30,048 bases of DNA, from positions 1 to 30,048 of IMG/VR virus record IMGVR_UViG_3300035698_004475; one strand, written 5' to 3'. Shown here in pieces: positions 1 through 30,048 of this stretch. Below the pieces are notes generated by a model, which saw only the letters and a program-made list of their open reading frames with translations, was not told where the DNA came from and ran no database searches. Within the stretch, counting starts at the first letter, position 1. Each line of letters begins with the position of its first letter. A program made the translations under genes and the position numbers. This DNA comes from a virus.

Positions 1-2
1 AC

Positions 3-575
3 ATGGAGGCGTACTCTGGCACCGCCCCCGCCGATTGGCAGGTGTGGAGCCGGGATATGATACGGGCCGAGATTGGCCGGGACTTTGCAAACCTGGCAAC
101 GAGCGTCGAGGTGCTATACCAGGACCAGCGCGTATCAGGAGCGCAGACGGCCAACACCGGCGACTATTGGACACGTTCGCGCGTCGTTTCCGGTAGGTAC
201 GCGATCCCTGAATTGGCGATCCAGAAAGCCGCGACATACGTCAACCAGCAGAGTGACGCCATTCTGCGCCGTCCCTGGGTTATTTCGGCGCCCCGGATCC
301 TCGACGGCGCCGGGTTTCCATGGCCGCTCTGGCGTATGATCCAGACTGGCGGCGGGTATCTGCGGATCAACGACGCATTCCCGACCGTCGCGCTTGCTAC
401 CGGCGGGTATGACAGAGAGCAGCAGGGGCGCATAACGACAATGGATTACTCGCTGCGCTCAAACAGGATGCGCGTGGTGCTGGACGACGACACCCGCGCC
501 GATCGCCGGATTCGGGACATTGGCTTTGACGAGTCACTTAACCGGCGTCTGCGCCAGTCGATGTACCAAAGATGA
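3..575 (+). CDS. C-terminal part of a phage tail/structural protein (5' end probably outside window)
   Basis: The reading frame is open from the window edge and ends with TGA at 573-575. The first ATG is two bases from the edge, so the true start is probably upstream and only about 190 residues of the C-terminus are seen. The sequence is mixed alpha/beta, without signal peptide or membrane segment, and rich in Arg, Asp and Tyr near the end. I do not recognise a named domain. Its place directly before a LamG-containing fibre-like protein on the same strand suggests a tail, baseplate or minor tail component. That is inference from position only. Confidence 0.55.
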   Translation: MEAYSGTAPADWQVWSRDMIRAEIGRDFANLATSVEVLYQDQRVSGAQTANTGDYWTRSRVVSGRYAIPELAIQKAATYVNQQSDAILRRPWVISAPRILDGAGFPWPLWRMIQTGGGYLRINDAFPTVALATGGYDREQQGRITTMDYSLRSNRMRVVLDDDTRADRRIRDIGFDESLNRRLRQSMYQR

Positions 576-585
576 GGTTAACAAT

Positions 586-2766
586 ATGAGCAGTCAAGCC
601 CGAAAAATGATGCTACTTTTCAGCCGCCGCGCCGCCCCTACCATGACCCTCGACTCCTCACTCTACGCCTTCACCCCCGCCATGGCCTCGCGCACCGGGT
701 CCGTATTCAGCGGCGCACCATTGGTCCAGGGGAATGTGGACGGGACAGGGACGCCGGATGTCCTCAGCTATCCCAGGGGGGCATTGATCGGTGGTGTGTG
801 GTACGCCAACTTTGACCCGAATCAGGGGTCGATTATCATTCCGGAGTTTACACCAGAGTGGGATGGGGACGATGGAGTACGCACCATACTGGGTGCCGGC
901 ATCGCTGGGGATATTGGGATCAGCAAAACGGCAGACGGCATCCTGGCCGTCAACCTGTTTGGGATCGAGACAGTTTCCGGCACGAGTGTAGCCGGGTGGA
1001 CCGCCGGGACAACATATTGCCTGATTGTGTCATGGGATGCCACAAATCAGATTGACGCCACAAATCATATCCGCGTCTCCATAAATGACGCTCATACATT
1101 TGTACGCGACAGCTCATGGACACCTGATGTTGCGGCAACAAAGTCTATTGGTGTATCAAATACCGGCACATACCCCAGTAACGCCCAGCTTGGTGGAATA
1201 ACTGTTACAAACCGCGTCCTCTACGATGGCACCTACGGCATCGACCTCGGCAAAGGGGACGAGTGCGCCCTCATCGCAGCCGGGGCCGACCCCCTCACCA
1301 TACTGTCAGCCGACGACGTCGTGTTCTGCCTCCCCACCAACGGCACACCTGCGGCATTGACCACCACCGGTCAGGCGTGGAGCTACCCATCCGCATCGAC
1401 TCTACTTGGCGCGTCTGCCGCATTCATGCTCAGCACCGCCTGGGACACCTATTCCGATGTGGGCAGCGTGGGCGGGAAAGCGGTTCTAGCCGACGCGGAG
1501 AAGATATACTCCGGCGGGTACAAATTCACAACCACCGCCATCAATAGCGGTCAGCAATCATCCGATGTCGCTGTGACCGCTGGCGACCCGCTTCACGTTA
1601 GGGCGATAACTCACGCAAGCGGCGGCACCGTCCGAGTTGAGCTATACGACCAAACCAACGGCGCATCTATTGGTTACGTGGACGGTGTGTCAGTATCACG
1701 GACCGCGCCCAACGTACACGATTTCGCCGGCACGGCACCCGCTGGCTGCACGGCTATCAGGATGAAAGTGACGAACTCGCTCAACGGCGAGACGGTGTAC
1801 GTGCATAAGGTGGATGTGCAGGACAACCTCATAGTCAATCCAGCATTCTCAGCCTGGACCGGTGATAACCCGGATGGATGGACAGCAATTGCTGGTGGCG
1901 CGTATGCCGATGTGACAGAGGTTGCCAGCGGCGAGTCTCACGCAGATGCACCAACGCCGGGTGGCGATATGTGTAACATCTATCGCACTGGCGGCGGTAG
2001 CATTGTAGACCCTCGGATTTACCAAGCCATTTTGACGATTGGGAAGTTTTACCAGCTTGTAATAGATATTGATACGGCCACATCCGGCGGCGTAACATTG
2101 CGTGACGGAAGCGGTTCAATTGCTGCGGCGGTAACAGCGTCAGGTTTAGGTTACGCCGCCGGGCGTGCCGGACACGCGCTACTCCAAATCCTAAATTCCG
2201 CAGACCCAACCGACATGACAATTAACAGCGCGAGCGTCATCCTACTCGATGACGTTACGCTGTCACTCACCCCCGCCTCCCTCATCAACTCCACCGACGC
2301 CAATAACGCGGTCATGGTCAACGGGGCTGATACCCTAACCCAAACTCCAACCACCCTCAAGGCGACGAGCGGGGACACTCGATTCTACGCGACCCCCAAC
2401 CACAGTGCAGCCGATGTCGCCAAGTTCGGGACCACCCACCAATACCTCGTGGACGAATACGAGGACGCCAACAATTACATCCGCGCCTACTGGTCAGCGG
2501 CCAACACGATAACCCTGGCGCTCAACGAGCAGGGGGCCGGGGAGGTCACCGACACTTACGACGCGACCGGGCTATGGGATGCCGGGGTGGAGAGATTGGT
2601 TAGGGTCAGGTACACCGGTGCCGGGGCGAAGCTCTACATTGACGGTGTGATTGTCGCTGAGATAGCGGGCGCGGTTGCGTTTGCGACGGCGTTCAGCAAC
2701 GACGTGTATTTCGGCTCAGACCATAACGGAATCAACCAGTATGACGGCAGGATTAGGGCAGCATAG
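586..2766 (+). CDS. LamG/concanavalin-like phage tail or receptor-binding protein
   Basis: This 726-aa protein starts at ATG 586, which has a GAGG Shine-Dalgarno at 574-577. An in-frame ATG at 520 lies inside the previous gene and has no good site. The N-terminal third (about residues 45-230) and the last about 110 residues look like two LamG/concanavalin-type beta-sandwiches, with phrases such as GGVWYANFD, GTTYCLIVSWDA and, near the end, VRVRYTGAGAKLYIDGV followed by VYFGSD. The middle (about 330-580) resembles carbohydrate-binding sandwich modules (NLIVNPAFSAW...DGWT type). Such proteins usually form tail fibres or decorations that bind surface glycans. Composition is Ser/Thr/Gly/Ala-rich with very few Cys. 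It follows a putative tail gene and precedes a small gene 10 bp downstream. The structural role is fairly safe; the receptor is unknown. Confidence 0.75.
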   Translation: MSSQARKMMLLFSRRAAPTMTLDSSLYAFTPAMASRTGSVFSGAPLVQGNVDGTGTPDVLSYPRGALIGGVWYANFDPNQGSIIIPEFTPEWDGDDGVRTILGAGIAGDIGISKTADGILAVNLFGIETVSGTSVAGWTAGTTYCLIVSWDATNQIDATNHIRVSINDAHTFVRDSSWTPDVAATKSIGVSNTGTYPSNAQLGGITVTNRVLYDGTYGIDLGKGDECALIAAGADPLTILSADDVVFCLPTNGTPAALTTTGQAWSYPSASTLLGASAAFMLSTAWDTYSDVGSVGGKAVLADAEKIYSGGYKFTTTAINSGQQSSDVAVTAGDPLHVRAITHASGGTVRVELYDQTNGASIGYVDGVSVSRTAPNVHDFAGTAPAGCTAIRMKVTNSLNGETVYVHKVDVQDNLIVNPAFSAWTGDNPDGWTAIAGGAYADVTEVASGESHADAPTPGGDMCNIYRTGGGSIVDPRIYQAILTIGKFYQLVIDIDTATSGGVTLRDGSGSIAAAVTASGLGYAAGRAGHALLQILNSADPTDMTINSASVILLDDVTLSLTPASLINSTDANNAVMVNGADTLTQTPTTLKATSGDTRFYATPNHSAADVAKFGTTHQYLVDEYEDANNYIRAYWSAANTITLALNEQGAGEVTDTYDATGLWDAGVERLVRVRYTGAGAKLYIDGVIVAEIAGAVAFATAFSNDVYFGSDHNGINQYDGRIRAA

Positions 2767-2776
2767 GAGGCCATAA

Positions 2777-3103
2777 ATGGCAGACATAGGGGACTACAGG
2801 TACAGGATTCCCGGTGGAGCGATGCCGGAAATAACCGCTGGCGGACTTGTGAACTTTGACATTTACGTTGAGGCTCTGACCGCCGAGGGTTGGGAGTTGA
2901 TTGACGGTGGGCATTTCACCCAGCAAATTCCTGGCGCCAGAATAGAGGCGTGTGGGACCGCAAATCAGGCCAAGGCGATGATTGCCGAGTACGTCACCGC
3001 TCGTGGATTGGCGCTGGCGGATAGGGCGCTGCGGGCGCTGAAGGAACTATTGCCGGGTGGAGCGTGGCCCGAAAATGATGTGACGCAACCGCTGATCCTT
3101 TAA
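2777..3103 (+). CDS. Small hypothetical protein downstream of the LamG tail protein
   Basis: This 108-aa protein begins 10 bp after the LamG gene, with a perfect AGGAGG site overlapping that gene's stop codon region. It is acidic and compact (MADIGDYRYRIPGG...), ending in an Ala/Leu-rich helix. I recognise no family. Gene order suggests a fibre-assembly chaperone, adaptor or minor structural protein, but this is positional inference. It is the last plus-strand gene before converging minus-strand transcription. Confidence 0.6.
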   Translation: MADIGDYRYRIPGGAMPEITAGGLVNFDIYVEALTAEGWELIDGGHFTQQIPGARIEACGTANQAKAMIAEYVTARGLALADRALRALKELLPGGAWPENDVTQPLIL

Positions 3104-3138
3104 CGGCGGTTTAACGGCGGTGGGGGAGGCGTTCCAAG

Positions 3139-3162
3139 AAAAACCCCGCTCGGGTGGCGGGG
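3139..3162 (-). terminator. Intrinsic terminator for the minus-strand early operon
   Basis: CCCCGC (3144-3149) pairs with GCGGGG (3157-3162) around a 7-nt loop. Read on the minus strand, the stem is followed by a T5 run (3139-3143), the classical rho-independent arrangement. It lies 19 bp beyond the last minus-strand gene. There is no T-run on the plus-strand side, so it should mainly stop leftward transcription. Confidence 0.8.
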
Positions 3163-3180
3163 CTTAGAAGGGGGTGGTGC

Positions 3181-3612
3181 TTACTGGGACCGCGCGTACT
3201 CCAATATCGCGCTGGCGATTTCCTTGCCCGTCATGGCGATGTCATCCGGGTCGGTACGGCGCAGGTAGTTGACTGAAACGGTCGCGGTCACCAAGTCGAG
3301 CTTAGCAACCTCGGTAACGCTGGATGCTCCGCCGACAAATAAATCGAACAATTCCTCTCCGCTCATGGTTTTCTCTGCCTCCGTGCCCGTCCACTTGATC
3401 AACACAATTTTCCTGGCCGACTTGGCATACAATCTGTAACCGATGCCGGCCTGCTCGTCCTCCACCGTGACGCCGTCCCTGTGGCCGTAGGCGATCCTTG
3501 CCGCCTGCTCTGCCATCTTGGGGGTCAGTGGCTCGTCAATTCCGATGCCGTTGAGGATTACCTGCGCGCTCTCCTGACCCTGGACGCCATTGACCAAAAG
3601 TTGCTTGTTCAT
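3181..3612 (-). CDS. Hypothetical phage early protein (143 aa)
   Basis: It starts at ATG 3612 with the AGGAGGAACGATG initiation module that recurs through the early region. The protein is soluble, with charged helices and no Cys. The N-terminus is NKQLLVNGVQGQESAQ and the C-terminus has an amphipathic helix (GKEIASAILEYARSQ). I do not recognise a family. It is the last gene of the leftward operon, 19 bp before an intrinsic terminator. Promoter-proximal small proteins of this kind in phages often modify the host, but nothing in the sequence shows it. Confidence 0.6.
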   Translation of the reverse strand: MNKQLLVNGVQGQESAQVILNGIGIDEPLTPKMAEQAARIAYGHRDGVTVEDEQAGIGYRLYAKSARKIVLIKWTGTEAEKTMSGEELFDLFVGGASSVTEVAKLDLVTATVSVNYLRRTDPDDIAMTGKEIASAILEYARSQ

Positions 3613-3626
3613 CGTTCCTCCTGTAC

Positions 3627-3878
3627 CTAACGTAGCCAGCTATCATACGATACAAAAATTCGTGCCATCGACCCAGGAAAGCCCGTCGATTTACTCTTGC
3701 TCACGTCAAAGGCACATTCAAAGGCTCGCTCTATGTCGTGCTCTGTGGAAAGATCGAACTCTTGTATCGCATCTTCTGCTAATGTGGTCATGTTGATTTC
3801 GCCGGTGGCGAGATCGGTGTGCTCGCTAAGGATTGAGCGCATATGTTGTCTAATTGCGATATTGCCTTTGTTGGTCAT
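3627..3878 (-). CDS. Hypothetical small phage protein (83 aa)
   Basis: It starts at ATG 3878, directly downstream of a consensus promoter (3920-3947) in a leader identical over 62 bp to that of the gene at 4282-4557. The protein is soluble and acidic (DLATGEINMTTLAEDAIQEFDLS...), predicted mostly helical, with no membrane segment or Cys pairs beyond a single Cys. No family recognised. The strong dedicated promoter suggests high early expression. Confidence 0.6.
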   Translation of the reverse strand: MTNKGNIAIRQHMRSILSEHTDLATGEINMTTLAEDAIQEFDLSTEHDIERAFECAFDVSKSKSTGFPGSMARIFVSYDSWLR

Positions 3879-3937
3879 CGTTCTCTCCTGTTGCTGTGCC
3901 GTCCTGCCTAACTGTTCATATTATAGCACAGTGTAGA
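3876..3937 (-). repeat. 62-bp leader repeat, copy 1 (promoter -10, leader, RBS, start codon)
   Basis: These 62 bases are identical to 4555-4616. The repeat runs from the ATG of the 83-aa gene through the GGAGAG-type ribosome site and untranslated leader to beyond the -10 element. The -35 element (3942-3947) lies just outside the exact match and is also conserved. Exact identity of non-coding DNA upstream of two unrelated genes points to recent duplication or gene conversion of an expression cassette. Confidence 0.9.
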
Positions 3938-3947
3938 GATTTGTCAA
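3920..3947 (-). promoter_or_regulatory. Sigma70-type promoter, consensus -35 and extended -10
   Basis: On the minus strand TTGACA (3942-3947) and TATAAT (3920-3925) are separated by 16 bp, and the -10 has an extended TGC element immediately before it. Both hexamers match consensus exactly. It drives the 83-aa gene and probably the 143-aa gene after it. Confidence 0.85.
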
Positions 3948-3972
3948 CACCCAAACCGCACCAATAGTGTAA

Positions 3973-4257
3973 TCATCGTTCCCACAAAACACAACTCGTC
4001 ATCATGTACGTGGCGCGCCAGGCTTTGGCCGTCGAGAATTTCCGGCCGCAGGCGAGTATCACATCGTATCTTTGATCGGCGCTGAGATCGTACTGTAGCT
4101 GCCGCGTCATTTTTCTCCCGGTCAATTCCTCCATCGCGTTAGCCAGAACCCCGGAGGTTGCCGTGTGCTTGATCCCCGTCACTCGCACATACCCACCGCC
4201 GCGCGGAATCTCTATCTGGTAATCGTTGCCGTCGATGGTGATTTGTTTGGTTATCAT
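3973..4257 (-). CDS. Hypothetical small phage protein (94 aa)
   Basis: It starts at ATG 4257 with the same CAGGAGAGAACGATG initiation sequence used by its two neighbours. The protein begins with a short beta-rich segment (MITKQITIDGNDYQIEIPRGGG) and continues with basic helices; the C-terminus holds several Arg, Lys and Trp. No family recognised. It lies in the operon driven by the promoter at 4599-4626, 24 bp after the preceding gene. Confidence 0.6.
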   Translation of the reverse strand: MITKQITIDGNDYQIEIPRGGGYVRVTGIKHTATSGVLANAMEELTGRKMTRQLQYDLSADQRYDVILACGRKFSTAKAWRATYMMTSCVLWER

Positions 4258-4281
4258 CGTTCTCTCCTGTTACCGTTGCGA

Positions 4282-4557
4282 TTAGAGACTCGCCCGTAAA
4301 ACCTCGGTGTTCTCAATGTCGGTGTGCTCTACCAATCGCCCGTCAGCGATCTCGTTGCGTTTCGTCTTGGTGATTTCGGTTACAACGATTTGGCCGTCGA
4401 TAACCTCGCCCTTAACGCTGATGGTGACGTTTCCGGGGGTTCCTGGTCTCTGGATTCCGATACTCTCGGAAAACATTTTGCCGCCAAATACGTCGTCTGG
4501 CATATCGTAGCTGTTGACTTTTGCGATGTATTCTAAAACTTGTTCTTGTGCGTTCAT
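4282..4557 (-). CDS. Hypothetical small phage protein (91 aa)
   Basis: It starts at ATG 4557, downstream of a consensus promoter (4599-4626) in the second copy of the 62-bp leader repeat. The protein has a helical N-terminus (MNAQEQVLEYIAKVN) followed by a beta-rich segment with alternating Val/Ile (NVTISVKGEVIDGQIVVTEI). No family recognised. It is the first gene of a short transcription unit with the 94-aa gene. Confidence 0.6.
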   Translation of the reverse strand: MNAQEQVLEYIAKVNSYDMPDDVFGGKMFSESIGIQRPGTPGNVTISVKGEVIDGQIVVTEITKTKRNEIADGRLVEHTDIENTEVLRASL

Positions 4558-4616
4558 CGTTCTCTCCTGTTGCTGTGCCGTCCTGCCTAACTGTTCATAT
4601 TATAGCACAGTGTAGA
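4555..4616 (-). repeat. 62-bp leader repeat, copy 2
   Basis: Identical to 3876-3937 base for base. Sequence diverges just past the exact match (CAATT against GATTT), but the -35 element is retained. The shorter 17-bp RBS-proximal part also occurs in front of the gene starting at 4257. Confidence 0.9.
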
Positions 4617-4626
4617 CAATTGTCAA
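4599..4626 (-). promoter_or_regulatory. Sigma70-type promoter, second copy
   Basis: TTGACA (4621-4626) and TATAAT (4599-4604) on the minus strand with a 16-bp spacer and an extended TGC before the -10. It duplicates the promoter at 3920-3947 and drives the 91-aa and 94-aa genes. Confidence 0.85.
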
Positions 4627-4652
4627 CAGGCAAACTACACAGTCAGCCACTC

Positions 4653-4675
4653 GTCAGGTTCGCCCCCTACCTGAC
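4653..4675 (-). terminator. Hairpin after the nuclease gene, possible terminator
   Basis: GTCAGGT (4653-4659) pairs with ACCTGAC (4669-4675) around a 9-nt loop. It starts one base after the stop codon of the nuclease gene and lies before the next promoter. There is no T-run, so termination would be weak or rho-assisted. Confidence 0.35.
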
Positions 4676-4676
4676 A

Positions 4677-5033
4677 TCACCCAAACACCCGCAACATCCA
4701 CGCCGCCGCTCTCCCGTCCGTGACCATCTCGGTTGTAAACTCAAGTACGATCCACCCTTGCAGCGCCGCCTCGTTCATTTTCTCGCGGTCGTTCGTGAAC
4801 CCCTCCCCCCTCACGTGCCTACCCCGGCTATGCACCCCGCCGTGGATCTCGACGGCGATCATGGGCGTCATGTAAGGCCAGGCGAAGTCAAGTTTCCATT
4901 TCCGGCCGCCGGTGTCGAAAACGAATTGAGTCTCAGGCTCCGGCAATTCCAGCTGGCGTATCAGGGTTTGGAATGCGCGTTCGGGCTCGGAGCCGAGATC
5001 GGCGACGGCTGACTTGATCGAGGTGTAGGTCAT
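4677..5033 (-). CDS. PD-(D/E)XK-type endonuclease-like protein (Vsr/DUF559-like fold)
   Basis: This 118-aa protein contains KWKLDFAWP (Asp49) followed by MIAVEIHGGVH (Glu62) and then NDREKMNEAALQGWIVLEFT. This order is typical of the Vsr/DUF559 branch of PD-(D/E)XK nucleases: a catalytic Asp, then Glu in a beta-strand, then a helix with Lys and a strand ending in the W-V-L-E/R-F/I-T pattern. Usual length is about 110-130 aa. The position after Glu that normally holds the catalytic Lys or Gln reads His64, so activity is uncertain. The start ATG 5033 overlaps the upstream stop (ATGA), so it is translationally coupled. It may degrade host DNA or resolve replication intermediates; the role is inferred. 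Confidence 0.65.
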   Translation of the reverse strand: MTYTSIKSAVADLGSEPERAFQTLIRQLELPEPETQFVFDTGGRKWKLDFAWPYMTPMIAVEIHGGVHSRGRHVRGEGFTNDREKMNEAALQGWIVLEFTTEMVTDGRAAAWMLRVFG

Positions 5034-5464
5034 TCCCCCACCGCCGCCAGGGCCGCGATGACCCGATGGCGCGGGGAGGCGTCGACAAGGCGCATGGCAA
5101 ATTCATGGCCGCTCCCATCATCTGGAATCAAAATTACAAGCGCATCCACGAATTGGCTCACCGCCTCGTCCCCCATCTCGCGGATCTTGGCGACTGCGCC
5201 CTGGGCGCGGAACATGGAAACCGAACGGACAACGCTTGGCCCCCATCCTATGAGTTTTACGAGCATCCCGTCCAGCTCCCGGTCATCCATCGCATCGAGC
5301 CGCGCCACACGAGCGGCGATTGTGTCTGGTGTTTTGTCCTGTGGTTTGTCCTGCTTGGTGTTCATTGCATCGCCTCCAATCCAAACGCTACCATCATCCC
5401 CGGCGCAAATTACGGCCCTAGCTGTATATCGGTCATCGGTGTTCAGTCGGAGCATAAAGCCCAT
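5030..5464 (-). CDS. Hypothetical early protein (144 aa from ATG 5464)
   Basis: The start is taken at ATG 5464, which shares a base with the previous stop (TGATG) and has GGAGGT upstream. An internal ATG at 5365 (MNTKQDKPQDK) also has a good GGAGG site, so two products are possible. The first about 33 residues are a beta-rich module (LRLNTDDRYTARAVICAGDDGSVWIGG); the rest is helical and charged. No family recognised. It overlaps the nuclease gene downstream by ATGA. Confidence 0.55.
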   Translation of the reverse strand: MGFMLRLNTDDRYTARAVICAGDDGSVWIGGDAMNTKQDKPQDKTPDTIAARVARLDAMDDRELDGMLVKLIGWGPSVVRSVSMFRAQGAVAKIREMGDEAVSQFVDALVILIPDDGSGHEFAMRLVDASPRHRVIAALAAVGE

Positions 5465-5832
5465 CACGCCACCTCCAGATACTTGATCACCTTCTCGGCC
5501 GCGGCACAGATCGCATCGCAGAACGTACCGTATCCGCAAACAATTGCAGAGCCATTATCGAGCGACAATGCCCAATCGTCCCTTCCAAGGCAGGTCGGGT
5601 CGGGGAGCCATCCAAGATCAATCATCCGGTTCAAAACCATCATAGCGGCATCCGTGTTGTGGAGCGGGTGCCAGTCGCCCTTGACAATGCCATCTCCGCT
5701 CATAACAATCAGACCGAAGTAACTCCGCTCCCATGTAACTGTATCCCACTCAATCATATCTGGCGCATCGTCGTAATACACCCACCCCATGACCTCGGTC
5801 GCCAGGCGCTCGATTCTCTCTTGCTCGTTCAT
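5464..5832 (-). CDS. Hypothetical early protein (122 aa)
   Basis: ATG 5832 is chosen because it overlaps the upstream stop as ATGA and has GGAGG 7 nt before it; a longer frame to 5898 lacks a site. The protein is acidic, with a Trp-rich region (EVMGWVYYDDAPDMIEWDTVTWERSYFG) and a Cys-containing C-terminal helix (GYGTFCDAICAAAEKVIKYLE). The segment WHPLHNTDAAMMVLNRM..LGW resembles small phage proteins that contain a repeated AMxVxxxM motif, but I cannot name the family. Confidence 0.55.
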   Translation of the reverse strand: MNEQERIERLATEVMGWVYYDDAPDMIEWDTVTWERSYFGLIVMSGDGIVKGDWHPLHNTDAAMMVLNRMIDLGWLPDPTCLGRDDWALSLDNGSAIVCGYGTFCDAICAAAEKVIKYLEVA

Positions 5833-6020
5833 TCGGTTTCCTCCAATGCCGCGATCCGCTCTTCTAGCTGGGCACGCAGGCGGTGGTAACGCCTCCACGC
5901 CGCCTTGGAAAACATTCCGTCCCAGAGGTCACCCTGGGCCAAGTCTAGCACCTCTTCCAGCAGGTCAACAAGTGGCAATTTCGCCATCCGCTTGGTGCCC
6001 TCGTCATGCGTCGCGTCCAT
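5829..6020 (-). CDS. Small helical protein (63 aa)
   Basis: It starts at ATG 6020 with GGAGATGG upstream; a second ATG 11 codons in (MAKLPLVDLLEEV) is an alternative. The protein is almost wholly amphipathic helix, with a C-terminal coiled-coil-like stretch (RLRAQLEERIAALEE). It overlaps the next gene by ATGA. Function unknown; dimerising adaptor or regulator is plausible only by composition. Confidence 0.55.
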   Translation of the reverse strand: MDATHDEGTKRMAKLPLVDLLEEVLDLAQGDLWDGMFSKAAWRRYHRLRAQLEERIAALEETE

Positions 6021-6040
6021 CGTCCCATCTCCTCAACTGT

Positions 6041-6060
6041 GCCGGGGCCACGTCCCCGGC
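6041..6060 (-). other. GC-rich hairpin in the leader of the 63-aa gene
   Basis: GCCGGGG (6041-6047) and CCCCGGC (6054-6060) form a 7-bp perfect stem with a 6-nt loop, just upstream of the GGAG ribosome site of the gene starting at 6020. It occupies part of the 133-bp gap 6021-6153, in which I see no promoter or convincing gene. It could be a processing or termination signal, without a T-run. Confidence 0.35.
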
Positions 6061-6153
6061 TAATGTCGGTCGCGCTGGGTGCGCTAGTGGGCGCCACGTG
6101 GTGCGCATATCGGGCCTGTGGGGGTAGGAGGTAGCGGCCCGGGAGAGGTGATA

Positions 6154-6543
6154 TTAATCGATGTCCTCGTCCGTGTGCAGGGCGGTTAATGTGACGGATT
6201 CAGTGTGATTCGAGATTTTCCTCAGCGCCGCCCTCAGCCGTCCGATTTCCTTGGCGTTGTCGTCGGCCTCGTCCATCGCATTGATTAGCTGTTCCCAGAT
6301 CAGGGCGCGTGACCGCTGCGTCCAGTCGTTGGTGCATTTCAGGTCGGCGAGTTCGTCCCTGTATCGGATGGCCCAGGCGCGGGCATCGGCTAGTTGTTCG
6401 TTGAGCTTGATGTTCTCCCCGATGGTCTGCCCAAGACGAAAATCAGCGTCCTTTGTGGCATCATTGATGGCCCGGCGTAGCTCGCCGTATGTCATGGTGA
6501 CGGGATCGTTCTCGTGTTTGGCCTCACAATCTGAGAGTTTCAT
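6154..6543 (-). CDS. Helical/coiled-coil phage protein (129 aa)
   Basis: ATG 6543 overlaps the previous stop (ATGA) and has a purine-rich GGAGCGGGG site; the frame extends to 6654 but those codons lie inside the upstream gene. Most of the protein is charged helix (ELRRAINDATKDADFRLGQTIGENIKLNEQLADARAWAIRYRDELADLK), predicted coiled coil, and the C-terminus ends in Thr/Asp-rich sequence. This composition is common among phage early proteins of unknown role. Confidence 0.55.
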   Translation of the reverse strand: MKLSDCEAKHENDPVTMTYGELRRAINDATKDADFRLGQTIGENIKLNEQLADARAWAIRYRDELADLKCTNDWTQRSRALIWEQLINAMDEADDNAKEIGRLRAALRKISNHTESVTLTALHTDEDID

Positions 6544-7046
6544 TCCCCGCTCCTTACCCTCACCAAAATCAATAACTGCTCTTTGCTCGCTCTCCCTAAC
6601 GCGGCGTCCCCGGCGGCAATCGCCTCCATATCCACGCAATGAGAGCAGCCACAATCAGGCGTCCAGCCGTACTCGCCGTCGGTCTCGCACGTGCCGTTAT
6701 CGGCCCACGTCTGCAGGACGCGCACCAGCTCGGTAATTGCATTATGTGATTGCTCCACCTCGGCCACCAGGTCGCGGATGTCGCGCGGGGCGGCTGCGAT
6801 GAATGCCTGGTTATCGTCGGACGGCAGGTAGCACTCGGTGTTCTGGCCCCGGCAACTCGGGCACTTGTCGCACTGGAGAACAACGCCATCACTGTCACAT
6901 TGGAGAACGAACCCCTCAAAGTACAGCGATCTGTCCGTGCCCAGCAAGATTGTGTCATGCTCCCCATCCGCCCATTCCCAGACCCACGGCCCAGGGGTGG
7001 CGGCACTGAGGCGCGCCTTGATTTCGGTCAATTGTTTCGCGTTCAT
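6540..7046 (-). CDS. Ead/Ea22-like phage protein
   Basis: This 168-aa protein opens with MNAKQLTEIKARLSAATPGPWVWEWADG and later has NQAFIAAAPRDIRDLVAEVE. That pairing (xAATPGPW near the N-terminus, then N-x-x-FIAAA-x-xx-I/V-xxL) is the signature of the Ead/Ea22-like family found in many phage early regions. In the middle are two CxxC pairs (CDKCPSC and CGCSHC), suggesting zinc binding. The start ATG 7046 overlaps the upstream TAA (TAATG); an alternative ATG lies at 7058. The family function is not known; in lambdoid phages it sits in the non-essential early region. Confidence 0.75.
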   Translation of the reverse strand: MNAKQLTEIKARLSAATPGPWVWEWADGEHDTILLGTDRSLYFEGFVLQCDSDGVVLQCDKCPSCRGQNTECYLPSDDNQAFIAAAPRDIRDLVAEVEQSHNAITELVRVLQTWADNGTCETDGEYGWTPDCGCSHCVDMEAIAAGDAALGRASKEQLLILVRVRSGE

Positions 7047-7393
7047 TACACCACCCATCCCTCCAGGCTCGGATCGCCTGCGTCTATCGCCATGTCGCGG
7101 GTCACGCGCTCGACTGGTTCGGGTTCGGGTTCCTGCTCGATCTCGACCTCAACCGGCCCTCCCGGCATCGGCTGCCAGTGCGTGACGGGTGGCGGTGGCG
7201 TCGAGGTGCCAGAGAAATAATCCTCTTCCGCTGTACCCTCTCCGCGCAATAGCCACTCGTTGACATCGTCGTCGCGGTAGTATGTGCCAATGTCTCCATA
7301 CTCACGTCCACGTCCGTAGTCGATCCATATGACCACCATCTGGTCATCCTCCGGCAACCTATCCTCAACCTTGATCCACTTGTCTGCGTTCAT
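7046..7393 (-). CDS. DUF551-domain protein with a Glu-Pro linker
   Basis: The N-terminus WIKVEDRLPEDDQMVVIWID and the later VTHWQPMPGGP are the two hallmarks of DUF551, a small phage and prophage family (usual pattern WIS/KVxDRLPE...V...VTHWMPLP). The 115-aa protein adds an acidic EQEPEPEPVE linker and a C-terminal tail ending EGWVV. It starts at ATG 7393 with the early-region initiation motif (AGGAGGTAGGAACGATG) and is coupled to the Ea22-like gene by a TAATG overlap. The function of DUF551 is unknown. Confidence 0.8.
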   Translation of the reverse strand: MNADKWIKVEDRLPEDDQMVVIWIDYGRGREYGDIGTYYRDDDVNEWLLRGEGTAEEDYFSGTSTPPPPVTHWQPMPGGPVEVEIEQEPEPEPVERVTRDMAIDAGDPSLEGWVV

Positions 7394-7408
7394 CGTTCCT
7401 ACCTCCTG

Positions 7409-8386
7409 CTAATTGCTATCTGTGCCGCTGCTCGATGCGGCTGCCATGATGCGGCGACCGATCCATTCGGCACACGGCACAGCTACCGCATTTCCGCACA
7501 TCCTGTACCTGGCACTGTCACTGTGGCCTTCTGTATGCCCATCTGGGAATCCCTGAAGACGTTCGCACTCCATTGGGGTCAATCTCCGGACGCCGACGCC
7601 AGCCACAATATTCGACGGTCTGCTGGGTCGATTCTCTCCCTCTGCCCGTAGCGTCCCGGCGATGTCTGATTGATTCCACCAACCGGGTCCAGTGCAATGA
7701 CCGGCGACTAGGTGATTCGCTTGTGCATCGTTGTCATCCGGCCCACCCGTTTTCTTGGTCAGACACCCAACTATGTGCTGCGCCTCATTGTCACCGTAGT
7801 GGCTGGTGGTTATGGGTGCGGTGACTAGATTGCTATTCCATCCCTGTGGCATCCCAGAGCGCGGACGGACGGAATGGGCGACAATTGGCGTCCCCCTACC
7901 AGTTCCGTCCTCGCTCGCGTCAAACCCATCAGCTGTCAGCGTGTGGGCAATATCGCCATTTACTCCGCAACCGCTCGCAGAGCCTCGGCTAATAGTGGCG
8001 GCAACTCGCGTCCCCGTTTCTCGGCTCGGCGGAGAATCCCACGCGCCGCTCTCGGACTCAAATAATACTTGGGCTGCACATCCGTCTCCAAGACTTCCGA
8101 CAATGAACACGCGGCGCCGTCGCTGGGGTACTCCAAAGAATTGAGCGTCAAGCACTCGCCATGCCGATAGATACCCGAGTTTCGCCAACCCTGAAAGGAC
8201 GGTGGCAAAGTCGCGCCCGCCGTTACTGGATAGCAAGCCGGGGACGTTCTCGATAATAACCCATCGCGGCCTAATCTCTGCAAGAACTCGATAGAACTGG
8301 AACCAGAGCCCGGATCGCTTTCCAGCCAGTCCTTCGCGGCGTCCGGCAACTGATACGTCCTGGCATGAGTTATGGGAACCCGCCAC
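7409..8386 (-). pseudogene. C5-cytosine DNA methyltransferase, catalytic and C-terminal part, separated from its N-terminus by a frameshift
   Basis: This frame encodes the second half of a Dcm-type enzyme: CQDVSVAGRREG (motif IV, catalytic Cys8 in this frame), VIIENVPGLL (motif VI, ENV at 46-48), AQFFGVPQRRRRVFIVGSL (motif VIII), a target-recognition region of about 150 residues, and a C-terminal GNAVAVP (motif X). The SAM-binding N-terminus lies in another frame (to 9092). The two halves would join as GGFP-CQ, but seven extra bases (TAACTCA on the minus strand, about 8369-8375) bring in a stop and shift the frame. Translation from the GTG at 8386 would lack motif I, so methylation is unlikely unless the frameshift is an assembly error or is bypassed. 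This half itself shows no other damage, suggesting the lesion is recent. Confidence 0.75.
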
Positions 8387-9092
8387 AAATCAAGTTGACT
8401 TGCGTGAGTTCCCTTAGCACCTCCTTTTGTTTCGCCTTGTTTTCTCTGTGCCATTCGTGATGACATTTCTGACATAGCCAGTTCACCTCCAGTGGTTTGT
8501 TGTAGTCTGCGTGATGGGCCTGAATGCGAGAACGTCCATCTCGCATTGGTTGAGGAGAAATCCCGCAGTTGTCACACTTTTCAGGGCGTACAAGAATACT
8601 GTTTCTCAGAGCGTATTCAACTATGTTCTGCGCGCGATCGTCTGCTTTTGTTCCCCCTCTGTGAAAATGATTGTCTTTTCCATACCGCTCTCTCGGTCGC
8701 ATTTCCGTGCGGCGCCGAAGCAGGTCCCACATAGACTGCCTTGACACTCCAAAATATTCAGCAATTGGCCCACACGCCAGGCCGCTCCTGTATAACTTGA
8801 CCGATTCCTCCGCCTGTTCCGGTGTTAGTTTCTTGAGTTTGCCAGCCATTTCTATCTCCTCTTTAGTATATTCATCACCAAGAGGATGATACCATGTCCT
8901 GACAAGGCTGTCAAGGTATGCCGAACTATGCAGTTGCCGAATGTCTCCCAATTGAGGCACGTCTGGCCAATGGCGATTGAGGACGGCCTGACAGTTCGTG
9001 TCAATCTCGCTATGCCATGCGCACTCCATCCCGGTCCGCTCAAGGCCAAGGTCCAGGCCGCCGATGCCGGCGAACAGGCTACCGAATCTCAT
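8370..9092 (-). CDS. N-terminal part of Dcm fused in frame to an HNH homing endonuclease
   Basis: Residues 1-56 are the start of a C5-cytosine methyltransferase: MRFGSLFAGIGGLDLGLE (SAM motif I), HSEID, and LGDIRQLH. The frame then enters an insertion encoding an HNH endonuclease and returns to methyltransferase sequence only for the last dozen residues (LTQVNLICGGFP) before TAA. The endonuclease has its own ATG at 8849 (AGGAG 7 nt upstream) and its own promoter (8886-8914), giving 159 aa. It has a helix-turn-helix (AIAEYF-type: GPIAEYFGVSRQSMWDLLRRR), then CDNCG, AHHADY and CQKCHHEWH, the zinc-supported HNH core. So the free-standing product ends in host-gene sequence. The insertion is lower in GC than its surroundings, consistent with transfer. 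Confidence 0.8.
   Translation of the reverse strand: MRFGSLFAGIGGLDLGLERTGMECAWHSEIDTNCQAVLNRHWPDVPQLGDIRQLHSSAYLDSLVRTWYHPLGDEYTKEEIEMAGKLKKLTPEQAEESVKLYRSGLACGPIAEYFGVSRQSMWDLLRRRTEMRPRERYGKDNHFHRGGTKADDRAQNIVEYALRNSILVRPEKCDNCGISPQPMRDGRSRIQAHHADYNKPLEVNWLCQKCHHEWHRENKAKQKEVLRELTQVNLICGGFP
8886..8914 (-). promoter_or_regulatory. Internal promoter for the HNH gene inside dcm
   Basis: On the minus strand TTGACA (8909-8914) is followed after 17 bp by TATCAT (8886-8891), about 37 bp before the HNH ATG at 8849. The -35 overlaps a short inverted repeat (TGACA/TGTCA), a possible operator. The element lies at the start of the inserted DNA. Confidence 0.65.
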
Positions 9093-9107
9093 GCTGCCAC
9101 CTCTTCG

Positions 9108-9158
9108 TCAACGCTCAACTACGCCGAGCGCCTCCGTAGTTGTCATTTTAGTTTTCAT
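9108..9158 (-). CDS. 16-codon leader ORF upstream of the methyltransferase
   Basis: ATG 9158 carries the strong AGGAGGAACGATG start module and opens a frame of 16 codons (MKTKMTTTEALGVVER) ending with TGA at 9108-9110. The methyltransferase ATG (9092) follows 15 bp later with its own weaker GAGGTGG site. It may be a leader peptide that couples or attenuates translation, or the remnant of a gene truncated upstream of dcm. Confidence 0.45.
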   Translation of the reverse strand: MKTKMTTTEALGVVER

Positions 9159-9197
9159 CGTTCCTCCTGCGCCCGGTTCAACGAGCGGTTAAATTGG

Positions 9198-10538
9198 TCA
9201 TCTCCGCATGTTCCTATGTTCCAGCGATTTGAACTGCATCGTCTCGCGCTGGAAGAAAAACTCAGCCATACCCGTTGGCCCGTTCCTCGCCTTCGCAATC
9301 TCGATCTCTGCGATGTTAGGTTTCAAGCTGGCCTCCCGGTTGTAATAGTCATCTCGATACATGAGCATCACGGTATCAGCGTCCTGTTCCAGCGATCCGC
9401 TCTCGCGCAGGTCGGACAGTCTAGGCCGCTTGTCCGGTCGCTGCTCGCAAGCCCGGTTCAACTGTGCCGCCGCTAGCACCGTGGTTCCCATCTCACGCGC
9501 TAAAGCCTTGATCTGACCTGACACGTACCGCATCTCCTGAACGCTGTTACTGTAGTTTTTGCTGGTCGCCATCAATTGGATGTAATCCAGCACGATCAGC
9601 CGCAACCCGCCATGCTCCGCGTGTAGGCGTCTGCACCTGGATCGCATCTGTGACGGTGTGATGCCTGGCGTATCGTCCAAGTACAGCGGCAACTCCGACG
9701 CCCACGCGACGGCCTCATTCATCTTTGGCGTCTCGCTATCGTGGATCCTGCCACGGCTCAACCTGTGACTGTCAATGCCCGACCTGCCCGATACCAACCT
9801 GCCGACCAATTGTTCTTTGCTCATCTCCAATGAGAACACCGCAACGGGTCCGTCCCCTGGCGCATCTGCCACATTCGCAGCGATCCCGAGCACTAATGCC
9901 GTCTTGCCCATGGAAGACCTGCCGCCGACCAGCACCATGTCGCCGAGGCCCAGCCCGCCGAGTATGTCGTCCAGTTCCTTGTATCCTGTCGTCGGTCCCA
10001 GCACGTCAGCATCACTCCCTTTCAAGGCGAACACCCGGTCAAAATATGCGCCGGCGGCCGTCTTGATGTGCTCCAGATCCCCCACCGCGCGGCGCTCGGA
10101 AACCGTGAATAGCCGGCGCTCTGACCGCTCTATCACCTGGTCGATCGGCGCGTGTTCGTCATAGGCTTGCTTGGCGATCTCGCTGGCCGCTGCCAATAGC
10201 CGCCGCCGGACCGATGCCGCCTCAACGTCGCGCCCGTATGCCTCAGCATGCACCGCGCTTGGAACCCCGTCCATCAGTTTTGACAGCGCCAGGAACCCGC
10301 CTATCTCGGCAGATCTCCCCCGCTTGTCTAGTTCCTCATCAACCGTTACCGAGTCAATTGATTTGCGCTCGGCGTGTAGGTCGGCGATGGCCTCATAGAT
10401 CCAGCCGTGCTTGACCAGGAAAAAGTCGTCATGTTTGAGGAACCCGCTCACGTCCCAGTATGCTGCTGGGTTCATGAGCAGCGCCCCGATTAGTGCGCGT
10501 TCGGATTCGGCGGCGTCGGGTGGGAGTTGGTTAGCCAT
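9198..10538 (-). CDS. dnaB: Replicative DNA helicase, DnaB family
   Basis: This 446-aa protein has the full DnaB layout: an N-terminal helical domain (ESERALIGALLMNP, about 12-100), a linker, then a RecA-fold domain with Walker A GGRSSMGKT (205-213), SLEMSKEQ (236-243), Walker B LIVLDYIQLM (314-323), LSDLRESGSLEQDADTV (375-390) and the arginine-finger region EIEIAKARNGPTG (411-423). Length matches typical DnaB. It is a hexameric 5'-3' helicase that unwinds DNA at the phage fork in the cytoplasm. Its start overlaps the last 8 bp of the initiator gene, so the two are co-translated: initiator loads, helicase unwinds. No primase gene is visible in this window, so host DnaG is probably recruited. 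Confidence 0.93.
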   Translation of the reverse strand: MANQLPPDAAESERALIGALLMNPAAYWDVSGFLKHDDFFLVKHGWIYEAIADLHAERKSIDSVTVDEELDKRGRSAEIGGFLALSKLMDGVPSAVHAEAYGRDVEAASVRRRLLAAASEIAKQAYDEHAPIDQVIERSERRLFTVSERRAVGDLEHIKTAAGAYFDRVFALKGSDADVLGPTTGYKELDDILGGLGLGDMVLVGGRSSMGKTALVLGIAANVADAPGDGPVAVFSLEMSKEQLVGRLVSGRSGIDSHRLSRGRIHDSETPKMNEAVAWASELPLYLDDTPGITPSQMRSRCRRLHAEHGGLRLIVLDYIQLMATSKNYSNSVQEMRYVSGQIKALAREMGTTVLAAAQLNRACEQRPDKRPRLSDLRESGSLEQDADTVMLMYRDDYYNREASLKPNIAEIEIAKARNGPTGMAEFFFQRETMQFKSLEHRNMRR

Positions 10539-11436
10539 TTTGCTTTACCTTGAACCATGCGTCTTTGACCATCCGTTTAGCCTCGCCTTCGTACACCTCG
10601 CCAATCCTTGGCCAGCTCAGGTTATTGACGACCCGTTGCAGATAGGCGTCATCAAACCTCGGCGTCCACCGGCTGCCGTGCTGGGTCATGGCAAGCATGA
10701 TCGCGTCGGTGTCGGCTCCGATGTCGCGGGCTGGCGCGCGGGGGGAAGCGCGGTTGTTGGTGTTCCATGCGGCGATGCTATTAGTCAGGTCGCCAATCGC
10801 CCAAACCCCTTTGGTCAAATAATGGTCTGCCGCTTTCTTGAACTCCTCAACCCCGAGGCGCGTTTCGGCCGTCTCGAGTTTGCGTTTCTGGCGTAGCGTT
10901 TTGAATTTCTTAGCACCACGTCGCTTTCTGGTATTGTTCTCGTTGTATTCGGATACCTCTCGAGTGATTTCTTGAAAGAGCCATTCAGTCATTTTTGTTT
11001 CTGGCATATAGGATGATTTACTGACGGTTAAGGATGATTCGGGTGACACAGTTACGTCACCCTTTTCTGCCACCGCTGTCACCCTTTCTTCCTCAGGTGT
11101 CACCCTTTCTGGATTATGGTGACATTCTGACACCCTTTCCGCTTCCGGTTGCCATTCCCAGTTATAGCGCCATCGGTTCATTCCGCGCCCACGGCTACCG
11201 CTTAGATGTACGTAACCATCGGCAATCAGTAGGCCAAGGCTCTCGAGCCGTCGTGTTCTTCGTTGGACGGTGCGTTCCGAGTACCCGGTTTTACTGGCGA
11301 CAGTCGCCACGGCCGGATAAATGCTTCTGCCGTCGCTGTCTGAGTGGTCTACATAGGCCAATAGAATAAACTTGTCCTGTGGCTCAAGGCGTTCGTCTTG
11401 GATCTGGAATACGTGCGCGACGGCTTTAATGCTCAC
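10531..11436 (-). CDS. Phage replication initiator with N-terminal winged-helix domain
   Basis: The chosen start is GTG 11436 (VSIKAVAHVF), which overlaps the stop of the upstream HNH gene as GTGA and restores the usual MSIK-x-x-xHV-type N-terminus. An earlier GTG at 11448 exists. Residues about 15-75 form a winged helix-turn-helix (DKFILLAYVDHSDSDGRSIYPAVATVASKTGYSERTVQRRTRRLESLGLL) of the HTH_36 type found in phage replisome organisers. The middle (about 95-140) is low-complexity and is encoded by repeated iterons. The C-terminal half is helical, with GVEEFKKAADHYLTKGVW and a basic tail, a plausible helicase-loading region. The helicase gene follows directly. The architecture parallels lambda O and DnaD-like initiators. 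Confidence 0.8.
   Translation of the reverse strand: MSIKAVAHVFQIQDERLEPQDKFILLAYVDHSDSDGRSIYPAVATVASKTGYSERTVQRRTRRLESLGLLIADGYVHLSGSRGRGMNRWRYNWEWQPEAERVSECHHNPERVTPEEERVTAVAEKGDVTVSPESSLTVSKSSYMPETKMTEWLFQEITREVSEYNENNTRKRRGAKKFKTLRQKRKLETAETRLGVEEFKKAADHYLTKGVWAIGDLTNSIAAWNTNNRASPRAPARDIGADTDAIMLAMTQHGSRWTPRFDDAYLQRVVNNLSWPRIGEVYEGEAKRMVKDAWFKVKQNG
11041..11138. repeat. Iteron cluster inside the initiator gene, probable phage replication origin
   Basis: Four copies of a 10-bp element occur: GTCACCCTTT at 11056-11065, 11078-11087 and 11099-11108, and GACACCCTTT at 11129-11138. The first three are spaced 21-22 bp, two helical turns. Inverted GGTGAC elements lie at 11042-11047 and 11118-11123; GGGTGAC (11041-11047) forms a perfect inverted repeat with GTCACCC (11056-11062). 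On the coding strand they translate as recurring ERVT/ERVS. The flank 10921-11040 is AT-richer than its surroundings and would serve as an unwinding region. Iterons within the initiator gene are the lambda-O style of origin. Confidence 0.7.
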
Positions 11437-12152
11437 GGCTTGGTCCACACGTCAATTAACTCGCGCGCCTGCTTGACGCAACCTACCGCATACTCGCCAT
11501 CCTTGAGGGGATACTCATACTCAATCGTCTTGACACCCTTGCTTGAATTGCATGATTGGCAAAGCGGTTGAATGTTATCTATTGCGTCCCGGCCACCATT
11601 GGCAAGCGCGACAATGTGGTCAGCGGCCAGCGGCTTTACTTCGCCACAGGCTAAACACCGGCCCCCGCTCATGGTGCATAGTTGGGCAAACTGCGCGTCA
11701 GTGAAACCGCCCCCGCTGGCGTTCGCCTCTAACGCTCGGCGGCGGCGGCGGGCGTCCCTCACTTTCTCGCGATTGGCGTCACGCCAGCGGCGGCCATTTT
11801 CCCTTGTTTTCTCGGGATTGGCGGCCTGATAGCGCCGTCTCTGCTCTTTTGCCCTCTCAAGATTTGCGGCATACCAGCGCTTGTTGTCTGCCTTTATCTT
11901 CTCAGGATTGGCGTCCCGATAGCTCTTTGCGATCGCCCTTGCTTTCTCGGGATTTGCGGCGAACCAGCGTTTCGTGTTCACCTTTGCTTTCTCAGGATTT
12001 GCGGCGTGCCAGCGCCGTGCGCTTTCCCTACCGCAAACCTTGCAATAGGAGCGCCGGCCATCCGGCCTATCCTTTCGCCGATAGAACTCAGAAAGCGGCT
12101 TGACCTCTCCGCACTTGGAACACTGTTTGCTATGGGGAGTTTTTGACATCAT
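11433..12152 (-). CDS. HNH endonuclease with N-terminal zinc ribbon and tandem ANPEK repeats
   Basis: This 239-aa protein has three parts. Residues 11-40 form a zinc ribbon (CSKCG ... CKVCG). Residues 47-136 are six tandem 15-residue repeats of the form RWxAANPEKxxxxxK, very basic and likely a DNA-binding helical array. Residues about 165-210 are the HNH core (CLACGEVKPLAADHIVALANGG...NIQPLCQSCNSSKG). Such proteins are typical mobile homing-type nucleases. The start ATG 12152 overlaps the previous stop; the end overlaps the replication initiator (GTGA). It appears wedged between the AP2-HNH gene and the initiator, replacing the initiator's own ribosome site with translational coupling. Confidence 0.85.
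   Translation of the reverse strand: MMSKTPHSKQCSKCGEVKPLSEFYRRKDRPDGRRSYCKVCGRESARRWHAANPEKAKVNTKRWFAANPEKARAIAKSYRDANPEKIKADNKRWYAANLERAKEQRRRYQAANPEKTRENGRRWRDANREKVRDARRRRRALEANASGGGFTDAQFAQLCTMSGGRCLACGEVKPLAADHIVALANGGRDAIDNIQPLCQSCNSSKGVKTIEYEYPLKDGEYAVGCVKQARELIDVWTKP
11745..12014 (-). repeat. Six 45-bp coding repeats (15-aa RWxAANPEK units)
   Basis: Six consecutive 45-bp units encode RWHAANPEK, RWFAANPEK, SYRDANPEK, RWYAANLER, RYQAANPEK and RWRDANREK, each followed by six mostly charged residues. DNA similarity between units (GCGGCxAATCC(T/C)GAGAAA) shows they arose by tandem duplication and are now diverging. Confidence 0.85.
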
Positions 12153-12646
12153 CGCGCCTCGTCTGTGAAATTGAGTATCGCAAACTCGCCATGATGTTCG
12201 ATGGCGGCGCGGTCGCGGGCCAGAGCAGCTTCAATGGGGGTGGGGAATAATCCTAGATAGACCCGTCTGTCATTTACCTTTATACTAGCCCGCCATCGCG
12301 TTCTGTCCTTTTTGACGCCACGATAACCAGATATGCCAACTTTGTGTCTTGGACTGTTTTGTGCATTTTGGCTGCGTGTTGCTGTTCTGATATTGCATTT
12401 TCGATTGTCTAACGTGTTTCCGCTTGCATGATCCACAAGCAGTCCGTCGAGATCGTCACCGTGCTCCTGAAGAATTGCCCGGTGCATATACAGTGATGTT
12501 CGCTTTCCGTTGTCTCTTCTTACATTTCGCATGGCGTAAAACTCGTAGGAGTTTTCCCTAGCGTACCATTTATGCTGCATCAGCCACTCGAAATCGTCGT
12601 CATCAACGATGGCGACCTGACCTTGAGTTAGTGGAATCTGTTTCAT
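12149..12646 (-). CDS. AP2-HNH homing endonuclease, copy A
   Basis: This 165-aa protein starts at ATG 12646 after AGGAGGG. Residues 1-50 hold the IPLTQGQVAIVDDDDFEWLMQHKWYA module typical of these nucleases. The HNH core follows (MHRAIL...LLVDHASGNTLDNRKCNIRTATRSQNAQNS, about 54-100), and residues 106-160 form an AP2 DNA-binding domain (SGYRGVKKDRTRWRASIKVNDRRVYLGLFPTPIEAALARDRAA). A close paralog lies at 16350-16856. Both are preceded by a promoter and a structured leader, so each seems to be an independent transcription unit. The stop overlaps the next HNH gene (ATGA). Expected activity: site-specific DNA nicking or cleavage that spreads the gene. Confidence 0.9.
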   Translation of the reverse strand: MKQIPLTQGQVAIVDDDDFEWLMQHKWYARENSYEFYAMRNVRRDNGKRTSLYMHRAILQEHGDDLDGLLVDHASGNTLDNRKCNIRTATRSQNAQNSPRHKVGISGYRGVKKDRTRWRASIKVNDRRVYLGLFPTPIEAALARDRAAIEHHGEFAILNFTDEAR

Positions 12647-12662
12647 GGGACCCTCCTAAAGC

Positions 12663-12780
12663 AAAAAAAGCAGCCCACCACATTTGTCCGAGGATGTCGA
12701 CCACGGAAAGCACAATGTCTGGTGAGCCGCTTTTGTTGAATTAGGGTATTCATCTCATCATACTTTCCTCATTGGTCGAC
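12663..12780 (-). ncRNA. Structured leader RNA A with 5'-end pseudoknot, upstream of AP2-HNH copy A
   Basis: Transcription from the promoter at 12787-12814 should start near 12780. The first eight bases, GTCGACCA (12773-12780), are complementary to TGGTCGAC (12696-12703) in the loop of a long hairpin. That hairpin pairs GCGGCTCACC (12721-12730) with GGTGGGCTGC (12670-12679), including two G-U pairs, and has an inner TCCG/CGGA stem (12704-12707 with 12687-12690). A T7 run (12663-12669) follows, so the hairpin could also act as an attenuator just before the ribosome site. Leader B (16879-17008) has the same architecture with compensatory changes. Confidence 0.7.
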
Positions 12781-12786
12781 GCACCA

Positions 12787-12814
12787 AGTATACCAAACCT
12801 TAAACAATTGTCAA
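12787..12814 (-). promoter_or_regulatory. Promoter of leader A / AP2-HNH copy A
   Basis: TTGACA (12809-12814), 16-bp spacer, TATACT (12787-12792) on the minus strand. The expected start point coincides with the first base of the pseudoknot strand, exactly as at leader B. Confidence 0.75.
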
Positions 12815-12815
12815 G

Positions 12816-13325
12816 TCACTCCCCCACGCTTCCGCTGCAACTGGCAATCGCATACCCGCCGCTCGAGCTAGATTTCTTCCACGACACGCCGTTCACGAAA
12901 ATCTCGCAGTAGATATTGCCGGCGTTGCGTTCGTTCTGGGCCGAGACATAAGCGAAATCGCCACGGCCCATGGTGTAGTACGCTTGCGTCCATGGCAGTG
13001 ACCTTGTTGTCTGCTCCGTCCCGCCCTGGCTGTTTGCATAGGTCATGGAGGCTCTGCCGCAAGTGCCGCCGACCTTGTATGCGACCTCGTAGGTTGCGGG
13101 CAGCGTGGGCGCGCTAGGTACCGGGGCCGAGTACGTGCTTAGATCTGATGCACTTTTGCCAGCAATGTTGGCAAAGAAGAGGATTGCAATTGCACTCAAC
13201 AATACCACACCCAAAGTCATCAGCCACGATCCGCTTTTCTCTTCCGTCACTTTTACTGGCTCCTGTTCGCAATTCGGGCACAGTTCTGCCGTGCCCTTGT
13301 TAGCTCCGCAAAATTTACAAAACAT
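12816..13325 (-). CDS. Zinc-ribbon, single-membrane-span protein with MmpS-like extracytoplasmic domain
   Basis: Residues 3-19 form a zinc ribbon (CKFCGANKGTAELCPNC). Residues about 33-54 are a hydrophobic membrane segment (WLMTLGVVLLSAIAILFFANIAG), followed by a Ser/Pro-rich spacer and a beta-rich domain of about 90 residues. That domain has YEVAYKVGGTCGRASMTYANSQGG, LPW, VSAQNERNAGNIYCEIFVNG and a Cys near the end, a pattern like MmpS-type and related secreted domains of Actinobacteria and Chloroflexi. The zinc ribbon would be cytoplasmic and the sandwich outside. It starts at ATG 13325 with AGGAGGTTGAACGATG. A host-derived envelope protein or superinfection-exclusion factor is possible; this is inference. 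Confidence 0.65.
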   Translation of the reverse strand: MFCKFCGANKGTAELCPNCEQEPVKVTEEKSGSWLMTLGVVLLSAIAILFFANIAGKSASDLSTYSAPVPSAPTLPATYEVAYKVGGTCGRASMTYANSQGGTEQTTRSLPWTQAYYTMGRGDFAYVSAQNERNAGNIYCEIFVNGVSWKKSSSSGGYAIASCSGSVGE

Positions 13326-13349
13326 CGTTCAACCTCCTGCTATAATCTG

Positions 13350-13541
13350 TTACCACCACCCCAGACACCGGCCGGCGATTGCGACCAGAACCACCCGGAT
13401 GATGACAAACGCGATGTAGTCGATCGTTGTCGTCGGTAGCCGTGATCGCCCGACGGTGAACAGACCGACGATTACCGCGATGCCGCTTGTTACAATTACA
13501 AACCATGAGCCAATCAATATTACAGTATCCATCGTTGACAT
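13350..13541 (-). CDS. Small two-helix membrane protein (63 aa)
   Basis: ATG 13541 has the AGGAGGAACGATG start module. The protein has two predicted membrane helices, about residues 6-30 (VILIGSWFVIVTSGIAVIVGLFTVG) and 41-62 (DYIAFVIIRVVLVAIAGRCLGWW), joined by a short basic loop. No family recognised. It lies just after the methyltransferase gene (8-bp gap) and before the zinc-ribbon membrane protein, so an envelope function early in infection is likely, for example exclusion. Confidence 0.6.
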   Translation of the reverse strand: MSTMDTVILIGSWFVIVTSGIAVIVGLFTVGRSRLPTTTIDYIAFVIIRVVLVAIAGRCLGWW

Positions 13542-13550
13542 CGTTCCTCC

Positions 13551-15356
13551 TTATACCACCTCAACCTCTGCGAACATCCCCGCGTCGTCCCTGATCCTCT
13601 GCGCCGCCATCTCTGCGTATTCGGGGTTAAGCTCTATCAGGATGGCGTCCCGGCCGAGCCTGTCAGCGACGAGTCCGGTAGTCCCAGCGCCACCAAATGG
13701 GTCTAGGACGGTGCAGGGGATCGGGTCTAGCGGTACACCTTCCAACTCGCCGACGTCATTTGGGCCGCCGTAGCTTGCATCGGATGGGTATGTCGAGCAT
13801 GAGCAGGTGGGTGCCCAGCCGGTGGTGGTGGATTGTCTGCTTGAACCATTGCCATGGCCGCCCGCGCAGTTTATTCCCTGATTGGCTGGATTCTTTGCGC
13901 TGAAACCCAATCGTGTGGCTTTTTGGCGATTGGTTTCTCCCGTCTTTTCTACCACCCGCTTCCACGCCGCCCCGCACACCGGGCAGCACCCCTTCTCAGA
14001 TGTCCCAGCTTTGATGCACGGCTCCACGAGCGCGGGGGGAAATGTGGCGAAATGTGCGCCCGGGAATCCGCGGGTTGAGATTAGCCAAACGGATCTCCTG
14101 GTTGCAGTAGGCGAGCGCCCTTCTTGGCGTTGCATGTCCGGCACGACGGGACAACGTTCTCTGCCGTGTGCGCTCCCCCCTTGCTCAGAGGAATAACATG
14201 ATCCATCTCTAACCGCTTCATCCTCCTGCCGCAGTAGGCGCAGCGATGGCGGTATTGAATCTTTAGCTGTTCCCATTCCGCTTTGGTCAGGGTGCAGTCC
14301 TGAGATTGTATCGCGTGCTTTCTCTTGACGGCTGTCTTGTGTTTGGAAAACTTGCCCTTGGCTGTCGCTGTGTATCTGGCATCCTTTTCCGCTTTCTTTA
14401 GCTTGCCCTTTGCGCTTTGCCAATATCTTCGTTGACGTTCTTTGTACTTCGGTTTCTTCTCGTGTTCCCTTGACGCTATCCGGCGTCGTTCCCTCATTTC
14501 TGGAGTAATCTTGTAATTGCTCTGGTATGCTTTTTTGGTCGCTTGTCCCTTCTCCGAATAATAATAACGTTTCCAGGCAGCCCTTGCCTTCTCCGAGCGA
14601 TTGTATTTGCGATCCCATGCCTTGCGGTTGATTGACATGCAATTCTTGCACGAGCCTGTCAGGCCGTCCTTCTGTTGGTTGTTCTTGTTGAACTCCGTCA
14701 GCGGTTTCTCTTGCCCACATTTGTTGCATGTCTTGGTTTTCATAGTTCTCATTATACTCGTGGGATTCCGTATTGTCAAGTCTGTCTGCAACGGCATAAG
14801 AGTCAAAAAAGTATCGTGGAGATTTGGTTAACAAGAACAGGTATTCGTGAGATTTACAGAACCGATCGCGTACACTTTCCGGCATCGCTGATCCCTTGCG
14901 AATGCTCCCGCTTACCGCCTTGGCCCAAATAATATCTTGGCGCAACCACCAGCCGTCCGCTTGCAGCGCCAGGGCCACGCGCCATGGGATGCCGATTAGG
15001 TCTTTGGGTTTGAGACCTGCTGGAACTGTGGTTGAACCAAGGTTTGCCAGGCCGCGGCGGGTATTGCCAACTTGGGCAGATTTGCCCGATGCCGTATGTC
15101 CACCATTGGCGGCGTAAGAATCGCCCAGATTGAGCCAAACTGTGCCGTCCGATCTAAGCACCCGCCGCACCTCTCGGAACACTTGCACCAGATTGGCGAT
15201 GAACTGTTCGGGCGATGACTCGAGGCCGAGCTGGTCGCCCACGCCGTAATCCCTCAAGCCCCAGTAGGGCGGGCTAGAAACGCACATCTGGATAGACTCG
15301 GCCGGTAGCGATGGCAGCACGTCCAGGCAGTCGCCTGTTATGATTCGGACGCTCAC
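13551..15356 (-). CDS. DNA methyltransferase (beta class, SPPYW) with an HNH gene inserted in its middle
   Basis: This 601-aa frame starts at GTG 15356, overlapping the previous stop (GTGA). N-terminal residues 28-32 are SPPYW, motif IV of N4-cytosine-type methyltransferases, and the C-terminus has DPFGGAGTTG (552-561, motif I for SAM), followed by AILIELNPEYAEMAAQRI. A zinc-ribbon-like CCPVCGAAW lies before the C-terminal region, as in relatives. Residues about 195-425 do not look like a methyltransferase: they are the alternative reading of an HNH gene (14081-14743) lying in another frame on the same strand. Normal sequence stops at FFDSYAVA and resumes at RRSVWLISTRGFPGAHFATFPPALVEPCI. The frame stays open throughout, so a methyltransferase with a 230-residue foreign insert could be made. 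Relatives are usually about 300-400 aa. Confidence 0.8.
   Translation of the reverse strand: MSVRIITGDCLDVLPSLPAESIQMCVSSPPYWGLRDYGVGDQLGLESSPEQFIANLVQVFREVRRVLRSDGTVWLNLGDSYAANGGHTASGKSAQVGNTRRGLANLGSTTVPAGLKPKDLIGIPWRVALALQADGWWLRQDIIWAKAVSGSIRKGSAMPESVRDRFCKSHEYLFLLTKSPRYFFDSYAVADRLDNTESHEYNENYENQDMQQMWARETADGVQQEQPTEGRPDRLVQELHVNQPQGMGSQIQSLGEGKGCLETLLLFGEGTSDQKSIPEQLQDYSRNEGTTPDSVKGTREETEVQRTSTKILAKRKGQAKESGKGCQIHSDSQGQVFQTQDSRQEKARDTISGLHPDQSGMGTAKDSIPPSLRLLRQEDEAVRDGSCYSSEQGGSAHGRERCPVVPDMQRQEGRSPTATRRSVWLISTRGFPGAHFATFPPALVEPCIKAGTSEKGCCPVCGAAWKRVVEKTGETNRQKATRLGFSAKNPANQGINCAGGHGNGSSRQSTTTGWAPTCSCSTYPSDASYGGPNDVGELEGVPLDPIPCTVLDPFGGAGTTGLVADRLGRDAILIELNPEYAEMAAQRIRDDAGMFAEVEVV
14081..14743 (-). 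CDS. HNH endonuclease nested inside the methyltransferase gene
   Basis: From ATG 14743 this 220-aa protein has a zinc ribbon (CNKCGQEKPLTEF...SCKNCMS), a Lys/Arg/Tyr-rich middle with diverged repeats (KARAAWKRYYYSEKGQATKKAYQ), and an HNH core (HRCAYCGRRMKRLEMDHVIPLSKGGAHTAENVVPSCRTCNAKKG). It resembles the ANPEK-repeat HNH protein in plan. The longer frame to 14806 has no site. A perfect consensus promoter ends 7 bp before the ATG, so the mRNA may be leaderless. The last residues (QPGDPFG) and stop lie in methyltransferase exon sequence, as with the HNH in dcm. The segment is visibly AT-richer than its surroundings. Confidence 0.85.
   Translation of the reverse strand: MKTKTCNKCGQEKPLTEFNKNNQQKDGLTGSCKNCMSINRKAWDRKYNRSEKARAAWKRYYYSEKGQATKKAYQSNYKITPEMRERRRIASREHEKKPKYKERQRRYWQSAKGKLKKAEKDARYTATAKGKFSKHKTAVKRKHAIQSQDCTLTKAEWEQLKIQYRHRCAYCGRRMKRLEMDHVIPLSKGGAHTAENVVPSCRTCNAKKGARLLQPGDPFG
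14751..14779 (-). promoter_or_regulatory. Consensus promoter for the nested HNH gene
   Basis: On the minus strand TTGACA (14774-14779), 17-bp spacer, TATAAT (14751-14756): both hexamers and the spacing are ideal. The ATG at 14743 is about where transcription should begin, and no Shine-Dalgarno could fit, which suggests leaderless translation. Confidence 0.85.
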
Positions 15357-15457
15357 CTATCCATCCCCCTCCACCACCGATCCACCACCACCCCGGCGAC
15401 GACCATCAGGCCGACGCAGACGATGGTGCCGATGACGACCCAGGCCCAGGGGGTCAT
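15353..15457 (-). CDS. 34-aa single-span membrane peptide
   Basis: ATG 15457 overlaps the previous stop (ATGA) and the TGA overlaps the methyltransferase GTG start. The peptide has one hydrophobic span (AWVVIGTIVCVGLMVVAGVVV) followed by a basic DRWWRGMDR tail. A longer upstream reading in this frame lies inside the neighbouring gene. Coupled overlaps on both sides support it as real. Confidence 0.6.
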   Translation of the reverse strand: MTPWAWVVIGTIVCVGLMVVAGVVVDRWWRGMDR

Positions 15458-15840
15458 GATGCCTCCGGGGGGAGCGGGGCGGGGTCGGGCCAGGGCATCC
15501 ATGCGTAGACAGTGCGCGGTCCGGTTCCCAGCTCCCAACTGCCGCCGCCAAAGTAACGGACGTGGCATGTAAATATAGCGCCATGGAAATTGTATGACAC
15601 TATGTATTTGATGGTGTCGGACCCACCATAAGGCTCCGGTGGCAGCTTGGGCAAATAATTCCACCCTTTCCCCTCGGCCTCGCACATCCGGCAGTGACCA
15701 GTCCCCTCTTCCTCCGTCCACATCGCCGCTAGGGGGTGGCCGCATGGCATGATACCGCGGTCTGGGTCTGGGCATTGCTCAACGTCCGACCTGGTGCAGG
15801 TGGAGCAGATGCCGTCGCACGTGTCGTCTTGGTTTCTCAT
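15454..15840 (-). CDS. Cys-rich hypothetical protein (128 aa)
   Basis: The N-terminal half has many Cys (CDGICSTCTRSDVEQC, MPCGHPLAAMW, CRMC), likely one or two zinc sites; MPCGHP...GxxHCRMCEAEG resembles zinc-knuckle phage proteins. The C-terminal half is beta-rich and ends with TVYAWMPWPDPAP, reminiscent of the final WMPLP strand of DUF551-like proteins. Both ends overlap neighbours by ATGA. Function unknown. Confidence 0.6.
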   Translation of the reverse strand: MRNQDDTCDGICSTCTRSDVEQCPDPDRGIMPCGHPLAAMWTEEEGTGHCRMCEAEGKGWNYLPKLPPEPYGGSDTIKYIVSYNFHGAIFTCHVRYFGGGSWELGTGPRTVYAWMPWPDPAPLPPEAS

Positions 15841-16106
15841 TTGACAAGACCTCTCTCAAGCATTCCATCCAGTGTCTTGTGGATGGTCTGGGGACCGTGG
15901 GAAAAGATTGCTTCCTTGACCTGCCCGTTCGGGACAATTATCACCTCAAACGCGCGGATGAATTGCCCGTTCTCGTCCGGCTCCCAGTTATCCACCACCC
16001 GCATTATGACGGCCGGATCGGTCCCGGCGTCGACCAAAATGCTGATGAATTGGCCGAGTGTCATGGCGTGGAATTCGCCGTTGTCGTATCGTGGCTTGTC
16101 ACTCAT
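15837..16106 (-). CDS. Hypothetical protein (89 aa)
   Basis: ATG 16106 overlaps the stop of the preceding 43-aa membrane gene (ATGA); the extended frame to 16154 is inside that gene. The protein is soluble (MTLGQFISILVDAGTDPAVIMRVVDNWEPDENGQFIRAFEVIIVP), with a helix then beta-strands; the pattern F..iL...gtdpdt.v.i.dn resembles small phage proteins that start with a similar LIxxLxxxxPDxxV motif. No name can be given. Confidence 0.6.
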   Translation of the reverse strand: MSDKPRYDNGEFHAMTLGQFISILVDAGTDPAVIMRVVDNWEPDENGQFIRAFEVIIVPNGQVKEAIFSHGPQTIHKTLDGMLERGLVK

Positions 16107-16234
16107 TCGCCGTTCTCCCTCGCTTCCTCCCGCTCCCTGAACCACGCATCCCAACTCGGCGTGGCAAGCTCCACCAAAACGATAAGCCCGGTGATGGAGA
16201 GCATTAATCCGATACCTACCAACTGTGCGCTCAT
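16103..16234 (-). CDS. 43-aa single-span membrane protein
   Basis: ATG 16234 and the TGA at 16103-16105 both overlap neighbouring genes by ATGA. One hydrophobic segment (LVGIGLMLSITGLIVLVEL) is followed by a charged tail (WDAWFREREEAREN). It is below usual gene-calling thresholds, but the overlap chain and membrane pattern support it. Confidence 0.6.
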   Translation of the reverse strand: MSAQLVGIGLMLSITGLIVLVELATPSWDAWFREREEARENGE

Positions 16235-16350
16235 TCGTCCTCCCCGTGTCGTCCTTCCTCCCAGCTCGCGAAGGCCAGGATGGCGCCGGCGGCTAGAAGA
16301 ATAATTACACCTGCCGCGCTAGTGAGTGCTATTGCTACGGTGACGCTCAT
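16231..16350 (-). CDS. 39-aa single-span membrane protein
   Basis: ATG 16350 overlaps the stop of the AP2-HNH copy B gene (TGATG), with GGAGTG just upstream. One span (VAIALTSAAGVIILLAAGAILAF is close to the helix) is followed by SWEEGRHGEDE. The stop overlaps the 43-aa gene by ATGA. It resembles the 43-aa and 34-aa peptides in layout. Confidence 0.6.
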   Translation of the reverse strand: MSVTVAIALTSAAGVIILLAAGAILAFASWEEGRHGEDE

Positions 16351-16856
16351 CATTCACTCCTGTGATCGTCTGGAAAATTCAGGACGGCAAACTCACCGTG
16401 ATGCTTGATGGCAGCCAGGTCACGGACGCGGGCTGCTTCTTCGGGGGTGTCGTATGTGCCGAGGTGAATGTTGCGGTCATCTACGCTAATGCCGGCTTGC
16501 CATTTTTCGAGGCTAGTACGAACACCTCGATACCCAGATTCACCGACTTCGTGCTCGGGACTGTTGTACGAGTTCTGGCTATACGTTGCCGGTCTAATAT
16601 TGCATTTGCGGTTATCTAGCGTGTTGCCGCTTTTGTGATCCACCACCAATCCATCGAGATCAACTCTATGCCTTAGTAAAATTTCCCTGTGCATAGATAG
16701 TGTCGTTTTCTTACCGTTGCTTTTTCTTACAGATCGCGTGGCGTAGAAATGCTCTCTCTTTCTAGCGGCTTGCCATTTGTGCTGTGACAGCCAGAGAAAA
16801 TCCTCGTCATCGACTGTGGCGACATGGCCTTGCGTCAGGGGGATTGTTCCACTCAT
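16350..16856 (-). CDS. AP2-HNH homing endonuclease, copy B
   Basis: ATG 16856 has GGAGGTGTT upstream; the open frame to 16925 runs into the structured leader and lacks a site. The 168-aa protein is closely related to copy A: IPLTQGHVATVDDEDFLWLSQHKW, the HNH core MHREILL...LVVDHKSGNTLDNRKCNIRPATYSQNSYNSP, and the AP2 domain SGYRGVRTSLEKWQAGISVDDRNIHLGTYDTPEEAARVRDLAAIKHHGEFA. It has its own promoter (17015-17042) and leader RNA, and is followed by a coupled 39-aa membrane gene. It is the upstream member of an operon that includes the methyltransferase at 13551-15356. Confidence 0.9.
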   Translation of the reverse strand: MSGTIPLTQGHVATVDDEDFLWLSQHKWQAARKREHFYATRSVRKSNGKKTTLSMHREILLRHRVDLDGLVVDHKSGNTLDNRKCNIRPATYSQNSYNSPEHEVGESGYRGVRTSLEKWQAGISVDDRNIHLGTYDTPEEAARVRDLAAIKHHGEFAVLNFPDDHRSE

Positions 16857-16878
16857 AACACCTCCAATCGAACACGCA

Positions 16879-17008
16879 ACAGCCCAGCCGTTTTTGATCC
16901 GGGGGTGTTGAGGCCACCAGGACATAACAATGCGGCTGGGCTGTGGGGTACTCGATTGATGAATGTATTGTTGTTCATTGACATGTCCTAAACTCTAATA
17001 GCCTCAAC
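16879..17008 (-). ncRNA. Structured leader RNA B with 5'-end pseudoknot, upstream of AP2-HNH copy B
   Basis: The predicted first bases of the transcript, GTTGAGGC (17001-17008), are complementary to GCCTCAAC (16907-16914) in the loop of a hairpin whose main stem is 12 perfect base pairs: ACAGCCCAGCCG (minus strand, 16933-16944) with CGGCTGGGCTGT (16879-16890). An inner GGTG/CACC stem (16915-16918 with 16904-16907) carries that loop. Compared with leader A, pseudoknot pairs 3, 6, 7 and 8 change on both strands together. No T-run follows here. The ribosome site of the endonuclease lies just downstream. Confidence 0.7.
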
Positions 17009-17014
17009 GCATCC

Positions 17015-17042
17015 ATCATACACCAGTTCGAGAATTTGTCAA
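17015..17042 (-). promoter_or_regulatory. Promoter of leader B / AP2-HNH copy B
   Basis: TTGACA (17037-17042), 16-bp spacer, TATGAT (17015-17020) on the minus strand. The -35 overlaps the stop codon of the upstream zinc-finger gene. The distance from -10 to the pseudoknot strand is the same as at leader A. Confidence 0.75.
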
Positions 17043-17713
17043 GCCGTCTCCAGCTCGGGCAACCACTCGGCACCGAACCCTGCCGGCGGCTCGAATATTC
17101 CGTCGATGATCGCCCGGGCTGCGTCATACGGCCTGGGAGCCTCGCATAGACACCACCCGCCGCGCTGGACAAACCTGGCGCATTTGTCGTATGCGGGACA
17201 TCGGTTTTTCCCCAGCCTGCCGAGGCAATTACCCTTGCGCCCGTATTTCGGCGCCAGCTCCGGCACCCCTGGCAGCAGCTCCGTCCACGATCGGGCCACG
17301 TCCATTACCACCTCGTAATACGCGGCGATGTGGCCGACGTTGCCGCCGCTCTTGATTATTGCGTACAGCTCGGCATCCGACGGCTTGGATTCACAGACCG
17401 CGATGTGAAGCTGCATTTTCTTGCCAGCTTTGCCGCGCCGACCGCAAACGGGGCAGACAACGTATCGGTATTTTCTGTCGCGTCCGTTGATGCCATACCC
17501 TTTTACCCACTTGGCGATTGTATGTGTCCCGACATGCAATTTCTGCGCCAGGTCGCCGTAGGTGTGCGTGGCTAGGAGTTGATCTAACTCGTCGCGGCTT
17601 GGTCGTTTGGCGCATGATTTGACGTGATTGTTGTATTGTACGCCCAGGTTCGGCGAGAACTGGCGGCCGCACGTGGGGCAGATGTGGTTGGCGTTGTGGG
17701 TGTGGTTAGGCAT
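17039..17713 (-). CDS. Zinc-finger and helix-turn-helix DNA-binding protein
   Basis: From ATG 17713 (GAGG upstream; overlap of 8 bp with the previous gene) this is 224 aa. It begins with a C2H-type finger (ICPTCGRQFSPNLGVQYNNHVKSC), then a helix-turn-helix (SRDELDQLLATHTYGDLAQKLHVGTHTIAKWVKGYGI), a second finger (VVCPVCGRRGKAGKKMQLHIAVC) and a second HTH-like segment (SDAELYAIIKSGGNVGHIAAYYEVVMDVARSW). So two finger-plus-HTH units are repeated, followed by a Cys-containing tail (CPAYDKCARFVQRGGWCLC). It probably binds DNA as a regulator; the duplicated layout is notable. Confidence 0.65.
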   Translation of the reverse strand: MPNHTHNANHICPTCGRQFSPNLGVQYNNHVKSCAKRPSRDELDQLLATHTYGDLAQKLHVGTHTIAKWVKGYGINGRDRKYRYVVCPVCGRRGKAGKKMQLHIAVCESKPSDAELYAIIKSGGNVGHIAAYYEVVMDVARSWTELLPGVPELAPKYGRKGNCLGRLGKNRCPAYDKCARFVQRGGWCLCEAPRPYDAARAIIDGIFEPPAGFGAEWLPELETA

Positions 17714-17972
17714 TGGGTGCCTCGTCAAACTCGGAGCATCGCCAGGTGTACCTACCGCCGCCGTCATCCCACCCGGCGCGCGTTGCAATCGTTAGTGTGA
17801 CGGTGCTGCTGCTGAGAAACGCAACTGCTAGCGCGTACTCGATATCGCAGGTCGGCACCTCGTTAGGTTCGCAGCAGACGGACGCGCCCTTAGTGCAACG
17901 GTCGCAGTTGCGAAACTTCCAGCCCATGAATTGCGTTCCACTGTCGAAAATGCGGATACCGTTGTCAGTCAT
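17706..17972 (-). CDS. Cys-rich hypothetical protein (88 aa)
   Basis: The N-terminus MTDNGIRIFDSGTQFMGWKFRNCDRCTKGASVCCEPNEVPTCDIEYALAVAFL contains CDRCxKGA and two further Cys, a probable zinc site seen in several phage and prophage small proteins with the WNCDRCxKxxxxxxxPxCxI pattern. The C-terminus is beta-rich and Gly/Arg-rich. It overlaps the upstream gene by ATGA and the downstream gene by 8 bp. Confidence 0.6.
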   Translation of the reverse strand: MTDNGIRIFDSGTQFMGWKFRNCDRCTKGASVCCEPNEVPTCDIEYALAVAFLSSSTVTLTIATRAGWDDGGGRYTWRCSEFDEAPNA

Positions 17973-18157
17973 TGCGCCTTACTCCTGTGATCCCAAATGT
18001 ACCCACCGTCCGATCCGTTATCATCCGTCTCTGGATCCAGTCGTTCGCATCCCAACCACATTCCCACACCTCCACTAGTGTTGTTGTTCGGGCACCCGGC
18101 AGATTTGAGGGCCACCGGGCATGTCTCCTGAAGTGGGCAGTGATCGTCGGCCGTCAC
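17969..18157 (-). CDS. Small Cys-containing protein (62 aa)
   Basis: The start is GTG 18157, overlapping the previous stop (GTGA). CPLQETCPVALKSAGCPNNNTSGG...GCERL has four Cys and may bind a metal. The C-terminus is acidic with aromatic residues. No family recognised; support comes mainly from the tight overlaps. Confidence 0.5.
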   Translation of the reverse strand: MTADDHCPLQETCPVALKSAGCPNNNTSGGVGMWLGCERLDPETDDNGSDGGYIWDHRSKAQ

Positions 18158-18396
18158 GCTACCACCGTCAACAGCGCCATCAAGATACCAGCCAAAAATG
18201 CAACCGCCGCAGCCGTCGCTCCCTCTGGCGTGGTGAACCCCTCGCCGGATGCCGCGGACTGCAAGATCACAAATCCAAAGCTGACGATGCTACCACCGCC
18301 GGACAGCACCTTGAGGATGCCTACCTTGACCGGGCCGTCCTCGATTGCGCCGTCCTGGTACACCTCGAAATCCTGTTCAACTCTAACGTCCCTCAT
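18154..18396 (-). CDS. Small membrane protein (80 aa)
   Basis: ATG 18396 overlaps the stop of a 29-aa peptide gene (ATGA). The N-terminal 30 residues are charged and soluble (MRDVRVEQDFEVYQDGAIEDGPVKVG). Two hydrophobic segments follow: GGGSIVSFGFVILQSAASG (weak) and ATAAAVAFLAGILMALLTVVA (strong, at the C-terminus). Function unknown; likely inner-membrane. Confidence 0.55.
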   Translation of the reverse strand: MRDVRVEQDFEVYQDGAIEDGPVKVGILKVLSGGGSIVSFGFVILQSAASGEGFTTPEGATAAAVAFLAGILMALLTVVA

Positions 18397-18482
18397 GGCG
18401 CACCTGCGAACAGCCAGCCGGGGGAGATGGGGAGCAGGAGGAGGGCGATAATGCGGATTCGTAATTTACGACTGAGTTTCAT
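18393..18482 (-). CDS. 29-aa signal-peptide-like membrane peptide
   Basis: ATG 18482 has AAAGGAAAA upstream. The peptide reads like a bare signal sequence: KLSRKLRIR, then IIALLLLPISPGWLFAGAP and stop. The stop overlaps the 80-aa gene by ATGA; the start overlaps the previous gene by 17 bp. Too short for usual gene calls; possible lysis- or exclusion-type peptide, or a translational coupler. Confidence 0.5.
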   Translation of the reverse strand: MKLSRKLRIRIIALLLLPISPGWLFAGAP

Positions 18483-18687
18483 TTGATTTTCCTTTGGCCT
18501 TGCGTTCGATCGCATCTAGTAAAAACTTTGTAAACTTGGCCCGCTCAGCCATGACTTTATCGGTGTTTTTGCCGGCGATCCTCAGCCTGGTGGCCTCGGA
18601 CGTCAGGATACACAGGTCGCCGAGGGCATCCTGCCATCGCGCGCGACTGCCCAGTATCCTGTATCGCGGTGCCCATTCGTCGGTCAT
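18466..18687 (-). CDS. Hypothetical protein (73 aa)
   Basis: It starts at ATG 18687 overlapping the previous stop (ATGA). The protein is basic and helical (YRILGSRARWQDALGDLCILTSEATRLRIAGKNTDKVMAERAKFTKFLLDAIERKAKGK). No membrane segment. Unknown function; charge suggests nucleic-acid or protein binding. Confidence 0.5.
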   Translation of the reverse strand: MTDEWAPRYRILGSRARWQDALGDLCILTSEATRLRIAGKNTDKVMAERAKFTKFLLDAIERKAKGKSNETQS

Positions 18688-19085
18688 GCCGCACCTTTGG
18701 CCTTGCTGATTGCGGCTCTGAGCTGCGGCAGGGTGTCAAGTGCGGAATCACCGCTGTCTGGATCTGGCATCACGATGCGTCCCATCTCGACGCCGTTGAC
18801 GATAAATAGCACGGCCAACTCTGCCGCCGTCACCAACTCCTGCACCACGATCTCCTCTGCCGGCAGGATGGCGTCGGGGTTGCAGCGCTCGCAATTCTGG
18901 AACCACGCGCCGTATACCGTCAAGTACACCGCGTCCTCGTCACACTTCTCGCATCGTTGCCAGCCGTCTGACGCCTCCGACCCGCTGCACCACTGGCACA
19001 GAAACGGGAGCGGGCTGAACCGATTCTCCCGCTCGGCCAGGTCTGCGCGTCTCTCTATGTCTGCCCTCTGTGTGTCGTCCATCAT
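18684..19085 (-). CDS. Cys-rich zinc-ribbon protein sharing a C-terminal domain with its neighbour (133 aa)
   Basis: Three Cys pairs (CQWC, CEKC and CERC) in the middle, with aromatic residues between, imply zinc binding. The C-terminal 60 residues (EEIVVQELVTAAELAV...LDTLPQLRAAISKAKG) match the C-terminus of the next gene upstream (DIVQELVTAAQLAV...ALRKLRDAITRGEA), so the two are related by domain duplication. It overlaps the upstream gene by ATGA. Confidence 0.6.
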   Translation of the reverse strand: MMDDTQRADIERRADLAERENRFSPLPFLCQWCSGSEASDGWQRCEKCDEDAVYLTVYGAWFQNCERCNPDAILPAEEIVVQELVTAAELAVLFIVNGVEMGRIVMPDPDSGDSALDTLPQLRAAISKAKGAA

Positions 19086-19405
19086 GCCTCACCTCTGGTA
19101 ATGGCGTCCCTGAGTTTCCGTAGTGCATCGCGTTCGGTCAGTCCAGGCCCGGGCGAATTGTCGTCGAATGTCTCGACCGCCAGCTGCGCCGCTGTCACCA
19201 GCTCTTGCACTATGTCCAACGCCTGTTCAAGATCGCGCTGGCAGTCTTTCAACGTGTCGCAGTCCTCGTGGTCCTGGTCGTCATCATCCACCTCGACAAA
19301 CCCAACCGCTGGCTCTCCCCAATGCTGTTTCCAATTGAGAACATAGACACCTAGATACTGGACCAGTTCACCCTCGATTAGTTCAACGCACTTGTACGTG
19401 CCCAT
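19082..19405 (-). CDS. Hypothetical protein (107 aa) with the shared ELVTAA C-terminal domain
   Basis: ATG 19405 is preferred because it has CAGGAGATGGAACGATG; the frame to 19456 passes through a strong hairpin. The N-terminal part is beta-rich (MGTYKCVELIEGELVQYLGVYVLNW), followed by an Asp-rich loop (VEVDDDDQDHEDCD), then helices ending in the domain also found in the gene at 18684-19085. No family recognised. Confidence 0.6.
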   Translation of the reverse strand: MGTYKCVELIEGELVQYLGVYVLNWKQHWGEPAVGFVEVDDDDQDHEDCDTLKDCQRDLEQALDIVQELVTAAQLAVETFDDNSPGPGLTERDALRKLRDAITRGEA

Positions 19406-19430
19406 CGTTCCATCTCCTGCTGGTCTGATA

Positions 19431-19499
19431 AACCCCGCCGCCGGGTTGCTGTTCACCAGTCACCCGATAAGATAATTGATAATGCCCGGCGGCGGGGTT
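19431..19499 (-). terminator. Perfect 15-bp inverted repeat with 39-nt loop (terminator or leader hairpin)
   Basis: AACCCCGCCGCCGGG (19431-19445) is the exact reverse complement of CCCGGCGGCGGGGTT (19485-19499). It begins 10 bp past the stop of the gene at 19509-19805 and ends about 26 bp before the start of the next gene, near its ribosome site. Only three T follow, so it may be a barrier, a processing signal or an attenuator rather than a simple terminator. Confidence 0.55.
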
Positions 19500-19508
19500 G
19501 GTGTACTG

Positions 19509-19805
19509 TTAGAATGGCAGCGGGGCCAGTTGTACCGATGCCGCTACCGTCCGCTCCTGCTCGAATTTCCGTTTGATCAAAATCTGCAGTGCGTCCTCGA
19601 GGGTCTGCGCTGGCAACGTAACCAGCGCCTCCACCACTATCTCGGCCTGTTTCCGGTGCCAATTGTCGATCGTCTCGCACCTGCACTCATGCTCTGGCGG
19701 CAATTCCCCGGCATCGCTGCCGCATCCGATAATGAGCGTGGTTGTGTTCTCGGGCCACGCCTCGTCAAACGGGCGTGACGCTACGTGAAAGATTGTGTCG
19801 GTCAT
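19509..19805 (-). CDS. Hypothetical protein (98 aa)
   Basis: It starts at ATG 19805 overlapping the stop of the ATPase gene (ATGA). N-terminal half: TDTIFHVASRPFDEAWPENTTTLIIGCGSDAGELPPEHECRCET, with Cys28, Cys41 and Cys43. C-terminal half: a helix AEIVVEALVTLPAQTLEDALQILIKRKFEQER, with some likeness to the EIVVQELVTAA helix two genes on. Co-translation with the ATPase suggests a recombination or replication accessory role. Confidence 0.55.
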   Translation of the reverse strand: MTDTIFHVASRPFDEAWPENTTTLIIGCGSDAGELPPEHECRCETIDNWHRKQAEIVVEALVTLPAQTLEDALQILIKRKFEQERTVAASVQLAPLPF

Positions 19806-20932
19806 AATCCCAACTCCCCTTGTCCTTGCTCTATCGCCCGCGCCACGACCACGGCCTCGGCCTCGGTGATGGCGTGGCCGGATGGGGTGAATCCGTTATC
19901 CTGGTTCGAGCCAATCCAGTCAAGCAGGAACCCGCGCTCGGCGGTCGTCAATTTCGAGCTGGTGTCATGACCGAACAGATACGCGACAATTGAGCGCCGC
20001 TTGCCGTCGTCGTTGTTGGTTACATTGGATAGCGATGCCATGCAGGCGATACGCTGTTTGCCGATGTCCTGAACGTTCGCGCTGAAATTCGCCACCTTGA
20101 CCGCGGAATATTCCTTCAGGGTTTCGGCGGGCCATGGGCGCTCGGGCCACTTTGTGCCGTTGCCGTTGGTGGCTGGCTTCTGCTCTGCTACCGGCTCAGA
20201 GATGGGTTCTGGTGCGGGTTCGGTCTGTGGTGCTGGCTGCGCCTTCTGCGCTACACCTTCCGACAACCACGCGACCAACTGTTGCCCAAACTCAACGCCC
20301 GGTTTCTCGATAATCTCGTCCTGAAACTTGCCGGTCCGATCCTTGATGATGTTGGCAACGTGCTCCGGGCTGATCTCCATTAGCAGGTCAAACTCATACT
20401 CAATGCCCTTACCCTGCTCGGGGGCTAGGCCAACGCGGATGGGGCGCGACTTGCCTTTCTGGTTTGTCTCCGTCACCCACTCAGTCTTGGTCCGCATCGT
20501 TGCGATGACGTGACCGTCAAAGTTGAGGATGGCGTCAACGAGACTGCGCTGCTTGGGGGTGCCTTCCGACCATGCTGACCAGGAGTTGCCCCTGTATTTC
20601 GTCTTGGCGATCTTGTCCACCTCGGTCAGTAGTTCCTTCCAGCCGTGGCTCAAGCTGTCAATGACCAGCACCTCATACCCTGCGCCTTGCGCAGCTTTGA
20701 TGGCGGCGCAATAGGTTGTGATGTCGTTTTTCGGCAGGTTGAGGACATCGAAACTAAACCGGTCTGCGTACTTGGTGGCTGATCCTCGCTCGGTGTCAAT
20801 GAGCGCGATCTTGCCGCCCATCCCGGTTGCCATCGCCAGGCCAGTATAGGTCTTTCCGCTTCCCGCCGGGCCAAAGATGGCAAGGCGGAGCTTGGCTTGT
20901 TCCTTCGTAGCTTTGATAAATTGCAGAGTCAT
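19802..20932 (-). CDS. RecA-fold AAA ATPase, Sak4-like phage recombination/replication protein
   Basis: This 376-aa protein has Walker A GPAGSGKT (21-28), IDTERGSATKYADRF (45-59) and Walker B VLVIDSLSHGW (88-98), then MRTKTEWV and YEFDLLMEI, in the order seen in phage RecA-like ATPases of the AAA_24/Sak4 group that work in single-strand annealing and recombination. The core is about 215 residues. It is followed by a Pro/Glu/Ala linker (PAPQTEPAPEPISEPVAEQKP) and a C-terminal helical domain of about 110 residues, longer than usual Sak4 proteins. It starts at ATG 20932 with GAGGAG upstream. As the first large early gene, it probably supports recombination-dependent replication; no separate single-strand-binding protein is evident. 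Confidence 0.8.
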   Translation of the reverse strand: MTLQFIKATKEQAKLRLAIFGPAGSGKTYTGLAMATGMGGKIALIDTERGSATKYADRFSFDVLNLPKNDITTYCAAIKAAQGAGYEVLVIDSLSHGWKELLTEVDKIAKTKYRGNSWSAWSEGTPKQRSLVDAILNFDGHVIATMRTKTEWVTETNQKGKSRPIRVGLAPEQGKGIEYEFDLLMEISPEHVANIIKDRTGKFQDEIIEKPGVEFGQQLVAWLSEGVAQKAQPAPQTEPAPEPISEPVAEQKPATNGNGTKWPERPWPAETLKEYSAVKVANFSANVQDIGKQRIACMASLSNVTNNDDGKRRSIVAYLFGHDTSSKLTTAERGFLLDWIGSNQDNGFTPSGHAITEAEAVVVARAIEQGQGELGL

Positions 20933-20946
20933 GGTATACTATCTCC

Positions 20947-21444
20947 TCATCGTTCCTTCGCCCCTACTCCGGGGCACTGGCCGTCGGTACTCCCGGCGGC
21001 CTTTTTCTTGCCACGATCGCGTCGGTATTTCCCGTCCGCATGGCTATATTCGTGCGGTGACATGATGGTAGTTACTGGTTGCCGGACACCGCTGACCAGC
21101 GCCCACCCGATCTGTACAATGGCGTTTCCGAAATCGCGGTACAGGATGTATCCGGTCATTCCGGCAATGTCGTCGTCGGTCGATGGTATTGTTGATTGCG
21201 TTTGATTTATGACGACCTTCCGGCAGATTCGCCCAGTTTTCGTGAGCGGCGCGTTATGGTCATTCATCTTCACCAACTCGCGCACGCGCCGGCCGCCGCG
21301 AATCCATGCCTCAAGGTGACCGCTATCCGGTCGATTGGCAATCATGTGTGCCCCTAGTCGTTCTCGCGCCTCGTACCTGTCACCGGCCCGGACTGTGGCG
21401 GCGGCGAATCGGTGGGGGCCGTAAATGGCCTGGTAGGTGTTCAT
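20947..21444 (-). CDS. Hypothetical early protein (165 aa)
   Basis: ATG 21444 overlaps the regulator's stop (ATGA) and has AGAGGA upstream. The N-terminus (NTYQAIYGPHRFAAATVRAGDRYEARERLGAHM) looks like a small alpha/beta module; a middle segment has GMTGYILYRDFGNAIVQIGWALVSG and the C-terminus is basic and low-complexity (GKYRRDRGKKKAAGS). Family not recognised. It lies between a ribbon-helix-helix protein and the ATPase. Confidence 0.55.
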   Translation of the reverse strand: MNTYQAIYGPHRFAAATVRAGDRYEARERLGAHMIANRPDSGHLEAWIRGGRRVRELVKMNDHNAPLTKTGRICRKVVINQTQSTIPSTDDDIAGMTGYILYRDFGNAIVQIGWALVSGVRQPVTTIMSPHEYSHADGKYRRDRGKKKAAGSTDGQCPGVGAKER

Positions 21445-21626
21445 GCTTTCCTCTCCAACCACACCGGCTTGTCATTCTCGCCAGCCAGCCGCTCCCATTG
21501 CATGACGATCGACCGCAGCGCCGACGACCTGTTGCCGCCCACCAGCTTTGCGTAGGTGTCTAGTATCTCGAGTTGTTCGGGGTACACCGTCACCGTCACC
21601 GCCATTACTCTTTTCTCGTCTGCCAT
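21441..21626 (-). CDS. Ribbon-helix-helix (CopG/Arc-like) regulator
   Basis: This 61-aa protein has the Arc/MetJ layout: a beta-strand (VMAVTVTVYPEQ), helix 1 (QLEILDTYAKLVG), a GGNRSSAL turn and helix 2 (SALRSIVMQWERLA). Such dimers bind operator DNA with the strand. It starts at ATG 21626 with AGGAGGTGGAC upstream, is the first gene transcribed leftward, and sits next to the divergent promoters. It is probably the early-region repressor or autoregulator. Confidence 0.75.
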   Translation of the reverse strand: MADEKRVMAVTVTVYPEQLEILDTYAKLVGGNRSSALRSIVMQWERLAGENDKPVWLERKA

Positions 21627-21660
21627 CTGTCCACCTCCTGTACTGTTAGCCTATGGCAGT

Positions 21661-21689
21661 ATCATACATCATATTGGCGGGTGTGTCAA
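21661..21689 (-). promoter_or_regulatory. Leftward early promoter
   Basis: TTGACA (21684-21689), 17-bp spacer, TATGAT (21661-21666) on the minus strand, about 35 bp before the regulator ATG. It should start the long early transcript. Its -35 lies 14 bp from the -35 of the rightward promoter. Confidence 0.75.
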
Positions 21690-21702
21690 GGGGCAAATCT
21701 GC

Positions 21703-21732
21703 TTGACATTGGAACACTGTATGGTGTATACT
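21703..21732 (+). promoter_or_regulatory. Rightward promoter of the lysis/late region
   Basis: TTGACA (21703-21708), 18-bp spacer, TATACT (21727-21732), about 36 bp before the ATG at 21769. Back-to-back with the leftward promoter, so binding by the nearby regulator could affect both. Confidence 0.65.
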
Positions 21733-21768
21733 GATACTACTATAAATCCAACAAAAAGGGGTGTAAAT

Positions 21769-21960
21769 ATGGGCCTGAAGTCTCTTCTCCATTCTCGGAA
21801 ATTCTGGTTGGCGGTGTTTGCTGTCGTCCAGTCGATCTTGTTTCAGTTCGTCCCAGATTTCCCGGACGCGATCTGGCAGGCCATTAATGGCCTGGTGATC
21901 GTGCTCGTGGCAAGTATTGCCATTGAGGATGCGGCCCGTAATCTGGGAGCCAAAGCGTAA
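21769..21960 (+). CDS. Small membrane protein, putative holin component (63 aa)
   Basis: ATG 21769 follows AAAAAGGGGTGTAAAT; the longer open frame upstream covers the promoter region. The protein has a basic N-terminus (MGLKSLLHSRK), a hydrophobic span (FWLAVFAVVQSILFQFV), a short loop with PDFPDAIWQAINGL and a second span (VIVLVASIAIEDAARN). Two spans and small size fit holin-type proteins. Its coding end overlaps the next gene as TAATG. Confidence 0.6.
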   Translation: MGLKSLLHSRKFWLAVFAVVQSILFQFVPDFPDAIWQAINGLVIVLVASIAIEDAARNLGAKA

Positions 21961-22241
21961 TGGCCCCGAATACACCTGGTACTACTTCCCCAACCAATGG
22001 CCGAGTAACGCTGGCCATCCTCGATACCAAACTGGATCAATTGATTATAGACTGCAACCGCGCCAACGAACACATAGAAAAGTCAGACACAAAGAACGGC
22101 GAGCGCATGGACCGGATCGAGGCCCGGCTGCGCTTCGTTGAGATTTCAACGGCAAAGCTAACTGTACTGGTCGGCGGGTCGGCGGGTGCTGGCGGGTTGA
22201 TTGGCGTTTTGGTTGCCAACCTCGCGGGCATGGTCGGATAA
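21960..22241 (+). CDS. XhlA-like lysis-associated protein with coiled coil and C-terminal membrane span
   Basis: The 93-aa protein has a soluble N-terminus, a predicted coiled coil (ILDTKLDQLIIDCNRANEHIEKSDTKNGERMDRIEARLRFVE) and a C-terminal hydrophobic segment (LTVLVGGSAGAGGLIGVLVANLAGMVG). This is the plan of hemolysin XhlA and related phage proteins, which work with holins near the endolysin. It overlaps the upstream small membrane gene by TAATG. The endolysin candidate lies 1.6 kb downstream. Confidence 0.65.
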   Translation: MAPNTPGTTSPTNGRVTLAILDTKLDQLIIDCNRANEHIEKSDTKNGERMDRIEARLRFVEISTAKLTVLVGGSAGAGGLIGVLVANLAGMVG

Positions 22242-22349
22242 TTGAGAACGGCAGCGGCTAAACCCTAGCCATAGAGCCGGATAAAGTGGCGGTGCAGACG
22301 ACACGCCCACCGGCCCGGACACAAATGAGCCGCATTGCCGTTATCTATT

Positions 22350-23225
22350 ATGACTACACCACAAGACCGACCCCAACGGCGCGTGATTGTCCTGGTCGAA
22401 ACAGACACACACGCCGGGCACAAGCTGGGACTATGCAATCCAGATGCCGTAATCCTCGATGATAACGGCGAGTCCACAGGACCGGACCTTGGTACATTCC
22501 AACGCTACCTCTGGGACCTGAGGACAGAGTATATTAACAATGTTGTTGAGTTGGCCGACGGTGACGAGATCATTCACCTGCACGGCGGCGACATCACGCA
22601 AGGCCAGAAATACATGCAGCAATTAATCTCGACCAGGATAGCTGACCAGTTCTCAATTGCTGACGCCAATATGTGGCCCATATATCAGATACCGAATGTA
22701 AAGCGCGGACGGCTTATCTCTGGCACATCGTCGCACATTTTCGGGGAGGGCACCAGCGAGATCTTGGTGGCGACAAGTTTGCAGCTCCGATTCCCCGACA
22801 AGAACATTCGCCCACTCGCGCATTCGTTGCTCGACATTGACGGCCTGGAGCTGGACGTGGCCCATCACGGGCCTGGTGCTGGCATTAGACAATGGACGCG
22901 CGGCAATGTGGCGCGGCATTATCTCCGCTCCAAAATCTGGCAGGACTACAAGACGCGCGGGAAGGCACCCGATCTCTACCTCCGTGGTCATTATCACACG
23001 TTCGTCTGGGAGACATTGCGGATACGCTGGCAGGGCGAATGGTGCGAGCATCATTTGATCGTGTTACCGAGCTGGTGTGGAATGACCGAGTACGCCAGGC
23101 AGTCGACCAAATCCGAGTATGAGATTACCAATGGGCTGATTGCACTAGAGATTGAGGGCGGCGAGCTGATCAATGTTCACCCGCTAGAGAAAACGCTAGA
23201 CCTACGGACTAAGGAGTCATTATGA
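22350..23225 (+). CDS. Calcineurin-like metallophosphoesterase
   Basis: The start is uncertain: ATG 22350 (291 aa) is used but lacks a clear ribosome site, and an in-frame TTG lies at 22335. The metal-binding motifs appear in order: TDTHAGH near the N-terminus (DxH), HLHGGDITQG (GDxxxx), GTSSHIFGEG (GNH-like position replaced by GTSSH), VAHHGPGAG (HxxG-like) and LRGHYHTF (GHxH). This fits phage metallophosphoesterases of about 280-300 aa. Substrate is unknown; it could act on DNA, nucleotides or cyclic signalling molecules. It is coupled to the next gene by ATGA. Confidence 0.8.
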   Translation: MTTPQDRPQRRVIVLVETDTHAGHKLGLCNPDAVILDDNGESTGPDLGTFQRYLWDLRTEYINNVVELADGDEIIHLHGGDITQGQKYMQQLISTRIADQFSIADANMWPIYQIPNVKRGRLISGTSSHIFGEGTSEILVATSLQLRFPDKNIRPLAHSLLDIDGLELDVAHHGPGAGIRQWTRGNVARHYLRSKIWQDYKTRGKAPDLYLRGHYHTFVWETLRIRWQGEWCEHHLIVLPSWCGMTEYARQSTKSEYEITNGLIALEIEGGELINVHPLEKTLDLRTKESL

Positions 23226-23458
23226 CCGAGGATGAACGCGCCACAATGTTGGCAGAGTTGATCGAGTTCTCTGAGCCGCGCACGTTGCAAGATGACGAAT
23301 TTACAACGGCTCAATTCTGTAGTGCAGCTAAGGGATTATCTCCGCAACAGGCACAGACCAGGCTCAAGCGGCTGGCCCATGCGGGCAGGGTCGTGAAGGT
23401 AGACGGCAAGGTGTTTGATGACAACCGCTGGCAGACGGCGTACCGGCACTCGAAATGA
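23222..23458 (+). CDS. Small winged-helix-like DNA-binding protein (78 aa)
   Basis: The middle segment DDEFTTAQFCSAAKGLSPQQAQTRLKRLAHAGRVVKVDGKVFDDNRWQTAYRH has a helix-turn-helix followed by a basic wing, like small phage winged-helix proteins. Both ends overlap neighbours by ATGA. Likely a regulator in the late region; target unknown. Confidence 0.6.
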   Translation: MTEDERATMLAELIEFSEPRTLQDDEFTTAQFCSAAKGLSPQQAQTRLKRLAHAGRVVKVDGKVFDDNRWQTAYRHSK

Positions 23459-23643
23459 TTGTGCAAAATGGATACGGATCTGTACTCATTTGCGACGGTC
23501 CGGGTTGCGGGTACGACGAATCCAGCAGCTACCGGGAGAAGGCCGAGGCGCGGAGAGATGCGCAGGAGAAAGGCTGGCTGGTCAATCGCAACGGCAAATG
23601 CTACTGCGAGGTATGTCAGTCGTTGAAGATTAAGCTAGATTAA
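23455..23643 (+). CDS. Small zinc-ribbon-like protein (62 aa)
   Basis: Cys pairs at CDGPGC (near residue 13) and CYCEVC (near 50) bracket a charged helix (SSYREKAEARRDAQEKGW), which is a pattern seen in small phage proteins with one structural zinc. It starts at ATG 23455 overlapping the previous stop (ATGA). Function unknown. Confidence 0.55.
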   Translation: MIVQNGYGSVLICDGPGCGYDESSSYREKAEARRDAQEKGWLVNRNGKCYCEVCQSLKIKLD

Positions 23644-23666
23644 CTTAATTACTGGGTGAGATAGAC

Positions 23667-23852
23667 ATGGATCAAAGCAAGCCAATCGAGTACACCCCGA
23701 CCGAGCGCGAGTGGTGCTGGTATTTCCGCGTGCTTGATCATCACGGCCTAGATGTGCCGGACTGGGCGACGGAGCCGGGGAGGGTGGCAGATTATCTCGG
23801 GTCAATGGTGGACGCGATTGAGACGGAGAGACAGGTGATGGAGGAGGAATGA
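23667..23852 (+). CDS. Hypothetical protein (61 aa)
   Basis: Aromatic-rich acidic protein (YTPTEREWCWYFRVLDHHGLDVPDW) with a C-terminal helix ending in EEE. The start ATG 23667 has GGTGAGA upstream; the stop overlaps the glycosidase gene by ATGA. Its coupling to that enzyme suggests a partner or immunity-type role, but this is only positional. Confidence 0.5.
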   Translation: MDQSKPIEYTPTEREWCWYFRVLDHHGLDVPDWATEPGRVADYLGSMVDAIETERQVMEEE

Positions 23853-25387
23853 TGTTTCATTTTCAAAGTGACGTTCCAGACTGGCCCCGCGCGATCGCCG
23901 GGGATTTTCCATACATGGTCAAGGCCGTGGATAGGGGCGATATTCTCAAGGAGGCCAAGGAACACAACCCCAACGTGTTTACGATCCTGCGCCACCACTA
24001 CACCGGCCATCAGCATTTCTGCGGCACGGATTGGGAGGCGAATCTAAACCTGGCTCGGGAGTTCTTCGCCACGTTTATCGACGGGACGTTCCGCGAGAAA
24101 TACGCGCGGTACACCGACGCCGTTGAGGAATGGAACGAATACCTCGCCACCGGAGAAAGCGCGGAGGGGCTTGCTGTGCGATTGGCGTGGTGTGCTGCCG
24201 CCGCTTGGGTGTGGCACCACGAGTATCGGAACCAGGAGGATTATGCCCACATCCGCTTGGTGATTTGCAACACAGCAATAGGCAACGACATCCCGCGAGA
24301 GTTCGCTGAGGTTGCTGAACACTACGGGTGTATCATGGGATACCACCCATACACGTTTTGGAAAGATAAGGTTAGAGACCCTGGGGACTTTGAGTTTCTA
24401 TCAGGTCGGTTCGTTTCGATGGAGCGGAGCTGGGGAATCAAAGTGGACTGGGCGTTCACGGAATGCGGCCCTTTCGAGGCGGTTGAGACTGGCTGGCGGC
24501 ATTCGGCCTGCCTGGGCGGGGATGCGGCGCTATACATTGACGCGATGCGCCAGTGGATCAGGGACCTGCGCACCACCGACGCCTACAAGGACGGGCGCAT
24601 TCTCGGGTTTACCACGTTCTCGACTGGGCAGAATAAAAAGTGGAAATGGTTTTGGACGGAGCAACCGGAGCTTGACATGCTATCAGAGATGATTAGAGAG
24701 GAGTGGGCGCCTGTTACGCCTGAGCCGGAGCCGGAACCCGAACCACTACCTGAGGTTGCGCCAACGCCACCGTTCGAGGTGCTGTCACAGCGCGACCCGC
24801 GCTGGGCCAACATTGACCTGGGATTCTCGCACCTGACTATCGGCGATTATGGCTGCGCTCTGACCTGCGCGGCGATGCTAGCTGGTGCTGACGTGGACTG
24901 GCTCAACTCGCGATTGATGGAGGTAAGCGGATTCGAGGGCGCTTATATCCGGTGGTACGTTGTGCCGGTTGTCGCTCCAGAATTGAGATATGACAGTAAT
25001 TTGGCCGCCGATTGGACCTACATCGCGGCAGATATTAACCAAGTGCGGCGCGAGCTGGCCAATGGACCGATCATCACTATGGTTGATTTCCAACCGTACA
25101 CGGTTCAGCCGGACGCTCATTTCGTGATTGCGTTCGCCGAGACACAGGACGGCAACGATGTCTGGATTGCCGACCCCTGGCATGGGGACGTTGTGCGGTT
25201 GCTCGATCGGTACGCATTGGCCGGATGGGATCTGGGCCGCGCGGTCTACGGGATGCGAGTTTACCGGCCGGCAGACGCGCCGGTGCCCCCCGACCCCGAA
25301 CCCACCGATCCAATCCCCGATCTGGTTGTGACGCTGACCGTCAACGCGCCGCCAGGGGTTAGGGTGGAGGTGGTGGATGAGCGTTAA
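23849..25387 (+). CDS. Two-domain cell-wall hydrolase: glycoside hydrolase (TIM barrel-like) plus C39-like peptidase
   Basis: The 512-aa protein has two enzymatic domains. The N-terminal about 290 residues look like a clan-A glycoside hydrolase: EEWNEY (about 93-98; Asn-Glu acid/base motif) and WAFTECGP (about 201-208; nucleophile Glu), with Trp-rich strands between. After a Pro/Glu linker (about 291-305) comes a C39-type papain-like domain: LSQRDPRW, DYGCALTCAAMLAG (catalytic Cys about 335), DAHFVIAFAE (His about 424) and DPWHGD (Asp about 442). A second Pro-rich linker and a short beta-rich tail follow. No signal peptide is visible, so export would need the holin-like proteins. It is the best endolysin candidate; tail-associated lysin is the alternative. 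Confidence 0.75.
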   Translation: MMFHFQSDVPDWPRAIAGDFPYMVKAVDRGDILKEAKEHNPNVFTILRHHYTGHQHFCGTDWEANLNLAREFFATFIDGTFREKYARYTDAVEEWNEYLATGESAEGLAVRLAWCAAAAWVWHHEYRNQEDYAHIRLVICNTAIGNDIPREFAEVAEHYGCIMGYHPYTFWKDKVRDPGDFEFLSGRFVSMERSWGIKVDWAFTECGPFEAVETGWRHSACLGGDAALYIDAMRQWIRDLRTTDAYKDGRILGFTTFSTGQNKKWKWFWTEQPELDMLSEMIREEWAPVTPEPEPEPEPLPEVAPTPPFEVLSQRDPRWANIDLGFSHLTIGDYGCALTCAAMLAGADVDWLNSRLMEVSGFEGAYIRWYVVPVVAPELRYDSNLAADWTYIAADINQVRRELANGPIITMVDFQPYTVQPDAHFVIAFAETQDGNDVWIADPWHGDVVRLLDRYALAGWDLGRAVYGMRVYRPADAPVPPDPEPTDPIPDLVVTLTVNAPPGVRVEVVDER

Positions 25388-25586
25388 AATCTGTCCGAGA
25401 TGCGAAGGGTCAGGTATAACGATGTCGTATCACGAGCGATGGGCCGACGGCGTTCACTGCACGTGGGCGGTAGCTGTAACCTGTCAGCGATGCGAAGGAA
25501 AGCGCCATGTGCCGGCGCTCGGGACTGAGGCCACTTCTGCGCCTCCTTTTAGGTCAACGTTCACCCATGCCAAGGAGAGCGGTTGA
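25377..25586 (+). CDS. Small zinc-binding protein with CxxCxG(x)G motifs (69 aa)
   Basis: CPRCEGSG and CQRCEGK are two DnaJ-like CxxCxGx motifs separated by 28 residues, forming one zinc centre. It overlaps the end of the hydrolase gene by 11 bp. Similar small CxxCxGxG proteins are frequent in phages, with no settled function. Confidence 0.6.
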   Translation: MSVKICPRCEGSGITMSYHERWADGVHCTWAVAVTCQRCEGKRHVPALGTEATSAPPFRSTFTHAKESG

Positions 25587-25587
25587 G

Positions 25588-25842
25588 ATGACCGTCCACA
25601 TCGTCGAAGGCAAAAACTACAACTGCGGCCTAACTCCCGTGACGATCCCGGTTGATTCATGCGTGGCCGACATTGTGCAGGCCTTAATCAACGCTGGGAT
25701 TTACACCGGCGGGGCATGCTGCGGTCATGGGGTTGCACGATGCCTTGGCTTTGGCCACAGCGGGACGATTGCGCTGATCGACGGGCGCACGGTTGAGGTG
25801 CATTTCCCGGATGACTGGGCGGCGCATAGGGAGGCGCAATGA
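25588..25842 (+). CDS. Hypothetical phage protein with CCGHG motif (84 aa)
   Basis: ATG 25588 follows the previous stop by one base (TGAGATG), with GAGCGG upstream. The motif TGGACCGHGVARCLGFGHSGTIALIDGRTVEVHFP, a Cys/His cluster followed by G-x-I-x-L-x-DGR, matches a widespread small phage family of unknown function. It overlaps the next gene by ATGA. Confidence 0.6.
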   Translation: MTVHIVEGKNYNCGLTPVTIPVDSCVADIVQALINAGIYTGGACCGHGVARCLGFGHSGTIALIDGRTVEVHFPDDWAAHREAQ

Positions 25843-26408
25843 TGGCTGAGTGGCAGTGCTGTCCGGTGTGCTTGGGGCGGGGATTGGTTCCACAGGATTT
25901 CTATAGCGTGCTGGAGATGGATTTCTCCGGCAGCGCTAATTTCGGGGCAATCAAATGCCGCACATGCCATGGTCCCGGTGTCATTCCTATACAGCGCTCT
26001 GGTTACGTCCAAGTTGGCACCCAGGATCCCCTACCGCCAGCAACGACCACCCACAACTGTACCGAGTGCAGCGCGGCGATTGACGCCGAGTTTCGGTTCT
26101 GCCCCCATTGCGGGGAGGAACAGACTTATATCGAGTGCAGCGATTTGGTGGAGACGGCGAGGATGACGGAAATGGAGATAGACGAGGAACTCAACAAGAA
26201 TCTGGTCTGCATGTTCTGTGAAGGTGCAGTTGAGCCAGCGCCTACTAATGACGGATGGATTCGTTTAACGTATTCCAGGGCGCTCCATCTCAGGTGCATT
26301 GACCGCCTGACCGATTTGGCGGCTAGTATCCGCCGTTCCGCGAATCCTCTTGAGGATATTTCGTCCTGCGATAATGGGCCTGGGGACGATGAACGAAGGA
26401 GAGAATAA
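25839..26408 (+). CDS. Multi-zinc-ribbon protein (189 aa)
   Basis: Cys pairs occur in three groups: CCPVCLGRG with CRTCHGPG (about 8-49), CTECSAAID with CPHCGEEQ (zinc ribbon, about 75-95), and CMFCEG with HLRCID (about 125-155). So it likely binds two or three zinc ions. The middle ribbon is of the common NCTECxxxI-(x)n-FCPHCG type. Its role is unknown; DNA or RNA binding is plausible. ATGA overlap with the upstream gene. Confidence 0.6.
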   Translation: MMAEWQCCPVCLGRGLVPQDFYSVLEMDFSGSANFGAIKCRTCHGPGVIPIQRSGYVQVGTQDPLPPATTTHNCTECSAAIDAEFRFCPHCGEEQTYIECSDLVETARMTEMEIDEELNKNLVCMFCEGAVEPAPTNDGWIRLTYSRALHLRCIDRLTDLAASIRRSANPLEDISSCDNGPGDDERRRE

Positions 26409-26411
26409 ATC

Positions 26412-26651
26412 ATGGGTGAGGAAGAATTGAAACCGTGTCCGTTTTGTGGTATCCGGGCCGACGATGACGCCAGGCAGACACTTGACATCGTCCGTGCCGC
26501 ATTGGTAGAGGCGCAGGCTGGCGCATTGTCACCGCTGGCGGCCATTCTGACCATCGGGAATATCGTCAATCCGCAGGAGGTAACGGCTGATGACATGGCC
26601 TGGGGAGAGGCGCAGATTGCCAAGATGAAAGCCGAGCAGGTGGGAGGTTGA
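26412..26651 (+). CDS. Lar-like small protein (79 aa)
   Basis: The N-terminus EEELKPCPFCG matches the start of Lar-family proteins, which in phages can alleviate host restriction, but the second CxxC expected about 15-25 residues later is missing (only one CPFC pair). The rest is helical. ATG 26412 has GAAGGAGAG upstream. Lar-like identification is therefore tentative. Confidence 0.5.
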   Translation: MGEEELKPCPFCGIRADDDARQTLDIVRAALVEAQAGALSPLAAILTIGNIVNPQEVTADDMAWGEAQIAKMKAEQVGG

Positions 26652-26652
26652 T

Positions 26653-27633
26653 ATGACGCTAGTCGTTGAACGTGACAGCAAAACAGGGATGCGCTACCCA
26701 GGCGACTCTGAGCCAGTGCTGGATATACACGACCTTCTGGACGGCCTGTGGCCAAGCGGCGCGTGTTTCCAGGCCAGCCTAAACCGGCTCGCCGAGGAAT
26801 ACCGGGCCGGGCTCATTGTCAGCTCTGACCCGGACATTGAGGACCCATACAACAACTCAGAGCCGTTTCGTATGGCGATCGGGCAAGAGTACTGGTGGGG
26901 ACTGTCAGTGTTCGTGCCGCCAGATTTCGAGCCGGACATGGAGGGCTACGAGGAAATTATCCTTCAGGGCCAGGCGTCACCCGACCCCGGCGAGGCGTAC
27001 CGGCAGCCTGTGTTCGATCTAGAGATTGACGGGGAAGATTGGGTCGTGAAAGTGCGGTGGGATGTGCGGGAGTTTACACCGGCGGATGATGGCACATTGA
27101 TGCCGCATGGCGTCCGGGTGTACAGTGAGCCGCTGGGTGATTCGATCGGCAGTAGGACTGATTGGGCGTTTAATGCGCGATGGGCGCCGGACGAAACCGG
27201 ATACTTGGGGGTTTACCGCAACCGTGAACTGGTGGCTGAGTATTTCGGCCCTAACTGTTCCAATGACGAGCTGGGGATATTTGTGTCACTTGGCCTCTAT
27301 AAATGGGCCTGGAAAGAGGTTTACCCGAGCTACGACCCGCGGGTGGACTACTGTACAATTTGGCTTGGCGCTCTGAGAATCGGTGACGCTGATTCCTACT
27401 ATGACGAGGTGATGCCGAGTGCGGTTGTGCCGGAGCCGGAACCGGAGCCGGAACCAGCACGAATGGTTGTGCGGGTTATTGGTGACTTGGCATACCCAAA
27501 GGTCTTTATCAACGACTGGCAGGTGCCTGCCGGCTTTGTTGAGTTTGAGCGTGGGCCAACTGTGATATTGAGGCTCGAGCCGGACGAATTGATAGTTGAG
27601 GCGGTGGAGATGAAGCCGGATGAGGAGCCATGA
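26653..27633 (+). CDS. Polysaccharide lyase-like protein (heparin lyase I / PF14099-type fold) with Glu-Pro linker
   Basis: The 326-aa protein shows an N-terminal beta-jelly-roll of about 250 residues with FRMAIGQEYWWGLSVFVPPDF, EIILQGQASPDPGEAYRQPVFDLEIDG and WAFNARWAPDETGYLGVYRNRELV, matching the layout of heparin lyase I-like polysaccharide lyases that occur as phage depolymerases. A PEPEPEPEPA linker (about 258-268) leads to a small beta-domain (RMVVRVIGDLAYPKVFINDW...). ATG 26653 has GGGAGGTTGAT upstream. It may degrade capsule or matrix polysaccharide; the substrate is not readable. ATGA overlap with the next gene. Confidence 0.6.
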   Translation: MTLVVERDSKTGMRYPGDSEPVLDIHDLLDGLWPSGACFQASLNRLAEEYRAGLIVSSDPDIEDPYNNSEPFRMAIGQEYWWGLSVFVPPDFEPDMEGYEEIILQGQASPDPGEAYRQPVFDLEIDGEDWVVKVRWDVREFTPADDGTLMPHGVRVYSEPLGDSIGSRTDWAFNARWAPDETGYLGVYRNRELVAEYFGPNCSNDELGIFVSLGLYKWAWKEVYPSYDPRVDYCTIWLGALRIGDADSYYDEVMPSAVVPEPEPEPEPARMVVRVIGDLAYPKVFINDWQVPAGFVEFERGPTVILRLEPDELIVEAVEMKPDEEP

Positions 27634-28874
27634 GCGACGGCAAGACGATCAACTCGATAAGTGATCTTACTCCAGACGCGCTAAACGCCAACAAGGGCAC
27701 GGAACGCGGTCAATACATGGTCGAGCATTCCCTGAGCCAGTACGGGGCCGGGCGCTCGATCCTGGTGGATAAGGACGGGGTGATCATCGCTGGAAACAAG
27801 ACGCTCCAGGCCGCTGAGGATTTGGGCATCCCGGTCAAGGTGATCCAGACGGACGGTAAGGAGCTGGTCGTCGTCCAGCGCACCGACCTCGACCTGCTGA
27901 GTGATGACGAGCGGGCGCGGCTGATGGCGTATGCCGACAACAGGGCGTCAGAGGTGGGGCTGGATTGGAACCCGGAGGCGCTACTCGCTGACATGACGGC
28001 AGACCTTGACCTGAGCGATATGTTCAGGGAGGAGGAGCTGAAAGACATTCTCGGCGACCTGATGCCAGAGGAGGACCCACCCGACGACGCCGGGGCGCAG
28101 GTGGACAAGGCCGAGGAATTGCGCCAGAAGTGGGGCGTGGAATTGGGCGACCTGTGGCAGCTTGGCGATCATCGTCTGATTTGCGGCGACTGCACGGACG
28201 GCGCGGTGGTCGAGCGGGTCATGGGTGGAGAGACGGCGGGGGCTGTTGTGACTGACCCTCCGTATGGGCAAAATCAGCCGGGCGTGAACAATGACGAACC
28301 TGGCAAACTTGATGCCATTGTTGGGGGCGCTGTTGGATGCCTTCCGGTTGACAATGCCATAATTGTTGCGTTTCAATCTCCCCGCACGTTTCCGGTAATG
28401 CTTGACGCATCACGCCAGGGTGGATTCAAATTTGAACGAATGCTGTGGCTTTACAAGGCGGCGCAATGTACGTTCCCCTGGCGGGGATGGATTCTGACTT
28501 CAGAATCCATCCTTGTTTTTAGTGTTGGGGATGCCGACTGGCAAGAGGTGCACCCATTTTCGCACGATTGTTATTATTTGCCAGAGGTATCTGGAGAGCT
28601 TGACAAGGATAGCGGCTGGCACGGGTCAGTAAAGCCAATGAGTGTGGTGAGCGACATTGTTTCAAGGGTGAGCGCCAAGGGGTCAATTGTCTTTGACGGC
28701 TTTCTCGGCTCCGGCACCACCCTCATTGCCTGCGAGTGCCTCAACCGCCACTGTCGCGCCATCGAGATCAGCCCGGCCTATTGCGCGGTTGCGATCCAGC
28801 GGTGGGTTGACATGACCGAAAAGGAACCGCAGCGCCTCTCCGACCTCGGCCTACAACCACGGCGGGCGGGGTGA
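27630..28874 (+). CDS. ParB-like N-terminal domain fused to a DNA methyltransferase (DPPY type)
   Basis: The 414-aa protein begins with a ParB/sulfiredoxin-type domain (DLTPDALNANKGTERGQYMVEHSLSQYGAGRSILVDKDGVIIAGNKTLQAAEDLGI, about 11-70). The methyltransferase follows: LGDHRLICGDCTD, DPPYGQN (about 209-215, catalytic motif IV) and FDGFLGSGTTLIACECLNRHCRAIEISPAYCAVAI (about 353-390, SAM motif I). The layout matches common phage ParB-MTase proteins of about 400-450 aa. It likely methylates adenine (DPPY) to protect phage DNA before packaging. It is placed just before small terminase. Confidence 0.85.
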   Translation: MSDGKTINSISDLTPDALNANKGTERGQYMVEHSLSQYGAGRSILVDKDGVIIAGNKTLQAAEDLGIPVKVIQTDGKELVVVQRTDLDLLSDDERARLMAYADNRASEVGLDWNPEALLADMTADLDLSDMFREEELKDILGDLMPEEDPPDDAGAQVDKAEELRQKWGVELGDLWQLGDHRLICGDCTDGAVVERVMGGETAGAVVTDPPYGQNQPGVNNDEPGKLDAIVGGAVGCLPVDNAIIVAFQSPRTFPVMLDASRQGGFKFERMLWLYKAAQCTFPWRGWILTSESILVFSVGDADWQEVHPFSHDCYYLPEVSGELDKDSGWHGSVKPMSVVSDIVSRVSAKGSIVFDGFLGSGTTLIACECLNRHCRAIEISPAYCAVAIQRWVDMTEKEPQRLSDLGLQPRRAG

Positions 28875-28905
28875 TGTGATGGATTGGTACTTGGGTTGGT
28901 AAACG

Positions 28906-29415
28906 ATGTCTGGTAAAAGACGCTCGAAATCACAATGGACCAGGGACAGGCGCAAGATCGCGGACCTGTACCTGCAAGGGCGCATTCAGGCAGACATTGC
29001 CGATGAAATAGGCGTTTGCCAGCAGACCATCAGCAACGATCTCAAATCGCTGCACAAAGAATGGATTGCCTCCGCGCTTGTTGATTTCGACGAAGCTAAG
29101 GCCAAAGAGATTGCGAAGATCGACCGACTGGAACGCGAGTACTGGGCGGGGTGGGATCGGTCGCGCGAGGACGCGGAGACAAGCACCGCCAAGGTCAAAG
29201 GGGACGGCGACAAGGAGGCCACCAAGACGGTCAAGGGGCAGGCCGGCGATCCGCGATTCCTGGCTGGTATCCAGTGGTGTATAGATCGGCGTTGCAAGAT
29301 TCTTGGAGTTGACGCACCTAAACGCCACGAGATTACCGGCGAGGGTGGCGAACCGCTTACCGTGCGCTGGGTCAACGACTGGCGACGGATTGGCAAGGCG
29401 ACAGATGGAGATTAG
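28906..29415 (+). CDS. Terminase small subunit-like protein with N-terminal helix-turn-helix
   Basis: The 169-aa protein has an N-terminal HTH (RRKIADLYLQGRIQADIADEIGVCQQTISNDLKSLHKEW, about 15-52), a coiled-coil middle (DFDEAKAKEIAKIDRLEREYWAGW) and a C-terminal segment GIQWCIDRRCKILGVDAPKRHEITGEGG, typical of small terminase-like phage proteins that recognise packaging DNA and recruit the large subunit. The start ATG 28906 has the AACGATG context. It overlaps large terminase by 11 bp. Confidence 0.8.
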   Translation: MSGKRRSKSQWTRDRRKIADLYLQGRIQADIADEIGVCQQTISNDLKSLHKEWIASALVDFDEAKAKEIAKIDRLEREYWAGWDRSREDAETSTAKVKGDGDKEATKTVKGQAGDPRFLAGIQWCIDRRCKILGVDAPKRHEITGEGGEPLTVRWVNDWRRIGKATDGD

Positions 29416-30048
29416 ATTACCATACCCGCACACAGGCCAGCAAATCGTCAGGCAACAGGCCATGCGCATCAACGTGCTGTCTGCCGGTCGTCGTTGGCGC
29501 AAGACTAGCGGCCCCGGTTTCGAGTGCGCGGTTTTAGGTGCGATAGAGGGCAAGCATTGGCTGTGGGGCGCTCCGACGTTCGACCAGGTTAGGATTGCCT
29601 GGAACGAGATGAAGCAAGCGGCCGGCAGCGTTGCATCATTCACACAGCAGCGCATGGAGGCGACATTTCCAAGCGGTGGGGTTGTGTTGTTCCGGTCGCT
29701 GGACGATCCAGATAATGCGCGTGGTCACACGGCAGACGGGGTGACAATTGACGAGGCGGCAGACGTTAAGCCGGCTGCTTGGTATGAGGTTATCAGGCCC
29801 ATGCTCATTGACACCGGCGGCGATGCGTGGCTGCAAGGTACACCAAAAGGGCGTAATTGGTTCTGGCGAGAATGGACGGCAGCACAGGACCGCGAGGATA
29901 GCATGGCGTGGCAGGCGCCAACGCTCGGGTGCAAGATCAAGGACGGGGCGCTGATTAGAGTCCCCCACCCGCTTGAGAACCCAGAGATCGACTTTGCCGA
30001 AATAGAGAACATTTACAGCACCACACCAGAGGATATTTTCAGACAGGA
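29405..30048 (+). CDS. Terminase large subunit, N-terminal part (runs off the window)
   Basis: From ATG 29405 the frame is open to the last base. It begins MEIRLPYPHTGQQIVRQQAMR, then LSAGRRWRKTSGPG (Walker A-like GRRxxKT), WGAPTFDQVRIAW, GVVLFRSLDDPDNARGHTADGVTIDEAADVKP (Walker B, TIDEA) and LQGTPKGRNWFWREW (coupling motif GTPKG), the N-terminal ATPase of phage terminases. The nuclease domain lies beyond the end. It overlaps the small subunit, so the two are co-translated. It packages DNA into the procapsid. Confidence 0.9.
   Translation, partial: MEIRLPYPHTGQQIVRQQAMRINVLSAGRRWRKTSGPGFECAVLGAIEGKHWLWGAPTFDQVRIAWNEMKQAAGSVASFTQQRMEATFPSGGVVLFRSLDDPDNARGHTADGVTIDEAADVKPAAWYEVIRPMLIDTGGDAWLQGTPKGRNWFWREWTAAQDREDSMAWQAPTLGCKIKDGALIRVPHPLENPEIDFAEIENIYSTTPEDIFRQ

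Follow-up and report, generated by a model that had tools for sequence, protein, structure and literature searches.

Programmed translational bypassing in phages has so far been represented by one well-studied case, gene 60 of bacteriophage T4. There the mRNA has a 5′ stem-loop; take-off is from a GGA codon followed by a stop, and landing is on another GGA across a 50-nt gap. The gene is split by a homing endonuclease, and the gap may have protected it against the nuclease (PMC5009743, PMC11194080). According to a 2016 review, in-frame stop hopping had no known natural instance (PMC5009743). In the synthetic stop-hops of Weiss et al. (1987) a nine-nucleotide codon-stop-codon sequence was read as one amino acid (as reviewed in PMC5009743). 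In the mitochondria of Magnusiomyces capitatus the ribosome skips short inserts in many genes, in a manner that seems independent of mRNA context (PMC5009743).

We have analyzed a gene for a C5 cytosine methyltransferase (MTase) in viral DNA from IMG/VR (record IMGVR_UViG_3300035698_004475); the whole stretch that was analyzed, 30,048 nt in length, is called the window. On its minus strand the open reading frame 9092–8370 runs from the MTase N-terminus (MRFGSLFAGIGGLDLG...GDIRQL) through an HNH open reading frame and on to RELTQVNLICGGFP, where it meets TAA. The HNH sequence is in frame with the MTase at both of its ends. The features of the locus, in their order along the minus strand, are these.

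8932–9092, minus strand: N-terminal part of the C5-cytosine MTase, motif I FAGIGG to ...GDIRQL (translation; Pfam DNA_methylase 8.2e-13)
8886–8914, minus strand: promoter of the HNH cassette, sigma70-like TTGACA-17-TATCAT (sequence match)
8414–8849, minus strand: HNH endonuclease, ATG at 8849 with GAGGAGATAGAA before it, comprising an HTH part and the HNH finger QAHHADYNKPLEVNWLCQKCHHEWH (translation; phrog_2340 1.1e-19)
8420–8425, minus strand: Shine-Dalgarno-like AGGAGG between the HNH end and the hairpin (sequence)
8374–8413, minus strand: predicted RNA hairpin GGGAACTC-ACGCAAGTCAACTTGATTTGTGGC-GGGTTCCC, whose 3′ end falls within the take-off codon (folding, covariation, model R1)
8373–8375, minus strand: candidate take-off codon CCA, the Pro of GGFP (sequence)
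8370–8372, minus strand: TAA stop adjoining the take-off codon on its 3′ side (sequence; the same codon is a stop in 22 of 24 loci)
8366–8372, minus strand: 7-nt insert TAACTCA relative to intact MTases (intact relatives have no insert)
8366–8368, minus strand: putative landing codon TCA, followed by TGC (Cys) (sequence)
7409–8365, minus strand: MTase C-terminal region, beginning with the catalytic Cys (CQDVSVAG...) and reaching motif X (Pfam DNA_methylase 2.8e-45)
7960–8475, minus strand: overlapping open reading frame in frame +1 of the C-terminal MTase part, also found in intact phage MTases (ORF comparison)

The gene has the features of a C5 cytosine MTase (PF00145, motif I, PCQ, ENV and the C-terminal motifs), with the P and C of PCQ split at the DNA level by the insert. 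The site reads GGG TTC CCA TAA CTC ATG CCA GG, so that TAACTCA (8372–8366) separates GGFP from the segment with the catalytic Cys, CQDVSVAG, whose frame is open as far as 7409. The segment between HNH and stop is colinear with intact enzymes, and an intein was set aside on this ground. The landing codon TCA is one base off CCA, and could pair with the Pro UGG anticodon through one G-U pair. The insert of HNH sequence is assigned to a PHROG endonuclease family and contains an HNH domain, while Pfam returns only HTH_7, below cut-off. Its own ATG is preceded by the ribosome-binding-like GAGGAGAT and by the near-consensus promoter listed above. The original prediction had described an HNH insert in frame within a Dcm-type MTase, followed by rejoined MTase sequence, a TAA, and seven extra bases at the catalytic PCQ. 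The translation and the Pfam and PHROG matches confirm the insert, and the rest is exact to the base.

The stop recurs at this position in other phages. A search with the N-MTase-HNH protein as query, followed by one with ten aligned relatives, gave 30 loci in IMG/VR; the stop played no part in either. Twenty-four distinct loci, the window included, carry an insert of 6, 7, 8, 9 or 10 nt between GGFP and CQ (11, 8, 1, 3 and 1 loci, respectively). Uninterrupted relatives, which the original prediction had proposed should be sought, do exist, and in these the Pro and Cys codons adjoin with nothing between them. The stop lies directly 3′ of the take-off codon in 22 of the 24, as TGA (13), TAA (6) or TAG (3). 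The two exceptions are L093, where it comes one codon further on, and L098, whose insert lacks a stop in frame 0. What the loci have in common is a stop and its flanking codons, whereas the reading frame and the identity of the stop codon vary. In 23 of the 24 loci HNH interrupts the MTase in frame, the remaining one being L094, with HNH upstream of the MTase gene and CAT instead of CCN at the take-off position. Identical copies were recovered from separate metagenomes (L085, L086 and L087; also L083 and L084).

Scans with the patterns GGNTTCCCNTGACCNTGYCAR and GGNTTCCCNTARCCNTGYCAR, of the CCN-stop-CCN-TGC type, gave 20 and 18 contigs, mostly C5-MTase genes, about 25 distinct ones having no HNH inside. 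A control scan with TTT replacing TTC gave 10 contigs and a single MTase. These HNH-free examples come from a pattern that demands CCN-stop-CCN, so that the unbiased loci are the first 24 only. All HNH-free examples to date share the in-frame 6-nt form, and among the pattern matches the 7-nt form with a Pro landing codon is confined to HNH-bearing cases (p = 0.006). An HNH-like gene lies just upstream in only two of the HNH-free cases (L163 and L164), and two genes (L158 and L171) retain the post-HNH linker of L085 with HNH itself absent. At one locus (L109, 3560–3715) HNH is closed by a stop of its own, and the tail of the MTase lies in a different frame. This locus still has the hairpin, GAAACTCGCCAG..CTGGCGGGTTTC, as well as a stop that follows CCG, and its Phe codon, TTT, is matched by A in the other arm; the contig ends too early to show the rest of the gene.

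Stop-bearing genes occur at scattered positions in the MTase tree, and a single origin is ruled out by the trees. We saw no stop-bearing site in the cultured phages Toutatis, Beem, BS-TP4, Porphyromonas 018a, Lc-Nu, DotProduct, Llama, Rebeuca, Tweety and Hades. No stop was seen in Thibault or Diva, though in these two the pattern matched no GGF-P-CQ site that could have been assessed. About 1190 bacterial genomes from three phyla contained no stop-bearing site, the three weak model matches there being two intact MTases and one unrelated site.

The codons on either side of the stop are constrained. In the unbiased set take-off is from CCN in 23 of 24 loci, and the codon before Cys (TGC) is CCN in 15 and one base off CCN in the other nine (TCA, ACA, CTG, ACG, TCG). 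The window, with CCA/UCA, is one of the near-matches. CCC is never the take-off codon in 51 stop-bearing genes, compared with 10 of 29 intact genes, and the ratio of TTC to TTT for the Phe codon is 50:1 in stop-bearing genes against 15:14 in intact ones. Both wobble positions, TTC for Phe and a take-off codon other than CCC, fit the bypass reading.

Folding of 50-nt windows reveals structure just 5′ of the stop, with a mean z of −2.9 in HNH-free and −2.3 in HNH-bearing genes, compared with 0.0 in intact genes. The same folding shows none 3′ of the stop, and on this basis a stimulatory structure on that side was rejected. The 3′ arm of the hairpin is the sequence coding for GGF and mostly reaches base 1 of the take-off codon; the 5′ arm is drawn from the variable linker. 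A helix of 7 bp in fixed register is found in 40 of 51 stop-bearing and 2 of 29 intact genes (p = 2e-10); when the upstream sequence is shuffled the mean is 3 and the maximum 9. Over 23 sequences the covariation score is 0.279 against 0.125 for shuffled sequences (0/500), and no slid control exceeds 0.092. In the same sequences 94% of hairpin cells pair, a percentage that leans upward through the choice of the 5′ arm by best fit, for which the control is the intact genes treated in the same way. In a gapless set of eight with no HNH inside the MTase all cells (100%) are paired. Pair 8 occurs there as A-U, G-C, U-A and C-G, that is as all four Watson-Crick types, and the coded residue (FG[ST][HRLS]W) changes along with it. 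The hairpins include U-G pairs in the mRNA sense, which points to an RNA element rather than a DNA palindrome. The hairpin of the window (8413–8374) has a free energy of −19.6 kcal/mol in its 7-bp form (z −5.0, 0/200 shuffles), and matches model R1 with 51 bits (E = 1e-15), the window copy being itself one of the 23 rows of R1. We conclude that the stop site is almost certainly a selected, conserved element made up of RNA structure and codons.

From these features we infer that the site works by ribosome hopping, a programmed translational bypass of the stop within the catalytic PCQ loop of phage C5 MTases, and we would put the probability of this reading at about 0.6. The ribosome would melt the hairpin whose 3′ arm codes for GGF, and would pause with peptidyl-tRNA(Pro) on CCN and the stop codon in the A site. 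Re-formation of the hairpin behind the ribosome would favor forward movement, and the anticodon would release CCN and pair again with a Pro or near-Pro codon 6–10 nt downstream, directly before TGC. The predicted product is GGFP-CQ lacking any residue coded by the insert. Where no hop occurred, termination would release N-MTase(-HNH)-GGFP. GGFPCQ is restored at every gap length (6, 7, 8, 9 and 10) by a hop that takes off from CCN and lands on the codon preceding TGC, and since all of these lengths occur, neither readthrough nor a fixed frameshift can serve them all. The 6-nt loci have no ATG, GTG or TTG in the stretch from the stop to Cys, so that a C-terminal half made by re-initiation would lack the catalytic Cys.

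The downstream frame keeps codon-position rates like those of an MTase, at 0.35/0.27/0.54 in HNH-free and 0.36/0.25/0.50 in HNH-bearing genes, against 0.33/0.24/0.45 in an intact set of slightly higher identity. Because the stop allele is scattered on the tree, the intact downstream frame may in part be inherited from before a recent gain. The C-terminal part is shortened in 8 of 44 stop-bearing compared with 1 of 29 intact genes (p = 0.08, L161 and L172 being taken as complete on inspection), and from this excess some stop-bearing copies are probably dead. The window has an atypical, 7-nt version with near-matched codons, in which bypass would need a +7 move to near-cognate UCA. Its efficiency is uncertain, and the chance that this copy is efficiently bypassed falls a little short of even.

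The HNH lies just 5′ of the hairpin. Sigma70-like promoters with 10–12 of 12 matches occur at about the same place in 12 of the 24 loci and in 2 of 57 controls (p = 2e-6), and HNH has its own promoter in about half of the loci. On the MTase tree HNH is polyphyletic, scattered among uninterrupted genes with empty sites and a patchy distribution, and L085 and L100 have HNH sequences that are 95% identical with C-terminal MTase parts that are 66% identical; the cassette is therefore mobile. Like phage HNH homing endonucleases of the phrog_2340 kind it combines an HTH part with an HNH finger, has its own promoter, sits in a conserved gene and is patchily distributed. What sets it apart from them is that its reading frame matches that of the host gene at both ends and that it is coupled to an element of hairpin and stop. 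The obvious candidate for the site cut by the nuclease is the conserved sequence coding for GGFPCQ, which the insert would disrupt. On the best reading the bypass element travels partly with the HNH homing cassette.

A link between the insert and homing, which the original prediction had proposed, is probable, and it could also arise without hopping if HNH invaded GGFPCQ, a small insert blocked re-cleavage, and the MTase was lost. Such nuclease-resistant dead alleles would agree with the mobility and polyphyly of HNH, with the contrast between L085 and L100, and with the C parts shortened in 8 of 44. They leave unexplained why the stop occupies one codon in 22 of 24 loci as any of three stop types between Pro codons, why the hairpin covaries and includes G-U pairs, why HNH is in frame on both sides in nearly all cases, and why about 25 genes without HNH have C parts that are mostly intact. 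We regard this explanation as unlikely, though worth keeping in view. Ordinary readthrough of the stop, giving GGFP-X-P-CQ, would suit the HNH-free cases, so far all with an in-frame 6-nt insert, and the restriction of the 7-nt pattern matches with Pro landing to HNH-bearing genes. Inserts of 7, 8 and 10 nt, that of the window among them, would however leave the frame, and two residues ahead of the catalytic Cys would likely be harmful. Stimulators of readthrough normally lie 3′ of the stop, and the structure here is 5′ with none seen 3′; the second Pro codon would also have no reason to be there. Readthrough is accordingly improbable. In the window an open reading frame led by GTG (8386–7409, MAGSHNSCQDVS) could in principle provide the C part of a split MTase of two polypeptides by re-initiation. 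This is very improbable, as the 6-nt loci offer no in-frame ATG, GTG or TTG after the stop and ahead of Cys, and a later start would cost the catalytic Cys. A shift at the stop into the overlapping +1 frame, open in almost all loci, would generate a different fusion protein. Depending on the insert (6–10 nt), that frame stands in any of the three registers with respect to the incoming frame, and the shift-prone CCC is never the take-off codon, leaving this equally remote.

The original prediction had instead taken the seven bases for a tiny duplication that breaks one gene, left by imprecise repair of nuclease cleavage, with assembly error as the caveat. The CAT direct repeat noted there is present at the ends of the seven bases, but it is peculiar to the window copy. 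A stop at the same codon in some 50 phage MTases is not a one-off. Three stop codons, inserts of 6–10 nt, flanking Pro or near-Pro codons and a covarying hairpin, with HNH or without it, are not what a repair scar would leave, and the imprecise-repair route is unsupported. Twenty-three further distinct contigs, some of them identical copies from several separate metagenomes, exclude assembly error for the pattern. As a general account an accident in one gene is refuted, and it has scarcely any probability left. Splicing of the two halves, which would have spoken against a broken gene, finds no intron to act on: Rfam gives no match to a group I or II intron, either at the gathering threshold or at E<5, and the HNH reading frame fills nearly the whole insert. 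Joining is most likely brought about by the ribosome. An alternative genetic code or a suppressor was rejected as all three stops are in use.

The element proposed here shares with T4 gene 60 a stop directly 3′ of the take-off codon, matched flanking codons and a 5′ mRNA stem-loop, and also a gap within the coding sequence of a gene hit by a homing endonuclease, where the gap is thought to be protective. It differs in a gap of 6–10 nt rather than 50, in the use of Pro rather than Gly, and in a hairpin lying directly against the take-off codon, a departure from the exact layout in T4. The gene here is a DNA methyltransferase, and the putative examples are many and lie in unlike genes. The nine nucleotides of codon-stop-codon are those of the synthetic stop-hops, but the MTase elements are natural and have a conserved hairpin. 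That hairpin, and their presence in phages rather than mitochondria, also separates them from the bypassing in M. capitatus, with which they share short skipped inserts. It is quite possible, if a shade less than probable, that they form a widespread and repeatedly acquired class of natural stop-hops (hairpin plus CCN-stop-CCN) that keeps the enzyme along with an allele resistant to the nuclease; ribosome hopping would then have settled an arms race with homing endonucleases, and the class would be the first phage family of its kind beyond T4 gene 60. Some 50 short, covarying natural examples would be a comparative set from which to learn which of hairpin, stop, matched codons and spacing matter. 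They would give a minimal ribosome-hopping system, and would test the idea that bypassing is a cure for the targets of homing endonucleases. Gene callers would split such MTases into two broken genes, so that they are easily misread as pseudogenes.

The +1 frame downstream of the catalytic Cys is open for about 140–275 codons in phage C5 MTases (7960–8475, minus strand, in the window; L002–L081 and L113–L144). It is open in essentially every intact gene checked (47 and about 24), where the +2 frame is usually closed. The +1 frame was rejected as the cause of the stop, being equally open in intact genes. Some genes provide it with its own Shine-Dalgarno sequence and ATG (L043). In Paenibacillus phage Diva its annotation is 'g49 internal gene', and in Porphyromonas phage018a it is the sole 'hypothetical protein' annotated at the site.

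The window phage seems rich in mobile nuclease genes. A second MTase gene, of the N6/N4 type (13551–15356, minus strand), holds an HNH gene in another frame (14081–14806, minus strand), and the MTase frame is open across it. By eye, the junction has a perfect-consensus sigma70 promoter (TTGACA 14779–14774, TATAAT 14756–14751), and there are more HNH-like open reading frames at 11433–12152, 12149–12646 and 16350–16925 (minus strand). In Mycobacterium phage Llama (L220, 1556–1572) an MTase is annotated as two overlapping genes, gp74 and gp75, with a frameshift after the ENVAALLVRG motif; phage Hades has one MTase open reading frame where Llama has this split.
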